Assembly: GCF_900104815.1 (NCBI RefSeq)
Contig: NZ_FNTD01000004.1
Span: forward strand, 186,001-250,000
Direction of reading: 5' to 3'
Source of the DNA: Streptomyces misionensis
GTDB lineage: Bacteria; Actinomycetota; Actinomycetes; Streptomycetales; Streptomycetaceae
DNA length: 64,000 nucleotides
Under the pieces are notes generated by a model, which made no database searches, was not told the DNA's origin, and saw only the letters and a list, made by a program, of their open reading frames with translations. The translations under genes and the position numbers were made by a program. Shown here piece by piece: positions 1 through 64,000 of the stretch (position 1 is its first letter; every line of letters starts with the position of its first letter).

Positions 1-167
1 CCGGTTCGCGCAAGCAGTTGTCACAGATCATCAACTCGCCTGTCACAGCGGCATCTTGATGCGACCGGCAACGCAACGGCCCGCCTCCAAGCAGGCATCT
101 GCAGAGACGAACGACAGCGGCTCGCCAGTTCGAGTGGGCCGGACAAGACCACTTCGCAGGAGTGCAC

Positions 168-881
168 ATGCGTGTCAAGAAGATCTCCGCCCTCGCCGTG
201 ATCGTCGCCGCGGCGGGCCTGTCGTTGACCGCGTGCGGCGGCAGCGACGGTTCGAGCACGGCGGCACAGGGCAGCACGTCGGCTTCCGCGAGCAGCTCCA
301 CGGGTGGCCAGGGCGCGGCCGGCGCGTCCTCCCCCGGCACCTCCGGCGGCACCAGCGGCGGCACCGGGACCGGCACCGGCGGCAGCACCGGCACGGGAGC
401 CGGCACCAGCGGCGGCACCGGGAAGAAGGCCGCCGCCCGCACCGGGACCGCCACGTCGGGCGCCCCGTGCAAGACCGCGCACCTCGGCTTCAGCGCCGCC
501 TCCGCGGGAGTCGAGAACGAGATCGTCGTCAACCTGAAGAACACCGGCTCCGCCACCTGCAGCATGCACGGCTTCCCCGGCGTCCAGCTCCTCGGTGCCG
601 ACGGCCTGGGCGACAAAGGCCCCGACGCCGCCCGCACCGACACCACCGGCCCCGCCGTCACCATCGCCCCGGGCGAGGAGACCCGCTTCCTCCTCCACTA
701 CATCCCCGACACCAGCGGCTCCGGCAAGACCTACACCAAGCTCGCCGTCACCCCGCCCAACGAGACCGTCTTCGACGTCATGGACCTCGACGGCCTGAAC
801 ATCACCGTCCCCGCGACCGCCGGCAACGCCCCCGACGTCTACGTCGACCCCGTCGGCTACCACACCGGCACCGGCAAGTGA
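168..881 (+). CDS. DUF4232 domain lipoprotein
   Basis: Predicted exported lipoprotein of 237 residues. The N-terminus has two basic residues, a hydrophobic stretch and a lipobox ending LSLTAC, so Cys would be lipidated at the outer face of the membrane. Residues about 25-90 are Ser/Gly/Thr-rich linker of low complexity. The C-terminal part (about 100-237, starting near PCKTAHL and containing LKNTGSATCSMHGFPGVQLL) matches the DUF4232 pattern, a beta-rich actinobacterial domain of unknown function with two conserved Cys. The ATG at 168 is preferred over the in-frame GTG at 162 because AGGAG lies at 158-162, five bases upstream of 168. No biochemical role can be given. Confidence 0.85.
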   Translation: MRVKKISALAVIVAAAGLSLTACGGSDGSSTAAQGSTSASASSSTGGQGAAGASSPGTSGGTSGGTGTGTGGSTGTGAGTSGGTGKKAAARTGTATSGAPCKTAHLGFSAASAGVENEIVVNLKNTGSATCSMHGFPGVQLLGADGLGDKGPDAARTDTTGPAVTIAPGEETRFLLHYIPDTSGSGKTYTKLAVTPPNETVFDVMDLDGLNITVPATAGNAPDVYVDPVGYHTGTGK

Positions 882-1005
882 CCGCACCGACGGTTCGGGC
901 CGCCGGCGCCCTCGCCCCGGTCTTCGTCACGTCAGCCCCGTGTCAGGGATCCGTGTCACTCTCTTTCACGTGAACGGCCCCGGGAACCACCGGGGTCGGG
1001 AGCGA

Positions 1006-1100
1006 GGAGAGGTGCCCGGAGTGGCTGATCGGGGACCGGCGAGCACGCCTCGAGGTCGGATCCGCAAGGGTCCACGCAGGTTCAAATCCTGCCCTCTCCG
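1006..1100 (+). tRNA. tRNA-Ser-like element with aberrant anticodon arm (possible tRNA pseudogene)
   Basis: The 95-base element shows a perfect 7-bp acceptor stem (GGAGAGG 1006-1012 with CCTCTCC 1093-1099), U8, a D-stem CCCG/CGGG, a 6-bp long variable arm (GGATCC-GCAA-GGGTCC, 1058-1073) and a perfect 5-bp T-stem with TTCAAAT loop (1076-1092), all as in a class II tRNA-Ser. Between D-stem and variable arm, however, there are 24 bases that do not form a 5-bp stem with 7-base loop: GACC/GGTC pair but leave 16 bases. A TCGA inside could be U33 plus a CGA anticodon, as if about 8 bases had been inserted. Probably a decayed tRNA-Ser(CGA); function is doubtful. Confidence 0.5.
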
Positions 1101-1107
1101 CCTCATC

Positions 1108-1150
1108 CGGCACGCCGCTCGCCGCGTAACTCCCGGCGAGCGGCGTGCCG
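1108..1150. terminator. 17-bp GC-rich hairpin terminator
   Basis: A perfect 17-bp inverted repeat (1108-1124 with 1134-1150) and a 9-base loop lies right after the tRNA-like element and 14 bases beyond the stop of the minus-strand kinase gene. It could serve both. No T-tract follows, as is usual in Streptomyces. Confidence 0.75.
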
Positions 1151-1163
1151 ATGGCGTCGCGCT

Positions 1164-1814
1164 TCAGTTCGTGCAGGCGTCGAGCGCCGAAGACGGGCGC
1201 GGGAGCGCCGCCGCCTCGGCGACACGGCCGGCCAGGTCGTCCCACGGACGCGGAGCGACGACCGGCACGCCGGCCGCCCGTGCCTGCGCGGCGAGCCACC
1301 GGCCGTACAGCACGCTGACCCGTGCGCGATGGCGCTGCGGTCCGGCCTCCGGTTCCCGTCGCAGGTAGTTGGCCGTCACCTGCGCCTCGTCGTCCTCGTG
1401 CAGGAAGACGGCGCGGACCCGGTCTCCCGGCGTCGCCGGTGCGGGCAGGATGTAGTCGCCTTCCAGGATCACCGGGGTGTCGGTGTCCACGTGGTTGGCG
1501 ACCACCGCGTCGATCGCCGGTGCCAGTGCCCGGGCGATCGCGATCTGCCGCTCGACCACCGACTCGGGCGCCTGGCGGGCGGCTTCGGGGTGAGTACGCC
1601 AGAAGTGGACCTCCGGCAGATGCTCGGGCAGGGTCACCGCGAGAAGGGCCTCCACGATGTCGTCGGCCTCCACGACGGGAACGCCGTACCGCCGCGCCAG
1701 TGCCCGGCCGACACCGGTCTTCCCCATCCCCGACGCGCCCCCGACGACGAGCACCCGCCAGTCGGGAAGATCCCGTTCCCCGAGAAGGTCCCGCTCCTCG
1801 TCCGCGCTGTCCAT
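1164..1814 (-). CDS. P-loop kinase, 2-phosphoglycerate kinase / AAA family
   Basis: Cytosolic P-loop NTPase of 216 residues. Walker A is visible near the N-terminus as GGASGMGKTGVG, followed by an acidic VVEADDI segment that fits the substrate/magnesium region of small-molecule kinases. The later part (ILEGDYILPA, then VRAVFLHEDDEAQ and an Arg-containing NYLRRE lid) resembles 2-phosphoglycerate kinase-like and shikimate/gluconate kinase-like proteins. The phosphorylated substrate is unknown. Translation is assigned to the ATG at 1814; the frame is open further upstream but that part is compositionally unlike a protein. It stands alone, with a shared terminator downstream. Confidence 0.75.
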   Translation of the reverse strand: MDSADEERDLLGERDLPDWRVLVVGGASGMGKTGVGRALARRYGVPVVEADDIVEALLAVTLPEHLPEVHFWRTHPEAARQAPESVVERQIAIARALAPAIDAVVANHVDTDTPVILEGDYILPAPATPGDRVRAVFLHEDDEAQVTANYLRREPEAGPQRHRARVSVLYGRWLAAQARAAGVPVVAPRPWDDLAGRVAEAAALPRPSSALDACTN

Positions 1815-1993
1815 GCGGGCATGGTACTGAACAGCGGTTCGACCGCGTCTCCTCATCGGAACCCCGACCCGGGCCTGCGCCGTGCGTGCGGGCGGCGAGC
1901 AGTGCGTCGGCCACGGCAGGCATGTCTTCGTCCCGGACGTCGGCGAGGCCGGTGACCTCCCAGGCGGGTGCCTGGCGTGCGACGTGGCGGTTC
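1815..1993 (-). other. intergenic stretch with a protein-like fragment
   Basis: About 180 bases separate the kinase start from the Lrp stop. On the minus strand one frame reads as a plausible protein tail (includes RHVARQAPAWEV and RDEDMPAVADALLA) without start codon or ribosome-binding site. It may be the remnant of a lost gene; I cannot name the family. Confidence 0.3.
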
Positions 1994-2968
1994 TCATCTC
2001 CCGGGTGTTCGGGCCGCGACGGGATTGCCCGGTCGCTTGACCGCCTGCCCGATGATGACGGTCTCGACGGCGTCGACACCGAGGCTGCCCAGGTCGCGGG
2101 TGATGAACTGGTAGAGGTGCGCCAGGTCGCGCACCCAGACGGCGGCGTGCAGGTTGGCGACGCCTGTGGTGGCGAAGGCCCCGTGCACCGCCGGGTGTCT
2201 GCCCAGCGCCCGTCCGGCCGCATCCAGCCGGTCAGGCGCCACCCGCATCATCACGTTGGCGTCGATGGTCAGTCCCAGTCGCCCGGGATCGACCACGACG
2301 TGCGTGCGCAGCCGTCTCGTGGCGGCGAGGCGGGCGATGCGACGCCGCACGGTGGACTCGGGGTGCCCGGTGTGCGCGGCCACGGCGGCGGCCGGTGTTC
2401 TCGCGTCGGATTCCAGCACGGCCATGATGTCCCGGTCGATGTCGTCCGATGTTCCGTGACCGGCTGTCGTGACCGGCGTCAGGACGGTGCGTTCGGCCTC
2501 GGTGAGCACGCCGTGACGCCAGTCCGAGGCTTCGGCGAACGCGTGCAGGATGGTGTCGGCGGTGACCGAGGTGACGGCCCGGGTCGCCGGCAGTTCGCGG
2601 AAGACCAGGTGGTCCCGGGTGCCGGGCCGGGTCCAGGAGACGGCGAGGATCTCGTCGCCCGAGGCCGACAGGTCGACGAACGGGATGTCCGGTCGGGCCA
2701 CCAGCGCGGCGGTGAGGGCGTCGAGCCTGCCGCCGAGGGCACGGATCCGCAGCAACAACGCGCCTACGGCGTCGGGACGTTCGGGCAGCGCGACGACCCG
2801 GCAGACGCCCTCGGCCGTCAGCGCCTGCCACCGCCGGTGCACCGTGCGCGGGCTCATGCCCAGCACCGCGCCGGCCCGGTGCGCGGACAGCCGCCCGTCA
2901 CACTGCAGCGCCGCGACAAGCCGTTGGTCCCGCTCATCGAGGACCCGATCCGCCACTTCACCGGTCAC
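1994..2968 (-). CDS. Lrp/AsnC family transcriptional regulator, two-domain form
   Basis: DNA-binding regulator of 324 residues, about twice the usual Lrp length. Two winged-helix AsnC-type HTH regions are visible, one near residues 10-55 (DERDQRLVAALQCDGRLSAH) and one near 175-225 (IDRDIMAVLESDARTPAAAV), each followed by an alpha/beta RAM-like ligand domain. Such tandem Lrp proteins are common in actinomycetes and usually control a divergent neighbour. Here the divergent gene is the inositol-monophosphatase-family gene at 3070, only 101 bases away, so a shared control region is likely. The start is GTG at 2968; no strong ribosome-binding site is seen. Effector is unknown. Confidence 0.88.
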   Translation of the reverse strand: MTGEVADRVLDERDQRLVAALQCDGRLSAHRAGAVLGMSPRTVHRRWQALTAEGVCRVVALPERPDAVGALLLRIRALGGRLDALTAALVARPDIPFVDLSASGDEILAVSWTRPGTRDHLVFRELPATRAVTSVTADTILHAFAEASDWRHGVLTEAERTVLTPVTTAGHGTSDDIDRDIMAVLESDARTPAAAVAAHTGHPESTVRRRIARLAATRRLRTHVVVDPGRLGLTIDANVMMRVAPDRLDAAGRALGRHPAVHGAFATTGVANLHAAVWVRDLAHLYQFITRDLGSLGVDAVETVIIGQAVKRPGNPVAARTPGR

Positions 2969-3069
2969 GAGTGGCAGTATCGCTCACGTTCGCGGCACGG
3001 AGGGCGGGTGGCCGAGGGCCCGGGGCGAGGATCGAAGCGTTCCCGTTCGTTCCGCCCGTGGAGTTCGCC

Positions 3070-3879
3070 ATGACGACGTACGACAAGCTGCTGACCGGTA
3101 TGGAGGCCGCCGCGCGCGAGGCCGGCGAATTGCTCGGGGGGCTGCCGCGCCCCGTGACGGCGGCCACCTTCGACGGCTACGCCCGGGCCTGGCGGGAACT
3201 GGAGGCGCCGGTCGTGGCGGTGCTGCGCGACCGGCTGGCGGCCCTCCGCCCGCGCGTGGGCTGGACGGAGGAACTGGACAGCCTGGCCGCGCTGCCCGCC
3301 GACGGCGAGGTGTGGTGCGTCGACGTGGTCGACGGGGCGGTGCAGTTCATACAGGGGCTGCCGCAGTTCTGCGTCAGCCTGACGCTCGTCCGGGACGGGA
3401 GGCCGGTGGCGGCCGTACTGCACGCACCGCTGTTCGGCGAGACCTACCTGGCCGCCCACGGCCTCGGCGCCACGCGTGACGGCCGCCCCGTTAGCCCTTC
3501 GGTCAAGACCGACGCGGCCGCCGCGATCGTCGCCACCAGCCAGCCCCCGCTCATCGCCCGGCAGCCCGAAGCGGCACACGAGGCGGGCCGCTCCCTCACC
3601 GCCGTACTCCCCCACGTGGGCGCCGTGCGCAACCTGGGGCCCACCTCCTGGCAGATCGCCGACACCGCGGCCGGCCGCCTCGACGCGTTCTGGCAGTACG
3701 GCCGCGACGACACCAATCTGCTGGCGGGCGTCCTGATCGCCCGGGAGGCGGGCGCCGTCGTCACCGACCTGGACGGCGAGCCCTGGTCCCCCGGCGCGGA
3801 CGGCATCCTCGTCGCGTCCGCGCACCTGCACGGCCGGCTGCTGGACATCCTCACCGAGGACGGCGCGCCACGGCGGTGA
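3070..3879 (+). CDS. inositol monophosphatase family protein
   Basis: 269-residue member of the FIG/inositol monophosphatase fold (metal-dependent phosphomonoesterases). The metal-binding motif that is DPIDGT in the canonical enzyme appears here as VDVVDGAVQF, keeping both Asp residues and Gly. The C-terminal motif region shows SWQIADTAAGRLDAFW, where the family has WDxAAG, so the usual Asp of the third metal site is shifted or changed. Substrate could be inositol phosphate, histidinol phosphate or another monoester; the altered motifs argue for a divergent specificity. The ATG at 3070 follows GGAG at about 3060. Divergent from the Lrp regulator. Confidence 0.8.
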   Translation: MTTYDKLLTGMEAAAREAGELLGGLPRPVTAATFDGYARAWRELEAPVVAVLRDRLAALRPRVGWTEELDSLAALPADGEVWCVDVVDGAVQFIQGLPQFCVSLTLVRDGRPVAAVLHAPLFGETYLAAHGLGATRDGRPVSPSVKTDAAAAIVATSQPPLIARQPEAAHEAGRSLTAVLPHVGAVRNLGPTSWQIADTAAGRLDAFWQYGRDDTNLLAGVLIAREAGAVVTDLDGEPWSPGADGILVASAHLHGRLLDILTEDGAPRR

Positions 3880-3945
3880 CCCGGCCGTCCGTACCCTCTG
3901 CGGACCGGCGCCGTGGACGCCTTGCGCGGTCAAGACGGGCGCGGA

Positions 3946-4218
3946 TCAGCCGATGTGCCAGGAGAAGCCGCCGCCGTTGCCGGCGGCGACGGCGAGCATC
4001 AGGATCATAAGGACGATGTCGAGCACTCCGAGGCCGATGGCCCACTTCGCCATCAGGGAACCGGTCTGACGCAGCGCCACGGCGCCGAAGACGATGGCCA
4101 GCGGCCCCAGGACGATCGGCAGGAGGAAGATGCCGACGATGCCGCAGACCAGTCCCGCGATCGCCAGTCCGCTCGTCCGGCTCGTCTTGTGCGTGCCTGT
4201 TCGGCTGTAGGACGCCAT
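3946..4218 (-). CDS. DUF4190 small membrane protein
   Basis: 90-residue integral membrane protein with two hydrophobic segments (about residues 17-45 and 58-80) separated by a short polar turn, QTGSLMAKW. The SGLAIAGLVCGIVGIF entry into the first segment is the standard DUF4190 pattern. Function of the family is unknown; it is often found as a small accessory membrane module. Translated from ATG at 4218; convergent with the inositol-monophosphatase-family gene. Confidence 0.85.
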   Translation of the reverse strand: MASYSRTGTHKTSRTSGLAIAGLVCGIVGIFLLPIVLGPLAIVFGAVALRQTGSLMAKWAIGLGVLDIVLMILMLAVAAGNGGGFSWHIG

Positions 4219-4355
4219 TGGTGTCTCCCAAACCGTCGTGTGGCTTTGTCTTTACCCTTCGGTTTCCTACTGGTTGCCCGTCACCGCCGGGTCATGCCTG
4301 CGAGGGGGCACGCACAAGTCCCCCTGCGGGTACGGCCGTCGGTGTCCTGTGGTGG

Positions 4356-4645
4356 TCAGGGCCGGTCGGTGGCCGGGCTGTCGGGCAGGACGGTGAAGAT
4401 CTGGTCGAGGCCGACGATGCGCAGGATGCGCGTCGTGTGGTCCGGTACGGCGGCCAGGGCGATGTGCGCCTGGGCGGCGAGGGCGTGGTTGCGGGCGACG
4501 ATCAGGGCGGTGATGCCGCTGGAGTCGCGGAACTCCATGCCGGCCAGGTCCAGGACGAGACGGCGGGCCGGCCGCAGGGTGATCGTGGCGATCCGCTCAC
4601 GCGGCTCGTCGGCGTTGGTGTGGTCGAGTTCGCCCCAACACCTCG
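4356..4645 (-). pseudogene. STAS domain (anti-anti-sigma factor) remnant, 5' end lost
   Basis: The last 95 codons encode most of a STAS domain: GELDHTNADEPRERI, then RLVLDLAGMEFRDSSGITAL with the DSSG motif whose first Ser is the phosphorylation site, then HTTRILRIVGLDQIF. The first one or two beta strands (about 15-20 residues) that should precede GELD are missing. The frame stays open upstream to an ATG at 4847, but that part is Arg/Cys/Gly-rich and unlike any STAS protein, and it is occupied in another frame by a MarR-like fragment. I therefore call a truncated gene rather than a 163-residue protein. If expressed, it would be a partial partner of an RsbW-type kinase. Confidence 0.65.
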
Positions 4646-4737
4646 GCCAGACCCGCCAACTTGACGGGACCGCGCTCCCGCAACGCCGCCGGCGTCCGCA
4701 ACTGCGGCGACGACAGCGAGTCGAGACGGCGTCCTCA
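4636..4737 (-). pseudogene. MarR-family HTH fragment fused out of frame to STAS remnant
   Basis: In the frame offset from the STAS remnant, after a TGA at about 4738, the minus strand encodes GRRLDSLSSPQLRTPAALRE and continues RGPVKLAGLAEVLG. This is the first part of a MarR winged helix (helix before the HTH and the first HTH helix). It stops abruptly at the point where STAS sequence begins. The junction looks like a deletion that joined two genes. No start codon or ribosome-binding site belongs to it. Confidence 0.6.
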
Positions 4738-4875
4738 CAACCGCTCCCCCGCGCCTCGCCCGCTCCCGCCGTCCCACGCCCCTTCGCTTTAGCGGTGCCC
4801 GCCCGATCCACCCGGCCGCTGTCCATGCTCACACGTGCCACTGACAACGGGGTTCGCGGCGAGCGACCGCGCGGT

Positions 4876-5460
4876 TCACTTGGCGGAGCCGGGGCCGGGC
4901 GGGATGTGGACGGTCATGATCAAGTGGCAGGTCTCCGCGCCGGAGCCGCGGTAGGTGTGGGGGGCGTCGCCGTCGAAGGTGGCCGTCTGCCCGGCCCGGA
5001 GGGCATGCTCGATGCCGTCGACGACGAGCACCATCTCGCCGGCGGTGACGCTGACGGTCTCCACGACGCCGCTCTGGTGCGGGTGGCTGGGGTACTCCTC
5101 GCCCGGTTCCAGTTTCCAGCGCCAGACCTCGACCGGGGACGGTCCCGAGGTGGTCAGCATCAGCCGGGCCTCGCCGCCCTTCTCCCCGGCCCACAGGGGC
5201 ATGACGGCATCGGCGGACACCACCCGCACACGGCCCTCGGCCGGCCCTTCCATCAGCGCGGACACCGAGATGCCCAGGGTGTCGGCGAGCCGGACCAGGG
5301 TCGCGAAGTTCGGGTTGCCCTGGGCCTTCTCCAGGCCCACCAGGGCGCCCTTGCTGACCTTGGCGCGGCGGCCGAGTTCGTCCAGGGACAGCCCCGCCCG
5401 GGTGCGGGCGGCCCTGACGTTGTGTGCGAGCGTCCGCAGCGCCGCTTCGGTCTCGGCCAT
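4876..5460 (-). CDS. XRE family transcriptional regulator with C-terminal cupin
   Basis: 194-residue regulator. Residues about 10-65 form a helix-turn-helix of the XRE/Cro type (LSLDELGRRAKVSKGALVGL); residues about 110-185 form a single cupin barrel with SHPHQSGVVETV as the first cupin motif, probably the ligand sensor. This architecture (PuuR/SutR-like) usually represses adjacent transport or catabolic genes. The start is set at ATG 5460 because GAGGGG lies about nine bases upstream; the frame is open for 33 more codons. It is divergent from the EamA-type exporter gene and probably controls it through the repeated AGTCGTTC sites in between. Confidence 0.88.
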   Translation of the reverse strand: MAETEAALRTLAHNVRAARTRAGLSLDELGRRAKVSKGALVGLEKAQGNPNFATLVRLADTLGISVSALMEGPAEGRVRVVSADAVMPLWAGEKGGEARLMLTTSGPSPVEVWRWKLEPGEEYPSHPHQSGVVETVSVTAGEMVLVVDGIEHALRAGQTATFDGDAPHTYRGSGAETCHLIMTVHIPPGPGSAK

Positions 5461-5505
5461 CGCTGTCAGCCCCTCCAAGCAGGTGGTCATACCATTGCAC
5501 CGGGC

Positions 5506-5556
5506 AGTCGTTCGGTTGACTACCTGCGGTCGGTGCGTTGTACGGTGTAGTCGTTC
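5506..5556. promoter_or_regulatory. divergent control region with direct repeats AGTCGTTC
   Basis: AGTCGTTC occurs at 5506-5513 and 5549-5556, 43 bp apart (about four helical turns), between the XRE-cupin regulator and the exporter gene. A TTGACT at 5516-5521 and TACGGT at 5541-5546 could be -35/-10 elements for the rightward gene, though the 19-bp spacing is long. The repeats are candidate operators of the XRE protein. Confidence 0.4.
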
Positions 5557-5579
5557 CATTGATAGTAAGGGATGACCGA

Positions 5580-6416
5580 GTGATCGCTCTGCTGCTGGCC
5601 CTGGGCAGTTCCCTGGCCTACGGATGCGCCGACTTCCTGGGCGGCCTGGGCGCCCGCAAGGCCCACGTGCTGCGCACCGTGATGATCGCCGCCCCGGCCT
5701 CGCTCACCGTCGAGCTGCTGCTGTGGCCCTTCCTCGGCGCGTCCTTCGACCCCGCCACGCTCGCCTGGGGCGCGGCGTCCGGTGTCGCGTCTGCGGCCGC
5801 GTTCGCCCTCCTCTACCGCACGCTCGCGATCGGCCCGATGAACGTCCTGTCGCCCGTCACCGCGGTGATCTCGGCCATGCTGCCCGTCGGTGTGGGCCTG
5901 TTGCAGGGCGAGCACCTGGGCCCGGCCAGGCTGATCGGCCTGCCGCTGGCGCTGGCGGCGGTCGTGCTGGTCAGCGCCGGACACGGAGCCGACGGCGCAC
6001 GGCCTTTGCGCACCGCGCTGCTGCTGGCCATCGGCGCCGGAGCCGCCATCGCCCTGCAACTGGTCTTCCTGCACCAGGCACCCTCCGGCAGCGGCGTCGC
6101 ACCGCTGATCACCGGCCGCGCCGTCTCCTCCGCCGTCACCCTGGCCGCGGCCGGCCTGATGTTCCGCAGGCTGGGGTCCGAGAAGCCCGCGTACGCGGCA
6201 TCGGCGACGGCCGGCGTGCTGGACTCGCTCGCCAACCTGCTGTTCCTGCTCGCCGCCCGTAGCGGCGACCTCGCCGTCGTCGCCGTGATCACCGCGCTGT
6301 ACCCGGCCGGCACCGTCCTGCTCGCCCGCAGCGTTCTCTCCGAGCACATCCACCGCGGCCGGCTCGTCGGCCTGGGCACCGCCGCCGTCGCCGTCAGCCT
6401 GCTGGCCCTCACCTGA
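5580..6416 (+). CDS. EamA/DMT family transporter
   Basis: 278-residue integral membrane protein with about ten hydrophobic segments arranged as two similar halves, the pattern of the drug/metabolite transporter superfamily (EamA). The first helix reads LLLALGSSLAYGCADFLGG; the second half begins near TALLLAIGAGAAIALQLVF. Family members export amino acids, metabolites or drugs; the substrate here is not evident. The GTG at 5580 is taken as start because the helix begins directly after it and AAGG lies upstream; an ATG at 5538 would add a non-matching extension. It is followed after 128 bases by the B3/B4-domain gene, a combination that recurs beside XRE-cupin regulators. Confidence 0.88.
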   Translation: MIALLLALGSSLAYGCADFLGGLGARKAHVLRTVMIAAPASLTVELLLWPFLGASFDPATLAWGAASGVASAAAFALLYRTLAIGPMNVLSPVTAVISAMLPVGVGLLQGEHLGPARLIGLPLALAAVVLVSAGHGADGARPLRTALLLAIGAGAAIALQLVFLHQAPSGSGVAPLITGRAVSSAVTLAAAGLMFRRLGSEKPAYAASATAGVLDSLANLLFLLAARSGDLAVVAVITALYPAGTVLLARSVLSEHIHRGRLVGLGTAAVAVSLLALT

Positions 6417-6544
6417 GAGTCGCGGCACGCCCGCCGCGGCGGCGCCCCGGTGCGGCACCGGCCTCGACGCATCCGCATCGCCCGCTGCGAAGAAGACACG
6501 TCCCCAACCCACCCCTCTGGCCCTTTTCGAACGGACCCCTCCCG

Positions 6545-7252
6545 ATGACCACCTTCCGCATCAGCCCCGCCGTCGCCGACTCCTTCCCCGACACCCTGAT
6601 CGCCGTCGTCACCGCCACCGGGCTGCGCGGCCACGAGCCCTGGCCCGCCACCAGCGCCGTCCTAGACCAGCTGGAGCGGCAACTCGCCGACGGCGCCTGG
6701 CAGCCCGCCGACGAGAGCGACCCCCGCATCGAGGCGTGGCACACCGCCTACCGCTCCTTCGGCACCAATCCCCGCCGTGTCCGGCCCAGCGTCGACGCCC
6801 TCGGGCGCCGCCTCGCCAAGAAGGGCACGCTGCCCCGGATCAACCCGGCCGTCGACTCCTACAACGCCGTCTCCGTCCGCCACGGACTGCCCGCCGGCGC
6901 CTTCGACCTCGACCGCGTCGCCGGTGACGTCCACATCCGCCACGCCGACGGCACCGAGACCTTCACCCCGCTCGGCGAACCCGGTACCACCGAGCACCCG
7001 AGCGCCGGCGAGATCGTCTACACCGACGCCACCGACGTACTGACCCGCCACTGGAACCACCGCGACGCCCACCGCACCCGCGTCACCGAAGACTCCACCC
7101 GCGTCGCCTTCGTCCTCGAAACCCTCCGCGCCTCCCGCGACGGACATCTCGTCAACGCCGCCGCCGGTCAGCTCCAGGACCTCCTCGCCCCGCACAGCGA
7201 TCAGACCCAGGTGCACTACCTCGGCCCCGAGGCGCCCGAGACCACCGTCTGA
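6545..7252 (+). CDS. B3/B4 tRNA-binding domain protein
   Basis: 235-residue cytosolic protein matching the B3/B4 domain, a stand-alone relative of the editing domain in phenylalanyl-tRNA synthetase beta. Recognisable segments are AWHTAYRSFGTNPRRVRPS, LPRINPAVDSYNAVSV and the later GEIVYTDATDVLTRHWNHRD. Stand-alone members are thought to deacylate or bind mischarged tRNA or free amino acids, but their role is unproved. Position behind an EamA exporter and an XRE-cupin regulator suggests a shared job in handling an unusual amino acid or analogue; this is inference. Confidence 0.85.
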   Translation: MTTFRISPAVADSFPDTLIAVVTATGLRGHEPWPATSAVLDQLERQLADGAWQPADESDPRIEAWHTAYRSFGTNPRRVRPSVDALGRRLAKKGTLPRINPAVDSYNAVSVRHGLPAGAFDLDRVAGDVHIRHADGTETFTPLGEPGTTEHPSAGEIVYTDATDVLTRHWNHRDAHRTRVTEDSTRVAFVLETLRASRDGHLVNAAAGQLQDLLAPHSDQTQVHYLGPEAPETTV

Positions 7253-7307
7253 TCCCCCGCCCGCAGGCCGCGAAGACTGCGGCGTCACCGGGGCGGCCGA
7301 CGCCGCC

Positions 7308-7868
7308 CTACGCCCCGCCTGCCTGGTTCTTCGCGGCGCCAAAGACCGTCTCGGCCTCGCGGATGCGCCACTCCTCCAGTGTGTTCTGCTGGCGCCGGGC
7401 CCGCTCCAGCAGCGTGTCGAGCCGGGCCGGATCAAGACGCTGGTCGACGGCGGAGAGCCGGCGCAGGGTCTGCCACCCGGCCGCCTTGCCCTCCACGCCG
7501 AGGCGCAGCGCCTCCAGCTCCAGCACCGTGCTGAGCGGCGAGCGCCTGATCAGGCGGCCGTTGCCCTTCAGCCGTCCCAGTCTCTCGCCCGCCCAGCCCG
7601 CGCAGACCTTGTAGCGGCGGACGGGGACGCCCAGGTCCCGCATGATGCCCAGCAGCGCCGCCCGGTCCTCGGCGATCTCCATGGCCACGGGACCGACGGC
7701 CCGGCCGAGCGCGGAACCGCGGCTGGTCCGTGCCAGGTGACCGGCCCGCAGCGCGCCCGCGGTGGCACCGGCCAGATGGTCGTTGAGATAGATACCGAGC
7801 AGTTTGGAGTCCGCGGCACGGGAGCCCGAGCGGCGTGCGGCCGTGGCCGAGGGGGATGGAGCGGTCAT
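7308..7868 (-). CDS. conserved helical protein, possibly ferritin-like four-helix bundle
   Basis: 186-residue soluble protein. Apart from a Ser/Ala/Arg-rich start it looks all-helical, with four segments carrying possible metal ligands: LGIYLNDHLAGATAG, VAMEIAEDRAALLGIM, VLELEALRLGVEGKAAGW and RARRQQNTLEEWRIREAE. The spacing of acidic and His residues recalls ferritin-like bundles, but a canonical ExxH pair is absent. Homologues are widespread in actinobacteria as uncharacterised proteins. No operon partner: convergent with the B3/B4 gene. Function unknown. Confidence 0.7.
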   Translation of the reverse strand: MTAPSPSATAARRSGSRAADSKLLGIYLNDHLAGATAGALRAGHLARTSRGSALGRAVGPVAMEIAEDRAALLGIMRDLGVPVRRYKVCAGWAGERLGRLKGNGRLIRRSPLSTVLELEALRLGVEGKAAGWQTLRRLSAVDQRLDPARLDTLLERARRQQNTLEEWRIREAETVFGAAKNQAGGA

Positions 7869-8055
7869 GGGAGCCTCCTGCGCGTACCGAGTCCGGCGAG
7901 CGGTAGTGGGTCCGGCCAGGCTCGGGTACCCGTCCCGGCACGATGAAGCACGCGCTCCGCAAGCGCCTCCTCGGGGACGGAAGAGCAGCGCCTGACCGGC
8001 GGTGACGGAGAAGTCACGGGCCCGTGCGGCACAGCCACGATCCGTTCCCGGCGCG

Positions 8056-8090
8056 GCACGGGCGCCGCCCCGAGTGGGCGGCGCCCGTGC
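8056..8090. terminator. 15-bp perfect hairpin terminator after abfB
   Basis: GCACGGGCGCCGCCC (8056-8070) pairs perfectly with 8076-8090 around a 5-base loop. It starts 30 bases beyond the stop of the minus-strand arabinofuranosidase gene and is the strongest hairpin of that intergenic region (7869-8119). Confidence 0.85.
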
Positions 8091-8119
8091 TGCGGACGTC
8101 GGATGTCAGGCGGTGCCGG

Positions 8120-9682
8120 TCAGGCCCACGGCGAGCCCACCAGCCAGCTGGTGTCGTCGTTCCAGGAGGTGGTGCTGTCCCAGGCGTTGGAGCCGCCGTT
8201 GCTCGCGAGGTAGACGGTGTAGTTGTAGTGGCGCAGGTACTTGTCGGTGTAGTTGACGGACTGGAACGAGTATCCCTGCCCGTTGTGCCCGGTCTGCGGG
8301 CAGAAGGTGGCGTCCTGCGCGAACTGCGAGGTGCCGTCGTTGGCGTTGAGCTGGAGTTTGAAGTTGGAGTGGCGCAGGTACTGGCCCGAGGCGTTGGCGG
8401 ACTCGAAGGAGACGCAGGCGGAGTTGGACAGGCCGGCCCGCACCACCCAGGTCGCGTCTCCCCTGTCGGTGGCGGAGCTGGAGGAGGTGATCGGGGCGAT
8501 CACCACGTTGCTGTCCGCCGCGTCGTGCTGGACGTAGTCGCTGGTGCAGCACGAGGTGGTGGCCCGCAGCGAGATCTTCGAGCCGGGGGTCAGCGAACCC
8601 GGACCGGTGGACGAGCCGTTGCCGTAGCCGACCGATGTGATGTTGGCCTGTACGGCGTTCTCCGTGGCGTCGGAGGGGTAGCCCGAGGTCATCACGCCCT
8701 CGTAGAACGTTCCCGCCGCGCCCTTGCTGTTGTCGCCGCCGATGCCCAGGATGATCGCCCCCTCCTTGTGCATCGGGTTGTAGCCCGAGACGTTGGGGCG
8801 TGCGCCGCTGTAGTAGGTCGACAGGCCTCCGGACACCGCGTTGCCGCCCCGGATGGCCCACTGGTTCGGCCCGCCCTTGACGATGGCGGTCTGGTACCTG
8901 TTGCTGACGCTGGGATCGTTGGCGTTGTAACCGGCGTTGACGCCGGAGAACAGGCCGTTCTCCAGGTCGGCCATCACCCACGGCCCGTTGCCCGAGCCGT
9001 AGCCCCAGACCTTGATGTTGCCGAAGTAGATGGCCTCCATGTGGCCGTTGCCGGTGTCGTTGTTGCTGGTCTCGGCGTTGCCGTAGTCGAAGCAGCAGCC
9101 GCCGTTGTAGTGGGTGCCGTCCAGGACGGCGTACATCCCCTCGGCCTGGTCACCGGTGGCGATCCCGGAGGTGTGGTCGTTGCGGTAGCCGGTGCCGGGG
9201 GCCACGAAGACGCCGTACGCCTCGTGGCCGGCGACCGTGGTCGGGGCCGCGGTGGCGTTGGCGAGGTTGTCCGGACCGCCGGCCGCGCCGCCGCCGGGGG
9301 CCTGGGTGAGGTTGTTCCCCTTGCCGGACTGGTCGTAGATGACGGTGATGACGCAGGTGGTGCCGGAGCAGAAGGAGTCCTGCGCGGCGGCGTTGGCGTA
9401 TCCGCCGGCGCTCAGCACTCCGATGTCCTTGGTGGCGTTGTCGGAAGCGCGCCGGACCTGGTACAGCGCCCCGTTGTACGAGGAGTACAGCGCGCGGGTG
9501 GTGCTGTGGGCGGCCACGCAGGGGGTGCCGCCGGAGGCGTAGAGGTCGCAGGGCAGCGATCCGGCGGCTTGGGAGGTCTGGGCGCCGCCGACGAGTACGC
9601 CGGCGACGAGCGCTCCGGCGGCGGCAGCGGACAGCGCCCACTTTCTGAGCCTGCGCAGCAGGCGCGGTGCGGGTGCGGACAC
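8120..9682 (-). CDS. abfB: secreted alpha-L-arabinofuranosidase B, GH54-CBM42
   Basis: Releases arabinose from arabinoxylan and arabinan outside the cell. The 520-residue protein has a twin-Arg-containing signal peptide (RRLRKW, hydrophobic to about residue 40), a GH54 catalytic domain from LPCDLYASGGTPCVAAHSTT, and a C-terminal CBM42 arabinose-binding module (about 370-520) with repeated YLRHSNF/YLRHYNY strands. The expected catalytic residues are present: nucleophile Glu241 in MADLENG and acid/base Asp317 in GGDNS, 76 residues apart exactly as in the characterised Aspergillus enzyme (Glu221/Asp297). GTG start at 9682 follows AAGGAGG. It lies 247 bases behind the transporter operon; no copy of the arabinose operator precedes it. 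Confidence 0.93.
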   Translation of the reverse strand: MSAPAPRLLRRLRKWALSAAAAGALVAGVLVGGAQTSQAAGSLPCDLYASGGTPCVAAHSTTRALYSSYNGALYQVRRASDNATKDIGVLSAGGYANAAAQDSFCSGTTCVITVIYDQSGKGNNLTQAPGGGAAGGPDNLANATAAPTTVAGHEAYGVFVAPGTGYRNDHTSGIATGDQAEGMYAVLDGTHYNGGCCFDYGNAETSNNDTGNGHMEAIYFGNIKVWGYGSGNGPWVMADLENGLFSGVNAGYNANDPSVSNRYQTAIVKGGPNQWAIRGGNAVSGGLSTYYSGARPNVSGYNPMHKEGAIILGIGGDNSKGAAGTFYEGVMTSGYPSDATENAVQANITSVGYGNGSSTGPGSLTPGSKISLRATTSCCTSDYVQHDAADSNVVIAPITSSSSATDRGDATWVVRAGLSNSACVSFESANASGQYLRHSNFKLQLNANDGTSQFAQDATFCPQTGHNGQGYSFQSVNYTDKYLRHYNYTVYLASNGGSNAWDSTTSWNDDTSWLVGSPWA

Positions 9683-9929
9683 GGGTGTCCTCCTTCAGAG
9701 GGGGGATGTGGGGGGCCCGGGCCGGTGCTCGGGCATGGGGTGCCGTCCCGGCGGGCGTCAGGGGCCGCCGGAGGGCACGTTCTGGGGGTGAGGGAGGAGC
9801 GGTCGCGCAATCTGCCGGACGCCGCCCGGGGCGCAGCCGGATGCGTCTCGGCCGGGGCGGACCGGGCGCGGTGCGGGCAGAGGGGTGCCGGCGGTGGTGC
9901 CGCCCCGGGGCAGGATCCGGGGCGGCGGC

Positions 9930-10946
9930 TCAGCCGCGGCGGGCGATGCTGCGGGCGCGCAGGCGGTCGGCGGTGATGGCCAGACCGAGCACACAACCCA
10001 GGACGATGTTGGTGTAGTTGGGGTTGATCTGAAGGGTCGTCAGCCCGTTGTTGATGAGTTCCAGCAGGATGGTGCCCGCGACGATGCCGATGATCCGGCC
10101 CTGGCCGCCGACCAGGCTGACGCCGCCGATCACCGCGGCGGCGATCGCCGACAGCTCCCAGCCGACGCCGACTCCGCTGGCGGAGCCGACCCCCATCCGG
10201 CCGAGCACGAGGATCCCGGCGAACGCCGACAGCAGGGAGCTGGTCACGTACATGGACACGATGCGCCGGTCGCCGCGGATGCCGGCCAGCCGGGCCGCCT
10301 CCGGGTTGCCGCCGACGGCGTAGACCTGCCGGCCGGCGTAGGTGCGTTCCAGGAAGAACCAGGCGATCACCGCGACGACCACGAACAGGATGAGCGGCAG
10401 CGGCACCTGCGCCACGTACATCTGGCCCAGGTCGCTGAACGTGCCGCCGATGCCGGTGATCGACGTGCCCGAGGTGATGGCGAGGGTGACGCCCTGCGCG
10501 ACGGTGTAGGTCACCAGTGTCACCACGAACGGGGCCATCTTCAGCCGGGTGACGGCGAGTCCGTGGATCAGGCCGACGACCCCGGCGATCAGCAGCGTCA
10601 GCAGGATCGCCACCACCGGGGGGAGCCCGGCCCGGACGTTGAACCAGGACATCAGGATGACGCTGGTGCCGAGCAGCGCGCCCACGGACAGGTCGATCCC
10701 GCCGGTGAGGATCACCAGCGACTCGCCGATCGCGATCAGCCCGTACTGCGCCAGGTCGAAGCCCATGCCCTGGAGGTTGACCGCGCCCGCGAAGGACGAC
10801 TTGTCCAGCGCCAGCGCGACGAAGACGACGACGCAGGCGGCCACCACCCCGACCTCGGGTGTCTCCAGCAGCAGCCGGACGAGCGGCCGGCGCCTCTTGT
10901 CGTCGGCCACCTCCGAGGCCGGCACCGCGGCCGTACTGGTATTCAT
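9930..10946 (-). CDS. sugar ABC transporter permease (CUT2), probably arabinose
   Basis: 338-residue inner-membrane permease of the ribose/arabinose/xylose (BPD_transp_2) family with about nine hydrophobic segments. The signature YAVGGNPEAARLAGI, the cytoplasmic loop that couples to the ATPase, is present near residue 225. Likely imports L-arabinose together with the ATPase and binding protein encoded just upstream. The ATG at 10946 overlaps the ATPase stop by four bases (ATGA), indicating coupled translation. Only one permease gene is present, so it probably acts as a homodimer. Substrate assignment rests on the shared operator with araDA and the regulator. Confidence 0.9.
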   Translation of the reverse strand: MNTSTAAVPASEVADDKRRRPLVRLLLETPEVGVVAACVVVFVALALDKSSFAGAVNLQGMGFDLAQYGLIAIGESLVILTGGIDLSVGALLGTSVILMSWFNVRAGLPPVVAILLTLLIAGVVGLIHGLAVTRLKMAPFVVTLVTYTVAQGVTLAITSGTSITGIGGTFSDLGQMYVAQVPLPLILFVVVAVIAWFFLERTYAGRQVYAVGGNPEAARLAGIRGDRRIVSMYVTSSLLSAFAGILVLGRMGVGSASGVGVGWELSAIAAAVIGGVSLVGGQGRIIGIVAGTILLELINNGLTTLQINPNYTNIVLGCVLGLAITADRLRARSIARRG

Positions 10947-12493
10947 GTGCTTGCCTTCCCCTGGGTGGCCGCGCCGGGCGTCCCGGCCGCCGCCGTCATG
11001 ATCACTTCCTTGCCGAACCGGTCGCGCGGCAGGTCGGCGACGATCCTGCCGTGGGCCATCACCACGATCCGGTGGCAGATCCACAGCAGTTCCTCGAGTT
11101 CCGAGGAGGCGACGAGGACGGCCAGGCCGTCCTGTGCGGCCTCGTCGATCAGGGCGTAGATCTCCGCCTTGGCGCCCACGTCCACGCCGCGGGTGGGTTC
11201 GTCGAGCAGCAGCAGCTTGGGCCGGGCGGCCAGCCAGCGCCCGAAGACCGCCTTCTGCTGGTTGCCGCCGGACAGGTCGGAGATCGGCTGCTCGTGGCTG
11301 TGCAGCCGCACTCCCAGGTCCTCGATGATGCGCGCCGCGTGCTCCTTGTCCGTGCGCGGCCGCAGCACTCCGCGCCGGCTGATCCGGCGCAGCGTGGCCA
11401 GGGTGACGTTCCACCGCACCGAGTGGGCCGGCAGCAGCGACTGCACCTTGCGGTCCTCGGGTACCAAGCCGATGCCCGCCGCGACGGCGTCTGCCGGGTG
11501 GCCGGGGCTGAAGTCCGCGCCGTCGAGGACGACCTCACCCGCGGTCCGCGGCTGGGCGCCCATGACGGTGTGCAGCAGCCGGCTGCGGCCGGATCCCATG
11601 AGTCCGGCCACGCCCACGATCTCGCCGGCCCGCACGTCGAGGTCGACCGGACCCAGTCCGTCCGCCGTCAGGCCGCGCACGGAGAGGACACGGGCCCGCT
11701 CGGCGGAGGAGGGTGGTGCGAGGTCGGCCCGGGCCAGCTCGCTGCCGACCATCTCCCGGATCATCCTCTCCTCGGTCGCCTCGTCCGGGGTGAGGTCGGC
11801 CACCAGCCGGCCGCCGCGCAGCACCACGATGCGGTCGGCGACGGCCCGTACCTCGTCCAGGCGGTGGCCGATGAACAGCACCGCTCCCCCGGCGGCGGCG
11901 TGCCGCCGGGCCAGGTCCAGCACGCGCTCTGCCTCGACCGGACCGAGCGAGGAGGTGGGCTCGTCGAGGATGAGCACCACCGGGTGGTGGCCCCACGCCT
12001 TGGCGATCTCGATCATCTGCCGCACCGGCACCGGGTACCGCTCCACCGGGCGGTCCACGTCCACCTGCTCGATGCCGACTTCGGCCAGCAGTGCCCGGGC
12101 CTCCGCCCGGGTCGCGGAGCGGTCGACGACGATCCGGCCGAGCGGTCCCCCGGCCGCTCGCGCCGGACGGCGGCCGAGCAGCAGGTTCTCCGCGACGCTC
12201 AGCCGGCCCACGAGCGGGAACTCCTGGGCGACCAGCGCCACCCCGAGTTCGCGGGCGTGGTCGGGCCGGCCCGGGGCCAGCGGCCGACCGGCCACCTCGA
12301 TGGTCCCGCTGCTGGGGGTGACGGTCCCGGACAGCACGCCCATCAGCGTGGACTTGCCGGCCCCGTTCTCCCCCACGACGGCGACGATCTGCCCGCGCGC
12401 CAGGTCAAGGCGGGGGATGTCCAGCACCTTCACCGGCCCGTACACCTTGGTGACCCCGCGCAGGGAGGCGGCGGTCTCGCTGCCGGCGGCCAT
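10943..12493 (-). CDS. sugar ABC transporter ATP-binding protein, duplicated NBD (CUT2)
   Basis: 516-residue ATPase with two tandem nucleotide-binding domains, as in RbsA/AraG. The N-terminal half has an intact Walker A (GENGAGKST) and Walker B (VVLILDEPTSSLG); the C-terminal half has the degenerate Walker A usual for this family (GLMGSGRSR), signature LSGGNQQKAVFGRWL and Walker B LLLLDEPTRGVD. It drives sugar import with the neighbouring permease. ATG at 12493 shares one base with the stop of the binding-protein gene (TGATG), so the three genes form one translationally coupled operon: binding protein, ATPase, permease. Confidence 0.93.
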   Translation of the reverse strand: MAAGSETAASLRGVTKVYGPVKVLDIPRLDLARGQIVAVVGENGAGKSTLMGVLSGTVTPSSGTIEVAGRPLAPGRPDHARELGVALVAQEFPLVGRLSVAENLLLGRRPARAAGGPLGRIVVDRSATRAEARALLAEVGIEQVDVDRPVERYPVPVRQMIEIAKAWGHHPVVLILDEPTSSLGPVEAERVLDLARRHAAAGGAVLFIGHRLDEVRAVADRIVVLRGGRLVADLTPDEATEERMIREMVGSELARADLAPPSSAERARVLSVRGLTADGLGPVDLDVRAGEIVGVAGLMGSGRSRLLHTVMGAQPRTAGEVVLDGADFSPGHPADAVAAGIGLVPEDRKVQSLLPAHSVRWNVTLATLRRISRRGVLRPRTDKEHAARIIEDLGVRLHSHEQPISDLSGGNQQKAVFGRWLAARPKLLLLDEPTRGVDVGAKAEIYALIDEAAQDGLAVLVASSELEELLWICHRIVVMAHGRIVADLPRDRFGKEVIMTAAAGTPGAATQGKAST

Positions 12494-13695
12494 CAGTCGA
12501 TGCCCAGCTGCTTCAGTTTGGCCTGGTAGTCCGCGAGGTTGGCCTGCGTCACCAGGCCCACCCCGGAGCTGAGCGTCGTCCCGTCCGACTCCAGGTAGGG
12601 CTGGACGATCTTCATCGTGGCGTCCTTGCCCAGCACCTTCAGGGCGGCGAGCAGGTAGGCACCGGTGTACCCCTGCTGGTACGGCTGCTGCAGCACGGTC
12701 GCCTGGATGACGCCGGACTGGATGAACTTGAGCGTCTGCGGGTCGCTGTCGTCGGAGATGATCTTCACCTTGCCGGTCTTCCCGGCCGCCTTCACCGCCT
12801 GTCCGGCGGACGGGCCGTCGTAGGAGTACACGCCGTACAGCCCGTTGACGTTCGGGTTGGTCTGGATGGCGGTCTGCGCGTTGGACAGGGCCTTGGAGGC
12901 GTCCATTCCGTCGCTGAGCTTCTGCACCACCTTCACGCCGGACCCCTTGAGGGCGTCCTCGAATCCGGCGATCCGCTCCACCGCGTTGGACGTGGTCAAC
13001 GAGCCGACCAGCACGACCACTTGGCCCTTGCCGCCGAGCGCCTGCTTCATGGCCTCGCCGGCCTTCTGCCCGGCCTGGTAGTTGGGCGTGCCCAGGTAGA
13101 GGGCAGCGCCGTCGTCCTTGGGCAGCGGCGAGTCGATCGCCAGCACCGGGATGCCGGCCTTGTTCGCCGAGCTGATCGGCGCCTTGATGGCGGTCGGGTC
13201 GATCGCGGACACGCTCAGTCCGGTGATCCCCTGGCCCCTGAGCGTCTGGATGATCGACAGCTGCTGGTCCAGCCGGCCGTTGGCCGGTGCCTGGTACGTG
13301 CCCTTGACTCCGAGGGAGGACAGCCCCTTGTTGAACCCCACCTTGCCGGCGTTCCAGTAGTCCGTCGCGACGTTCACCACCATCGCCAGGTCCTGCTTGG
13401 AGAGGTCCTTGCCGGCGAGGGCGGCCTTGAGCGCGGCGTCCAGCTGCGCGAGTTTCGCGTCGTTGAACGTGATGTCGCCCTTGATGGCCGTTCCGGCCGA
13501 GGAAGTCGACGCGCCCGGCCCGGTGCCCGCCCCCGATCCCGAAGAGGAGCCGTCGCCGGCACCGTTCTTGCTGCATCCTCCGACCGCCAGCAACGCCACG
13601 GCGGCGACCCCGACAACTCCCCGGCGCACCGGCCGCGTCGCCAGGCCCGCGCCTCGTCTCGTGCCCGACCGCCGGGCGGACCGCACACCACGCAT
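12493..13695 (-). CDS. sugar ABC transporter substrate-binding lipoprotein
   Basis: About 400-residue extracellular sugar-binding lipoprotein (periplasmic binding protein type 1, Peripla_BP_4/RbsB-like). An N-terminal basic region and hydrophobic stretch end in AVGGC, the lipobox, followed by a Gly/Ser linker. The mature part has the expected ligand pocket pattern, for example DPTAIKAPISSANKAGIPVLAID and IISDDSDPQTLKFIQ. The likely start is ATG 13695 (AGAGG nine bases upstream); ATG 13704 is an alternative nine bases earlier. Two arabinose-type operators lie upstream, one at 13730-13743 beside the start. Probably binds L-arabinose or its oligomers; sugar identity is inferred from regulation. 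Confidence 0.9.
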   Translation of the reverse strand: MRGVRSARRSGTRRGAGLATRPVRRGVVGVAAVALLAVGGCSKNGAGDGSSSGSGAGTGPGASTSSAGTAIKGDITFNDAKLAQLDAALKAALAGKDLSKQDLAMVVNVATDYWNAGKVGFNKGLSSLGVKGTYQAPANGRLDQQLSIIQTLRGQGITGLSVSAIDPTAIKAPISSANKAGIPVLAIDSPLPKDDGAALYLGTPNYQAGQKAGEAMKQALGGKGQVVVLVGSLTTSNAVERIAGFEDALKGSGVKVVQKLSDGMDASKALSNAQTAIQTNPNVNGLYGVYSYDGPSAGQAVKAAGKTGKVKIISDDSDPQTLKFIQSGVIQATVLQQPYQQGYTGAYLLAALKVLGKDATMKIVQPYLESDGTTLSSGVGLVTQANLADYQAKLKQLGID

Positions 13696-13729
13696 GTTCG
13701 ACATCCTCTGCAGAAGAGGCCTCGCGGCC

Positions 13730-13743
13730 TGTTAGCGCTCACA
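13730..13743. promoter_or_regulatory. LacI-type operator 1 (transporter)
   Basis: TGTTAGCGCTCACA, an imperfect palindrome with the GCGC centre typical of LacI-family operators. It sits 26 bases upstream of the transporter operon and is identical to the copy just upstream of the regulator gene, so the regulator at 18673-19734 is the likely ligand. Confidence 0.85.
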
Positions 13744-13976
13744 TTCGGCCGACCGGAACATGCCCGCGCCGACCCCCGCCCCGGCCGCCAGAATCTGCCG
13801 CCGACGTACGGGCACCACCGGAGCACGCCCTTCCCGGCCGCAGGCCGGACCGGACGGTTCTCTCCCAACAAGCCGCGCAGCCACGGCCGGAGCGGGCGGC
13901 AGACCTCTCCACACCGTCCGCCGGACGCCGCCATCGGCGTTGCGGTCCTGTCCGTGCTCCCTTGCTTGCCAGAGAT

Positions 13977-13990
13977 TGTTAGCGCTCACC
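13977..13990. promoter_or_regulatory. LacI-type operator 2 (distal transporter site)
   Basis: TGTTAGCGCTCACC, differing from operator 1 in the last base, lies 247 bp further upstream of the same operon. The distance would suit DNA looping between two bound regulator dimers, as in the lac system, or marks a second upstream promoter. Confidence 0.75.
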
Positions 13991-14140
13991 GGTACGGCGT
14001 CAAGGTGTTGCACAGAAGAAAAACGCCCCCGTCCCGGTCCGCCTGGCAGGCCGTCACGAAGACCGCCGACTCGCCCTGAACGTAGGCATGTTGATCCACC
14101 TGGACGCCAGTTGACTCGGCGTCAGGTCAGACGAATCGAA

Positions 14141-14178
14141 GGGCACCTGATGCCAAGTCAGGCAGTACTCAGGTGCCC
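14141..14178. terminator. 10-bp inverted repeat with nested stem
   Basis: GGGCACCTGA (14141-14150) pairs with TCAGGTGCCC (14169-14178); inside, TGCC/GGCA can extend a second stem around AAGTCA. It lies about 400 bases beyond the araA stop and 150 bases upstream of operator 2. It may terminate araA read-through; a transposon-end remnant is the alternative. Confidence 0.45.
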
Positions 14179-14574
14179 TCCGCTCCCCCCGCCGGCGCCC
14201 GTACCAGCGCCGTTCACTCCCTTGTCGATGGGCGCCGGCAACGGGCCGCATGTCCCAGGGCCGGACCCCCGGAGGTGCCCGGCCGGGTGCGCCAGAGCAG
14301 CGGCCGGCGCCGCTCCGGAAGGTGCGCGGACCAGGCGTACGAGCGGGCGGCACGGCCTGGCTGTCGCATGCGGACACCGTGCGTCCGTCCGGCACCGCGG
14401 TGTGTGGGCCGGGACGCGGTGCCGCCCCGTGGACCGTGCGCCGGGCGGCACCGGAAAGCCGCGCACGGCCCACGCCGACCGGTCCCCCGTTCGATCAGGC
14501 GGTCACCCGGGGCACGTTCGTCGCCCGGTGACGCGGTCGCGCGACCGGCCTTCGGGCGAGGGGCCGGTACCCGC

Positions 14575-16080
14575 TCACAGGCCCCCGGCGAGCCGGTAGT
14601 ACGCCTGGTTCCAGCGGATCTCCTTGGCGAACTGCCGTATGCGGGTGGTCTCGTCTATGAGCAGCAGCTCCGTGCGGAGCATGTCCGCGAGGTCGGCCAG
14701 TTCCTCCGTGCCCACCGCCGAGGTCAGCACGGTGTGGTGCGGGCCGCCCGCGGTCAGCCAGGCCTCGGTCGCGGTCCCGAAGTCGGGCACCGGGCGCCAG
14801 ACGGCCCTCGCCACCGGGAGGCGGGGCAGCGGCTCCGGCGGCGGCACGACGTCGATCCGGTTGGCCACCAGCCGGAACCGGTCGCCGACGTCGACCAGAC
14901 CGACCACCGCGGCCGGGCCGGGCTCGGCATCGAAGACGAGCCGGACGGGGTCCTCGCGCCCGCCGATGCCGAGGGGGTGGATCTCGCAGCTGGGCCGTCC
15001 CGCGGCGATGCTGGGGCACACCTCCAGCATGTGGGCGCCGAGGATGAGCTGCTCCCCGGGGACCAGGTTGTAGGTGTAGTCCTCCATGAACGAGGTGCCC
15101 CCGGGGCGGCCGGCACCGGCCGTCTTGAGGGCCGCCAGCAGCGCGGAGGTCTTCCAGTCGCCCTCGGCACCGAACCCGTACCCGTCGGCCATCAGCCGCT
15201 GCACCGCGATGCCCGGCAGCTGCCGAAGGCGGCCCAGGTCCTCGAAGTTGGTGGTGAAGGCCCCGAAGCCGCCGTCGGTGAGGAAGTCGCGCAGGCCCAG
15301 CTCGATGCGGGCGGCGTACCGCAGGGCGTCGTGCCGCCCGCCGCCGTCGGCCAGTTCGGGGGCCATCCGGTAGCTGTCGGCGTACTCCCCGACCAGGGCG
15401 TCGACGGCCGCGTCCGTCACCGAGTCGACGGCGTCGGCCAGATCGGCGACGCCGTAGGTGTTGACCGAGACGCCGAACCTCAGCTGCGCCTCGACCTTGT
15501 CGCCCTCGGTGACGGCGACGTCGCGCATGTTGTCCCCGAACCGGGCCAGCCGCAGCCGGCGCAGCGCGTCGTACCCGAGGGCGGCGCGCATCCAGGCGTG
15601 CACGCGGGGGGCGGTCGCCGGGTCGGAGACGTGGCCCGCGACGGTCTTGCGGGCCACGCCCAGCCGCGACTGGACGTACCCGAACTCCCGGTCGCCGTGG
15701 GCGGCCTGGTTGAGGTTCATGAAGTCCATGTCGATGGTGGCCCACGGGAGTTCGGCGTCGGCCTGGGTGTGCAGGTGGAGCAGCGGCTTGCGGAGCATGT
15801 CGAGGCCGGAGATCCACATCTTGGCCGGCGAGAAGGTGTGCATCCAGGCGATGAGGCCGACGCAGGCCGGGTCGGCGTTGGCTTCCATGACGAAGGAGAG
15901 GATGGCCGCGGAGTCGGTGAGCACGGGCTTCCAGACGACGCGGACGGGGGCGCCGGGTAGGGCGGCGAGCCGGTCGCTGACGGACCGGGACTGCTCGGCG
16001 ACCTGGCGGAGGGTGTCCTCCCCGTAGAGCCCCTGACTGCCGGTGACGAACCAGACCTCGGGGGCGGCGGGCGGTGTCAT
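14575..16080 (-). CDS. araA: L-arabinose isomerase
   Basis: Cytosolic metal-dependent isomerase converting L-arabinose to L-ribulose, the first step of bacterial arabinose catabolism. 501 residues, the normal length. Starts [18 protein letters not shown], the classic AraA N-terminus. Active-site Glu residues are visible in [15 protein letters not shown] and [13 protein letters not shown], and metal-binding His in [11 protein letters not shown] at 16080. It begins 14 bases after the araD stop, so araD and araA are one transcription unit; the twin operators at 16849-16883 upstream of araD should control both. Confidence 0.97.
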
Positions 16081-16094
16081 GCTCTGATGGCTCC

Positions 16095-16805
16095 TCACTG
16101 CGCGGATGTGCCGGGCTGGCCGTAGACGTTGCGGTACCGGTCGTGGAGCCGGTCGACGGCTTCGGGGTCGATCGGCAGCGGCCGGCCGAGCTGATGGGAG
16201 ATGTGCACGCTGCGGGCGACGTCCTCGCACATCACGGCGGCCTTCACGGCGGCGCGCGGGCTCGCGCCGATGGTGAACGGACCGTGGTTGCGCATCAGTA
16301 CGGCGGGCGAGCGGTGCCCGGTCAGCGTCTCCACGATGCCGCGGCCGATCGAGTCGTCGCCGATCATCGCGAAGGGGCCCACGGGGATCTCCGCGCCGAA
16401 CTCGTCGGCCATGGCGGTCAGTACGCACGGCACCGGTTCGCCGCGGGCCGCCCACGCGCAGGCGTACGTGGAGTGGGTGTGGACGACACCGTTGACCTCG
16501 GGCATGTGCCGGTAGACGTAGGCGTGCGCGGCGGTGTCGGAGGACGGCTGGAGTCCTCCGCCGTCGACCGCTCGCCCGTCCAGGTCGCAGACGACCATGG
16601 ACTGCGGGGTCAGCCGCTCGTACGGGACGCCGCTGGGCTTGATGACGAACAGGTCCTGTCCGGGCACGCGCCCGGACACGTTCCCGCCGGTCCACACCAC
16701 GAGGTTGTAGCGGACCAGTTCCTGATGGAGCTCGCTGAGCTCCTCGCGCAGCGCGGCGACCGCCGTGGCGGCGTCCGGGGACAGGGGCTCTGCGTTCATG
16801 ACCAT
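16095..16805 (-). CDS. araD: L-ribulose-5-phosphate 4-epimerase
   Basis: Zinc-dependent class II aldolase-like epimerase that turns L-ribulose-5-phosphate into D-xylulose-5-phosphate, feeding the pentose phosphate pathway. 236 residues. Recognisable motifs are [20 protein letters not shown] (phosphate-binding), VVHTHSTYA with two zinc-ligand His residues, and [13 protein letters not shown] with a third. The start is ATG 16805, preceded by GAGG at five bases; the ATG two codons later lacks a site. It follows araB by 73 bases that hold two operator palindromes, and precedes araA. Confidence 0.95.
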
Positions 16806-16848
16806 GGCGACCTCGGCGTTCTCGGGGAAGGAGGGTCGGAGGATGCGG

Positions 16849-16860
16849 GTGAGCGCTCAC
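16849..16860. promoter_or_regulatory. LacI-type operator 3 (araDA, proximal)
   Basis: GTGAGCGCTCAC, a perfect 12-bp palindrome 44 bases upstream of araD. Together with operator 4, whose centre is 22 bp away (two helical turns), it would place two regulator dimers on the same face of the DNA. Confidence 0.85.
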
Positions 16861-16869
16861 AACCTGCTC

Positions 16870-16883
16870 TGTGAGCGCTCACA
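16870..16883. promoter_or_regulatory. LacI-type operator 4, overlapping the araB stop codon
   Basis: TGTGAGCGCTCACA, a perfect 14-bp palindrome. The araB stop codon TGA (16881-16879 on the minus strand) is part of the palindrome, so the end of araB is constrained by regulator binding. This implies a promoter for araDA within or next to the araB 3' end. Confidence 0.85.
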
Positions 16884-18552
16884 ATTTCGGGGAGGAGGAC
16901 AGGGCGGCCGCGCGCAGCGCTCGCAGCCGGTGCATCACGTCGTTGCCGCCGCGCCCGAAGTGGTCGTGGATCACCCGGTATTCGCCGTACAGGCGGTCGT
17001 AGGCGGCGGCCCGGGTCGGGTCCGGGGTGTAGGCGTTCTCCTGGCGGCGGCCCATCGCGGCGGAGGCGGTGCGGATGTCGGGGTGGGCGCCGGCGGCTAC
17101 GGCGGCGTGGATCGCGGCGCCCAGCGCCGGTCCCTGCGCCGAGGCGAGCACATGGACGGGGCGGTTGAGCACATCGCTGTAGACCTGCATGAGGAAGTGG
17201 TTCTTCAGCAGCCCGCCGGCCGCCGTGAAGTCGCTCACCGGGACGCCCGCCGCCTCGAACGCGTCGACGATGGTGCGGGTACCGAAGGCCGTGGCCTCGA
17301 CCAGCGCCCGGTAGACGTCCTCGGGCCGGGTGTCGAGGGTCAGGCCCAGGATCAACCCGGACAGGTGGTGGTCGACCAGCACCGAGCGGTTCCCGCTGTG
17401 CCAGTCCAGCGCCAGCAGACCGTGTCCGCCCACCGGTTGGGCGGCGGCGCGCTCCGTCAGCAGCTCGTGCACGCCGATCCCCCGCCGACGGGCCTCGACC
17501 GCGTACTCCTCCGGCACGGCGCTGCGCACGGCCCAGGCCAGGATGTCGCCGACGCCGCTCTGCCCGGCCTCGTACCCCCACAGCCCCGGCACCACCCCGT
17601 CCCGCACCACCCCGCACATGCCCGGGACCTCGGCGAGGACGTCGGAGTTGAGGATGTGACAGGTGGAGGTGCCCATGATGGCGAGCATCCGGCCCGGGTC
17701 GAGGGCCTGGGCGGCGGCGCTGGTGACGTGTGCGTCCACGTTCCCCGCGGCCACGACCGTGCCCTCGCGCAGTCCGGTGAGTTCGGCGGCCCGGGCGGTG
17801 AGCCTGCCGGCGGGAGCGCCGAGCGGGGTCAGCGGGTGTTCCAGCTTGGCGGTGAAGCCGGTGAAACCGGGGTGCAGCCCGGCCAGGAACGCCTCGTCCG
17901 GGTAGTGGCCGTCCTGGCGGACGCCCTTGTAGCCGGCGGTGCACGGGTTGCGGCTCTCGGCGCCGGTGAGCTGCCACACGATCCAGTCGGCCGCCTCGAT
18001 CCAGCGGTCGGCGGCGGCGTAGACGTCCGGGTCCTCGCGCAGCACTTGCAGCGCCTTGGCGTACTGCCACTCGCTGGAGATCTTGCCGCCGTAGCGGGCC
18101 AGCCACGGCTGCCCGGTCCGCTGCGCGTGTTCGACGATGAGGTCGGCCTCCGGCTGGGCGGCGTGGTGGCGCCACAGCTTGGGGTACGCGTGGGGGCGGC
18201 GTTCGTACTCCGGCAGCTCGCACAGCGGGGTGCCGTCCCAGGTGGCGGGAAGCACCGTGCAGGCGGTGAAGTCGGTGGCGATGCCGACGACCTGATCGGG
18301 TGTCACCCCGGCGTCGGCGAGCGCTCGCGGTACGGCGAGACGCAGCACGTCACGCCAGTCCTGGGGCATCTGGAGCGCCCAGTCGGGCGGCAGCGGGACG
18401 CCTCGGGGCAGTTCCCGGTCGACCACGCCATGGGTGTACTCGTGCACCGCGCTGCCCAGTTCCGCGCCGTCCTCGACGGCCACGACCAGGGCGCGCCCGG
18501 AGAGCGTGCCGAAGTCGATGCCGAGGGTGACCGCGGGCGGATCGGTGGTCAA
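16879..18552 (-). CDS. araB: L-ribulokinase
   Basis: FGGY-family carbohydrate kinase phosphorylating L-ribulose at O5 with ATP. 557 residues, normal for AraB. The N-terminal ATPase fold starts VTLGIDFGTLSGRALVV; later hallmarks are GIATDFTACTVLP, GGKISSEWQYAKALQ, MLAIMGTSTCHI and the FGGY C-terminal signature region AAGGLLKNHFLMQVYSD. The start is the TTG at 18552, chosen because GGAGGA lies just upstream and the conserved N-terminus follows; the open frame continues upstream without similarity. No operator directly precedes it, so it is probably transcribed from the regulator promoter or from an unrecognised one after the hairpin at 18571-18596. Confidence 0.95.
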   Translation of the reverse strand: MTTDPPAVTLGIDFGTLSGRALVVAVEDGAELGSAVHEYTHGVVDRELPRGVPLPPDWALQMPQDWRDVLRLAVPRALADAGVTPDQVVGIATDFTACTVLPATWDGTPLCELPEYERRPHAYPKLWRHHAAQPEADLIVEHAQRTGQPWLARYGGKISSEWQYAKALQVLREDPDVYAAADRWIEAADWIVWQLTGAESRNPCTAGYKGVRQDGHYPDEAFLAGLHPGFTGFTAKLEHPLTPLGAPAGRLTARAAELTGLREGTVVAAGNVDAHVTSAAAQALDPGRMLAIMGTSTCHILNSDVLAEVPGMCGVVRDGVVPGLWGYEAGQSGVGDILAWAVRSAVPEEYAVEARRRGIGVHELLTERAAAQPVGGHGLLALDWHSGNRSVLVDHHLSGLILGLTLDTRPEDVYRALVEATAFGTRTIVDAFEAAGVPVSDFTAAGGLLKNHFLMQVYSDVLNRPVHVLASAQGPALGAAIHAAVAAGAHPDIRTASAAMGRRQENAYTPDPTRAAAYDRLYGEYRVIHDHFGRGGNDVMHRLRALRAAALSSSPKL

Positions 18553-18570
18553 GGTCTCCTCCAATCGTGG

Positions 18571-18596
18571 CCGGCGCGGCCGGGTGACCGCGCCGG
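18571..18596. terminator. 9-bp hairpin between regulator gene and araB
   Basis: CCGGCGCGG (18571-18579) pairs with CCGCGCCGG (18588-18596), loop 8 bases, positioned 20 bases before the araB start and 76 beyond the regulator stop. It may partly terminate regulator transcripts or shape araB expression. Confidence 0.45.
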
Positions 18597-18672
18597 ACGC
18601 CCGCTTTCCGCCCCGCGGGTGCGGTGCGTCCACCGGGCGGGTCGCAGGGTGTCGAAGGGTCGTGGAGCGCCG

Positions 18673-19734
18673 TCAGGAGTGGGTGCTGCTGCCGCGGACG
18701 ATCAGCCGCGGCTCGATCACCACGCGTTCGGCGTCGCCCTGGGTGGTGCCGGACTCCAGCCGGCTGACCAGCAGCCGGATGCTCGCCTTGCCGAGCGCGG
18801 CGAAGTCCTGCCGGACGGTGGTGAGCGGCGGGGTGAAGAACTCGGCCTCGGGGATGTCGTCGAACCCCGCGATGGCGACCTGGCCGGGGACCGACAGACC
18901 GGCCTCGCGCAGGGCGCGCAGCACCCCCAGTGCCATCTGGTCGTTGGCGACGAAGACGGCGGTCACCTCCGGGGAGCCGCGGCCGGCCGCTCCCGCGGTC
19001 ACCCGGCCGGCCAGCTCCTGCCCGGCCCGGTAGCCCGACAACGGGGTCCAGTCGCCCTGGATCGGCGGCGGTACGACGGCGCCGGCCTCCTCCAGCACCG
19101 AGCGCCAGCCCTTGGCCCGTTCCTCCGCCTCCAGCCAGCTCGGCGGCCCCGCGACGTGCCAGACCGTGCGGTGGCCGGCGGCCAGCAGATGGCTGGTGGC
19201 CATCCGCGCCCCGAGCCCCTGGTCCACGGAGACCACCGGGATCGGCAGGCTGTGCCCGCCCTCCACCGTCACCACCGGGAAGGGCAGCCGCAGTTCGGCC
19301 AGCGCGGTGACCGCCTCGCGGTGCGGGACTATCACCACGATGCCCTCCACCCCCCAGTCGCTGAGGTGGTCGATCGCCTCCCTGAGGGCGGCGGCCGAGT
19401 AGCGGCGCAAGGTGACCGCCGAAACCATGTACCCCTCGTCGCGGGCGGCCTCCTCCAGACCGAACAGTGTGCTGGACGGGCCGAAGAGCGTCGGATTGCA
19501 GGCCACCACGCCCAGGGTGAGCGTGCGCCGGGTGACCAGCGCCCGAGCCGAGGAGTTCCGCCGGTACCCCAGCTGCCCGATCGCCCTGAGCACATCCGCC
19601 CGGGTCGACTCGCGCACATTGGGATGGTTGCTCAGCACCCGCGACACCGTCTGGTGCGACACACCCGCGAGTTGCGCGACGTCCGCCATGGTGGGTGCCC
19701 TGCGGGGGCCGGTGCTGCCAACGGTCTGCGACAT
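18673..19734 (-). CDS. LacI family transcriptional regulator of the arabinose genes
   Basis: 353-residue repressor. The N-terminal LacI HTH is unmistakable (TMADVAQLAGVSHQTVSRVL), with the hinge near RRNSSARAL and a periplasmic-binding-protein-like sugar sensor to the end (FVANDQMALGVLRAL, IAGFDDIPEAEFFTPPLTTV). The start ATG 19734 has GGAG four bases upstream; in-frame ATGs at 19758 and 19761 lack a site and the latter abuts the operator. A copy of the operator at 19762-19775 indicates autoregulation, and four more copies at the transporter and araDA show the regulon. The inducer is probably L-arabinose or a derivative; this is inferred from context. AraR is a possible name but the family differs from Bacillus AraR. 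Confidence 0.92.
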   Translation of the reverse strand: MSQTVGSTGPRRAPTMADVAQLAGVSHQTVSRVLSNHPNVRESTRADVLRAIGQLGYRRNSSARALVTRRTLTLGVVACNPTLFGPSSTLFGLEEAARDEGYMVSAVTLRRYSAAALREAIDHLSDWGVEGIVVIVPHREAVTALAELRLPFPVVTVEGGHSLPIPVVSVDQGLGARMATSHLLAAGHRTVWHVAGPPSWLEAEERAKGWRSVLEEAGAVVPPPIQGDWTPLSGYRAGQELAGRVTAGAAGRGSPEVTAVFVANDQMALGVLRALREAGLSVPGQVAIAGFDDIPEAEFFTPPLTTVRQDFAALGKASIRLLVSRLESGTTQGDAERVVIEPRLIVRGSSTHS

Positions 19735-20073
19735 GAGGCTCCGATCCGTGATGGGCATCATTGTTAGCGCTCACAGGTAAGGGCGTCAAGGGACGTGAAG
19801 CCGCCTACGTGCGCCCCAACTCGGCCTGTCCCGCGCACAGTCGAGCGGTCGGCGCGCACCGCCCGACGACCGGTGCCGGGTGGACGCGCCGTCACCGGGA
19901 TTGCAGGGCGATGCCCCGACACCGCGCGTGGTTCATCCGCGCACCCCTCACGACCTCATGGCCGGCGGCTTCCGGCGCGGGCTTCAGGAATCGAGCGCGA
20001 GAGCCGGGGCGGCCCCGAGCGCAGGTGCGGCAATCCTCCGGCGTATGCGCCGTCCGGCACCCGCGCCGACGCG
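19735..20073. other. non-coding stretch upstream of the arabinose regulator
   Basis: About 340 bases between the regulator start and the stop of the polyprenyl synthetase gene. Apart from operator 5 and the presumed regulator promoter I see no gene, hairpin or repeat in it. Confidence 0.5.
19762..19775. promoter_or_regulatory. LacI-type operator 5 (autoregulation)
   Basis: TGTTAGCGCTCACA, identical to operator 1, begins 28 bases upstream of the regulator start. Position over the core promoter suggests simple autorepression. Confidence 0.85.
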
Positions 20074-21093
20074 TTACAGCTCGCGACCCACCAGGAAGTC
20101 CAGCACCGTGAGCAGATCCCCCGCGGCCCCGGCGGCCAGTGGGGCGCCTGACAGGAGGGCACGGGCGGTGGACGTGTGCGCCCGGGCCTCGGCCAGTGCC
20201 GCCGTACGGCCGCCGGCCGCCTCGATCAGTTCGGCGGCCTCCTCGGCGCGCCCCGGCGTGTCCAGCAGTTCGGGCAGGGCGCGGCCCGCCGGGGTGTCCA
20301 GGGCGGCCAGCACGGGGTAGGTCTTCTTGCGCTCCCGTAGATCACCGCCCGTGGGCTTGCCCGTGACGGCGGGGTCGCCCCAGATTCCGAGTACGTCGTC
20401 GACCAGTTGGAAGGCGATGCCGAGGTGCCGTCCGGCCCGGTCCAGTGCGCTGGTGGTGTCCTCGTCCGCGCCGCCGAGCACGGCGCCCAGGGCGGCGGCA
20501 CAGCCCAGCAGGGCACCGGTCTTGGCTTCCGCCATCGACCGGTACTCCTCGACCGTCACCCTGTCCGGGCCGGTGCACGGCCGGCCGGTGAACAGCAGGT
20601 CGTCGGCCTGCCCGCGCATCAGGTCGGCGAGGGCCGCCGAGAGCAGCCGTACGGCACCGGCACCCTGCGGCACGGCGGCGAGGGTCTCCACGGCCAGCGC
20701 GAACAGGGCGTCGCCGGCCAGCACCGCCGGGCCCGTGCCGTATGCCTTCCACACGGCCGGGCGGCGGCGCCGGGTCGCGTCGCCGTCCATGATGTCGTCG
20801 TGCAGCAGCGAGAAGGTGTGGACCAGTTCGACCGCGACGGCCGCCGGAATCCCGGCTCGCTCGTCGGCACCCGCCGCTCGCGCGCCGAGCACCGCCAGCG
20901 TCTGCCGTACGCCCTTGCCACCGGGTGCGGTGGCGGGCGCGCCGCCCACCTCGCACCAGCCGAAGGAGTACGCGGCCATCTCACCCAGCCACGGGTGCAG
21001 CCGACCCACCGCCCGGCGCAGTGCCGGCCGCACCAAACCGGCGCAGTGGGCGAGGAGTTCGGGTGCGGCGGGCGGGGCCTGAAGGGCGGTCAC
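20074..21093 (-). CDS. polyprenyl synthetase (trans-isoprenyl diphosphate synthase)
   Basis: 339-residue soluble or membrane-associated enzyme that condenses isopentenyl diphosphate with an allylic diphosphate. The first Asp-rich motif is LLHDDIMDGDATRRRR (DDIMD at 99-103); the second is QLVDDVLGIWGD (232-240), where the usual DDxxD is DDVLG, as in many actinobacterial geranylgeranyl-type synthases. Residues before DDIMD (SLLH) lack bulky aromatic side chains, which allows products of C20 or longer; chain length is inference. Starts with GTG at 21093, overlapping the stop of the upstream TPR gene by four bases (GTGA). No cyclase, phytoene synthase or quinone gene is nearby. Confidence 0.9.
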   Translation of the reverse strand: MTALQAPPAAPELLAHCAGLVRPALRRAVGRLHPWLGEMAAYSFGWCEVGGAPATAPGGKGVRQTLAVLGARAAGADERAGIPAAVAVELVHTFSLLHDDIMDGDATRRRRPAVWKAYGTGPAVLAGDALFALAVETLAAVPQGAGAVRLLSAALADLMRGQADDLLFTGRPCTGPDRVTVEEYRSMAEAKTGALLGCAAALGAVLGGADEDTTSALDRAGRHLGIAFQLVDDVLGIWGDPAVTGKPTGGDLRERKKTYPVLAALDTPAGRALPELLDTPGRAEEAAELIEAAGGRTAALAEARAHTSTARALLSGAPLAAGAAGDLLTVLDFLVGREL

Positions 21094-22130
21094 CGTACGA
21101 CCTCCGCGTCGAGCCCGAACTCTTCCTGGGCGCGGCTCACCAGCCGTTGCACGTGCTTGAGGCCGCCGCCTTCCAACGAGGCCGCCAGGTCGGCGAGTTC
21201 GGCCGCCGTCTCGTCGCGGCTCCTGCCGAGCCGTGCCAGCGACTTCGCGAGGCCCAGCCGGGCGAGCGCCTCGCCCCGCGGCTCGTTCATCGCGCGGAAC
21301 TCCGACAGCGCCAGTTCGTACATCCGGCGCGCCTCCTCGTGGCGTTCGGCCCGGTACAGGACGTTGCCGCGCATCTTGTGGTTGTAGGCCAGCGCGCTGG
21401 ACAGGTTCATCGCGCGGCAGCCGGCCTCCGCCCGCGACAGCAGTTCCAGCGCGCGTTCGGTGTCCTTGTCGCGCACCGAGAGGATGTCCGCGAGGCCGCG
21501 CAGCGCCCACGCGTGCCCGCGCCGGTCCTCGGCGCGCTCGGCTATCTCCGCCGCCTCCTCGAACAGCGTGTACGCCCGGTCGAAGTCCCCGGTGTTGCGG
21601 TGCATCTGGGCGATGCCTTCCAGGGCCCACACCGTGTGCCGGGCCTCGCCGCGCCTGCGGGCCTCGGCCAGCAGTTGCTCGTGCAGCCGGCCGACCGCCT
21701 CGTAGTCGCCCTGGATGCGGCCGGTCTCCGCGAGTCCGGCAAGCGAATAGCCCCGGCAGACGACGTCTCCGGCCCGCTCGCCGAGTTCGGCCGCGAGTCC
21801 GAGCAGCCGCCAGGCCAGCGGGAACGCGCCGCGCTGGCGGGCGAGGGTGCCGCCGCTCCACAGCGCCCAGGCCATCGCCGCGGCGTCCCCGGCCTCCCGA
21901 GCGGTGCGGTAGCTCGCCTTCCAGGCCCGGTCGGCCTCCTCCACGTTTCCGAGCCGCCGGTACGCCTCGGCGACGGCGAGCCCGCAGCGGGCGGCCTCGG
22001 CCGGCTGCCCCGACCGCTCGGCCTCGCGCAGCTTCTCGATGCCTTCCGCCAGCACGTCCGTCAGCGAGGAGTTCACGGACAGGGTGGTCAGGGCGCCCTG
22101 GTACTCGGGAGCGAAAGCCTTGCCGTACAT
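21090..22130 (-). CDS. tetratricopeptide repeat protein
   Basis: 346-residue soluble all-helical protein built of TPR units (for example AAEAARCGLAVAEAYRRLGN, RDRRGHAW-like helices and ALAYNHKMRGNVLYRAERHE), resembling the TPR part of actinobacterial regulators but with no DNA-binding or NTPase domain. It is translationally coupled to the polyprenyl synthetase, so it may act as a partner or scaffold of that enzyme; this is inference. The start is ATG 22130 with AAAGG upstream; the frame is open upstream through the promoter palindrome and is not used. Expression is probably controlled at the palindrome 22155-22171. Confidence 0.8.
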   Translation of the reverse strand: MYGKAFAPEYQGALTTLSVNSSLTDVLAEGIEKLREAERSGQPAEAARCGLAVAEAYRRLGNVEEADRAWKASYRTAREAGDAAAMAWALWSGGTLARQRGAFPLAWRLLGLAAELGERAGDVVCRGYSLAGLAETGRIQGDYEAVGRLHEQLLAEARRRGEARHTVWALEGIAQMHRNTGDFDRAYTLFEEAAEIAERAEDRRGHAWALRGLADILSVRDKDTERALELLSRAEAGCRAMNLSSALAYNHKMRGNVLYRAERHEEARRMYELALSEFRAMNEPRGEALARLGLAKSLARLGRSRDETAAELADLAASLEGGGLKHVQRLVSRAQEEFGLDAEVVR

Positions 22131-22154
22131 GCATGCCTTTCTATAAACGCTGTG

Positions 22155-22171
22155 TATACACATCGTGTATA
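22155..22171. promoter_or_regulatory. palindromic operator TATACAC-N3-GTGTATA
   Basis: A perfect 7-bp inverted repeat around a 3-base centre lies 25 bases upstream of the TPR gene. The AT-rich site stands out from the surrounding GC-rich DNA and probably overlaps the promoter of the TPR-polyprenyl synthetase operon. The cognate regulator is not evident in the window; GntR-type sites have a similar look. Confidence 0.65.
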
Positions 22172-22184
22172 GCGCGCTGTGAAT

Positions 22185-22211
22185 ATGCCCCGGCCGAGAG
22201 GACCGGGGCAT
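22185..22211. terminator. 9-bp perfect hairpin
   Basis: ATGCCCCGG (22185-22193) pairs with CCGGGGCAT (22203-22211). It lies between the CoaD-like gene stop and the TPR promoter, insulating the latter. Confidence 0.6.
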
Positions 22212-22381
22212 GTCGGTCTGTTGTCGATCAAGACGCGGGTTCGGCGGCGGGGGTTGCCCGAGCCATGTGGATCATGGTGTGAAGGTTTCGTGGCACCGGC
22301 CCGTCGCCGCTGTCCGGGGCCACGGTTTCGGCGCCGTTCGCGGGCGTCGACGGCGCGACCGAACCCCGGCCGCGGGCCGCT

Positions 22382-22792
22382 CTACCGTTGGCCCATCGCG
22401 GTGACGAGGGTGGAGGAGACGTGGGCCAGGGCGGGGTCCGCGGCGATGAAGAACGTTTCCACTCCGGCCAGTTCGTGGTTCATACGCGCCATCGGCATTT
22501 CGTAGTCCAGGTCGGCGACGCCCCGGACTCCGCGGACGACGACGTCGATGCCGGCTCGGCGGCAGTAGTCGATCAGCAGGCCGCCGGTGTGGGAGTCGAC
22601 CGTGACGTTGGCCAAGTCCTGTGCCGCCGCGCGGAGTCGGTCCAGACGTTCCGTGACCGGGTGGCGGCCGGTCTTGTTCGGGTTGGACATCACGCACACG
22701 ACGACCTCGTCGAACAGGAGGGCCGCGCGCCGGAGTATGTCCTCGTGCCCCTGAGTGACCGGGTCGAAGGATCCTGGGAAGAGGGCTCGCAT
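22382..22792 (-). CDS. CoaD-like phosphopantetheine adenylyltransferase, short form
   Basis: 136-residue nucleotidyltransferase of the cytidylyltransferase-like fold. The N-terminus MRALFPGSFDPVTQGHEDIL carries the TxGH nucleotide-binding motif, and VVVRGVRGVADLDYEMPMAR and a HVSST version of the ISSS motif are present. CoaD transfers AMP from ATP to 4'-phosphopantetheine in CoA synthesis. Typical CoaD has about 160 residues; this one ends right after the SST-containing helix and lacks the last 20 or so. Streptomyces normally have their main coaD elsewhere next to rpmF and rsmD, so this is probably a second copy. It may be a shortened active paralogue or a decaying one. Confidence 0.8.
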   Translation of the reverse strand: MRALFPGSFDPVTQGHEDILRRAALLFDEVVVCVMSNPNKTGRHPVTERLDRLRAAAQDLANVTVDSHTGGLLIDYCRRAGIDVVVRGVRGVADLDYEMPMARMNHELAGVETFFIAADPALAHVSSTLVTAMGQR

Positions 22793-22956
22793 GATCGGAG
22801 ACAGTAACAAGCGGCCGCCCCGGTACGAAGCGCGAGGGCGGCCAACGCGCCGAGACCGGACGACAGTTGCCCCGGCCAGGTCGGCGCCGTCGGCGCTCGG
22901 AGCCACGAGGACGCTCCCGCCGAACACACACCGCCCCGGACACGGCACCGCGATCC

Positions 22957-23877
22957 TCACTCGGATCGAGGAACCCGGCCCGTACGCAGGTGGTCCAGGG
23001 CCACCCGGGCCGCTGTGCCGAGGACGTCTTCGCGAGTGGGTGCCCCGGGCGTCAGCGACCGGGTGAGGACGGCGACCGCGTACCGCCGTCCGTCGGGAAA
23101 GGCGACCACGCCGACGTCGTTGCTGACCCCGCCCGGCACGGTCCCCGACTTGGACGCGACCAGCACCTCCGGCCCAAAACCGGCGGCGATCTTCCGGGTG
23201 AGCCGCTGCTGTCCCATCGTCCGGCGGAGCTGGGCGCACGCCTGGGCGGGTCCGGCCTCGTCCCGCCAGACGACGCGGAGCAGGGCGGCCAGGTCATCGG
23301 CGGTCGCACTGCTGATCCGTCCCGGCCGCATCCCCGGCGACGCGAGCACCCGCCGCCACATCGCCTCGCCCTCCTCCGGCGACGCGGCGTCCCGGATCAT
23401 GCCGGCCATCGCGCCCCAGCCGGCGAACCCGGCGCCGCGGGCGGCGGTGTCGAGCTCGTGCTGGATGGTGCCCGGCAGGTGGAAGCCGGTGAGCCCGAGC
23501 CCGGTGAGGCGCGCCCTGATCCGTTCGATGCCGACCCGGCGGATCAGCACGTCGGCCGCGGTGTTGTCACTGATGGTCAGCATCAGCCGGGCCACGTCCC
23601 GCAGGGAGATCTCCACCGGGTCCTCGGTGATGCAGAGTCCCTGGCCGCCCGGCGTCGCCCCGGCCGGCGAGACCACCACTCGTTCGGCGGGGTCCAGTTC
23701 CCCCTGCGCCGCCTGGCAGAAGAACTCCAGGCCGACGGCGATTTTGAACGTGGAGGCCGCCACCGCGGGCTCTCCCCCGGCCACCGACACCCGCCCCGGA
23801 CCGTCCACCTCCAGCGCGCACAGGCTTCCCCGGCAGCCGCCGGCCGCGAACACCTCGGCAATCGTCTCTTCGATCAT
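22957..23877 (-). CDS. class A beta-lactamase-like serine hydrolase
   Basis: 306-residue protein of the beta-lactamase/transpeptidase fold. The catalytic motifs are present: STFK at 42-45 (SxxK), ISDN at 102-105 (SDN) and KSGT at 243-246 (KTG). No signal peptide precedes the SxxK, unlike secreted beta-lactamases, so the protein appears cytosolic. I do not see the omega-loop ExxLN motif that provides the deacylating Glu of true class A enzymes, so drug hydrolysis is uncertain. It could be a serine esterase or peptidase of the same fold. It stands alone, convergent to nothing and separated from the TetR gene by 235 bases. Confidence 0.8.
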   Translation of the reverse strand: MIEETIAEVFAAGGCRGSLCALEVDGPGRVSVAGGEPAVAASTFKIAVGLEFFCQAAQGELDPAERVVVSPAGATPGGQGLCITEDPVEISLRDVARLMLTISDNTAADVLIRRVGIERIRARLTGLGLTGFHLPGTIQHELDTAARGAGFAGWGAMAGMIRDAASPEEGEAMWRRVLASPGMRPGRISSATADDLAALLRVVWRDEAGPAQACAQLRRTMGQQRLTRKIAAGFGPEVLVASKSGTVPGGVSNDVGVVAFPDGRRYAVAVLTRSLTPGAPTREDVLGTAARVALDHLRTGRVPRSE

Positions 23878-24112
23878 CCGCCCACAGTGGTACCCGACGA
23901 CCGTGCCGGGCAGGGGTGTTCACCGTGAGCGTGTCCGCCGTCGGCGTGACGGGCCGTCGGACCGGAGGACCTCCGCCTCCGGGGACGACAAGCGCGTGCG
24001 CCCCGGAGGCCGCCGGAACGCGGCCGGGTCCTTGGGACCGGGCACGGCGGCGCGGACCGGCCCTGGCCGGCGCCCTCCGTTCCCGCTGAGCGGACCGGCA
24101 CCCGTGGTGGCG

Positions 24113-24703
24113 CTACCCGGCCGACGCGCCTTTGAGGAAGAGCCTGATCGCGTCGTCGACGAGCGCCTCGCCCTGAGACGCCGTGATGCGTCGTGACGTG
24201 ACGAGCGCCGCGATGCCCTGAACGGTCGCGGACAGCAGCAGGGTCAGCCGGCCGACGTCGTCCGCGTCGTACGCGCCCGCTTCCACACCCGCGTTCATGA
24301 TGTCGGCCATGGTGCCGAACAGGCGCTCCGCCGCCCCGCGGACGGCCTCCGAGGGTTCGCCGACCTTCGTCGCGAACATGAGGTCGAGCAGTGCGGGATC
24401 CCGCTCGGCGAACGCCAGGTACGCGGAGGCCGCCGCGTGAAGGACCCGTGCATGGTCTTCGGGCACGCGCGAAGCGGCCTCGCGGATCTGGTCGGCGAGT
24501 CGGATGAAGCCTCGCTCGGCCAATGCGTCGAGGAGGGCGCCCCGATCGATGAAGTGACTTCGGGGGGCTCCATGGCTGACGCCCGCCTCGCGTGCCAGCT
24601 CACGGAGCGACAGCGCATCGATCCCCCGCTCCCGAAGCACCACCTCTGCCTGTTCGAGCAGCACGGTGCGGAGATTGCCGTGGTGGAAGGGCCGATGAGA
24701 CAT
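24113..24703 (-). CDS. TetR/AcrR family transcriptional regulator
   Basis: 196-residue repressor. N-terminal HTH at about residues 10-55 (LSLRELAREAGVSHGAPRSH), followed by a ligand-binding helical domain with a conserved C-terminal dimer part (TASQGEALVDDAIRLF), the TetR_C_33/WHG type. It is divergent from the oxidoreductase gene and shares a 125-base control region with the palindrome TAGTCATTGACTA, its likely operator. The ATG at 24703 is followed directly by the conserved RPFHHGNLR segment seen in this subfamily. Confidence 0.9.
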   Translation of the reverse strand: MSHRPFHHGNLRTVLLEQAEVVLRERGIDALSLRELAREAGVSHGAPRSHFIDRGALLDALAERGFIRLADQIREAASRVPEDHARVLHAAASAYLAFAERDPALLDLMFATKVGEPSEAVRGAAERLFGTMADIMNAGVEAGAYDADDVGRLTLLLSATVQGIAALVTSRRITASQGEALVDDAIRLFLKGASAG

Positions 24704-24723
24704 GCCGTCATCCTACCCGGAAA

Positions 24724-24758
24724 TAGTCATTGACTAGATTCTAGACACTGCCTAGTCT
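24724..24758 (+). promoter_or_regulatory. promoter of the oxidoreductase with overlapping TetR operator
   Basis: TTGACT (24730-24735) and TAGTCT (24753-24758) are 17 bp apart, a good sigma-70-like (HrdB) promoter. The palindrome TAGTCATTGACTA (24724-24736) covers the -35 box, and CTAGATTCTAG (24734-24744) forms a second small dyad. Binding of the divergent TetR protein here would block transcription. Confidence 0.7.
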
Positions 24759-24828
24759 CGGTCGCGCAGGGGTGGCGCGTGGCATGAGGCCGCGACCCGG
24801 CGGTCGGACAACGGAGAGGGGCCCGGAG

Positions 24829-25878
24829 ATGACCCGTCAGAACACCGCGCTGTGGTTGCCGAAGCGAGGCGCGCGCTTCGAGGTGGGGCCCGCCCCCTAC
24901 ACGCCCCCGGCGACGAACGAGGTCGTCGTCCGTGTGCGGGCGGTCGCCGTGAATCCCGTCGACGGCATACCGGGCTTCCTTTACCGGTTCGCCCTGCCCT
25001 GGCTGACCTTCCCGGCCGTCGTGGGCTCGGACGTCGCGGGCGAGGTCGTCGAGACCGGCCCGGGCGTGACGAGGCTGCGGCCGGGCGATCGCGTCCTCGG
25101 GCACGCCTTCGGCGTCGAGAAGTCGCAGAACCGCGCGGCCGAGGGCGCCTTCCAGCACTACGTCGTACTCATGCGGCACATGGTCTGCCCCATCCCCGAC
25201 TCCCTGTCGTTCGCGCAGGCCGCCGTCGTCCCGCTGGCCGTCTCGACCGCCGCGACCGGCATGTTCCAGCAGGACCACCTCGGACTGGCGCTGCCCTGTG
25301 CCGCCCCCGCCGAGCGGGCGGAGACGGTGCTCGTCTGGGGCGGCTCGACGAGTGTCGGCAGCAACGCGATCCAGCTCGCCCGCAACGCGGGTTACCAGGT
25401 CGTGGCCACCGCGTCACCGCACAACTTCGACTACCTCCGGTCGCTGGGAGCGGCCGAGACCGTCGACCGCTCCAGCCCCACCGCCGTCGAGGAGATCGTG
25501 GAACGCATCGGCGACAGACCGCTCGCGGGCACACTCGCCATCGGGTCCAAGTCGCTCGCCAAGACGATCGCGATCGCGGCCCGCACCGCAGGCGGCAGAC
25601 GGATCGCCTCGGCACAGCCCGCGCTGTTCACCCGCGTCGCCGGGCGACGGGCGCCGCGCCAGGGTGTGCGGGTGAGCAGCATCTGGGGCGGCACCCTGAA
25701 GGACAACGAGGTCGGACCGGCGATCTACGCCGACTTCCTGCCGACCGCCCTCGCCACCGGCACCTACCGGGCCGCACCGGACGCGACCGTCGTCGGCCAC
25801 GGGCTCGCGCACATCCCCGACGCGCTGCGCCGGCTGCGTGCCGGCGTCTCCGCGCAGAAACTCGTCGTCACCCTCTGA
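24829..25878 (+). CDS. zinc-type alcohol dehydrogenase-like oxidoreductase (quinone/enoyl reductase)
   Basis: 349-residue NAD(P)H-dependent enzyme of the medium-chain dehydrogenase family. N-terminal GroES-like domain (VVVRVRAVAVNPVDG, DVAGEVVETGPGVTRLRPGD) and a Rossmann domain with VWGGSTSVGSNAIQLARNAG as the nucleotide-binding loop. The Cys/His zinc ligands of true alcohol dehydrogenases are absent, so it belongs to the zinc-free enoyl/quinone reductase-like branch also seen as trans-acting enoyl reductases. Start ATG 24829 with GGAGAGG upstream. Regulated by the divergent TetR protein, typical of inducible detoxification; the substrate is unknown. Confidence 0.88.
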   Translation: MTRQNTALWLPKRGARFEVGPAPYTPPATNEVVVRVRAVAVNPVDGIPGFLYRFALPWLTFPAVVGSDVAGEVVETGPGVTRLRPGDRVLGHAFGVEKSQNRAAEGAFQHYVVLMRHMVCPIPDSLSFAQAAVVPLAVSTAATGMFQQDHLGLALPCAAPAERAETVLVWGGSTSVGSNAIQLARNAGYQVVATASPHNFDYLRSLGAAETVDRSSPTAVEEIVERIGDRPLAGTLAIGSKSLAKTIAIAARTAGGRRIASAQPALFTRVAGRRAPRQGVRVSSIWGGTLKDNEVGPAIYADFLPTALATGTYRAAPDATVVGHGLAHIPDALRRLRAGVSAQKLVVTL

Positions 25879-25906
25879 GGAGAGCCGCGCCCGGCAACCG
25901 GCTCCG

Positions 25907-28900
25907 TCAGTGGGCGCAAGGACGTCGGTACGGGGCGATCCTGCCGACGGTGCGCAGCCACTGCCGCTTGGTGATGACCTGGTGGTTGGCCGCGCACATG
26001 CGGTCGTAGACCTCGTCGGCTCGGTCGCTCATGAGCAGGATGCCCGGCCGGTTTCCCGGCAGGACGGTCTCCGTCATGGCCAGCGTGCGAGCGTCCGGGC
26101 TGAACTGCACGTCCATGGCGGAGACCCCCGCGAGCGTCCCCAGATCATTCGGGTCGTGCTTGTTCCCTACGTCCCAGAGCTGGATCTCGTCGACCATGCC
26201 GGCGTGTCCCGCGACGAAGCGGCCGTCGGGGCTGACGACCAGTTCCGTGATGCGGTCCTTAGCCGGAAGCACGCTGGTCTTCTGCGGCCGTGCGCGGCTG
26301 CCGACGTCCCACAGGGAGACGCTCTTGTCGTTCTTGGTGGCGACCGCGAGCGTGGTGTCGTCGAGGAATCCCGCGCTGTTCGTCTGGCCGTCGATCTGTA
26401 CGGCTGTCCCGGGCCGTCTGATGTCGCTGATGCTCACCAGCCACAGCGGTCCCTCGAAGGACCACAGGGCCAGCATGCGGGTGCGCGGGTCGAATGCCAC
26501 TCCGGCGATGCCCTGGTCGAGATGCGGGAGAGGGGGCGCGGCCCGGGACGGCCGTCGCACGTCGTGCAGATCCCAGAGCCGGGGGCCCCCGTCGTCGTAT
26601 ATCAGCAGGGTGGTCGGGTCGAGGAACTGGAGCTCGACCTCGGAGCCCTTGTGTGTGGCGTGCAGCGGGATGGTGGCCGAACGACTCGGACGTCGGGGGT
26701 TGGTGATGTCCCAGACGGTGGCCTGCGAGTCCGTGGCGTTCCCGGCCACGAGTGTTCGTCCGTCGCCGGTCACGGTCGCCCCGCCCTCGGCCCGGAAAGT
26801 CGACAGGTGCACGGGGTGGCGCGGCTCGGTGAGATCCCACAGTGCCAGGGACGAGGCGTCCTGCGTCTGGCTGATCAGCAGTCGCCCGTGCGGCAGGAAC
26901 ACCGCCCGTGTCCACGGCCGGGGCAGGGCGGCGGCGAGTGTGGGATGGTGCGGATCGGAGGTCTGCCAGATGCCGGCCGTCTTTCCGGAGACCGCAGAGT
27001 CGTAGTCCGCGCTGACCGCGATCAGGTGGCCGTCCTCGCTGAACGCCTTGCCGGGTACGCCGGACCCCGGGCTGCTGATGGTGCCGGGCAGCGGCTGCGC
27101 CACCGTTTCCGACCACAGGCTGACCATGCCCTTGTCGCCACCGCTCGCGATGACGGCGCGGTCCGGGCCGACCGCGACCGCGTACACCGGCACTTTGCCC
27201 GGCAGGCTGTCGAACAGGTCGATCCGGCTGCCGGAGCCGGAGCCGGTGATCTCCCAGTAGTCCACCGTGCCGGTCGAGTTCGCCGCCGCGAACCCGGAGC
27301 CGTCCGCGGCGAAACTCAGCGACATGATGACCGCGTCGTCGTTTCCGCTGAAGGTTTCCACGTCCCTGGTCGCCGGGTGGCGGGGATCGTGCACGTCCCA
27401 CACCGCGACGGAGCCCAGCACACCACCGGCGGCGAGCAGGTCGCCCCGCCGGCTGAAGGCCAGGCTCAAGGCCGAGTCGGCATCGCGCGTCGCCAGCAGC
27501 GCGGGCTTGTGCGCAGCGGTGACGTTCCACAGCCGGACGGCGGCCGAGCCGCGGCTCCGCCTCGTCGCTCCGTTCGCCGTGGCGAGCACCTTGCCGTCGG
27601 GGCTGAACGCGACGGCGGTGACCTCGTTCCCGCCGACCGCCAACGAGGTCTCGCCGGGGTGCGCCGGATCCCGCACGTCCCACAGTTGGACGGTGCCGGT
27701 CGCACCGGGCGCGGCGACCGTGCGGCCGTCGGCGCTGAACGCCACACTGGGTACGGCGTCCGTGTCGGCGGGGCTCCCACGCACGGCGCGCACGACGGGA
27801 TGGCCGGGATCGCGCACGTCCCACACGGAGAAGGACCGCCATGTACGGGCGGCGAGGAGGCTTCCGTCGGGGCTGAAGGCGATGGCCGCGGTGCCGTCCG
27901 TGTGCAGCACCGCGCGCGGGGCGGGCCGGTCGGGATCGGCGACGTCCCACAGGCGGATGGTCCGGTCCTTGGAGGCGGTGGCCAGGAGGCGGCCGTCGTG
28001 ACGGAACACCGTGTTGAGCACCCGGTCGGTGTGGCCCGCGAGCGTGACGGGATAGCGGGTGACGTAGGAGGCCAGCAGGCTGCTGCGGGCCTCTTTCGTG
28101 GGGGCGAGTCCGTACGCCGACAGGGCGAGCTGCCGGGCGGTGCCCGGATCGCCGTCTCGCAACTGGTCCGCGAGCTGTGCCAGCTGGCGGGAGGTGATGA
28201 GGTTCTGGCGGTGCGCGGCCGCGCGGTACTGCGTGACCGCGACCAGTCCGCCCAGCAGCGCGGCCACCACCACCAGGGCGATCCCGGCGAGGCCCCACCT
28301 GCGGCGGCGCTGCGCGGCGAGGCTCGCGGCGAGGAAACGACGTTCGTGCGGAGTGAGCGCCGCCTCGTGCTGCGGAGCGGCGAACCACTGGCGGGCCGTG
28401 ACCAGCCGCGTTCCGCCGTACAGCAGTGTCCGGTCGCGGCCGGCGGCCTCCCAGTCGTCCGCCGCGTCGGCGAGCTGCTGGTGCACCAGCAGGCCGGTGT
28501 GGTCCTCGTCGATCCAGCGACGAAGCCGGGGCCAGACCCGGAGCAGTGCCTCGTGCGCGATCTCCGCACGGTCGCCGTCGAGCGTGATCAGGCGGGCTTC
28601 CGCCAGTGCGTCGCGCGCCGCGACGAGGGCTGCGGCCTCCTCGGACGGCCGGCTGGCCAGCAGCTCGGCGAGGGAGATGCGGCGACGGGTGTCCTCGGTG
28701 CCCTTGCCGACGTGCACCATGCGCAGCAGGAGTGTGCGCGCGGCGCGGCGTGCGTCCGGGGACAGACTCTCGTAGACGGTGTCCGCCTGCTTGGTGACCG
28801 CGTTCCACACCCCGCCGGTGGCGGCGTAACCGGCGAGGGTCAGGGTGCGGCCGCCGCAGACGGCCCAGGTCCGCTGCAACGCGTAGGACAGCAGGGGCAG

Positions 28901-30520
28901 GGAGCCGGTGCCGAACGCGGTGGCGTCGCCCGGTTCCCGCCGGGACCCGATGTCGCGCAGGACGGTGTCCGACAGTCCCGCTTCCAGCCGCAGTCCGGCT
29001 GCCTCGGCGGGTTTCTCGATGGCGTCGCGCAGTTCGCCGGGGGTCATCGGAACGACGGGCAACTGGTGTTCGCGCAAGGCGGCGGCCAGTTCCGGATAGG
29101 TCAGGCAGCGCCCGTAGAAGTCGGCGCGGACGCCGATGACGACCATGGCGGGCGGGGGCTGGGCGGCGTCGGGCGAACGACAGGCGGCGCCCAGCGCCTT
29201 GATGAACGCGCGTCGCTCGTCCTCGTCCGGGCAGAGGGTGAACAGCTCCTCGAACTGGTCGACGAGCAGCAGCAACCGCCCGCCCGGCACATCCCTGCCG
29301 CCGGTCGCGACGCGCAGCGCGCGACGCACCAACTCGGGTAGGCGGTCCGGGTGTTCGCGCAGTCGCGCGGCGCACTCGTCCGGCGTCGTCTCCGCACTCG
29401 GGGCGAGCCGCCGGGCGAGGGAGGCGAGGGGTTCCGCACCGGGCGTGAGGGACAGCCGCGGCCAGGTCTGCGACCCGGGGATCCGTAATCTGCCGTGCTG
29501 CACCGCGGGCAGCAGCCCTGCGTGCAGCAGCGAGGACTTGCCCACCCCGGACGGCCCGACGACGGCGATCGGCCCGCCGGTGTCCGACGCCTGCGACATC
29601 GTCCGCAACAGTTCGGCGACGAGTCGCTCCCGGCCGAAGAAGTACCGCGAGTCCTCGGCGGTGAACGGGTGCAGCCCCCGGTACGGGCAGGGCGCCGGGG
29701 GCTGCCCGCCTTGGTCGCCGTCGTCGGACGCGCCGGTGACCGCCGCTGCCGACGGGGCGGCGGCCGCCGGGTTGGGCGCGAGGACCAGGTCTCCCGCCCG
29801 ATCGCTGAGGTGCCGGTGCGGCGCGGGCAGACCACGCCTCGGCAGGACCCGGCACAGCCGGCGGTAGACGTCCTCGGTCGTCAGCTGCGGCAACCCCGCG
29901 GGATCGCCGTCGCGCAACAGCTCGATGAGCGCTCCGGTGAACGCGGTGTACCGGTCGCCCTCCGGGGCGAGCGACTGCTCGTCGGCCGACGACGACGCCA
30001 GGACGTACGTGCCGCCGAGCGAGGCGAGTTCGAAGGCGTGCGCCGCCGCCGTGCCGAGCGCACCGTGGGCCCGGCCGGCGAAGCAGCAGTCCAGCACCAC
30101 GATCACGGACCGCGCCCGGCAGCCGCTCAGCGCCTCCCGCAACGCCTGGTACGGCAGCGCCTTGAACGCCAGCCCGCCCACCAGGTCCTCCGTGGCCTGC
30201 GTGGCCAGGTACAGCTCGTTGCCGGGGCTGACGAGGCCGTGGCCCACGTAGTAGAGCAGCAGGACGTCGGTGGCCTGCTCCGCCACCTCGGTCAGCGCGT
30301 CACCGAGCACGATCGGGTCGCGGGGGTGGAGCAGCGGCCCGCCGCCCCACAGGTTCTCCGGCGCCAGGCCGCACCGCTCGATCAGCAGTCGGGACAGGTC
30401 CTCGACGGTCTCGGCGACGGCGGGCACATCGGGGAGCGCGGACCCGGGCACGTGCCGGCCCGAGCCCACCACCAGGGCCCGCGAGCCGGGTGAGGCGAGC
30501 GCGGTGGGCCGAAGCGTCAT
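25907..30520 (-). CDS. caspase-nSTAND1-TM-WD40 conflict system protein
   Basis: 1,537-residue multi-domain protein. Residues about 12-245 form a caspase-like protease with His94 in YYVGHG and Cys146 in LDCCFAG as the catalytic dyad. About 278-700 is an nSTAND1-type NTPase: entry YRGLHPFTAEDSRYFFGRE, Walker A GPSGVGKSS (322-330), Walker B LLLLVDQFEELF (416-427, Asp421), then VIGVRADFYGRC and a helical arm. Residues 742-763 are one hydrophobic, probably membrane-spanning segment after RRRRW. From about 825 to 1,500 there are around fourteen WD40-type blades (SPDGKVLATAN, LWDV repeats). Known family logic: WD40 senses, STAND oligomerises with NTP, caspase is released to cleave targets, probably killing the cell. 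ATG at 30520 is three bases after the EACC1-like gene. Trigger and substrate are unknown. Confidence 0.9.
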   Translation of the reverse strand: MTLRPTALASPGSRALVVGSGRHVPGSALPDVPAVAETVEDLSRLLIERCGLAPENLWGGGPLLHPRDPIVLGDALTEVAEQATDVLLLYYVGHGLVSPGNELYLATQATEDLVGGLAFKALPYQALREALSGCRARSVIVVLDCCFAGRAHGALGTAAAHAFELASLGGTYVLASSSADEQSLAPEGDRYTAFTGALIELLRDGDPAGLPQLTTEDVYRRLCRVLPRRGLPAPHRHLSDRAGDLVLAPNPAAAAPSAAAVTGASDDGDQGGQPPAPCPYRGLHPFTAEDSRYFFGRERLVAELLRTMSQASDTGGPIAVVGPSGVGKSSLLHAGLLPAVQHGRLRIPGSQTWPRLSLTPGAEPLASLARRLAPSAETTPDECAARLREHPDRLPELVRRALRVATGGRDVPGGRLLLLVDQFEELFTLCPDEDERRAFIKALGAACRSPDAAQPPPAMVVIGVRADFYGRCLTYPELAAALREHQLPVVPMTPGELRDAIEKPAEAAGLRLEAGLSDTVLRDIGSRREPGDATAFGTGSLPLLSYALQRTWAVCGGRTLTLAGYAATGGVWNAVTKQADTVYESLSPDARRAARTLLLRMVHVGKGTEDTRRRISLAELLASRPSEEAAALVAARDALAEARLITLDGDRAEIAHEALLRVWPRLRRWIDEDHTGLLVHQQLADAADDWEAAGRDRTLLYGGTRLVTARQWFAAPQHEAALTPHERRFLAASLAAQRRRRWGLAGIALVVVAALLGGLVAVTQYRAAAHRQNLITSRQLAQLADQLRDGDPGTARQLALSAYGLAPTKEARSSLLASYVTRYPVTLAGHTDRVLNTVFRHDGRLLATASKDRTIRLWDVADPDRPAPRAVLHTDGTAAIAFSPDGSLLAARTWRSFSVWDVRDPGHPVVRAVRGSPADTDAVPSVAFSADGRTVAAPGATGTVQLWDVRDPAHPGETSLAVGGNEVTAVAFSPDGKVLATANGATRRSRGSAAVRLWNVTAAHKPALLATRDADSALSLAFSRRGDLLAAGGVLGSVAVWDVHDPRHPATRDVETFSGNDDAVIMSLSFAADGSGFAAANSTGTVDYWEITGSGSGSRIDLFDSLPGKVPVYAVAVGPDRAVIASGGDKGMVSLWSETVAQPLPGTISSPGSGVPGKAFSEDGHLIAVSADYDSAVSGKTAGIWQTSDPHHPTLAAALPRPWTRAVFLPHGRLLISQTQDASSLALWDLTEPRHPVHLSTFRAEGGATVTGDGRTLVAGNATDSQATVWDITNPRRPSRSATIPLHATHKGSEVELQFLDPTTLLIYDDGGPRLWDLHDVRRPSRAAPPLPHLDQGIAGVAFDPRTRMLALWSFEGPLWLVSISDIRRPGTAVQIDGQTNSAGFLDDTTLAVATKNDKSVSLWDVGSRARPQKTSVLPAKDRITELVVSPDGRFVAGHAGMVDEIQLWDVGNKHDPNDLGTLAGVSAMDVQFSPDARTLAMTETVLPGNRPGILLMSDRADEVYDRMCAANHQVITKRQWLRTVGRIAPYRRPCAH

Positions 30521-30523
30521 CGC

Positions 30524-30916
30524 TCAGCTCTCCCGCGCGGAGTCGTGGGTTCCCGGCCCGTCGAGCGATTCCGACAGCCGACGGGTCAGCTCGGTCACGT
30601 CCTGCGGCGACAGCTCACGCACGGACGGGGCCTTCAACTCGAACGACGCCCCGTCACCGCGCCGTACCGTGAGGGTGACACCCCCCGAGCGGCGACGGAT
30701 CCAGGTGATCAGCACGCTCGCCAGCGCCGTGGCGACACCTCCGGGTCCGAGCGCCACGGAAAGCGTCTCCAGCGCCGAGCCGAGCGTCCCCGGGGCGGGC
30801 GGGGCCGCCTCCAGCCGCACCCGGCCCCGCAGGGACGGATCGGCGACCAACCACTCGCGCAGGGAGCGCAGTTCGTCGGCGGCTCGCCCGCCGTCGACCG
30901 CGACCTTGACGTCCAC
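30524..30916 (-). CDS. EACC1-like effector-associated constant component
   Basis: 130-residue protein directly upstream of the caspase-STAND gene, ending TGA with only three bases before the next ATG. It begins with a beta-strand pattern VDVKVAVDGGRAADELRSL, contains LVADPSLRGRVRLEAAPPAP, a central hydrophobic segment ALGPGGVATALASVLITWI and a C-terminal strand-rich part (GGVTLTVRRGDGASFELKAP). This is the arrangement I recall for the Effector-Associated Constant Component 1 family, which in bacterial conflict systems accompanies caspase, trypsin or STAND genes. It is thought to link trigger and effector; the mechanism is unknown. GTG 30916 is preferred because GGAGG lies four bases upstream; GTG 30943 is the longer alternative. 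Confidence 0.8.
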   Translation of the reverse strand: MDVKVAVDGGRAADELRSLREWLVADPSLRGRVRLEAAPPAPGTLGSALETLSVALGPGGVATALASVLITWIRRRSGGVTLTVRRGDGASFELKAPSVRELSPQDVTELTRRLSESLDGPGTHDSARES

Positions 30917-30943
30917 TTCCCCTCCGGGCCACTCGACGGGCAC

Positions 30944-31215
30944 CCAACGCCGAGGGCGGTACCGTGCGCCCCCGCGACCGCCATGGTGTCATGCGCCACA
31001 TCGCCCCGGGAAAGCCGTACGGCCAAATCCGGCCGGACGCCTAGAGGTTGGCGCGATCGTTGTCCGGCCGGGGGTCGGGGCGCGCAGGTCGCACCGAGGC
31101 GCCGGGTGGAACCGCGGCGCAGCGTTTCGCCGGCCGGGAGGCGTACGGCTACCGCTGACGCACGGCCTTGGAGGACCGCCGTGTGCGGGGCTTGCCGCCC
31201 GTGCCACTTCCCGGG
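30944..31215. other. intergenic region upstream of the EACC1-caspase operon
   Basis: About 270 bases that must hold the promoter of the conflict operon. I see no clear -35/-10 pair, palindrome or small gene in it. Confidence 0.4.
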
Positions 31216-31995
31216 TCAGCCGACCCAACGGCCGGGCAGATCCGCGCGGATCGTCTCCGGATCGGCGGGCGTGTGACCGCGTGCGTGGATCCAGCAGTGG
31301 TCCTGCGGACCGTCCCGGCGCAGCAATCGGCCACCGGCCGCGTACCAGCGCACGGGTGAGTCGTCCGCGCTCGCCCACATCGGGTGGTCGGGCAGCTCGA
31401 CGCGGAAGTAGCGGGCCTGGAGGCGCGGCGCGAGCGCGTCCGGCAGCTCGCAGGCGTCGTGCAGGCTGCCGGCCTCGAAGAGCGACTCGCTCAGGACCAA
31501 CTCGACCCAGACCAGGGACATCCGGTCGAGGAACGGAACCCAGCCCTGGTGGGACTCGACCACCACGGGAGGATCGTCCTGCTCGATCCGGGCGAGGGGA
31601 ATCCCCCAGGAAGCGCAGTCCTGGTTCTCGCGACGGAAGACCAGGACGCCGCCCAGGGCGTCGTCGACGTAGAGCCCGGACGGCGGGACCAAGGGGTCCT
31701 GCTGCCGAATCAGGTCGTCACGACGGCCCACGAGGGCATACCCCTCCCGCAAGGCGGCGGGGAGTTCGAAGCCGAGATCACCTTCCGCGGCCGTCAACTC
31801 CTCCACGGGGCAACCGCCTTCGGGCCGCATAGGGCGCCCGGTCCACTGATCGGCGAACCAGCGCACGAACTCCCAGGCCCGCGAGCGGTCGGTCACCCCG
31901 CCTCCCAGCACCACCGACACGTCAGGACTCTCCAGCGCGTCCCGCGCCCGAGGGCTGGCAGCGGTCCCGTCCGATGGGCTACGTTGTGCGGCCAT
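31216..31995 (-). CDS. SMI1/KNR4 (SUKH) family protein, copy A
   Basis: 259-residue cytosolic protein with the SMI1/KNR4 (SUKH-1) signature: TAAEGDLGFELPAALREGYAL, then LYVDDALGGVLVFRRENQD and CASWGIPL, and later SLVWVELVLSESLFEA. SUKH proteins often act as immunity proteins against polymorphic toxins, or as scaffolds. A full paralogue with the same layout lies at 52059-52820. No toxin gene adjoins this copy; it is upstream of, and on the same strand as, the EACC1-caspase pair but separated by 270 bases. The start at ATG 31995 is uncertain (no clear ribosome-binding site; GTG 32022 is possible). Confidence 0.8.
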   Translation of the reverse strand: MAAQRSPSDGTAASPRARDALESPDVSVVLGGGVTDRSRAWEFVRWFADQWTGRPMRPEGGCPVEELTAAEGDLGFELPAALREGYALVGRRDDLIRQQDPLVPPSGLYVDDALGGVLVFRRENQDCASWGIPLARIEQDDPPVVVESHQGWVPFLDRMSLVWVELVLSESLFEAGSLHDACELPDALAPRLQARYFRVELPDHPMWASADDSPVRWYAAGGRLLRRDGPQDHCWIHARGHTPADPETIRADLPGRWVG

Positions 31996-32120
31996 GACGA
32001 CCGGGACGGCTTCGCGCCACACACGGATCGGTGACCCGGTGCCCTCCTGAGCGCCGTACGGGCCGTTGTCGGCCCTCTCGTGCGTCGAGGATCTCGCGCC
32101 GCCGCGCGGGCTCCGCCTCC

Positions 32121-32156
32121 GTCGTGTTGATCACAAGCTCGACAATCAACCACGAC
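32121..32156 (+). promoter_or_regulatory. 11-bp inverted repeat in the dienelactone hydrolase leader
   Basis: GTCGTGTTGAT (32121-32131) pairs with ATCAACCACGAC (32145-32156), one bulged C, just upstream of the ribosome-binding site AGGAGA at 32157-32162. It may be an operator or an mRNA hairpin. Confidence 0.5.
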
Positions 32157-32166
32157 AGGAGAATCC

Positions 32167-32901
32167 ATGCCCGGCAAGACCTTGCAGATACCCACCGCGG
32201 ACGGCCAGGCCGACGCGTTCGCCGCCTTCCCCGACGGCGGCGGGCGGCACCCGGGGGTGCTGATGTACGCCGACGGCTTCGGCATCCGGCCCGTGCTTCG
32301 GGAGATGGCCCGTGAACTGGCCGGACACGGCTACTACGTGGTCGTCCCCAACCTCTTCCACCGGCACGGTCCGGCCCCGCTGATCGAGCTTCCCGAGTAC
32401 ATCGGCGAAGAGGTCCGGCCCTCGCTCGTCGCCCAGGTGATGCCCATGATCCAGGCGCACACCACGGAACGCGTCCTGAGCGACGCAGACGCCTATCTCA
32501 CGTTCCTCTCCGCTCAGCCCGAGGTCGCCGCCGGACCGGTCGCGGTGACCGACTACTGCATCGGTGGCCTCCTCGCGACGCGTACCGCCGCGGCCCAGCC
32601 CGGCCGGGTGGCGGCCCTCGCCGCGTTCCACGCCCCGGTGGGGGCCGCCGGACCGGACAGCCTCTCCAGGCTCACCGCCGAGGTCCACTTCGGCCACGCC
32701 GAAGGGGACGTGACGCCGAAGTCCCTCGGCGAGCTCAACGCGTCCCTGGAGGCGGCGGGTGTCCGCTACACCTCCGAGATCTACCCGGGCACCGTCCACG
32801 GCTTCACCATGGCCGACACCGACGCGTTCGACCCGACCGCACTGGGGCTGCACTGGGACCGTCTGCTGCCCCTTCTCGCCCGAACCCTGCCGAAGAGCTG
32901 A
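32167..32901 (+). CDS. dienelactone hydrolase family protein
   Basis: 244-residue alpha/beta hydrolase of the dienelactone hydrolase family, cytosolic. The Cys nucleophile sits in VTDYCIGGLLATR (GxCxGG elbow), Asp in HFGHAEGDVTP and His in YPGTVHGFTM, giving the complete Cys-Asp-His triad. Classical members hydrolyse dienelactone in chlorocatechol breakdown, but most actinobacterial copies have unknown substrates. ATG 32167 has an ideal AGGAGA. It precedes the FabF-like gene by about 200 bases on the same strand. Confidence 0.9.
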   Translation: MPGKTLQIPTADGQADAFAAFPDGGGRHPGVLMYADGFGIRPVLREMARELAGHGYYVVVPNLFHRHGPAPLIELPEYIGEEVRPSLVAQVMPMIQAHTTERVLSDADAYLTFLSAQPEVAAGPVAVTDYCIGGLLATRTAAAQPGRVAALAAFHAPVGAAGPDSLSRLTAEVHFGHAEGDVTPKSLGELNASLEAAGVRYTSEIYPGTVHGFTMADTDAFDPTALGLHWDRLLPLLARTLPKS

Positions 32902-33106
32902 GACGGCGGCCCGGAGGGCCCGCTACCGGGTCGCGGGGGCATCTTGGGCGGCGCGCGATGCGCTGCCGCACGACTTGTAGGAACAGCACAATCCCCAGGC
33001 GTCGAATCGGTGGACGCCATCCCTGATCTCCCCTCTGAACACTGGAATGCTGCTGTGAGCACACCTCAGACGCTATGTGATGTCCGAACAACTCAAGGAG
33101 GCTGGC

Positions 33107-34321
33107 GTGACCCATAACGGTCGGGTGCTGGTGACGGGTGTCGGTGCGATGACGCCGCTGGGAGCCGATGCGCCGTCGTCGTGGGCGGGGCTGCTGGACG
33201 GCAAGTCGGGGGTACGGCTCCTGACGGAGGAATGGGCCGCGGACCTGCCCGTGCACGTCGCGGCCGGCCTCACGGTGGACCCCGCCTCGCTGCTCCCGAG
33301 GACCGAGGCCAGGAAGCTGGACCGCGGCGAGCAGATCGCCGTCCTCAGTGCGCGCGAAGCCTGGCAGGACGCCGGGGCGCCACAGGTCGAACCGGAACGA
33401 TGTGCCGTCGTCATCGGCACGGGGACCGGGGGCGTCCTCACCACGCTGGGCCAGGACGACGTCTTCGAACGTGCCGGGATTCGTCGGCTGTCGCCGTTCG
33501 CCGTTCCCATGCTGATGGCCAACGGGCCTGCCGCCTGGGTGAGCATGGACCTGGGTGCGAAGGGCGGCGCCAGGACCCCGGTGAGCGCTTGTGCGTCCGG
33601 GGCGGAGGCCCTCGCCCTGGGGCAGGATCTGATCCGCGGCGGGCGGGCGGACGTGGTCGTCGCGGGCGGGGTGGAGGCATGCCTGCATCCCTTCACCATC
33701 GCGGCGTTCGCCCAGATGAAGGCCCTCTCGACGCGGTCCGTGGACCCGGAGGCCGTGTCCCGCCCCTTCGACGTCGACCGGTCCGGGTTCGTCATGGGCG
33801 AGGGCGCGGGGATGATGGTGCTCGAACGCGCGGAGTTCGCCCGGGCCCGGGGAGCACGCGCGTACGGCACGCTGGCCGGCAGTGCCGTGACGTCGAGCGC
33901 GAACCACATCACGGCCTCCGACGCGGAAGGCCAGGCCTTCGCCATGGAACTGGCCCTGCGCGACGCCGACTTGACCCCGGCGGACATCGGGGTCGTGCAC
34001 GCACACGCCACCTCGACGGAGTCCGGTGACCTGGCGGAGGCGGAGGCGATCGGTCGAGTGGTCGGCGGCCACGCCGCTGTGACAGCGACGAAGTCGATGA
34101 CCGGGCACATGATGGGCGCGTCCGGAACAGTCGGCGCCATGGCCGCCGTGCTCGCCCTCGAACACGGCACGGTGCCGGCGACTCGCAACCTCGACGCACT
34201 CGACCCTCGTGTCGAACTGGACGTGGTGCGCGGCGAGCCGCGCACCGGCCGGTGGTCCGCTGCGCTGGCCAACGCGTTCGGGTTCGGCGGACACAACGTC
34301 AGCCTCGTCTTCACGGAATGA
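33107..34321 (+). CDS. beta-ketoacyl-ACP synthase II (FabF-like), orphan
   Basis: 404-residue thiolase-fold condensing enzyme. The catalytic Cys lies in PVSACASGAEAL, the two His residues in VVHAHATST and TKSMTGHMMGASG, and the C-terminal glycine-rich motif is NAFGFGGHNVSL, so the Cys-His-His triad is intact and the enzyme should make C-C bonds between acyl groups and malonyl-ACP. No ACP, malonyltransferase or ketoreductase gene is next to it, so it is a stand-alone copy rather than the housekeeping fabDHacpPF cluster. GTG 33107 is chosen because AAGGAGG lies six bases upstream; an ATG at 33077 is in frame but unsupported. Confidence 0.92.
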   Translation: MTHNGRVLVTGVGAMTPLGADAPSSWAGLLDGKSGVRLLTEEWAADLPVHVAAGLTVDPASLLPRTEARKLDRGEQIAVLSAREAWQDAGAPQVEPERCAVVIGTGTGGVLTTLGQDDVFERAGIRRLSPFAVPMLMANGPAAWVSMDLGAKGGARTPVSACASGAEALALGQDLIRGGRADVVVAGGVEACLHPFTIAAFAQMKALSTRSVDPEAVSRPFDVDRSGFVMGEGAGMMVLERAEFARARGARAYGTLAGSAVTSSANHITASDAEGQAFAMELALRDADLTPADIGVVHAHATSTESGDLAEAEAIGRVVGGHAAVTATKSMTGHMMGASGTVGAMAAVLALEHGTVPATRNLDALDPRVELDVVRGEPRTGRWSAALANAFGFGGHNVSLVFTE

Positions 34322-34395
34322 CGGCGGGGCGTCGACCAGCACACTGGACGGCAGGACTTCTTCAGGCCGGTTGCCGCCCCCCGAGCACGCGTCGG

Positions 34396-34929
34396 TCAAC
34401 CGGCCCTCCTGACCGGCGCGCTGCTCCGCCCGTGGCGCCGACCGCCGAGCTCGGCGTCGAGCGTCTCCTGGGCCACGCGCATCCTGTCGGCGTAAACAGG
34501 ATCCTGCAGACGCCGCCACATCTCTTCCTCCGCGACGTCCTCGACGTGGCTGACCACCCACCAGATGTTGCCGAAGGGGTCCTTGACGCGCCCTCCGCGC
34601 TGTCCGAAGGCGTCGTCCGCCAGGGGAGTGACGATCTGGCCGCCGGCCGCGACGGCGCGTGCGAACGCCTCGTCCGCGTCGGCGACGAACACACGCAGCA
34701 GGCTCGGTGTGGGAGGCCAGTCGGCGTGCCGGTCGAAGGCCAGCACGACCGTGTCGCCGACCCGGATCTCGCCGTGCCCGATCAGGCCGTCCTCGGTCAG
34801 CACCCGCCCCAGTTCTTCACCGCCGAACGCCTGGGTGACGAAGTCGAGAAACGCCCCGGTGTCATCGGTGACGACCCAGGGCGCAACGGTGGTGTAGCCC
34901 TCCGGAGCGGCGCTGGTCTGTCCGGGCAT
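34396..34929 (-). CDS. VOC family (glyoxalase/PhnB-like) protein
   Basis: 177-residue vicinal-oxygen-chelate fold protein of the PhnB-like group. It starts with VAPWVVTDDTGAFLDFVTQA, includes HGEIRVGDTVVLAFD and ends the domain with GGRVKDPFGNIWWV, the usual last strand of the fold. The group includes fosfomycin/bleomycin-resistance-like binders and uncharacterised dioxygenase relatives. His and Glu candidates for metal binding are present, but activity cannot be predicted. The final 25 residues are Arg-rich and probably disordered. Convergent with the FabF-like gene. Confidence 0.88.
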   Translation of the reverse strand: MPGQTSAAPEGYTTVAPWVVTDDTGAFLDFVTQAFGGEELGRVLTEDGLIGHGEIRVGDTVVLAFDRHADWPPTPSLLRVFVADADEAFARAVAAGGQIVTPLADDAFGQRGGRVKDPFGNIWWVVSHVEDVAEEEMWRRLQDPVYADRMRVAQETLDAELGGRRHGRSSAPVRRAG

Positions 34930-35031
34930 CGTGATCCTTCCGTCGCTGGTGGCTGTCGACAGCGACGATAGGTAGCCACTAGGCCTTGTGCTGTCCTAGA
35001 TGGTCACCGACGACCGAATGTGCTCGGACGG

Positions 35032-36165
35032 CTAGAAGAAGGCGGCCAAGGTGTTCTGCGTGCGGTCTTCGAGGATGGCGCGCAGCCATGGGCTGCTGCG
35101 CACGGCCGGCAATCGGGCCAAAGTGTGCTGGAACGTGCCCCAGTCGGCCCGGAACAGACGGTTGGGGAGCAGCGAGGGCGGGTCGTCGCGGAGTACGTCC
35201 TGGGGCAGGCGGCCTGACGCGGGAACCGGCAAGTCCTGCTGCGGAGAGGCCAGCCACCGCCACACCCCCAGCGGCAGGGGCACCAGGTATGCCGACGCAG
35301 TCGGGGTCTCGGGGGTCCAGAGCCGTCCTGTCTGGGGATGGACCGGTACGAGGAGGATGTCCGCGCCCGCGTCCGGGGAGGGCTGTCCGGGGCCGACCAG
35401 GACGGCGCGCCGCTTCGGGGTGCCTGTCGGCAACAGGGCGTCGAGCGCGCGTTGGAACACGTCCGTGGCCGGCCCGCCCGGGACTACCACCGGCTGCCCC
35501 TGGGAAGCGACCAGCAGGTGGGCGAGCGCATGCCCGGCTGCCGCCTCCCACTGCGGGCTCCACGACCAGTAGTGGTTCGACCCCAGCCGTCCTCCCCACG
35601 TGGCAATGGGCTCGAACGGCGATGTCCTCTCCCCCTTTGCCGCCAATTCCGCCCAGGAGAGGAGAGGTGCGGCGTGGAGACCGTCGACGGGGACGCGGTG
35701 CACGGCGTCCGCGCTGAGCCACACCGCCTGCCAGAGCGAGCAGTCGTCGACCCTGGTCGCCACCGGGAGGTCGCAGGTCCCGCAGGCCATGTTGGGCCCG
35801 TCGGCTCCGTCGAGGCCGCAGCAGGCACCGCCGCGCTTCTCGGGTATCAGCCGGGTTCCACGGATGTCACCGGGCGCGATGACGCTCGCCCCGGACGTGC
35901 TGTCGGACACGGCACGGACGGGCGCGTGGCCGGCGCGTGCCCCGCCCGGATCGACCTCGTCCCACATCCGCCGGGGCTCTCCCCACGGGTCCGGATCCAC
36001 GGCAAACGTCCCGGACTCCATGAGCACCGGAAGCTGGGCCCCGTTCCCGTACTTCTGACGGGCGTGCACGGGCAGTGAGACCTGGGACAGCGGAATGGTC
36101 AACTCGGCACCGCATCCCGCACAAACGAAAACGAACAAATGACCTCCACTGGGAAACAGAGGCAT
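35032..36165 (-). CDS. conserved hypothetical protein with zinc-ribbon-like Cys pairs
   Basis: 377-residue cytosolic protein without a recognised family. The N-terminus has CAGCGAELTIP, a CxxC that looks like half of a zinc ribbon; a second cluster around residues 110-130 (CCGLDG and CGTCDLP) could complete metal sites. The middle (GRLGSNHYWSWSPQWEAAAG) and C-terminal part (LLPNRLFRADWGTFQ) look well folded. Similar uncharacterised proteins occur in Streptomyces. No neighbour gives a functional hint; it follows two other unknown or regulatory genes on the same strand. Function unknown. Confidence 0.7.
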   Translation of the reverse strand: MPLFPSGGHLFVFVCAGCGAELTIPLSQVSLPVHARQKYGNGAQLPVLMESGTFAVDPDPWGEPRRMWDEVDPGGARAGHAPVRAVSDSTSGASVIAPGDIRGTRLIPEKRGGACCGLDGADGPNMACGTCDLPVATRVDDCSLWQAVWLSADAVHRVPVDGLHAAPLLSWAELAAKGERTSPFEPIATWGGRLGSNHYWSWSPQWEAAAGHALAHLLVASQGQPVVVPGGPATDVFQRALDALLPTGTPKRRAVLVGPGQPSPDAGADILLVPVHPQTGRLWTPETPTASAYLVPLPLGVWRWLASPQQDLPVPASGRLPQDVLRDDPPSLLPNRLFRADWGTFQHTLARLPAVRSSPWLRAILEDRTQNTLAAFF

Positions 36166-36313
36166 CGTCGCAGGTCATCGGCGGCCAGCCAACCCTCTGG
36201 CGCACGGCCGTCGACGGCGCCCTCACGAAGACGACTGCGTCAACGCGGCGATCAACACCGCCTGCTCCCGCCCAGCGACCGTGTCATCACCGCGGCAGGA
36301 ACTGGGTTGCCGC

Positions 36314-36727
36314 TCAGCGCTTCCCGGGCGGCCGCACCCAAGGCGCGAGGCGTTCGCCGGTGGCCGGCTCGCGCCAGTAACGGAAGACAGTGCCTTCGAC
36401 GATGTCGAGTTTCCCGGCGGCGATCAGGCAGGAAGCCGGCTCCGGGCCGCCCGCGTCCGCCTCGAAGGCAACGACGACGGACGGCGTCTCTCCCACCTGG
36501 TCGGCGACCAGTCGCACCTCCTGCTGCGTCGGCGCGCGGAAGACCGGATCGTGGAAGCTTGACGGGCACCTGACCAGGACCGGGTCGGCGAAGACCAACT
36601 CCAGGTGATGGGCGTACGCAAGGTCGTGCCCCGAGCCCAGACGCAACCGGCCCGCGTTCCACTCCACCACGTCCCAGTCCCACCAAGACCCCTCGGGGAG
36701 CTGGAGCGCCGTGTGGTCTCCGCTCAT
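36314..36727 (-). CDS. hypothetical protein
   Basis: 137-residue soluble protein. The beginning GSWWDWDVVEWNAGRLRLG and the middle ELVFADPVLVRCPSSFHDPV suggest a compact beta-rich fold, followed by VRLVADQVGETPSVVVAFEA. There are no membrane segments, signal or catalytic motifs that I recognise. It has protein-like composition and a start at ATG 36727. It lies 148 bases upstream of the 377-residue unknown on the same strand. Function unknown. Confidence 0.65.
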   Translation of the reverse strand: MSGDHTALQLPEGSWWDWDVVEWNAGRLRLGSGHDLAYAHHLELVFADPVLVRCPSSFHDPVFRAPTQQEVRLVADQVGETPSVVVAFEADAGGPEPASCLIAAGKLDIVEGTVFRYWREPATGERLAPWVRPPGKR

Positions 36728-36854
36728 GCGCAGGGATCCGGGAGTCGGCCGCCGTCGCGGCGCCGCCGCCCTGTTGCCTTCCGGGCGCCAGGACCAAGGA
36801 TCTGGTCTGCGGGACTGTACGCGCCTTGGTGGTGTGGGGACGAGGGGATCGGCT

Positions 36855-37238
36855 TCATCGCGGATGCGTGGTAGCGGTCTCCGCCGAGGGTCGGCTTGCG
36901 GCGTGGGTGGCGGAGATGAGCTGGGCCAGGGATGTGCGGGTCTCCGACAGGGCGCGGATCCGGTCGTCCAGGCCTTGGAGGTGATCTTCGAGGGTCGCCA
37001 GCTTGCATGCGGCGACCGTGCCGTCCCGGCGTACGCACGGCAGCAGGTCGCGGATGACCCGCGTCGGCAGGCCGGCGTCCAACAGCGCGCGAATACGGCG
37101 GACCACGGCTGGGGCGCTGTCGTCGTAGCGGCGGTGACCGCTGTCGAGGCGGTAGGACTCCAGGAGGTTCCGCTCCTCGTAGTAGCGCAGCAGTCGGACC
37201 GAGGTGTCGGTCGCGGCGGCGAGTTCGCCGATCTTCAT
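36855..37238 (-). CDS. MerR family transcriptional regulator
   Basis: 127-residue regulator. The MerR winged HTH is at the N-terminus (MKIGELAAATDTSVRLLRYY, then EERNLLESYRLDSGHRRYDD), followed by a coiled-coil dimerisation helix (LATLEDHLQGLDDRIRALSE). A single Cys (CVRRDG region and AACKL) is not arranged as a metal-sensing loop, so it is more likely an organic-ligand or stress sensor lacking a large effector domain. The perfect palindrome CCCTACAGGG at 37255-37264, 17 bases upstream, may be its own site. No divergent target gene is close; the tpg gene points toward it. Confidence 0.9.
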   Translation of the reverse strand: MKIGELAAATDTSVRLLRYYEERNLLESYRLDSGHRRYDDSAPAVVRRIRALLDAGLPTRVIRDLLPCVRRDGTVAACKLATLEDHLQGLDDRIRALSETRTSLAQLISATHAASRPSAETATTHPR

Positions 37239-37254
37239 GTGGTGCGCCTCACAA

Positions 37255-37264
37255 CCCTACAGGG
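37255..37264. promoter_or_regulatory. palindrome CCCTACAGGG upstream of merR-type gene
   Basis: A perfect 10-bp palindrome 17 bases before the MerR-type start codon. MerR proteins bind dyads between -35 and -10; autoregulation is plausible. Confidence 0.45.
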
Positions 37265-37388
37265 CTACTTCGACACCATGCTCAGCCCATACCCCGACAC
37301 CGAACCGGATGCCGCCTGAGGGGTGCCCGCGACGGATGCCGCACAGCGAACCGTGCACGGAGCAGGACCCCACGCCCAGGCTCTCTAC

Positions 37389-37946
37389 CTACAGGTCGAA
37401 CTCGACGTGCTCGACATCCGTGAAGCGGACCTCTTCCAGGCTGCCGGCGCGGCGGCCGCCGTCCTGGAAGTAGACCTCCTTGAGCCCTTCGGCGGCGATC
37501 TGCTGGAGCTGCTGGTCGCCGGCGCCGGACTGCTGGGCGTCGAAGAGGCGGGCGGCGTACTGCGGTGGGAGGGCGACGGTCAGGTGCCGGACGCGGGCGT
37601 CGTCGGTGGATCCGACGGGCGCGGTGTAGCCGATCCGGGCACGGGTGTCGATGACGATGCCGCCGGTCGTCGCCGCCGTCTGCCGTGCCTTCGCGCGGAT
37701 CTGCGGCTGCCAGCGCTTCTTCACCTCGCGTTCCAGGCGCGCGGCGAGGTCCGGGCGGGGCTTCCTGATCTGGCCTTTGACGTACCGTTCGACGGTGCGC
37801 TGGGAGACGCGCAGCAACTGGGCGACCTGCCTGGTGCCCTTGAGCTGCCTGACCAGGTAACGCATCTGTGCGGGCGCGCTCTTGGGGGCGGGCCGGGTGA
37901 ACGCCTTCTGCACGGCGGCTTCCAGGCCGTCGCCGAACAGGGTCAT
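37389..37946 (-). CDS. tpg: telomere terminal protein Tpg
   Basis: 185-residue protein matching Streptomyces Tpg in length and sequence character. Tpg becomes covalently attached to the 5' ends of linear chromosomes or plasmids, primes end patching and protects telomeres. Visible features are MTLFGDGLEAAVQKAFTRPA at the start, an HTH-like segment QVAQLLRVSQRTVERYVKG, a basic region (KKRWQPQIRAKARQ) and the C-terminal LTVALPPQYAARLFDAQ. The ATG at 37946 follows the tap stop by 11 bases with GGGAG between, so tap and tpg form the classic two-gene operon. Presence implies a linear replicon. Confidence 0.93.
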   Translation of the reverse strand: MTLFGDGLEAAVQKAFTRPAPKSAPAQMRYLVRQLKGTRQVAQLLRVSQRTVERYVKGQIRKPRPDLAARLEREVKKRWQPQIRAKARQTAATTGGIVIDTRARIGYTAPVGSTDDARVRHLTVALPPQYAARLFDAQQSGAGDQQLQQIAAEGLKEVYFQDGGRRAGSLEEVRFTDVEHVEFDL

Positions 37947-37957
37947 CGTCGTCTCCC

Positions 37958-40201
37958 CTACTCTCCGTTGTCGGCGTCGGTGACGGTGCCGTCCTTGATG
38001 TAGCGGGCGAGGTTGAGCTCCGGGGCGTCGAACCGCTCGCGGACCTCCTCGCCCCACAGGACGGTTTGGGTGCCCTCGTGCTTGACCAGGCCCGGGTTGA
38101 TGCCGAGCTTGAAGCCGCCGGGCAGCGGCTTGCCCTCCCGGTAGGGCAGGAAGTCCAGCGGGCTCGGCCCGTTCGAGGCGTAGACGACGCAGTCGGAGAG
38201 GATCGCGACGGGGTACTGCCCGGTGTACGCCGCGTGCTTGACGATCTTGCGGTGCAGGTTGATCCGGGTGCGGGAGATGACGGCCGCGCGGATGTCCGGC
38301 CGCCAGGTGGGCCGGGCCAGGGCGCGCCACGGCTCGCCGGGCCGCCAGCCCTCACCGCGCGGGCGCTCGCGCAGCTTGCCCAGGCCGCCCTTGACCGTGG
38401 CCTTGATCGCGGAGACGACGGTCGCCAGTTCCGGGTCGCGGTCCCGGTAGCCGTCCATCGCCGCGAGGAAGTCCTCGGGCGTCATGTCCGTGTGCACGCC
38501 GAGGTCGGCCATCGTGGCGAGGTAGGCGTCGCGCAGCCGCTGGTACCAGCCGTCCAGGTAGCGCCCGTTCTCCTGGCGGACGTACGCCTCGATCGGCCGG
38601 ACCTCGTAGCCGAGTTCCACCGCGTAGGCGACGGTGGGCGTCGCGTACCACGCGGGGCCCTGCGGGCGGTCGCCCTTCGGGGTGAAGGGGCTGGGCAGCA
38701 GGTCGGCCTCCAGGTCGGCCCAGGTGTCCTTGCCCGTCTTCACCCGGGACAGGTCCACATGGGAGAGGTCGACGAGCCAGGAGCCGGGCAGCTTCGGGTC
38801 GAACTCCGGCTTCCTGACATGGGTGGGGGCGCCGAGGCCGACGATCAGGCCGTTGGCGCCGGCGGCGAACGCCATGTTCACGTCGATGCCGACCAGGTGC
38901 CGCAGGGTGCATTCCGCGTCCGTCATCGGGCGCGCCCAGTCGTACGCCTCCTCGAACAGCTTCTCCTGCGGGCCGCGGACGTGGAAGCGCGGCAGGTCCT
39001 TGAGGAGCGGGTGGCCGTCGGGGGCCTCGCACGGCGCGCAGTCCACCGGGTCCTTGCCCAGCGAGCCGGGGTTGTGCTCGGCGTGCCGCCTGCCGTCGGC
39101 GTCGGGCTCGGAGGCGCGGGTCGGCGGGTGCAGCGCGGTCATGAGCTCCAGGCCGGTGACGGCGGTGGAGCCGCGCGGGGTCATGACGCGGGACGCGTAC
39201 ACCCCCAGGACGCGGGCGAGTTCGGCCGGCGGGAGCTGCGCGACGTCGCCCCAGTGGCGGGAGTCGAGCGCGTGCCAGGACGGAATGCACAGCTGGACGC
39301 AGGCCCGTTCGGAGCCCTTGGCGGGGCGGTAGATCCGGGCCCACGGGCCGAACCCGCGCTTGGTCAGCTTCCACTCCGCACGGGTCAGCTGCTTGACGAC
39401 CTTGTGCCCCTCCGGCAGGCGCCCGGCCCGCCGCTCCGCGTCCGTGAGGGCGGCGGGCAGGCCGTAGCGTTCCAGCGCGGCCTCGGTGAGGACGAGCAGC
39501 GGGTCGGCGTCCTTGCCCGGCCCGGACAGTTTCGGCTGCCCGAGCCTCGCCTCGCGCAGCGTCCACTCCACCAGGGCCGGAACGCTCTTGGCGGGCACGT
39601 CCAGGACCAGGCCGCCCGTGCAGTAGGCGAGGACCTGGCCGTCCGCGTCGACGTCGACGACCGCGAGTGGGCCGTTCTCGAATCGGGAGCCGGTGACACC
39701 CGCCGGGGTGTCGGCCGGGGCCGCCTTGCGTACGTCTGGACGACGCGGGGCGGACGGCGGCGACGGCCTGGCGGCGCGCGTCGGACGCGGCTCGGCGTGT
39801 CCGACGGCGGCGGGGGCGGTCCGAGGGGTCTCGGATACCGGCCCGTCGGGAGTGTCCGAGGCCGGGGTGGCGGTCGGAGCCGTGGCCGGGGCCTGCTGAG
39901 AGGGGGCGGACCGGCCCGTCTGTGCGGCGGGTGCCGGCTCCGGGGGCGCGGCGGGGGCGGGGTACAGCTCCGCGAGCTTGTTCAGCAGCCGCGCGTACGC
40001 TTCCCGTTCCGGCCCGCGCGGCTCGGTCGTCTTCTTGACCGACTCCCAGCCCGACACCGTCGCCCGGCGCACCTTCAGCGCGGCGGCGACTTCGTCCAGC
40101 GTCAGGCCGTGCGCGGTGCGCAACCGCTTGCGCTCCTCCGCCGGCGGCAGCGGGGACCGGGACGCGACCAGCGCATCGACCGCGTCGAACAACTCGGACA
40201 T
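37958..40201 (-). CDS. tap: telomere-associated protein Tap
   Basis: 747-residue partner of Tpg. Tap binds the 3' single-strand overhang at Streptomyces telomeres and recruits Tpg for end replication. Residues about 20-55 form an XRE-like HTH (RTAHGLTLDEVAAALKVRRA), followed by a Pro/Ala-rich linker to about 160 and a large conserved region to the end (for example LPPAELARVLGVYASRVMTP and ISRTRINLHRKIVKHAAYTG). Length agrees with characterised Tap (about 740). Start ATG 40201; its GGGAGG ribosome-binding site lies in a hairpin (40209-40237), suggesting translational control. Confidence 0.93.
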   Translation of the reverse strand: MSELFDAVDALVASRSPLPPAEERKRLRTAHGLTLDEVAAALKVRRATVSGWESVKKTTEPRGPEREAYARLLNKLAELYPAPAAPPEPAPAAQTGRSAPSQQAPATAPTATPASDTPDGPVSETPRTAPAAVGHAEPRPTRAARPSPPSAPRRPDVRKAAPADTPAGVTGSRFENGPLAVVDVDADGQVLAYCTGGLVLDVPAKSVPALVEWTLREARLGQPKLSGPGKDADPLLVLTEAALERYGLPAALTDAERRAGRLPEGHKVVKQLTRAEWKLTKRGFGPWARIYRPAKGSERACVQLCIPSWHALDSRHWGDVAQLPPAELARVLGVYASRVMTPRGSTAVTGLELMTALHPPTRASEPDADGRRHAEHNPGSLGKDPVDCAPCEAPDGHPLLKDLPRFHVRGPQEKLFEEAYDWARPMTDAECTLRHLVGIDVNMAFAAGANGLIVGLGAPTHVRKPEFDPKLPGSWLVDLSHVDLSRVKTGKDTWADLEADLLPSPFTPKGDRPQGPAWYATPTVAYAVELGYEVRPIEAYVRQENGRYLDGWYQRLRDAYLATMADLGVHTDMTPEDFLAAMDGYRDRDPELATVVSAIKATVKGGLGKLRERPRGEGWRPGEPWRALARPTWRPDIRAAVISRTRINLHRKIVKHAAYTGQYPVAILSDCVVYASNGPSPLDFLPYREGKPLPGGFKLGINPGLVKHEGTQTVLWGEEVRERFDAPELNLARYIKDGTVTDADNGE

Positions 40202-40208
40202 GGAACAC

Positions 40209-40237
40209 CTCCCGACGGCATCCTATGCCGACGGGAG
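40209..40237 (-). promoter_or_regulatory. hairpin masking the tap ribosome-binding site
   Basis: Thirteen-base arms (40209-40221 and 40225-40237) pair at 12 positions with one A-A mismatch and a 3-base loop. In the mRNA the 3' arm ends with GGGAG, the Shine-Dalgarno core of tap eight bases before its ATG. Confidence 0.7.
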
Positions 40238-40256
40238 CACGAAGCGCGCACATTCG

Positions 40257-40276
40257 GCGTACGAATCGCGTACGAA
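40257..40276. repeat. tandem direct repeat GCGTACGAA upstream of tap
   Basis: GCGTACGAA occurs at 40257-40265 and again at 40268-40276, one helical turn apart. Likely an operator near the tap-tpg promoter; Tap itself has an HTH and could bind. Confidence 0.55.
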
Positions 40277-40354
40277 AGGCGTTCCGAGATGGCTGTGGCC
40301 CGGTGCGCGGGCTGCCGTGGCCAGTCGGCCGGAACCCCGCACCGGCGACCGGTG

Positions 40355-41872
40355 TCAGGCGTCCGCGATCCAGCTGCCGTGGAAGCCGAGCGGTACCCGG
40401 CCGGGCAGGTGGATCCGGGCCAGCGGGTGGCCGGCGAAGTCCTGAGCCGAGAGGATCACCAGGTCGGTCGCGCCGCGGTCGGGGTCGTTCACGTACGACA
40501 GCACGTAGCCGTCGTCCTCGTCCCGCGCCCCGCGCCGCGGCACGAACACCGGCTCGCCGACCGCCGCGCCCCGGGGGAAGCGGTGGAGCTGCCCGTTGCC
40601 GCGCAGCATGTCGTGCTTCACCAGGTAGTCGGCGAACTTCTCGTCCGGCGGCACGCCGTCGACCGTCTCGTACGCGCGCCACATCTCGGCCGCGCTCGCG
40701 GTGTAGGCGTACCGGTGCCGACGGGAGACCAGGGCTTCGTTGATGCGGGGGAACTCCTGCGGGCGGTCGTCCAGCCTGCTGCCGCGAAGCCGGCCCGCGC
40801 GCACGTCGATCGTCCAGCGGTCGAGCGCCGGCGAACCGGTCGCGGAGGGACCGTCCATGCCGCGACCGGCCGCGTAGAACGGCGCGGGGAACCCTATGTA
40901 CTCCACCACGACCGTGTCGCCCTCGTCGTAGGCGTTGAGGGTGTGCGAGTAGTACACCGGGTCGATCTCGAACCAGCGCGTGGTGCCGCCGGTACGCGGC
41001 AACAGCCCGACGCGCATGGGGTGCCGGTCGTTCCACACGTACGGCACGATCGCGCCCGCCTCCGCGGCGGCGCCGTCGAAGGTGATCGGCACGTCCACGA
41101 TCACCACGTACTTCTCGGTGAGCGCGAAGTCGTGCATCATCGGCGCGTCCGCGACGGCGATGCGAGTGGTGCGCACCGCCCGGCCGGTCCGGTCGATCAT
41201 GATGTGCCTGACATGGTCCCAGGTGGGGTAGTACGCGATCGCGTGCAGTTCGTCGGCCACCGCGTCGTACTTGGTGTGCGCGGTGAACGCGCCCGTGAGC
41301 GTGGAGTGGAAGTCGTAGGGGCGTACGGTGTTGAGGTCGCCGTCCAGTTCGTAGGGCAGCGGCCCGCTCTCCTGCAAGGCCAGGATGCGGCCCTTGTACG
41401 GGATCACGTGCGTGTTGCACGCGAAGTCGTCGGGGGGTGCCTGGCCGGGGTAGGTCTCCCCCAGTTCCGCCGCGACCTGGGAGGACCGCACCCAGCGGTT
41501 GCGGTACCACTCCGCGCGCCCGCCGCGGAGCCGGACCCCGTGCACCATGCCGTCGCCGAGCATCCAGTGGTGAGCACGACGGACGTCCTCAAGGTGCAGT
41601 GGGTTCGGGCCGTTGCGCAGGTAGCGGCCGTCCAGGTCGTGCGGGATGCGGCCGGTCACCTCGAGGTCGAAGGCGGTCAACTCCTCGGTGACCGGCGCGA
41701 AGGCACCTTCCAGGAACGGTGTCGCCCCGGTCGTGCCCCCCGTCCCGGCCGTGGGACCCGCCTGTGCCGCGGCCGTGAAGAAGCCGGGGCCGAGACCGCT
41801 GCCGGCCACGCTGCCCGCTGCCGCGACCGCGGCGCCCTTGAGGAGCCTGCGCCGTGTGTGACTGGCCATCAT
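40355..41872 (-). CDS. carotenoid oxygenase (lignostilbene dioxygenase family), Tat-exported
   Basis: 505-residue non-haem iron dioxygenase of the carotenoid cleavage/lignostilbene family (RPE65 fold). A twin-arginine signal (HTRRRLLKG followed by a hydrophobic stretch to about 37) predicts folded export. The seven-bladed propeller domain starts PVTEELTAFDLEVTGRIP and RNGPNPLHLE; candidate iron-binding His residues occur in TWDHVRHIMI, APMMHDFALTEKY, YYSHTLNAYDEGD and at the end in PLGFHGSW. Substrates may be carotenoids, stilbenes or other phenylpropanoids; an exported enzyme points to a plant-derived phenolic. ATG 41872 with GGGGAA. The TetR gene upstream on the same strand may regulate it. 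Confidence 0.92.
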   Translation of the reverse strand: MMASHTRRRLLKGAAVAAAGSVAGSGLGPGFFTAAAQAGPTAGTGGTTGATPFLEGAFAPVTEELTAFDLEVTGRIPHDLDGRYLRNGPNPLHLEDVRRAHHWMLGDGMVHGVRLRGGRAEWYRNRWVRSSQVAAELGETYPGQAPPDDFACNTHVIPYKGRILALQESGPLPYELDGDLNTVRPYDFHSTLTGAFTAHTKYDAVADELHAIAYYPTWDHVRHIMIDRTGRAVRTTRIAVADAPMMHDFALTEKYVVIVDVPITFDGAAAEAGAIVPYVWNDRHPMRVGLLPRTGGTTRWFEIDPVYYSHTLNAYDEGDTVVVEYIGFPAPFYAAGRGMDGPSATGSPALDRWTIDVRAGRLRGSRLDDRPQEFPRINEALVSRRHRYAYTASAAEMWRAYETVDGVPPDEKFADYLVKHDMLRGNGQLHRFPRGAAVGEPVFVPRRGARDEDDGYVLSYVNDPDRGATDLVILSAQDFAGHPLARIHLPGRVPLGFHGSWIADA

Positions 41873-42051
41873 GTTTCCCCGTTCCCGTGTCGATGCCGGC
41901 GCTGTCGGCCGGACTTCGGTGACGGGAGCAACCCTCCTCCCCGGCGGCCGGTGAAGCAGTCGGCCCAGGCCCCGGATCGGGGGTGCTGTTGACACCACCG
42001 CTCCAGGCGACATGGGCCCACCGGAGGACGGCCGGGCCGGTGTAGTGCAGC

Positions 42052-42648
42052 TCAGTCCCGTCCCGGCCGGGAAGCGGCGCCGTACCCGGAGTCGCACAGT
42101 TCGGCGACGAGGCCGCGTGCGTACTCCTCGTTCGTTTCCGGGATCGAGAACACCACCCGGAAGTAGAGGGGTGCGACCACGTGATCCAGCACCCGCTCCA
42201 GTGGGGGTGCGCTCTCGCCCCGCCGCTCCGCGGCCTCCAGAGCGGCGTGGAACCGGGTGCTGACCCGCTCCAGGCACTCGCGCAACCCCGCTCGCCGCTC
42301 GTCCACGTCCGGGGCCACTTCGGCCCGGAAGAAGGCGACGCCGCCCGGCTGGGACAGGTCGGTGAGCGTCCACACGGCGGCCCGTTCCAGGTCCTTGCGC
42401 AGATCTCCGAGCAGCTCCGGCGCCCCCTCGTCCTGGCGCTGGGCCGCCACGTCCGCCAGAAGGGCGGAGATCGTCCCCCAACGGCGGTACAGCGAGCTGG
42501 GGTTGACGCCCGCTCGGCGCGCCACCACGGGGATGGTGACCTTCTCGGCTCCGACTTCCTGCACCAGGTCCACGGTCGCCCGGTGCACGGCGGCGCGCAC
42601 GCGGGCGCTCCGGCCGCCGGGACGGCTGTCTTTGCTTTTGGCGGGCAT
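42052..42648 (-). CDS. TetR family transcriptional regulator
   Basis: 198-residue repressor with an N-terminal HTH (EKVTIPVVARRAGVNPSSLY) and a C-terminal effector domain containing ESAPPLERVLDHVVAPLYFRV, typical of the TetR_C group. Divergent from the NTF2-like gene; the 100-base gap holds two dyads of the same design (TTAAAGC-N10-GCTTTA), one next to each start, which are its probable operators. The carotenoid oxygenase gene follows 179 bases downstream on the same strand and may belong to the regulon. Start ATG 42648. Confidence 0.9.
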   Translation of the reverse strand: MPAKSKDSRPGGRSARVRAAVHRATVDLVQEVGAEKVTIPVVARRAGVNPSSLYRRWGTISALLADVAAQRQDEGAPELLGDLRKDLERAAVWTLTDLSQPGGVAFFRAEVAPDVDERRAGLRECLERVSTRFHAALEAAERRGESAPPLERVLDHVVAPLYFRVVFSIPETNEEYARGLVAELCDSGYGAASRPGRD

Positions 42649-42657
42649 GCCCCCACC

Positions 42658-42681
42658 TTAAAGCATTGGGTTGCGCTTTAG
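42658..42681. promoter_or_regulatory. TetR operator copy 1
   Basis: TTAAAGC at 42658-42664 and GCTTTAG at 42675-42681, spacer 10, beginning nine bases upstream of the TetR start codon. Confidence 0.7.
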
Positions 42682-42702
42682 CGAGCGAGGTGCCTAAGGT
42701 TT

Positions 42703-42726
42703 TTAAAGCGGAGATCGCCGCTTTAA
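42703..42726. promoter_or_regulatory. TetR operator copy 2
   Basis: TTAAAGC at 42703-42709 and GCTTTAA at 42720-42726, spacer 10 (a perfect 8-bp dyad if the flanking G/C is counted). Its centre is 45 bp from copy 1 and it lies just upstream of the NTF2-like gene leader. Confidence 0.75.
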
Positions 42727-42748
42727 GCATCGTCCCAAGGGAGATCCG

Positions 42749-43135
42749 ATGACCCCGTACGAAGTCCAGCACCAGCTCGGCAAGAAGTTCCACGCCTGTC
42801 TCACCGCGGGTGACTGGGAGGGCATCCGCGGCCTGCTCACCGACGACGCCACCTGGACGCTCCCCGGTGACAACACCATCTCCGGTACGGCGGTGGGCGC
42901 GGAGGCCGTCGTGGAGCGGGCGAAGAAGATCGCCTCCTACGGTCTCGACTTCGAGCTGCTGCACATCCTGGTGAGCCGCGAGAACATGGCCCTGTCCCTG
43001 CACAACACCGCCCGCCGGGGCGAGGTCCGGCTGGACGAGTACCTCTCCACCGTCTGCCGCCTCCGCGACGGCAAGATCGCGAACATCGAGACCTACCTGT
43101 CCGATGTCCCCGGCATGAACGCGTTCTTCGTCTGA
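42749..43135 (+). CDS. NTF2-like / SnoaL-like domain protein
   Basis: 128-residue cone-shaped alpha+beta barrel protein of the SnoaL/nuclear transport factor 2-like superfamily. The opening helices (YEVQHQLGKKFHACLTAGDW) lead into RGLLTDDATWTLPGDNTISG and the strands RLDEYLSTVCRLRDGKIANI end with ETYLSDVPGMNAFF, the normal family layout. Such proteins act as isomerases, cyclases or small-ligand binders; the catalytic residues cannot be assigned. ATG 42749 with AGGGAGA. Controlled by the divergent TetR protein. Ligand is possibly an aromatic product of the nearby carotenoid oxygenase; this is speculation. Confidence 0.88.
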   Translation: MTPYEVQHQLGKKFHACLTAGDWEGIRGLLTDDATWTLPGDNTISGTAVGAEAVVERAKKIASYGLDFELLHILVSRENMALSLHNTARRGEVRLDEYLSTVCRLRDGKIANIETYLSDVPGMNAFFV

Positions 43136-43164
43136 GCGGCGCCGCTCACACCGTTCTCCGGTAG

Positions 43165-43204
43165 GCCCGGCCAGGCCGGCGGCTCCGCGGCGGCCTGGCC
43201 GGGC
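43165..43204. terminator. 14-bp perfect hairpin terminator
   Basis: GCCCGGCCAGGCCG (43165-43178) pairs with 43191-43204 around a 12-base loop, 30 bases beyond the NTF2-like stop. Confidence 0.85.
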
Positions 43205-43418
43205 TCTGTCGCGAAGCCGTCTCTGGGAACGGTGACTTCCCTTCCCGGGCCGCCACCCGGGCTCCCTCGCAGTTCATCGCGGCGCGTACCGGGGCCCGGC
43301 ACCGCCCGACTCGCTCCCGGGCCGTCCTCGTCTCTGCCGCCGGATACGCGCTTACGCCAACTGCCGTGTCTGGCACGGAGTTCGCGGGGCATCCGGACAG
43401 CAGGAAGGAGGCTGCCGG

Positions 43419-44081
43419 ATGACGACTCCCGCCACACGCCCGCACAGGCGCATGCCCGGCTGGGCGAAGGTGGTGACCACCTTCGCGCTGGTGCTCGTGC
43501 TGCTGTTCGCCGGTATCAAGCTGGCGGTGCTTCCGGGCGTCAAGGATCTGTTCGGCACGCAGACGCACGACCGCTCGGGGCCCGCGCTCCTCAAATCCGT
43601 CAGGGACATGAGCCGTTACGACGCGGCCTCGGGCAACTTCCAGGTCGTCGTCGACCTGGAGAAGGACGCGAAGTACCTGCCGGACGCCGTTCGCGGCACC
43701 CGCACCCTGTATGTCGGCGCGGGCACCGTGGACGCCTATGTGGACCTCGGCAAGGTCGGCGACAAGGACGTGACGGTGAACAAGGACCGTACGTCGGCCA
43801 CGCTGCGGCTCCCGCACGCGCGGCTGGGTGAACCGGCCCTGGACGCCGACCACTCCTACGCCGTCTCCAAGCAGCGCGGACTCCTCGACCGCCTGGGCGA
43901 CCTGTTCTCGGACAACCCCAACAGCGAGCACGCCGTGCAGAAGCTCGCCGTGTCCCACATCGGAGAGGCGGCCAGGAACAGCGGACTGACCGCACGGGCC
44001 GAGACCAACACCACGGCAATGCTGGAGGGCCTGCTGCACTCGCTCGGCTTCAAGGAAGTGCACGTCTCCTACGGGTCGTGA
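43419..44081 (+). CDS. DUF4230 domain membrane-anchored protein
   Basis: 220-residue protein with one N-terminal membrane segment (VVTTFALVLVLLFAGIKLAV, about 19-38) and the rest outside the cytosol. The extracellular part matches DUF4230: ALLKSVRDMSRYDAASGNFQ, then strands VVVDLEKDAKYLP and TLYVGAGTVDAYVDLG. Function of the family is unknown; it occurs as a single-pass envelope protein in many bacteria. ATG 43419 with GGAAGGAGG at good spacing. It stands upstream of the VanZ-like gene by 81 bases on the same strand, so the two envelope genes may be co-transcribed. Confidence 0.88.
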   Translation: MTTPATRPHRRMPGWAKVVTTFALVLVLLFAGIKLAVLPGVKDLFGTQTHDRSGPALLKSVRDMSRYDAASGNFQVVVDLEKDAKYLPDAVRGTRTLYVGAGTVDAYVDLGKVGDKDVTVNKDRTSATLRLPHARLGEPALDADHSYAVSKQRGLLDRLGDLFSDNPNSEHAVQKLAVSHIGEAARNSGLTARAETNTTAMLEGLLHSLGFKEVHVSYGS

Positions 44082-44162
44082 TCCGCGCGCGGCGCCCGGC
44101 ATCGCGCCGGCCTCACGGTTGACCGCTCCACCACACAGGGTCGTTGACGACTGGAGGACCGA

Positions 44163-44909
44163 ATGGCCCGCACCGCTCCGTACTCACGCGCAGCCGCTCC
44201 CGGTCGCGCGCCCCGGTCGAGTCGCCTCGCCTGGTTCGGCCGCCGGGGCCGGGCAGGGGCGCGGTCCCGGGAGGACAGCGAGAAGGCCCCGGCGGCGGAG
44301 GCGGGGGGCGGGGGTCGTCTGGCGAAGGCGCGCTCGCGCCGGCGCGGCGGCCCCTTCCGGAGCGCGAGGGCGGGCGCGGCGGGCGGCGCCCGTGGGGCCG
44401 CCGCGGTGAAGCGTGCCGCCGGGAAGACGACGCCGGCTCCCCCGCGCCGTCGGCACGTGCTTCCGCTGCCCGTCCGCATGCTGGCGATGCTGGGCGCCTT
44501 CGTCTTCATGGTGGCCTTCGCCGTTGTACTGGCCAAGATCACTCTGGCGCCGTCCCCGGCGTCCGTCTCCCTCGCGCACAGCAACCTGCATCCCGGCCGC
44601 TCCATCAGGGCCTATCTGGACCAGCCCGAACTGCGCGACGCCGCCAAGCAGATCGGCGGCAACATCCTGCTGGGCGTACCGTTCGGGGTCCTGGTGCCGG
44701 TGCTCGCGCCGGGGGCCCGGGGGATCTGGCGGGTCCTGCTGCTGACCGCGACCGTGATGCTGCTGGTGGAGATGGCGCAGGGCGCACTGGTCACCGGGCG
44801 GGCCTTCGACGTGGACGACGTCATCCTCAACACGACCGGCGCGCTGGTCGGTTACCTGCTGATGGGCCGCAGGCTGGGGCGGGTGCACGATCGCCGCAGG
44901 AGCGACTGA
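44163..44909 (+). CDS. VanZ-like family membrane protein with long basic N-terminus
   Basis: 248-residue membrane protein. The first 100 residues are Arg/Ala/Gly-rich and probably disordered and cytosolic. The following part has four hydrophobic segments with the VanZ-like signature: LRDAAKQIGGNILLGVPFGV, VLLLTATVMLLVEMAQGAL and FDVDDVILNTTGALVGYLLM. VanZ gives low-level teicoplanin resistance in enterococci, but most family members have unknown envelope roles. ATG 44163 with TGGAGGA. The long basic extension is unusual for the family. Confidence 0.9.
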   Translation: MARTAPYSRAAAPGRAPRSSRLAWFGRRGRAGARSREDSEKAPAAEAGGGGRLAKARSRRRGGPFRSARAGAAGGARGAAAVKRAAGKTTPAPPRRRHVLPLPVRMLAMLGAFVFMVAFAVVLAKITLAPSPASVSLAHSNLHPGRSIRAYLDQPELRDAAKQIGGNILLGVPFGVLVPVLAPGARGIWRVLLLTATVMLLVEMAQGALVTGRAFDVDDVILNTTGALVGYLLMGRRLGRVHDRRRSD

Positions 44910-45004
44910 CGCGAGCGGCGGGGCGGGCGTGCCGTACGCGGTGAAGCCGCCGGACGTCGCGCCGGCGGGCCGGTGGCGACGCGCACAAGCGGAAGGCTTC
45001 GTCC

Positions 45005-45041
45005 GAGTAGTGCGGATGATCTTTCACTGAGTAGTGTGCGG
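45005..45041. repeat. direct repeat GAGTAGTG(TG)CGG upstream of hydrolase
   Basis: GAGTAGTGCGG (45005-45015) and GAGTAGTGTGCGG (45029-45041) lie 24 bp apart in the 190-base gap before the alpha/beta hydrolase gene. They could be activator or repressor half-sites. Confidence 0.4.
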
Positions 45042-45100
45042 CATCCGATCGTCCACGGCGCCGGCAGGGCGACGCGCGTACCGCCGACAGGGGCCGGAAA

Positions 45101-45976
45101 GTGAGCAGACAGATGCAACCGACGTTCGTACTGGTCCACGGAGCCTTCGCCAACTCCTTCTCCTTCGCGCCGCTCCAAGCCGAACTCGGCCTCCTCGGAC
45201 ACCGCTCGGTCGCCGTCGACCTGCCGGGGCACGGGTTCGCGGCGACGTACCCGCGCTCCTACCAGGCGCCGCAGGACCTCGAAGCACTCGCCACCGCGCC
45301 CGGGGCCATCAAGGGCGTGACGCTCGCCGACAACGCCACGCACCTCATCGGGATCCTGGAGCGGGCCAAGCGGAACGGGCCCGTCATCCTCGTCTCCCAC
45401 AGCCGAGGGGGCATGACGGCCACCGTCGCGGCCAATCGGAGGCCCGACCTGATCGACCGCATCGTCTACGTCTCCGCCTGGTGTCCCGTCGACCTCGACG
45501 TCAGCGCCTACTACGCCGAGCCCGAGATGGCCGCGGTCGACGCCACGGGGCTGGCCTCGGCGATGGTCGGCGACCCCGCCGAACTCGGACTGCTGCGCTC
45601 CAACTTCCGCACCGCCGACCCCGGCGTCCTCGCGGCCTTCAAGGCGGCGTTCCTCGCCGACGGAACGGACGACGAGTTCATGGTCTTCCTCAACACCTTC
45701 CAGCCCGACGAGAACCTCGACGCCGGCACGCCGGACGACCGCGCACAGGCCGACACGTGGGGCCGCATCCCCAGGACGTACGTCCGGCTGACCGACGACA
45801 CCAGCGTGCCGCTCGCCATGCAGGACCGGATGATCCGCGAGGGCGACGCGCTGACGCCGGAGAACCCCTACGACGTCCGCACGCTCACCAGCAGCCACCT
45901 GAAGTGGCTGGTCGACCCGGCGCCGGCGGCCCAGGTCCTGGCTGACACCGCCGCGCTGTTGCCTTCCGGCTCGTAG
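45101..45976 (+). CDS. alpha/beta fold hydrolase
   Basis: 291-residue cytosolic hydrolase. It starts QPTFVLVHGAFANSFSFAPL, with the oxyanion HG motif; the nucleophile elbow is SHSRGGMTAT, and the fold continues to RLTDDTSVPLAMQDRMIRE (acid region) and LTSSHLKWLVDP, where His is likely the third triad member. The family is that of salicylate/methyl-ester esterases and hydroxynitrile lyase-like proteins common in Streptomyces. Substrate unknown. Start is GTG 45101 or ATG 45113; both have weak purine-rich upstream sequence. Confidence 0.88.
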   Translation: MSRQMQPTFVLVHGAFANSFSFAPLQAELGLLGHRSVAVDLPGHGFAATYPRSYQAPQDLEALATAPGAIKGVTLADNATHLIGILERAKRNGPVILVSHSRGGMTATVAANRRPDLIDRIVYVSAWCPVDLDVSAYYAEPEMAAVDATGLASAMVGDPAELGLLRSNFRTADPGVLAAFKAAFLADGTDDEFMVFLNTFQPDENLDAGTPDDRAQADTWGRIPRTYVRLTDDTSVPLAMQDRMIREGDALTPENPYDVRTLTSSHLKWLVDPAPAAQVLADTAALLPSGS

Positions 45977-46069
45977 CCCCGGGCGGACGGCCTACGCGCT
46001 CCTCGGTCGCGGGGAGTAGGTCCTGCGCCCCAGGCGCGACCCGTGCTCGCCTGGCTAGGGTCGCTCTTC

Positions 46070-46531
46070 ATGGACACCACGGGAACCGTTCCCCGCCGGA
46101 CAGCGGAGCGCGTACGCGACACTCTCGAACGACTCGTCACCGAGCGGGACGTGTGGCTGTCGACGGCTCACCCCGATCACGGACCGCACCAGGTTCCGCT
46201 GTGGTTCTTCTGGGACGGCCGGGCCTTGTGGATGTGCACCGGCGCCACCTCCGTGACCGCGCGGAACGTCCGCGCGGAGCCGCGCGTGCGCCTCGCGCTG
46301 CCGGACACCTTCGACGTGGTGCTCCTCCAGGGTGAGGCCACGTGCTTCCCGGACGATGAGGTGCCCGCGGCCGCAGCGGAGGCGTTCGCCGGCAAGTTCG
46401 GCTGGGATCCGCGTGCGGAAGAGGCTCCCCAGGTGTACGTACGCGTGGTGCCGCGGACCGTGCGCGCCTGGCGCGGCGTGCCGGAACTGCGCGGGAGAGT
46501 CGTCATGCGCGACGGGGCGTGGCTGGCATGA
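46070..46531 (+). CDS. pyridoxamine 5'-phosphate oxidase-like (F420/FMN) protein
   Basis: 153-residue split-beta-barrel flavin or deazaflavin-binding protein. RDVWLSTAHPDHGPHQVPLW, then VTARNVRAEPRVRLAL and VYVRVVPRTVRAWRG follow the PPOX family closely. In actinobacteria such small proteins are often F420-dependent reductases or FMN-binding oxidases; the cofactor cannot be decided. The ATG at 46070 is preferred to an upstream in-frame GTG at 46043. Convergent with the M48-like gene, 26 bases apart. Confidence 0.88.
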   Translation: MDTTGTVPRRTAERVRDTLERLVTERDVWLSTAHPDHGPHQVPLWFFWDGRALWMCTGATSVTARNVRAEPRVRLALPDTFDVVLLQGEATCFPDDEVPAAAAEAFAGKFGWDPRAEEAPQVYVRVVPRTVRAWRGVPELRGRVVMRDGAWLA

Positions 46532-46556
46532 CGACCGTCCCGCGCCGACGGCCTGC

Positions 46557-47834
46557 CTAACCGGCCCTGCTCCGCAGCTCGTCCGCGATCGCGGTCCGCA
46601 GCGGCCGGAGTTCTTCGTCGATCGCCTGCGCTTCCTCTCCACTCGGCGGCGCCGCGGTCCTGGGGCCGGGAATCCGGTTCACGAACTGGATGCGGAAGTA
46701 CGTGGGCGGGGAGCTGCCGTCGGTCGAGGTGCCGCGCAACCGGGCGAGGCGCAGGAGCCGCTCGCGTTCCGTGTCCGGAACCGACGCCAGGGATGCGCGC
46801 ACCCGTGCCCAGACGTCGCCCCCGCTCCGGGCCGCTCGTTCGACGGCGAAGCGGGCGGTCTCGTCCAGCAGCAGCGCCCGGAGCAGCCCGTCCGCCGAGG
46901 CGGTGGAAGAGACCCGGACGGACATCTCGTCGGCCCGGTACTGCGACTGCCTGCCGGAGAGGTCGTCGAGCCGGCCGAGCAGCCGGTGGAGCGCGAGCAT
47001 GCCGTGGGCCAACAGGTTCTGCAGGGGTTGGGCAAGGGCATGGCCCAGGCTGATGTTGGTGTTCTGCCGCAGCGAGTCCGGGCGGAACGCGTTCGCGTCC
47101 GCCACGCCCTGCCGTGCGGCCTCCAGTTCGGTCGTGGGGCTGATCATGTCCGCCCAGGTGGCGAGCGCGTCCAGGGCCGTCCGGATCCAGGCGCCGCTCG
47201 GACCGCCCCGGGTCGAGGCACGACCGAGGTCATGGCCGAGCAGTGCGAGCCGCTGGTCGGCGGTGAGGGTCTCCCAGAGCGGCAGACCGATGACGAGGAC
47301 ACGCCGCCGGCGCGGTCCCACCACCGTGCAGCCCGAGCCGTACCGCGCGTCGACGGCGATCGCGTCCATCGGCTTGGTGCCGAGTTCGGCGGCGATCCGC
47401 TTCGTCACCGCATGCAGCACCGGCGCGGCGGCGGCGTCCAGGGTGTGCCGGGGCATCCTGCCGAATCGTGGACGGAGCACCAGTGCGATGACGCATTCCG
47501 CCGCGCCCAGTACCCGCTCCGGCCAGGTGCCGACGACGAGCAACCACACGCCGGTACCCGCGAGCGCGACGGTGACCAGGTTGACGACGGTCGCGAGCGC
47601 CAGCGCGCCGACGAGGGCGGCATTCCACGGCGCGGTCCTACGGCCGTCCGCCAATACGCGTTCGAGCGCGCGCTGCTGACGGGCCAAGGACCTCGGTCCG
47701 CCCTTCCAAGAGACATCGCCGCCCTGCGGGTCGAGATTCCAGTCGCAGGCCGGGCACCAGGCGCTGAACCGGGGATCCGAGTCCGGCAGGGCCGCGTGAC
47801 ATCGCGGGCAGCCAGGGCCTATGTCTTCGTACAC
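46557..47834 (-). CDS. M48-like membrane protein with degenerate zinc site
   Basis: About 425-residue protein. The N-terminus holds a zinc ribbon (CPRCHAALPD ... WCPACDW), then a basic region and two adjacent membrane segments near residues 90-140. The C-terminal half follows the layout of M48 metallopeptidases (Ste24/HtpX-like), with RYGSGCTVVGPRRRRVLVIG and the helix that should carry HExxH. Here that helix reads LLGHDLGRAS: Glu is replaced by Asp and the second His by Arg, so peptidase activity is doubtful. The start is uncertain: GTG 47834 gives the zinc-ribbon N-terminus, a TTG at 47894 would add 20 residues; neither has a clear ribosome-binding site. Confidence 0.7.
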   Translation of the reverse strand: MYEDIGPGCPRCHAALPDSDPRFSAWCPACDWNLDPQGGDVSWKGGPRSLARQQRALERVLADGRRTAPWNAALVGALALATVVNLVTVALAGTGVWLLVVGTWPERVLGAAECVIALVLRPRFGRMPRHTLDAAAAPVLHAVTKRIAAELGTKPMDAIAVDARYGSGCTVVGPRRRRVLVIGLPLWETLTADQRLALLGHDLGRASTRGGPSGAWIRTALDALATWADMISPTTELEAARQGVADANAFRPDSLRQNTNISLGHALAQPLQNLLAHGMLALHRLLGRLDDLSGRQSQYRADEMSVRVSSTASADGLLRALLLDETARFAVERAARSGGDVWARVRASLASVPDTERERLLRLARLRGTSTDGSSPPTYFRIQFVNRIPGPRTAAPPSGEEAQAIDEELRPLRTAIADELRSRAG

Positions 47835-47991
47835 GGAGGTGATCTTGTCTCTGTGGGTGGCGCGGCAACAGATCGCGCTTGAGGCTTTGTCCAATCATTG
47901 CGCGTCGTTGGCGTGCCGCCGTGCTCCGTTCGCCCGGTTCGCGGCGTTGGCCCCGACACGGTCCGTCGGTCCGCCTGCGGCCTCGCGTGTT

Positions 47992-48689
47992 CTACCGCGT
48001 CACCGGGCGGTTGGCGGCCGTGTACTCGTCCGCGATGCCGAAGACGCCGGCACAGCACGGGCATTCCGCCTTGCCGAAAAGGTGGGCGATTCCGTCGGCG
48101 AGCGTCTCCTGCCCGTCGCGGACGGTGATCCGGTGCATCCAGCGGCCGGTTCCGGTGAGTTCGTCGGCGGTGGCCGGCCGCAGGTCCCGCCGGATCTCCT
48201 CGTTCCCGTCCCGCGCCTGCGAGCAGCGTCCGAATCCACCGATGACGATCATCACGCCCGTGCCGCAGTGGGGGCAGTCCACGTGGTGGACGTCGTCGGT
48301 GAAACCCTCCAGGGCGTTCGCCCAGTGGTACTCCTCCTCGGCCGCGAGCAGGGCGCGGAAGCACACCGGACAGTCGGCCGGCCGCGAGCGCAGGTGCCGG
48401 TCCAGGACATCGCGGAACTCCCTGACCGCGTCAGCGCGGTCCGCCAGCAGGTCGTCACAGCCGTGTCGCCCGGCGTCGCGCTCCAGGATCTTCCCGGCAA
48501 GGGCGCGTGCCCCGGCACTGCGGGGAGCGAGGCGCACCAGGTGCGGCAGGCGGAACCAGCCGGGGACACCAGGTCGTGTTCCAGGACGAGTCGCCATCCC
48601 AGCTCCTTCCACGCCTCGGCGTCGTCCTGGTGCTCCACCCGCCGCAAAAGCTCCGGAACCCGGTCGACGCCGAAGCGGCAGTCACGCAT
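47992..48689 (-). pseudogene. zinc-ribbon hypothetical protein, frameshifted
   Basis: Two frames together give one plausible protein. The first runs from about 48689 (MRDCRFGVDRVPELLRRVEH, EAWKELGWRLVLEHDLV) and loses meaning near 48565; the second frame then continues GWFRLPHLVRLAPRSAGARA through three Cys pairs (CPVC, CPHC, CPCC) to the stop at 47992. The switch occurs at a run of Cs in GTGTCCCCGG, so a small insertion or deletion, or a sequencing error, is likely. The intact product would be about 230 residues with several zinc-binding CxxC motifs. Family and function unknown. Upstream of the M48-like gene on the same strand. Confidence 0.65.
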
Positions 48690-48729
48690 CTCCGCCCACT
48701 CCACCCTCCGAGTACGGGCGGTGAGTCGT

Positions 48730-49950
48730 TCACATGAAATTGCGGGTGTGCAGGGCCGAGAGGGCCGCCGCCTCGTCCTCCGGGAAGCCCAGTCGGGACA
48801 GCCGGTGGCGTCGGCCTTCGTCCATGTCGGCGCGCAGCCGCCGCACCGCGCGCCAGCCGCGTTCGATCGCGTCCGGGTTCCAGGAGCCCGCCGCGAGCAG
48901 CACCAGGGCGTCGAACACCTCCGCGTTCAGGCCGGCGGTGTGCACCAGGGCCTCGTGGCGGCGTTCCACGGCGGCGCGCAGCCTGCCGCGCAGGCGGGGG
49001 TCGACGGTGCTGCGGTGTTCGAGGTGGCCCAGGCCGAAGGCGACGTGGCGTGCCTCGTCCTGGCGGACCAGTTGGCTGATGCGGTGCGTGAGGGGGTCGG
49101 GTGCGTGCCGTTCGAGGAAGGCCAGCAGGTTGAGGAAGCTGCCTTCGCCGAGCACGGACAGCAGGAAGGAGGCGATGGAGAAGTCCGGCTCCCTCATCAG
49201 GGTCGCCAGGGAGGCCCGGCCGCCGACCGACGAGGTGCCCAGCCGGCCGCCCTTGAGCAGTGCCCGCCGGGTGAAGACCTCGACGTGCCGGGCTTCGTCG
49301 GCGGCCTGTACGGCGAGCAGTTGCAGCACCTCCCGGAAGTGCGGGTGCACCTGGGTCAGCAGCCGCCCGGGGATGACCAGGGCGGCCTGTTCGTTCTCCA
49401 CCAGGTAGGTCATCACCTGCACGACGGCCGTCTCGATGTCGTCGGGCAGGACGAAGGGCGTGTCCCAGGGGATCGCGGTGTGCGGGTCCCATTGGGCGGC
49501 GGTCGCCTGGCGGTACAGGCGTGGTGCCAGGTCCGTCCAGGCGGTGTCGCGGTCGGCGACGGCGAAGTGCAGTTCGGGTCCGCCGGCCTCGACGAGCGCA
49601 CCGCGCGCGGCCAGTCCCCAGTGCGCCGGAGCGTGCTCGGCGACACCGTCCGCTCCGGGGCGCCCGGCGCGTTCGGCACCGTCCCAGCGGTCCGCCGCGG
49701 CCGTGCCCCGGCGGACGTGGGCGCGCACGGGGGCTTCGTCGGCGGGTGCGGCGGTGACGGTGTGGCCTTCGCGGCGGCACCAGACGGCCAGGTGGGACAG
49801 GAGTTCCGGGTGCGTGCCCGCCACGGCGACCTGCCGGCCGGGGGCCACCTCACGCAGCGCCCGGCGCAGCAGCAGGTGCGCTCCCCGGTCGAAGCCGAGT
49901 CCGGCGAGGTCCAGCGGCACGGTGTCGGGCCGCGGGGCGCCACCGGTCAT
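48730..49950 (-). CDS. TusA-like / diiron ferritin-like fusion protein
   Basis: 406-residue soluble protein, last gene of a three-gene operon. Residues about 10-70 look like a TusA/SirA domain (VPLDLAGLGFDRGAHLLL ... HLAVWCRREGHTV), but the sulfur-carrying Cys of CPxP is replaced (LGFDRG). Residues about 165-390 form a ferritin-like four-helix bundle with a full diiron ligand set: Glu185 or 187 in LVENEQAAL, Glu219-x-x-His222 in DEARHVEVF, Glu269 in LGEGSF and Glu299-x-x-His302 in QDEARHVAFG. This pattern is that of diiron oxygenases/oxidases, for example AurF-like enzymes. ATG 49950 overlaps the preceding gene by four bases. Substrate unknown; partners suggest oxidation of a small organic sulfur, nitrogen or phosphorus compound. 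Confidence 0.78.
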   Translation of the reverse strand: MTGGAPRPDTVPLDLAGLGFDRGAHLLLRRALREVAPGRQVAVAGTHPELLSHLAVWCRREGHTVTAAPADEAPVRAHVRRGTAAADRWDGAERAGRPGADGVAEHAPAHWGLAARGALVEAGGPELHFAVADRDTAWTDLAPRLYRQATAAQWDPHTAIPWDTPFVLPDDIETAVVQVMTYLVENEQAALVIPGRLLTQVHPHFREVLQLLAVQAADEARHVEVFTRRALLKGGRLGTSSVGGRASLATLMREPDFSIASFLLSVLGEGSFLNLLAFLERHAPDPLTHRISQLVRQDEARHVAFGLGHLEHRSTVDPRLRGRLRAAVERRHEALVHTAGLNAEVFDALVLLAAGSWNPDAIERGWRAVRRLRADMDEGRRHRLSRLGFPEDEAAALSALHTRNFM

Positions 49951-50801
49951 GGCCGGTAGCCGGTGGCCGTGACCCGCCCGTCCGGATCGTAGAAGCCCGT
50001 CGCGTCGACGGCGGCCTCCAGTTGCGTGAAGCCGGTCTCGCGTGCGGGGACCCAGCGGGTGAGCCCTTCCAGGTCCAGCAGGTGGCGGACGTCCGGGTCG
50101 GCGTAGGACATCGACAGCAGGAGTGTGGTCAGGAGTTCGGCGGGGCCGCCGGCGAGCGCGGGCCCGGCCGCGAGCACGCAGTGGTCGTAGGGGTCCGTGC
50201 GGGTGAGCACTCGTGTGCCGTCCGGCGGCAGGGTTCCGTCCTGGGTGAAGGCCAGATGGTTGGCGTCGATCATGCAGGCTGCCGTGGCCCGGCCGGCCAC
50301 CAGGGCGTGGGCGGCGTCCCGTTCGCCGCCGATGTGGTCGCCGTGCAGTCCGACGCCGGTGTCATGGCGTTCGACCCGCAGTCCGGTGTCGGCGCCGAGT
50401 CCCAGTTCGCCGAGGTGGTGCAGGGGGATGAGGGTGGCCTGGGGTGAGTCGAGGGCGCCCACCGCGATGTTCCGGCCCTTGAGGTCGGCGACGGTCTCGA
50501 TGGGTGCGTCGGCCCTGACCACGACGACCGAGGTGAGGTCCTGGTCGGTGTCGCGCATGACCAGCGGCCGGACGTCGGCGCCGGCCGCCCGGGCCAGTCG
50601 GCGGGTGCGCAGCCAGGCCAGCGGCGATTGCCAGGCCACGTCGATGCGGCCGCGTACCAGGTCCTCGGTCTGCCGCTCGTAGTGCGCGTAGAGCACGAAG
50701 TCGAAGGGGAGCCCCTGCCGCCGCAGCCAGGTACGGAAGCCGGACCAGATGGTCACCACTTTGGCGTCGTAGGCGACGGCCCCCAGCACCAGCGGGTTCA
50801 C
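49947..50801 (-). CDS. PhnD-like substrate-binding protein without signal peptide
   Basis: 284-residue protein of the type 2 periplasmic-binding fold, PhnD (phosphate/phosphite/phosphonate) branch: MNPLVLGAVAYDAKVVTIWS, FVLYAHYERQTEDLVRGRID, then ADLKGRNIAVGALDSPQATL, the phosphate-loop region of the family. It starts directly with the first strand and has no signal peptide or lipobox, and no ABC permease or ATPase lies near, so it must act in the cytosol as a binding or enzymatic protein. It overlaps the acyl-CoA dehydrogenase-like gene upstream and the diiron gene downstream by four bases each, so the three are co-translated. Confidence 0.83.
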   Translation of the reverse strand: MNPLVLGAVAYDAKVVTIWSGFRTWLRRQGLPFDFVLYAHYERQTEDLVRGRIDVAWQSPLAWLRTRRLARAAGADVRPLVMRDTDQDLTSVVVVRADAPIETVADLKGRNIAVGALDSPQATLIPLHHLGELGLGADTGLRVERHDTGVGLHGDHIGGERDAAHALVAGRATAACMIDANHLAFTQDGTLPPDGTRVLTRTDPYDHCVLAAGPALAGGPAELLTTLLLSMSYADPDVRHLLDLEGLTRWVPARETGFTQLEAAVDATGFYDPDGRVTATGYRP

Positions 50802-51958
50802 CGGGCCTCCTCGAACAGCGGCAGGCCGAGGCCGGCCCGTCCGCAGAAGTCGTACAACGCCTCGGTGGTCGGTGCCATCACGCGTGCCGCCAGCGCGTCA
50901 CGGAAGCGGCGTTCCACGCCCAGTTCGCGGCGGAAGGCACTGCCTCCGCACAGCCGCATGACACCGTCCGCCACCTCGGCGGTGGTCTCGGCCGCCAGGG
51001 CCTTGACCTGCAACACCCGCGATGTCGCGTCGGGGCGGCCGGTGTCGAGCGCGGCGAGGGTGTCGTCGAGGAAGGTGCGGGCGGCGTCGGCGCGCAGCCG
51101 CAGCAGGGCGTAGTCGCGGCGGGCGAGCGGCTGCTCGGCCAGAGTCTGCCGGAGGTGTTCCAGGCGTGTGGTGCGCAGGTGTTCGGCGGCCAGGGTCAGC
51201 AGCGCCTCGCTCACGCCGGTGCAGAAGGCGGCGCTCAGCACGAGGAAGCGGGGCAGCGCCAACTCCAGTGCGGTCGCCAGGCCTTGGCCGTCCGCGGCCA
51301 GTCGGGCCGTCTCCGGGACCCGTACGTCCTTGGCGCCGACCGGGCTGGAGGCGTTGCCGCGCAGCCCGAATCCGTCGTAGTCGCCGTGCACCTCCAGGCC
51401 CGCGCTGTCGCTGGGCACGAGCCAGAGGGTCATGGGGCCCGCGGCCCGGAGCGGCCGGCTCGACCAGACGTAGCTGTCGGCCTCTCCGGCCGAAGTGACC
51501 CAGGATTTGCGGGCGTTCAGGAGCACGTCGCCGCTGCCGTCCTGCGCGGCGGTGCCCACCGGCGCCCAGAAGTGACTGCGTGAGCCCTTCTCGGAGAAGG
51601 CCAGGGTGCTCAGATGCCGCCCCTCGGCGATCGCCCGCCGTACGGTTTCCGGGCCGTGGGCCTCGATGACGGACACGGCGGCGTAGTGCATGAGCAGCAC
51701 CATGGCGGTCGAGCCGCAGACGCCGGCCAGCCGCTCGACGACGCCGGCCGCCTGCCGCAGATCCGCACCGGACCCTCCGAACTCCGGGTCGCTGAGCAGG
51801 CCCAGGGCGCCCGCGGCGGCCAGGGCTCGTACGCCGTCCCGGGGGAAGGCTCCCGCCTGGTCGACTTGTTCGGCCAGCGGTTCGACGACGTCGCGGATCA
51901 CCGCGTCCAGACCTTGCACGGTGTCCGGTGTCTGCACGGAGTGGGCGGGCTGCGGCAT
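50798..51958 (-). CDS. acyl-CoA dehydrogenase-like flavoprotein
   Basis: 386-residue FAD/FMN protein of the acyl-CoA dehydrogenase superfamily: N-terminal helices (AAAGALGLLSDPEFGGSGAD), middle beta domain (HLSTLAFSEKGSRSHFWAP, VLLNARKSWVTSAGEADSYV) and C-terminal helical domain with RLCGGSAFRRELGVERRFRD. The usual catalytic Glu position cannot be fixed by eye. The SHFWAP stretch resembles desulfurisation-type monooxygenases (DszC/SfnC-like) and N-hydroxylases of this fold, so it may be a flavin-dependent monooxygenase rather than a beta-oxidation enzyme. First gene of the operon with the PhnD-like and diiron genes. Divergent from SMI1 copy B. Confidence 0.85.
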   Translation of the reverse strand: MPQPAHSVQTPDTVQGLDAVIRDVVEPLAEQVDQAGAFPRDGVRALAAAGALGLLSDPEFGGSGADLRQAAGVVERLAGVCGSTAMVLLMHYAAVSVIEAHGPETVRRAIAEGRHLSTLAFSEKGSRSHFWAPVGTAAQDGSGDVLLNARKSWVTSAGEADSYVWSSRPLRAAGPMTLWLVPSDSAGLEVHGDYDGFGLRGNASSPVGAKDVRVPETARLAADGQGLATALELALPRFLVLSAAFCTGVSEALLTLAAEHLRTTRLEHLRQTLAEQPLARRDYALLRLRADAARTFLDDTLAALDTGRPDATSRVLQVKALAAETTAEVADGVMRLCGGSAFRRELGVERRFRDALAARVMAPTTEALYDFCGRAGLGLPLFEEAR

Positions 51959-52058
51959 GGTGGCCCCTTCATGATCGGTGTGTTATGCCACTTTCCCACT
52001 CCAATGATCCGGTTTGAACGGAAGCGCGCCGTGCCGGTACGGAAAGGCGGTCCCGCCG

Positions 52059-52820
52059 ATGCCGTCTCCCGGTCTCCGGCACGGATATCGTCCTGGCATT
52101 ACACAAGCGTTCGATCTCGCGGCATCGCTCGCCGAAGGCGTCGAGGGCCGCAGTGGTGCGTGGGCCTTCATCCGGGGCTTCGCCGCTCACTGGACCGGCA
52201 CGGCGCTCGGGGGTGACGCCGGGTGGACGGAAGCCGACCTCGACGCCGCGGAGGAGCGGCTGGGTCTCAGGCTCCCCGTGGCGTTGCGCGAGGCGTACCT
52301 GCTGTTCGGGCGCCGACGGGAACTCACCAGCAACCACGACAGGCTGCTCGATCCGGCGGAGTTGTACGTCGACGAGGCGAAGGAGGCCCTGGTCGTCCGG
52401 CACGAGAACCAGGGGGCCGCGTCCTGGGGCATCCTTCTCGACAGCCTTCAGGACGACGATCCCGCGGTGTTCATCCGGCTCGACCTCGCCGACAAGAGCG
52501 CCGAGCGGTGGGTGGACTGGCTGGAGCGTCTTTCCCTGTGCTTCGTCGAGATCGTCCTGTCCGAGTCCCTGCACGCCGACGAAGAACTCTGCGATTTCCT
52601 CGACCTGTACGGCGACGAGGCCGAGGCGCTGGAGGCGAACTCCGTCCGGCTGCCGTTCCCGGAATACCCCACCGGCGATGAGGACGGGACCCGGTGGTTC
52701 CTGGCCCGGGACGTCCTGCTGCGGGTCGACGGCGGCGCCGCCCTGCTGGCCCGTGGCCGGACGGCGGACGATCTCGACCGCGTGCGCGACCTGATCCCGG
52801 GCGACTGGCTCAACGGCTGA
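52059..52820 (+). CDS. SMI1/KNR4 (SUKH) family protein, copy B
   Basis: 253-residue paralogue of the protein at 31216-31995. The shared core is clear: AWAFIRGFAAHWTGTALG against AWEFVRWFADQWTGRPM, LPVALREAYLLFGRR against LPAALREGYALVGRR, LYVDEAKEALVVRHENQ, AASWGI, and FVEIVLSESL. SUKH proteins serve as immunity or scaffold proteins. No toxin gene is adjacent; neighbours are the flavoprotein operon (divergent) and a secreted protease (convergent). Start at ATG 52059 is a guess; TTG 52014 is the longest possibility, and no good ribosome-binding site is seen. Confidence 0.8.
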   Translation: MPSPGLRHGYRPGITQAFDLAASLAEGVEGRSGAWAFIRGFAAHWTGTALGGDAGWTEADLDAAEERLGLRLPVALREAYLLFGRRRELTSNHDRLLDPAELYVDEAKEALVVRHENQGAASWGILLDSLQDDDPAVFIRLDLADKSAERWVDWLERLSLCFVEIVLSESLHADEELCDFLDLYGDEAEALEANSVRLPFPEYPTGDEDGTRWFLARDVLLRVDGGAALLARGRTADDLDRVRDLIPGDWLNG

Positions 52821-52979
52821 CGCCCGCCCCGGTCGGGTCCCGGCGCCGACGGCCCCGGCCGGTTCGTCGGCCGACGCCGGTGCCCCGGAACTTCCCCCCT
52901 CGGTGGGCACCGGCGCCGGCGCCGGCGCAGACGCCCGGTGGGACGTCCCGGCGGACGGTGGGCGGGAGGGGTCAGCCGC

Positions 52980-54338
52980 TCACACCCGCTGCCACAGCGC
53001 CGGTGTGTTCGGCGGCTCCCAGCCCGGCTGGGCCTGGTGGGTCTGGAGGCAGCGGTAGGTGGCACCGCCGTACGTCACCGTGTCGCCCGCCTGGTAGACG
53101 GTGCCCGCGGACCAGGTGCCGCCGGGATTGCCGGGGCCGCCCGGGTCTCCGGGGCCGGACGCGGCGGTCTTCAGGGTGAGGCCGTAGTTCTGGAGGATCG
53201 GGTTGATGGGCTGGAAGTAGGTCGTGCCGCCGCTCGTGCAGTCGCCCGAACCGCCCGAGGTGACGCCCTGCGCCTGGCTGCCGGAGATGAACGAGCCGCC
53301 CGAGTCGCCGGGTTCCGCGCACACCGAGGTGCGGGTGACGCCGGCGACGGTGCCCTCCTGGTACGTCACGCTGGTGTTGAGCTGCTGCACCGTGCCGCAG
53401 TGCCAGCCGGAAGTGGATCCGGAACGGCACACGGAGGAGCCCACCGTGGCCTGTACGGACCCGGCGACCTGCTGGCTGGAGCCGTTGACGTACGGCGTCG
53501 CCGTCCAGTTGGCGTTGGTGGCCACCCAGGCCATGTCGTTGCCGGGGAAGACCGACGCCTGGAACGTGCCCTGCGCGGTCCGGTCGGAACCGGTGGTGGT
53601 GCTGCCGGCGTGCCCGCAGTGGCCGGCCGTGGCGAAGCCCTGCTGGGTGCCCCGGGTCACCGGGAAGCCGATCGAGCAGCGGGCGCTGTTGTCGATGTAG
53701 TAGGCGTCGCCGCCCCGCAGGTCGGCGAGCGGGCGGGGCCGTTCGGCGGACTTCACGATCCGGGCGAGGGAGGCGTCGACGCCGGCCGCGGCGAGCAGGG
53801 AGCGGGCGGCGGCCGGCCGTATCGCCTCCACCACCAGCGCGTTGGTGCGTACGTCGACGTACCAGACCGGAGTGCCGGTGGTGCCGTGGTGCGCGGCGGC
53901 CCGGTCCACGCGTGCCTTGGCCGCGTCCAGCGCGGCCAGGGAGTGGTGCACCACGACCGCGTCGGCGCCCCGCGCCCGGATGGCTCGCGCGTCGGCCGCA
54001 TCCGTCGTGGCGACGGTCAGGGTGTCCGAGAGGGTGCCGCTCACCCAGGCGCCCGCGAAGTGCGCGCCCACGGCGGCGCGCAGCCGGCCCGCGGTGGCGC
54101 CCGCCTCGGCCTCGTTGGCCAGCCGGCGGTCCGCCTGCCGCTGGTTCAGGCCGAGATCGCGTCGCAGCGCGGCGAGGAGGCCGGGCGGCGCCGCCGCGGT
54201 GCGGAGGCTGTCGGCCGCCGTCGGCGGGGCGGCGGGAAGGGAGGGCTGGGCGCTCGCGGAGCCGCTGAGCCCGGCCGCGAGCAGGGCACCCGCCGCCGCG
54301 ACGGCGGCGCACGCGGCCCTGAGGTGTCGTTGGAGCAT
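52980..54338 (-). CDS. streptogrisin-type serine protease with chitin-binding module
   Basis: 452-residue secreted chymotrypsin-fold (S1E) protease of the streptogrisin C/alpha-lytic type. Signal peptide to about residue 30, a long pro-region (to about 200, two alpha-lytic pro-domain repeats), then the protease with the triad His in FATAGHCGH, Asp in PGNDMAWV and Ser in AEPGDSGGSF. A Gly/Pro linker leads to a C-terminal CBM5/12 module (TWSAGTVYQAGDTVTYGGAT ... QAQPGWEPPNTPALW), as in streptogrisin C. It should mature outside the cell and bind chitin or another insoluble polymer. ATG 54338 with GAGGAGA. Confidence 0.95.
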   Translation of the reverse strand: MLQRHLRAACAAVAAAGALLAAGLSGSASAQPSLPAAPPTAADSLRTAAAPPGLLAALRRDLGLNQRQADRRLANEAEAGATAGRLRAAVGAHFAGAWVSGTLSDTLTVATTDAADARAIRARGADAVVVHHSLAALDAAKARVDRAAAHHGTTGTPVWYVDVRTNALVVEAIRPAAARSLLAAAGVDASLARIVKSAERPRPLADLRGGDAYYIDNSARCSIGFPVTRGTQQGFATAGHCGHAGSTTTGSDRTAQGTFQASVFPGNDMAWVATNANWTATPYVNGSSQQVAGSVQATVGSSVCRSGSTSGWHCGTVQQLNTSVTYQEGTVAGVTRTSVCAEPGDSGGSFISGSQAQGVTSGGSGDCTSGGTTYFQPINPILQNYGLTLKTAASGPGDPGGPGNPGGTWSAGTVYQAGDTVTYGGATYRCLQTHQAQPGWEPPNTPALWQRV

Positions 54339-54406
54339 GGGGAGATCTCCTCGGATTCGGTGGGGTGCCGAAACCGTAGGGACGAGCCGCCCCGGCCCGT
54401 AAGACG

Positions 54407-55432
54407 TCAACCGACCCCCTGCCCGCGCGATATGGAACCCGTACCGGGTGCCGTCGCGTGCGCGGGCCGGGGTGCGGCCTCGGGTGCCGGGCGCTGCTGC
54501 GCGAGCCAGCGCGCGTAGCTGTCGCTGCGCGCCGCGGCGCCCGCGTGCGCCTCGCGGGCCTGGGCGAGCACCGTGGCCGCGGTGTCCGGTCGCTGTCCGG
54601 CCGGGTGCCAGCCCAGCAGGTGCCGCCACATCAGGGGCGTGCCGGCGAGCGGACGGATGGCGAGTCCGGGCGTCGGCGGAAAGGTGGCCCGGCACAGGCC
54701 CACCGCCCGGCCCACCTGCACCAGGTGCACACAGGACGCGGTGTCCGTCTCGTACATGCGCCGGGGAGCGAAGCCGGCCCGGGCGCAGGCCGCGGTGAAG
54801 CAGTCCGCGAAACAGCCGTCGCCGGGAACGCAGGCCCACTCCTCGTCCGCGAGCGCGGCCAGGCCGATCTCCCGTCCGCGGGCCAGCCGGTGGCCGTCGG
54901 CGAGCATCACGAAGACCGGGTCGACGGCGATCTCCTCCCAGACGAGGTGGGGGGATTCGGGCGGCGGGGTCGAGCCGCAGGTGCCGGCCAGCGCGAAGTC
55001 CAGGCGCCCCTCGGTCAGCATCTCCGCGAGCTCGCGCTCGGACCAGGAGGCACAGGTGGTCACGGTGGTGCCGGGCGCGGCGTCGGCCAGCCGGTCCACC
55101 AGCGCGCCCAGTAGCGGCCCGTGCGTCCCGCCGAGCCGCAGCCGCTCCCCCTCCTCCCCCCGGGTCCGGGCGAACCGGGCGGCCTCCCGCTGGAGTTCGC
55201 TCACCGCGGGCAGCACGATGCGGGTGCGTTCCAGGACCAGTTCGCCGAGGGCCGTGGTCCGTACGCCGTGCCGGCCGCGCTCGAACAGGGCGCCGCCCAG
55301 CGCCCGTTCGATGCGTCTCAGCTGGGCGCTGAGGGCGGGCTGTGCGAGCCCGAGCGCCGTGGCCGCCCTGGTCAGGCTGCCCGCGTCCGCGATGGCCCGA
55401 ATGGTCTTCAGATGCCGCAACTCCAGCTCCAT
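54407..55432 (-). CDS. LysR family transcriptional regulator
   Basis: 341-residue regulator with the LysR winged HTH at the N-terminus (MELELRHLKTIRAIADAGSL, AALGLAQPALSAQLRRIERA) and a two-lobed periplasmic-binding-like sensor domain (LGGTHGPLLGALVDRLADAA, DFALAGTCGSTPP). A Pro/Ala-rich tail of 20 residues follows. It lies upstream of the protease gene on the same strand (68-base gap) and divergent from the AraC gene 105 bases away, so its target may be either the protease or the AraC-dioxygenase pair. Confidence 0.92.
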   Translation of the reverse strand: MELELRHLKTIRAIADAGSLTRAATALGLAQPALSAQLRRIERALGGALFERGRHGVRTTALGELVLERTRIVLPAVSELQREAARFARTRGEEGERLRLGGTHGPLLGALVDRLADAAPGTTVTTCASWSERELAEMLTEGRLDFALAGTCGSTPPPESPHLVWEEIAVDPVFVMLADGHRLARGREIGLAALADEEWACVPGDGCFADCFTAACARAGFAPRRMYETDTASCVHLVQVGRAVGLCRATFPPTPGLAIRPLAGTPLMWRHLLGWHPAGQRPDTAATVLAQAREAHAGAAARSDSYARWLAQQRPAPEAAPRPAHATAPGTGSISRGQGVG

Positions 55433-55537
55433 GAAGGGAGCTTGCGGTGCGGGAGGGCGAGGGGCAAGAGGTTGGTCCAGACCAGAGCGGGAACGGATGT
55501 GCCGACCCGACCGGTGCCCGAGAAAGGAGTGCGACCG

Positions 55538-56473
55538 ATGCGCAGCACCACGGTCCTACCGGGAGTTCCCAGCCTGCCCTCCTGCCCGGGGGATGTGCCG
55601 CTGCACCGGCTGGAGGTGGCCGGGCCCGGCGCCCCGCCCTTCGCGGCGGGCTCCTTCGAGGAGGTGGGTCCGCTGTCCCGGTGGGACCGGCCGCACCGGC
55701 ACACCTTCTACGAGATCGTCCACGTCCGCGCCGGTTCGGGCACCCATGTGGTCGATCTCGCCCGGTGGCCGGTGTGCCCCCCGCAGCTGACCGTGATCCT
55801 GCCCGGCCAGGTGCACCACTGGGAGGGCGGCCGGGGCCCCGAGGGGTCGCTCGTGCTGTTCACCGACGACTTCCTGGTGGACCATCCCGGCGACCGCGCG
55901 GTGCTGCGGGAACTCGGCTCCCGGTGGTTCGCGCTGGACACCGAGCACGACCGGTCGGTCCGGTCCCTGATCGGCGAACTGGCCGCGGAGTACCGGCAGC
56001 GGGCCCCGGGGCACGAGAGCGTCCTGCGGTCCCTGCTCCATGTGCTCGTCGTGCGCGCCGCCCGGCTCCCGGTCCACGACGGCCACCGGACCGGGCCGGG
56101 CGCCCGGGGCCGTACGGCCGCCGTGGCCGAGGCGTTCGCGCGGCTGATCGGCCACTCGGAGGCGGCGGGCTGGACGGTGCAGGAGTGCGCCGACCGGCTG
56201 GGCGTCACGCCCGGGTACCTCACCCAGGCGGTGCGGGCCGCGACCGGCCGCCCGCCCGGACGGCTGCTCATCGAGGCACGCGTGTACCTGGCCCAGCAAC
56301 TGCTCGCCCACACCCAGCTGTCGGTGCGGCAGGTAGCCGCCCGCACCGGATTCGCCGACCCCGCCTACTTCGGCCGGTTCTTCCGGCGCGAGACCGGTGT
56401 CAGTCCCGGGGCCTTCCGAAAACACCACAGCCGCCACCATCCGTCCCTCGAAGCCCCGCCCGCGTCCGCCTAG
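55538..56473 (+). CDS. AraC family transcriptional regulator
   Basis: 311-residue activator. The N-terminal cupin-like arm (WDRPHRHTFYEIVHVRAGSG, LTVILPGQVHHWEG) senses a ligand; the C-terminal double HTH reads GWTVQECADRLGVTPGYLTQ and LSVRQVAARTGFADPAYFGR with the conserved FFRRETGVSPGAFR. ATG 55538 with AAGGAG. It ends 35 bases before the intradiol dioxygenase gene and is the obvious candidate for its control, probably responding to an aromatic compound. Confidence 0.93.
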   Translation: MRSTTVLPGVPSLPSCPGDVPLHRLEVAGPGAPPFAAGSFEEVGPLSRWDRPHRHTFYEIVHVRAGSGTHVVDLARWPVCPPQLTVILPGQVHHWEGGRGPEGSLVLFTDDFLVDHPGDRAVLRELGSRWFALDTEHDRSVRSLIGELAAEYRQRAPGHESVLRSLLHVLVVRAARLPVHDGHRTGPGARGRTAAVAEAFARLIGHSEAAGWTVQECADRLGVTPGYLTQAVRAATGRPPGRLLIEARVYLAQQLLAHTQLSVRQVAARTGFADPAYFGRFFRRETGVSPGAFRKHHSRHHPSLEAPPASA

Positions 56474-56507
56474 TTTCATTGCCCGCCACCCCCCACAAGG
56501 AGGAGAC

Positions 56508-57362
56508 ATGGACGGATCAGCCACGCACGGCGCGGGCACGAACGAACCCGGCGCCGACCGCGAACCGGGATCTCCCCGGCTCGTCCACCGCAAGACGGTG
56601 CTGCGCGCGGCGCTCGCGGCCGCCGCCGCGATACCCGTCGCCCTGGCCGGCGGACCGGCCCTCGCCCGCGCCGCGGCGGCCGGCGGCAGTGCTCCGCAAC
56701 TCACCCCGTCCTGCGACGACGGCGACGACCCGACCCCGGAGCAGATCGAAGGCCCCTACTTCAAGCCGAACTCGCCGCAGCGCACCAGCCTGTCGGAGCC
56801 CGGTCTGCCCGGCACCCCGCTCACCGTGACCGGCTATGTCTTCGGCCGCGCCTGCCTCCCGCTGAGCGGTGTCCTGCTGGACTTCTGGCAGGCCGACGAC
56901 AACGGCGCCTACGACAACACCGGGTTCCGGCTGCGCGGGCACCAGTTCACCGACTCCCGCGGCGCGTTCACGCTCACCACCATCGTGCCGGGCCTCTACC
57001 CGGGACGCACCCGCCACCTGCACGTCAAGCTCCAGGCGCCGGGGCGGCCGGTCCTGACGACCCAGCTGTACTTCCCGAACGAGCCGCGCAACAACACCGA
57101 CACGATCTTCGATCCGCGGCTGCTGATGACCGTGCGCGACGCGGGCGGCGGCCGGGAGGCGGCGTTCGACTTCGTCCTCGACGTCCCGCAGGACCCGGGT
57201 CCCGGCCCCACTCCGCCGGACGGGACCTGGGCCGTGGGCGTCGGCTACCGGGCCGGGGACCGGGTCACGTACGCCGGCCGCGCCTACGTCTGCCTCCAGC
57301 CGCACACGGCCCAGCCGGGCTGGGAACCGCCGAAGGTTCCGGCGCTGTGGCGCGCCGAGTGA
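56508..57362 (+). CDS. secreted intradiol ring-cleavage dioxygenase with CBM5/12
   Basis: 284-residue exported enzyme. After a basic N-terminal region comes a Tat-like or Sec signal (HRKTVLRAALAAAAAIPVAL), then the intradiol dioxygenase domain (about 75-220): EGPYFKPNSPQRT with the first iron Tyr, GVLLDFWQADDNGAYDNTGF with the second, and GRTRHLHVKL with the two His ligands. A Pro/Gly linker leads to a CBM5/12 module (TWAVGVGYRAGDRVTYAGRA ... TAQPGWEPPKVPALW). Fusions of this type are known from Streptomyces sp. SirexAA-E, where a secreted catechol-cleaving dioxygenase carries a lignin-binding CBM5/12. It should cleave catechols outside the cell. ATG 56508 with AAGGAGGA. Confidence 0.93.
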   Translation: MDGSATHGAGTNEPGADREPGSPRLVHRKTVLRAALAAAAAIPVALAGGPALARAAAAGGSAPQLTPSCDDGDDPTPEQIEGPYFKPNSPQRTSLSEPGLPGTPLTVTGYVFGRACLPLSGVLLDFWQADDNGAYDNTGFRLRGHQFTDSRGAFTLTTIVPGLYPGRTRHLHVKLQAPGRPVLTTQLYFPNEPRNNTDTIFDPRLLMTVRDAGGGREAAFDFVLDVPQDPGPGPTPPDGTWAVGVGYRAGDRVTYAGRAYVCLQPHTAQPGWEPPKVPALWRAE

Positions 57363-57612
57363 CGGGTCGGCCCGGCGTCCGCCGTCCCGGCGGCGCGTAG
57401 TCCGAACGGCGCGGATCGCTCCCGCAACGGTGGAGCGGTCCGCGTCGTCCGTCTGCGGGGCCCAGGCCGCGGGGAGGGGACGGGACCGCACCCGCCCGGA
57501 CGTCGCGACCCGCTTGTGCGGGGCTCCGCCCGCGCTGCCCGGCGCGGTCGTCGCCGTGTCACGGGCGCGCATCACGCTCCCCGTAGGGCGGAGCGCCTGC
57601 CATGATCCCGTC

Positions 57613-58095
57613 ATGCGCACACGGATCACCCCGGCCGGAACGGCCGACCTGCACCAGGTTCTCGCCGATCACCACCGGTACTGGGGAGAACGCGACCTGC
57701 GGTCCCTGCACCTGACGGCGCTGGTGCAGGAGTTCGGCGAGACCTGTCTGGTGGCCCGCGCCGAGGACGGCATCCACGGGTACGTCATCGGGTTCGTCAC
57801 GCCGGCCCGCACCGGGTACGTGCACCTGATCGCCACACGGGACGACGCCCGCGGCACCGGTCTCGGGCGCCGCCTGTACACGGCGTTCGCCGAGGCCGCG
57901 CAGCGCGACGGCGCCGTGCGTCTGAAGGCGATCACATCGCCCGGGAACACCGGCTCGATCGCGTTCCACCGCCGCCTCGGGTTCGAGGCGAGGACCGTCG
58001 ACGACTACAACGGCCCCGGCCGGGCGATGGTCGTCTTCGGCCGCCCCCTCCCGCTCGAAGGCCGGGGCGCCTGCGCGGGCACGCCGGGGGGCTGA
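57613..58095 (+). CDS. GNAT family N-acetyltransferase
   Basis: 160-residue acetyl-CoA-dependent acetyltransferase. The acetyl-CoA-binding motif A is VHLIATRDDARGTGLGRRLY with the RGTGLG pyrophosphate loop; motif B is the NTGSIAFHRRLGFEARTVDD segment. The acceptor is unknown. ATG 57613. It is an isolated gene after a 250-base gap and before the SpoIIE-type phosphatase. Confidence 0.92.
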   Translation: MRTRITPAGTADLHQVLADHHRYWGERDLRSLHLTALVQEFGETCLVARAEDGIHGYVIGFVTPARTGYVHLIATRDDARGTGLGRRLYTAFAEAAQRDGAVRLKAITSPGNTGSIAFHRRLGFEARTVDDYNGPGRAMVVFGRPLPLEGRGACAGTPGG

Positions 58096-58402
58096 CACGG
58101 CACCGTCTTCCTCTCGCACACGCGGCGGGCGCGACCGCGGCGGAACCGCCGGATGGGTTGTCCGGACGGGCAGGGGGAAGTCGGGCGGGATGAACGTACG
58201 CACGTGGTCCGCGCCGATCCCGATGACGACGACGTCGATGACGCCGCCGCCCGGCCGCGTGGGCGCGCCGCAGCCCTTGGGGTGGATCTCCAGGGACTCG
58301 TCGCCCGGCCGGTAGGGCGGGCCGCGGGTGCGGGAACAGTCATTCCGGGGCCGTCCGGGCGGGCGGCCGCGCACACGGGGATCGAAGAGGGAGAACAGGA
58401 CC
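58096..58402. other. non-coding stretch before the SpoIIE phosphatase gene
   Basis: About 307 bases. The minus strand carries a protein-like run around 58190-58325 (contains GGGVIDVVVIGIGADHVRTF) without start or ribosome-binding site, possibly a gene remnant. No promoter could be assigned. Confidence 0.35.
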
Positions 58403-60151
58403 ATGGTGGGACCGGAGAGCGCGCAGGCCGGGCGGAAGGAGTCCGCGGTGGTGCCCTCTGCTCACTTCGCCCCGGCGCTGGACGCCATCGGGGCGGGAGC
58501 CTACGTCGTGGACGATCAGGGCTGCGTCATCGCCGCCAACAGCCGCGCCGAGGAGCTGCTGGGCCATACCGCCGACGAACTCATGGGGCGGGACGCGCAC
58601 GACCTGCTGCACCGCGGGCCGCAGGGCCAGCAGCTGCCCGCGACACAGTGCGGCATGCGGCGGGCGTTCCTGGCCGGATGCCCGGCCCAGGGCGGCGAAG
58701 AGTACTTCGAGCACGCCGACGGCTCCCTGCTCCCGGTCTCCTGGACGCTCACGCCGTACGACGCCGGCGACGGTGGCGCCGGCACACTGGTCGTCTTCTA
58801 CCTCCGCCGGCCGGCCGCCGACACCGGGGCGCCCCGGGAGCAGTCCGCCGGAACGCTGTCCGACTTCGAGCGGCTGGCCCTGCTCGCCGAGACCACGACG
58901 CAGCTGACGAGCACGTTCGACATCGACGAGGCGCTGCGCCGGCTGGTGGGGCTGGTCCTGCCGCGCCTCGCGGACTGGGCCGTCATCGATCTGATCACCG
59001 AGCACGACGAGGTGTGGCGCACCGTCGTGGCCCAGGCCGACGGCGACACCGTGATCCGCCACGAGGACCTCGAAGGGCCGATGCCGCCGGTCCCGGAGGA
59101 GTCCCTGATGCCCCTGTCGAAGGCGTTGCGGGGCGTCTCCTCCGCCCTGGCCGGCCCCGACACCTACCAGGGCGCGCCGGACTCCGGCATCACGGCCGAG
59201 CAGCGTCGTCTCTTCGACAGCGCCGGCGTGCACTCCGCCGCCATGGTGCCCCTGCGCAGCACCCGGGACGTCCTGGGAGCCCTCACCCTCGGCCGTGCCG
59301 GCATGCCGGGCAGCTTCACCGTCTCCGACCTCCCCCTGCTGGAGGACATCGCGCGCCGGGCCGGCCTGGCGCTGGACAACGCCCGCCTCTACCAACGCCA
59401 GCGCAAGGTCGCCGAGACCATGCAGAACCATCTGCTGCCCCAGATGCCGCGCGTGCCCGGGCTCCAGATGGCCGTGCGCTACCTGCCCGCCCCCGACGCC
59501 TCGCAGGTCGGCGGCGACTGGTACGACGCCTTCACCCTGCCCGACGGCGCCACCGCGCTCGCCGTCGGAGACGTCGTCGGCCACGACCTGGAAGCCGCCG
59601 CGGGCATGGCCCAGCTGCGCAACATGCTGCGCGCCTACGCCTGGGCCCAGGAGGGGCCGCCCAGCCGGGTCGTCGACCGCCTGGACGAGGCGATCATGCC
59701 GATCACCGACGTCACCATGGCCACCCTCGTCCTCGCCCGGGTGACCCGGACCGACGACGGCCACTGGCAGCTGTCCTGGACCAACGCCGGTCACCCCCCG
59801 CCCCTGCTCATCACGCGGGACGGTCTGGCCGAGTACCTCACCGACGGCCACGGGATCCTGCTGGGGACCGGAGTGCGCATCCCGCGTCCCGACGCCACCG
59901 TCCTCCTGCCGCCGGGCTCCACCCTCGTGCTCTACACCGACGGGCTCGTCGAGAAGCCGGGCCACACCCTCGACGACGGCCTGAACCAGCTGCGCCGGCA
60001 CGCCGCCGCCCTCGCCCACCGCCCGCTGCCGTCCTTCACCGACCAGCTCCTGCGCCGCGTCCAGCCGCCGGGTCTCGACGACGTCGCCCTGCTCGCCCTG
60101 CGCACCCCCGCGCGGGAGCGCGGCGGCACGACCCCGTCCAGGGCCGAGTGA
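58403..60151 (+). CDS. PAS-GAF-SpoIIE (PP2C) serine phosphatase
   Basis: 582-residue signalling phosphatase. A PAS domain (about 20-135; AYVVDDQGCVIAANSRAEEL), a GAF domain (about 165-330; DFERLALLAETTTQLTSTFD to the AGLALDNARLYQRQRK end) and a C-terminal SpoIIE/PP2C phosphatase (about 355-575; VGGDWYDAFTLPDGATALAV, AVGDVVGHDLEAAA, WTNAGHPPPLL, LVLYTDGLVE) with the metal-binding Asp residues in place. Such proteins dephosphorylate STAS anti-sigma antagonists and are numerous in Streptomyces. The ATG at 58403 follows AGGA. No STAS or kinase gene adjoins. Confidence 0.93.
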   Translation: MVGPESAQAGRKESAVVPSAHFAPALDAIGAGAYVVDDQGCVIAANSRAEELLGHTADELMGRDAHDLLHRGPQGQQLPATQCGMRRAFLAGCPAQGGEEYFEHADGSLLPVSWTLTPYDAGDGGAGTLVVFYLRRPAADTGAPREQSAGTLSDFERLALLAETTTQLTSTFDIDEALRRLVGLVLPRLADWAVIDLITEHDEVWRTVVAQADGDTVIRHEDLEGPMPPVPEESLMPLSKALRGVSSALAGPDTYQGAPDSGITAEQRRLFDSAGVHSAAMVPLRSTRDVLGALTLGRAGMPGSFTVSDLPLLEDIARRAGLALDNARLYQRQRKVAETMQNHLLPQMPRVPGLQMAVRYLPAPDASQVGGDWYDAFTLPDGATALAVGDVVGHDLEAAAGMAQLRNMLRAYAWAQEGPPSRVVDRLDEAIMPITDVTMATLVLARVTRTDDGHWQLSWTNAGHPPPLLITRDGLAEYLTDGHGILLGTGVRIPRPDATVLLPPGSTLVLYTDGLVEKPGHTLDDGLNQLRRHAAALAHRPLPSFTDQLLRRVQPPGLDDVALLALRTPARERGGTTPSRAE

Positions 60152-60212
60152 GCGGTGCACCGCCTCCCCGCGAGGGGTAGGCCGCGCGGCCGGGAAGCGG
60201 GTGGCCCCGACG

Positions 60213-62960
60213 TCAGCCGGTCAGATGACGCTGGATCCAGTCGGCGGCGGCCCTGCGGAAGGCCCGGCGGTTGTCCGCCCGCCGGAAGTCGTGGCCCTCG
60301 TCGCGCAGGACGAGGAGTTCCGCGTCCACGCCGCGCTCCCGGGCCGCCCGTACGAACTGCTCGGACTCGCCGGGCGGCACATTGGTGTCGTGCTCGCCGT
60401 GCACGGCCAGCACCGGCACGCGCAGCGCGTCGACGCGGCTCATCGGCGACAGCGCGTGCAGCAGTTCACGGTCCCGTTCCGGGTGCCCGTACTTGTGGGC
60501 GGCCGACTGGGCGAGCCATGGCTCGGTGCCCGCGAAGAACGTGGCGAAGTTCGACATGCCGCACACCGGGACGCCGGTGCGGAACAGCTCCGGGTGCCAG
60601 ACGAGGGAGGCCATCACCAGGTAGCCGCCGTAGGAGTGGCCCATCACGGCCAGCCGGAGCGGGTCGGCCAGGCCCTTCACGACGACGTGCGCGGCGCAGT
60701 CGGCGACGTCCTCGATCGCGGCGAACCGGCCCCGGCCCAGATCCGCGTCGACGAAGGAGCGGCCGTAGCCGGAGGAACCGCGCACATCGGGGGCGAAGAC
60801 GTCCAGTCCCCGGCCCAGCAACTCGTGGTAGAGCGGGTCGAACACCGGGCGCTCCTGTTCCTCCGGGCCGCCGTGCAGATGTAGGACGCAGGGCGCGGGC
60901 TCCCTCGGGGAACGGCCCTGCGCCCGGTAGTACCAGCCGCCGAGGCCCAGTCCGTCCCGGGCCCGGGGGCGCATCGGTACCGGCCGTACGGGGCGGTGGA
61001 CACCGGGGGCCACCACGTCCTCGTCCCGCGAGGACCACGGGGTGCGCAGCGCGGCGCCCTGGGGCAGCCACCACACACCGGGCCGGCGCAGCGATCCCGA
61101 CAGCGCCACCACGGGCGCGTCCGGGTCCGCGGTGACGGCCACCCTAGTGACCACCTCGTGCGGGAGCGGCACGGCGCGGGAGCGGTCGAGGGCCGTCCCG
61201 GGCACCAGCGGGGTCACCTCCAGCTCGCTGACACCGCGCACATTCCAGGACAGCACCGCGCCGCGGCCGTCGCGGTCCAGGGTCAGCAACTCCAGTCCGC
61301 TGCCGTCACGTTGGGCGGCCACCGTCAGACCGGTTCGGCCGCCCCACGGGTCGAGGGCGACGGCGTACAGGGCGGCGTGCTCGCGTTCGTGGTCGCTGCG
61401 CAGCCAGAGCGTCCGGGCGTCCGGCGCGAACGCGCCGATCCACGGGTCGCCGTCGGCGACCGGCACCGCGCAGGTCACCCACTGGTCCCGGATGCGCACG
61501 ACCAGCGCCTCCCGCCGGGCCCGCGGGCCGCGGCGCACCAGCGCCAGCCGCCCGTCCCTGCTGATGTCGCACACGCGCAGGGTGGCGGCCTCCCGTTCAC
61601 TGGCCACCAGTACGGGGGCGGCCGATCCGTCGGGGTCGACGAGGTAGGCCGACAGCGTCCTGGGACCGGTTTCGGCCCCGGCCGCGTCGTGGTCGGCGGC
61701 CGCGGAGACGGTTGCGGCGTGGCCGGTCGGCGGTGCGGGGACGGACGGCGCGCCCAGGAGGGTGGCGCGTCCGTCCCGCACGGTCCAGCCCTCCGGATGG
61801 ACCGTCTCGGCGGCTCCGGAGACGGGCGGCACGGGGGTGGGGACGCCCGCGCCGGGAGCGGCCGCACCACTGTGCTCGGTGCCTGCGGCGCCCGAGACCT
61901 CCACCCCGGCGGGTGCCAGGCGCGCGGGGGCCTCGGCGACCGTCACGGCGAGCGCGGAGCCGTCGCGCGCCCAGCAGCCGAGGTACGCGGAACTCCCCGG
62001 CTCGCCGCCCGCGAGGACCCGCCGTCCCGTGCCGTCGGGGCGCACGCACAGCACACGCGTGTGCTCGCTGCCCCCCGGTGCGGTCGTGTAGGCGATCCAC
62101 CGTCCGTCCGGCGACCAGGCGACCTCGGTCACCGGGTCCGGTTCGGCGTCCAGCAGGTGCACGTCGTCACTGTCGACCGGTCCCTCCCACAGTTGCGGCA
62201 CCCCGCCGCGGTCGCAGATGAACGCGACGTGCCGCCCGCCGGGATCCGCCGAGGGGTACCAGCAGCCGTGCGAGACGAGCACCCGCGGAACGTCGTCGAG
62301 CGACACGGCGGCATCCGGAACGACCAGGGTCTCCGGCGCGGCCTGTGTCTCGCCGCTCCCCCCGTGCCCGGACAGCTCGTCGGCGGACACCGCGCGCTCC
62401 GTGCCGGGCCGTGACGGGTCCGCCGGTACGTCGTGGGGGTGCGGCGGGTTCCGCCGGGGCGACCGGGTCTCCGTACGGTCCGCTGCTCGCTCCGCCCGCA
62501 CCGGTCCCCGGCGGTCGGCCGGGGGCACGGTCGGACCGCTCCAGGCGAGGGCCGGGCCGTCACCTGCGCGGTCGCTCGCCGCGAAGCCGGCCTCGCCGTC
62601 GGGGGGCCGCACGTCGCGGGCGGTGTCCGTGCCACGAGCCGTGTCCGTGCCACGGGCGCGGCCGGGCCGCGAGCGGTCCGCCGCGGTCCGGGCCCGGTCG
62701 GGTCCTCCGGCTCCCGTCCGGGGCCGGTGCTCGGCATCGGTCGCGTCCTCCGGCCGACCGGGCTCGGAGCGGCCCGCCGGGTCCGACGCGTCCCGGGGGT
62801 CCGCCCGTGGGGCATCCGCCGCGCTCCCGGGCCGATCTGAGGCGGGGCGCGCGGGCGCGTCGCTCGGCGGGCCGGCCCGCACGCCCTCCCCCACGTCCCC
62901 GGCCGGGCGCGGTGGGAAGGAGCGGGCGCCGGTCAGCGGATTCCGTGGGTCTGCAGCCAT
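60213..62960 (-). CDS. S9 family (prolyl oligopeptidase-type) peptidase
   Basis: 915-residue cytosolic peptidase. The first 200 or so residues are Arg/Asp/Pro/Ala-rich and disordered. A beta-propeller follows (about 215-640; WYPSADPGGRHVAFICDRGG, VTEVAWSPDGRWIAYTTAPG), then the alpha/beta hydrolase domain with Ser776 in MGHSYGG, Asp858 in GEHDTNVP and His890 in DEGHDF, a complete triad. It should cleave short peptides, like acylaminoacyl or dipeptidyl peptidases. The ATG 62960 lies inside the end of the upstream amidotransferase gene, so the two are co-transcribed; a GTG at 62984 is a longer alternative. Confidence 0.9.
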   Translation of the reverse strand: MAADPRNPLTGARSFPPRPAGDVGEGVRAGPPSDAPARPASDRPGSAADAPRADPRDASDPAGRSEPGRPEDATDAEHRPRTGAGGPDRARTAADRSRPGRARGTDTARGTDTARDVRPPDGEAGFAASDRAGDGPALAWSGPTVPPADRRGPVRAERAADRTETRSPRRNPPHPHDVPADPSRPGTERAVSADELSGHGGSGETQAAPETLVVPDAAVSLDDVPRVLVSHGCWYPSADPGGRHVAFICDRGGVPQLWEGPVDSDDVHLLDAEPDPVTEVAWSPDGRWIAYTTAPGGSEHTRVLCVRPDGTGRRVLAGGEPGSSAYLGCWARDGSALAVTVAEAPARLAPAGVEVSGAAGTEHSGAAAPGAGVPTPVPPVSGAAETVHPEGWTVRDGRATLLGAPSVPAPPTGHAATVSAAADHDAAGAETGPRTLSAYLVDPDGSAAPVLVASEREAATLRVCDISRDGRLALVRRGPRARREALVVRIRDQWVTCAVPVADGDPWIGAFAPDARTLWLRSDHEREHAALYAVALDPWGGRTGLTVAAQRDGSGLELLTLDRDGRGAVLSWNVRGVSELEVTPLVPGTALDRSRAVPLPHEVVTRVAVTADPDAPVVALSGSLRRPGVWWLPQGAALRTPWSSRDEDVVAPGVHRPVRPVPMRPRARDGLGLGGWYYRAQGRSPREPAPCVLHLHGGPEEQERPVFDPLYHELLGRGLDVFAPDVRGSSGYGRSFVDADLGRGRFAAIEDVADCAAHVVVKGLADPLRLAVMGHSYGGYLVMASLVWHPELFRTGVPVCGMSNFATFFAGTEPWLAQSAAHKYGHPERDRELLHALSPMSRVDALRVPVLAVHGEHDTNVPPGESEQFVRAARERGVDAELLVLRDEGHDFRRADNRRAFRRAAADWIQRHLTG

Positions 62961-64000
62961 ATTTCCAGCAAAGCGGCCTGCCACAGCGCGTTCGCCCCGC
63001 GCTTGGTGCGGTGGACGTCGGGCGCGGCGAGCAGTTCGTCGACGTGACTTTGGCGGTACAGCCCGCGGGCCCGCGCCTCGGGGGCGCAGAGGGCCTCACG
63101 GACGCGTTGCAGCACCGGCGCGGCCATGTGCTTGATCGCCGGGACGGGGAAGTAGCCCTTGGGCCGGTCGACGACCTCCCGCGGCAGGACCTTGCGGCCC
63201 GCCGCCTTCAGGACGCCTTTCCCGCCGTCCGCCAGTTTGAGTTCGGGCGGGCAGGCGGCGGCCAGTTCGACCAGTTCGTGGTCGAGGAACGGCACGCGTG
63301 CCTCCAGCCCCCAGTCCATGGTCATGTTGTCGACCCGTTTGACCGGGTCGTCGACCATCATCACGTGGGTGTCCAGCCGCAGTTCGGCGTCCAGGGCGGT
63401 CTCGGCGCCCGGCGTGGCCATGTGGGCCCGTACGAAGTCGCCGGAGACGTCGTCGGCGGGCAGCACCGAGGGGTCCAGCAGACGTGCGAGGTCGGCGTGC
63501 GGACGGTCGAAGTACGTCTCGGCGTACGCGTCGGGTGCCCGGTGCCGGGGCACGTGGGCCATCTGCGGGTACCAGTGGTAGCCGGCGAAGACCTCGTCGG
63601 CGCCCTGACCGCTCTGCACGACCTTGACCTCCTTGGCCACCTGCTCCGACAGGAGATGGAAGGCGACCACGTCGTGGCTGGTCATGGGCTCGCTCATGGC
63701 CTGGACGGCCCCTTCCAGGGCCTGTGAGACCCGGTCGGAGGGGACCATCAGCTGGTGGTGGTCGGTGTCGAAGTGCCGTGCCATCAGGTCGGAGTAGTGG
63801 AACTCGTCCCCCTCCTCGCCTCCCTCGGCCTCGAAGCCGACGCTGAAGGTGGCCAGGTCGCGCTGCCCCTCGTCGGCCAGCAGCGCCACGATGAGGCTGG
63901 AGTCCAGACCGCCCGACAGCAGCACGCCCACCGGCACGTCGGCGACCATCCGGCGCCGCACGGCCGTGCGCAGCGCCTCCAGGACCGCGTCCGTCCAGTC
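62933..64000 (-). CDS. asparagine synthase-like amidotransferase, probably N-acetylglutaminylglutamine amidotransferase (partial)
   Basis: The visible 355 codons hold the ATP-dependent synthetase domain of an AsnB-like amidotransferase; the N-terminal glutaminase part lies beyond the window edge. The PP-loop motif VLLSGGLDSSLIVAL is intact, with VVQSGQGADEVFAGYHWYP, the substrate region NMTMDWGLEARVPFLDHELV and RPKGYFPVPAIKH. The GYHWYP and GYFPVPAI versions fit the 'trio' amidotransferase that makes N-acetylglutaminylglutamine amide, an osmoprotectant dipeptide, together with an acetyltransferase-ligase and a peptidase. The S9 peptidase gene overlapping its end takes the peptidase place here. 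Family assignment within the AsnB group is moderately sure. Confidence 0.85.
   Translation of the reverse strand, partial: DWTDAVLEALRTAVRRRMVADVPVGVLLSGGLDSSLIVALLADEGQRDLATFSVGFEAEGGEEGDEFHYSDLMARHFDTDHHQLMVPSDRVSQALEGAVQAMSEPMTSHDVVAFHLLSEQVAKEVKVVQSGQGADEVFAGYHWYPQMAHVPRHRAPDAYAETYFDRPHADLARLLDPSVLPADDVSGDFVRAHMATPGAETALDAELRLDTHVMMVDDPVKRVDNMTMDWGLEARVPFLDHELVELAAACPPELKLADGGKGVLKAAGRKVLPREVVDRPKGYFPVPAIKHMAAPVLQRVREALCAPEARARGLYRQSHVDELLAAPDVHRTKRGANALWQAALLEIWLQTHGIR

Follow-up and report, generated by a model that had tools for sequence, protein, structure and literature searches.

The pairing of a small EACC1 gene with a caspase gene has been described as "System 4" by Kaur et al. 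(2020; PMC7159879). According to the sections of that work considered here, the pair is prevalent in actinobacteria and a table counts it in 671 organisms. The same sections report a constant EACC1-caspase core with a variable C-terminus. EACC1 is described there as one conserved membrane helix, transmembrane helices are said to occur in 33% or more of the caspase proteins, and an extracellular PBP domain is mentioned. A follow-up published in 2021 refers, in the part considered, to nSTAND1 as an occasional partner (PMC8195603). Among prokaryotic metacaspases, the order metacaspase-NACHT-WD40 was found to be widely distributed in a 2012 survey, of which again only some sections are considered (PMC3501461). 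These sections also propose, for a metacaspase-CHASE2 protein of Trichodesmium, a receptor located outside and a metacaspase located in the cytoplasm (PMC3501461). A literature search, conducted largely outside subscription papers, recognised by title no experimental study of the EACC1-caspase pair.

The locus analysed here shares with "System 4", as presented in the sections considered, a 5′ EACC1 gene, a 3′ caspase gene and variable C-terminal domains (PMC7159879). Its membership of an already published class is confirmed, and the system is not of a new kind. Two aspects seem to go beyond both a first-pass annotation of this DNA and the considered sections of Kaur et al. (2020). These are a helix between nSTAND1 and WD40 that would leave the sensor outside the cell, and a globular model of EACC1.

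The gene pair and its domain content

The window, the whole stretch of 64,000 nucleotides that was analysed, occupies positions 186,001-250,000 of an 8.16 Mb contig of Streptomyces type. It carries the EACC1 gene and the large gene as two open frames, both on the minus strand (Table 1). The stop codon of the EACC1 gene ends at 30524 and, three nucleotides further on, the large gene begins with the ATG at 30520. The gene order and tight spacing reported in the first-pass annotation are thereby borne out. For the EACC1 gene, the upstream alternative start at GTG 30943 would lead to 139 residues. Most plausibly, translation starts at GTG 30916, behind GGAGGGG, which gives the 130 residues annotated earlier. 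The strand, the transmembrane helix 744-762 and the cysteine pair Cys1509/Cys1535 were absent from that annotation.

Table 1. Features of the EACC1-caspase locus (positions in the window)
Feature	Position	Strand	Basis or remark
EACC1 gene, 130 aa	30524..30916	minus	start GTG 30916; alternative GTG 30943
GGAGGGG, ribosome-binding-like, before GTG 30916	30919..30925	minus	read from sequence
Caspase-nSTAND1-TM-WD40 protein P0001, 1,537 aa	25907..30520	minus	ORF and profiles
Caspase domain, aa 1-245	29786..30520	minus	NCBIfam profile and alignment of 43
nSTAND1 NTPase, aa 279-697; Walker A 322-330, Walker B 416-427	28430..29686	minus	Pfam and alignment
Transmembrane helix (predicted), aa 744-762	28235..28291	minus	hydropathy and AlphaFold2
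WD40 region, aa 823-1500	26021..28054	minus	Pfam and AlphaFold2; predicted outside membrane
C-terminal cap, aa 1501-1537, two short helices; Cys1509, Cys1535	25910..26020	minus	AlphaFold2

Profile scans agree with the four family assignments made at first pass. In Pfam, the small protein matches EACC1 (PF19953) with an E-value of 4.8e-34 and 117 bits, for a cut-off of 23.6. The large protein matches Peptidase_C14 (2.1e-7), nSTAND1 (PF20703; 1.3e-125, 420 bits) and WD40 (9.7e-31). It also reaches 199 bits, for a cut-off of 140, with the NCBIfam model NF047832 (caspase_w_EACC1, "caspase, EACC1-associated type"). His94, Cys146, Lys328, Asp421 and Glu424 are each invariant in the 43 aligned family members, so that the His94/Cys146 dyad and the Walker motifs noted previously are upheld by the sequence alignment. 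Cys145 is likewise invariant (43/43). Cys146 was counted solely in this 43-sequence alignment; the genome scan, considered for the best 80 of 566 matches, demanded an LDCC-type motif. All 80 public loci have a GHG motif, detected by pattern in 75 and by eye in the remaining five. Family and dyad point to a caspase-type protease, for which proteolysis is predicted. When solved structures were searched by sequence, the caspase profile gave weak matches to a Geobacter protein and to metacaspase-4, nSTAND1 gave no match, and EACC1 gave chance-level matches alone.

Of the named relatives among the best 80 of 566 matches, the one closest to the caspase domain comes from Streptomyces misionensis, with 96% identity. 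In the comparison with this species (one species pair), dN/dS amounts to 0.14 for the caspase, 0.26 for nSTAND1 and 0.36-0.48 for WD40, and it rises to 1.3 in a 33-codon linker (same pair). The coding sequence looks to be under purifying selection. The faster evolution of the sensor than of the protease, as seen in this one species pair, would fit the sensing of a changing partner. A chance open reading frame was rejected, because several families score above curated cut-offs and dN/dS is below 0.5 in every segment except the linker.

A hydrophobic helix and the location of the WD40 region

Two sets of relatives, which overlap in several loci and are not independent, were used to examine the junction between nSTAND1 and WD40. 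The genus set comprises the window protein and 42 relatives, namely those with caspase and nSTAND1 among 51 long genus loci. A hydrophobic segment follows nSTAND1 in all 43 of these proteins, the weakest having a mean hydropathy of 1.81. In the window protein, helix 744-762 has a mean hydropathy of 2.75 and is preceded by RRRR, with four K/R in the 15 residues before it and two in those after it. In the public set, the helix is found in 53 of the 53 frames having more than 500 residues behind the segment, out of 57 caspase-nSTAND1 frames. The four frames left uncounted have little sequence behind nSTAND1; L235 and L244 have the segment, and L234 and L262, which end early, are without a clear one. 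K/R residues are commoner before than after the segment in 43/43 genus and 52/53 public sequences, with means of 6.3 and 2.7 per 15 residues, respectively, in the public set. According to the positive-inside rule, these flanks would put the WD40 half on the outer side of the membrane and keep the caspase and the NTPase inside the cell. The matter is not settled by hydropathy alone, because the best soluble window of the caspase-nSTAND1 part (median 1.52) reaches 2.08 in one protein and exceeds the weakest helix segments (1.81).

Cysteines are unevenly distributed along the chain. In the genus set of 43, their frequency per 1000 residues is 11.5 before the helix versus 4.0 after it; with the last 75 residues excluded, the part after the helix has 46 cysteines in 29,122 residues. 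Two cysteines occur within the last 75 residues in 42 of the 43 genus proteins. A C-terminal pair spaced by 25-27 is found in 41/43 genus and 50/53 public sequences, and the tails of the public exceptions (L205, L246 and L267) appear truncated or frame-shifted. An even number of cysteines follows the helix in 38/43 and 44/53 cases, respectively. Alignment A3 left out 10 of the 53 exported halves, among them the three without a normal cysteine pair, and its two invariant columns are therefore partly a matter of choice. In the window protein, Cys1509 belongs to the first cap helix, the second cap helix is followed by a tail that contains Cys1535, and the two cysteines likely form a disulphide.

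As a control, 66 loci, one per ORF, were taken among the WD40 matches listed in 13 and 41 genomes. Four ORFs with too few blade hits were dropped, and the 62 kept were split according to the presence of a helix before the propeller. Those with a helix have 16 cysteines in 25,548 WD40 residues, and the tail pair is present in 37 of 44 (absent from seven). Those without a helix have 84 cysteines in 8,487 WD40 residues and a pair in 3 of 18, including L279, which is cut at a contig start, and L172, which is cysteine-rich throughout. The Mann-Whitney test between both groups gives a p-value of 5e-8, which ignores relatedness and is only a guide. A first control (21 ORFs among 26 loci) goes in the same direction except for L189, the WD40 bounds of which were misplaced.

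The AlphaFold2 model of residues 735-1537, computed with 44 sequences (mean pLDDT 86.7, pTM 0.75), shows the membrane segment as part of one long helix, along with a helical hairpin, 55 strands and a two-helix C-terminal cap. By strand count in this model, the WD40 region would contain about 14 blades, enough for two propellers. In a Foldseek search with this half, the repetitive WD40 propeller 2ymu comes first by E-value, and the highest query TM-score among the 50 matches listed, 0.53-0.54, is that of full-length Apaf-1.

From the helix, the positive-inside flanks and the cysteine pattern, the WD40 sensor is probably outside the cell, and the cytosolic WD40 sensor of the first-pass annotation is probably wrong; from these sequence features, we strongly infer both the topology and the disulphide. 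A wholly cytosolic protein resembling Apaf-1 may also be envisaged, in which WD40 would sense an invader inside and NTP-driven assembly would activate the caspase and cause cell death. The NTPase/WD40/caspase logic is indeed that of Apaf-1, the caspase and NTPase motifs are conserved, and the Apaf-1 match of the WD40 half within the 50 listed is in line with such a mechanism. However, a conserved helix with positive-inside flanks between the NTPase and WD40, as well as a cysteine depletion and a C-terminal pair that contrast clearly with helix-less WD40 ORFs, make it quite improbable.

Association and fold of EACC1

Whether EACC1 and the caspase occur together was addressed in the genome of the window and in 60 others of the genus, 61 in all. 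A caspase match is found less than 600 nucleotides downstream on the same strand for 59 of the 67 EACC1 matches. Reciprocally, an EACC1 placed in this way precedes 56 of 69 strong caspase matches, and the other 13 are without an EACC1 match upstream. Because only the best 90 caspase rows of a longer list entered this count, together with the 67 EACC1 rows, weaker caspases may exist next to some of the eight EACC1 rows left unpaired. The genome of the window has three EACC1 matches, each of which precedes a caspase. The fourth Peptidase_C14 match of this genome is an iHD-CE/wHTH protein with no EACC1 match nearby, and two more weak caspase matches were counted. In the 80 public loci, EACC1 is upstream on the same strand in 60, downstream in two, on the opposite strand in two and absent from 16. 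In three of these 16 the absence may be only apparent, as the upstream region is masked in L206 and as L249 and L276 lie close to the beginning of a contig. The co-occurrence expected at first pass is thus confirmed by the 61 genomes. Membership of the small protein in an unrelated family and a lack of co-occurrence were both looked for, and neither occurred.

EACC1 lies upstream of 42 of 57 caspases with nSTAND1 and of 18 of 23 caspases without it. Since it is present alike in both cases, EACC1 seems to go with the caspase rather than with the sensor. Evolutionary distances of EACC1 correlate with those of the caspase (0.66), nSTAND1 (0.54) and the exported half (0.34) in 38 of 42 paired loci, an order which the closeness of genes on the chromosome can also give. 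Alignment A1 gathers 18 relatives and the window, and alignment A2 gathers 57 of 63 EACC1 stretches and the window.

AlphaFold2, with 58 sequences, gives a compact model of EACC1 (pLDDT 84.8, pTM 0.78). It begins with strand 2-8, helix 12-25, strands 33-37 and 50-55, and helix 61-74, and continues with strands 81-86 and 91-95 and helices 96-100 and 104-119. In this model, the order suggests a ferredoxin-like arrangement (beta-alpha-beta-beta-alpha-beta) with an added strand and helix or helices. Foldseek retrieves mostly PII/GlnK, CutA and other ferredoxin-like proteins among the 50 matches listed, none of which has an E-value of 0.001 or less, with query TM-scores up to 0.39. The ferredoxin-like fold class is a fair guess from the model. 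Bacterial TRADD-N / EACC2-caspase pairs also have a small protein, of RRM-like fold, encoded beside the caspase gene, according to the part of the 2021 study considered (PMC8195603). The modelled beta-alpha-beta-beta-alpha-beta protein would parallel it by description, with no sequence link seen. A Pfam scan of the 58 EACC1 sequences showed no TRADD-N family among 25 of 28 families listed.

These features bear on the proposal of Kaur et al. (2020), in which EACC1 would be a membrane-inserted sensor, with one helix and a glycine patch, that triggers the caspase, autoproteolysis helping to deploy C-terminal effectors. Residues 51-73 are indeed charge-poor in the 58 sequences, between D/E at position 50 (50/58) and R at position 76 (57/58). 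The stretch has a mean hydropathy of 0.64 and a low moment of 0.12, and 52 of 63 sequences exceed a KD value of 1.6. By hydropathy, which is weakly in favour, and scarcity of charges, it could still be a membrane helix. Nevertheless, the supposed membrane helix corresponds, in the fairly confident compact AlphaFold2 fold, to strand 50-55, a GPGG turn and helix 61-74, and a 14-residue helix would be short for crossing a membrane. The median KD of the segment (1.83) is above that of soluble windows (1.52) but below that of the large protein's helix (2.44), and the C-terminal part of the large protein has features of a sensor and not of an effector. A membrane-inserted EACC1 sensor is, in our opinion, rather unlikely. 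Should the globular model hold, the membrane-sensor reading of the literature would be corrected.

Possible mechanism and relation to known systems

Domain content, the conserved catalytic and NTPase motifs and gene pairing are observed features of the locus. As a whole, they are best explained, with a confidence somewhat above even, by a membrane-spanning receptor, switch and protease, of which EACC1 would be the cytosolic partner on the caspase side. A pair of WD40 propellers in tandem, capped at the C-terminus by a disulphide, would be held outside the plasma membrane, with one helix passing through it, and, inside, the nSTAND1 NTPase would gate the N-terminal caspase-type protease. An extracellular ligand or a disturbance of the envelope would alter the propellers, and the helix and stalk would relay the change to the NTPase. 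The latter would then switch, or cluster and assemble on the inner face of the membrane, thereby activating the caspase. EACC1, which is presumably translated from the same mRNA, would be a small ferredoxin-like cytosolic partner of the caspase domain, acting as inhibitor, cofactor or first substrate. In this scheme, the ligand, the clustering, the substrate, and growth arrest or death as the outcome are hypothetical.

Cell death is plausible by analogy. In a bolder version, which is possible but doubtful, the large protein would be a one-chain bacterial "death receptor". Programmed death would be triggered from outside through tandem propellers exposed on the exterior, a helix across the membrane, an NTPase resembling that of the apoptosome, and a caspase. 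Ferredoxin-like EACC1 would be the lock or the first substrate of the caspase, and other proteins of the genome would combine the same chassis with a DNA-binding output. A serious rival to cell death is regulated proteolysis in envelope or developmental signalling. The receptor would read the state of the envelope or of development and the caspase would trim a regulator, this being one output of a general nSTAND1-TM-WD40 chassis. Two proteins encoded in the same genome (L174 and L175), which display HTH_31, nSTAND1, the helix, WD40 and a C-terminal cysteine pair, have HTH_31 in place of the caspase, which fits signalling. Also in favour of this idea, a Pfam scan of the 10 flanking ORFs, five of which matched ordinary metabolic or regulatory genes, recognised no defence gene among the 10. 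On the other side, Kaur et al. (2020) class EACC1 pairs as conflict systems on the basis of domain variability and multicellular bias, as stated in the sections considered (PMC7159879). In addition, 123 or more of the 392 congeneric genomes have a match at an E-value of 1e-30 or less, a lower bound with six candidates scored per genome, which fits accessory genes. Altogether, regulated proteolysis appears possible, though less likely than not.

In the nSTAND1 tree, relatives from Nocardia, Amycolatopsis and Dactylosporangium are interleaved with Streptomyces ones. Together with the above distribution, this would fit an accessory, transferred gene. For a repeated swapping of caspase and HTH outputs, the nSTAND1-domain tree, in which the caspase protein L189 is labelled "other", is star-like and gives no decision. 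With respect to catalogued anti-phage systems, the matches reported by PADLOC are all weak, one to "caspase" (1.2e-6) and two to mad (E-values of 0.0015 and 0.014). A phage or prophage gene is unlikely, given one viral match at 22% identity, the absence of a phage match for EACC1, and the metabolic or regulatory nature of those flanking ORFs that matched Pfam (five of 10).

The best-studied STAND immune sensors read intracellular signals. If the membrane-spanning receptor is confirmed, a filamentous bacterium could use a signal at its surface to determine whether the protease is activated. With the sensor outside and the protease inside, such a STAND-caspase chain would be the equivalent, in prokaryotes, of caspase signalling driven by receptors.

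As compared with the considered sections of Kaur et al. (2020), in which EACC1 is a membrane helix and the C-terminus an effector, the present pair has a globular EACC1 model and a C-terminus resembling an exported sensor; a helix between the NTPase and WD40, as in the large protein, is not mentioned in these sections (PMC7159879). The metacaspases of the 2012 survey differ from the present pair in that no EACC1 is mentioned in the sections considered, and the architecture figure of this survey, where inside-to-outside helices are marked, may already draw a helix before WD40 (PMC3501461). A survey of WD40 proteins has, in the part considered, nothing on a caspase-nSTAND1-TM-WD40 architecture (PMC5587647). 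In Thiohalocapsa, among putative STAND antigen sensors diversified by DGR, one with NTPase and lectin domains is predicted to be periplasmic, and its authors propose sensing in both the cytoplasm and the periplasm (PMC10907252, 2024). Unlike the protein studied here, these sensors are of the C-type-lectin kind and hypermutated by a retroelement, and the part of the article considered presents no caspase-nSTAND1-WD40 chain with the NTPase inside and the sensor outside (PMC10907252).

Within the same genome, L174 and L175 share with the large protein the NTPase, the helix, WD40 and the cysteine pair, a DNA-binding-type HTH_31 replacing the caspase. The external receptor looks like a chassis able to carry either a protease or a DNA-binding-type output. 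In PknD-type kinases, a cytosolic enzyme is linked by one helix to an external beta-propeller sensor, the enzyme being a kinase and the propeller of the NHL type. The large protein would have the same layout of enzyme inside, single helix and external propeller, with a caspase and WD40 instead of a kinase and NHL. Finally, as in the apoptosome protein Apaf-1, an NTPase and tandem WD40 propellers would control a caspase. Apaf-1, however, is a cytosolic protein, and the caspase that it recruits is a separate one. In the present protein, the caspase is part of the same chain, Pfam assigns the NTPase to nSTAND1, and a location outside the membrane is predicted for the propellers.

The linker between caspase and nSTAND1

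In P0001, the 1,537-residue caspase-nSTAND1-WD40 protein, the linker joining caspase and nSTAND1 (residues 246-278) has a dN/dS of 1.3 over its 33 codons in a comparison with S. misionensis, that is, for one species pair. The domains flanking it give, in the same comparison, 0.14 (caspase) and 0.26 (nSTAND1). Such a value may reflect relaxed constraint, or perhaps the linker would be a cleavage loop undergoing fast evolution.

Order and chromosomal position of the pairs

At three loci, the usual order of EACC1 and caspase genes is broken while the neighbourhood is retained. All three pairs of the window's own genome lie at most about 220 kb from contig ends, and another Streptomyces genome, G049, has a pair close to each end (C1:49,932 and C1:10,626,580). 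Pairs distant from the ends are also present in other genomes.

Coordinates of the features discussed
Feature	Location	Strand
Linker of P0001	29687-29785	-
EACC1 gene, strand opposite to caspase	L217 9199-9612	-
EACC1 gene 3' (downstream) of caspase	L235 13381-13746	
EACC1 gene 3' (downstream) of caspase	L244 13696-14133	
Three EACC1-caspase pairs, own genome	C4 (a contig of 8,163 kb), at about 54 kb, 217 kb and 8,018 kb	
P0001 relative (34% identity over 91%)	NZ_CP108721.1 404558-408973	
Fusion of Peptidase_C14, iHD-CE and eight wHTH-HSP90-associated stretches	L091 2367-7151	+
nSTAND1-TM-WD40, HTH_31 in place of caspase	L174 1481-4447	-
nSTAND1-TM-WD40, HTH_31 in place of caspase	L175 880-4872	+
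nSTAND1-TM-WD40, N-terminus without Pfam match in place of caspase	L184 1132-5268	+

Related proteins and other architectures

A relative of P0001 is borne by a 485-kb Streptomyces plasmid. The EACC1-caspase proteins of L226, L237 and L248 have two or three hydrophobic segments behind the caspase, and their C-termini are alike, cysteine-containing and without assigned kind. The C-terminal cysteine pair of P0001 also occurs in the L174, L175 and L184 proteins of the same genome.

The fourth Peptidase_C14 protein of this genome (L091), near which no EACC1 match was found, would be a separate, large conflict-type protein. Judged from their predicted architectures, the L174, L175 and L184 proteins and the caspase protein would have one external receptor in common, the output part being exchangeable.
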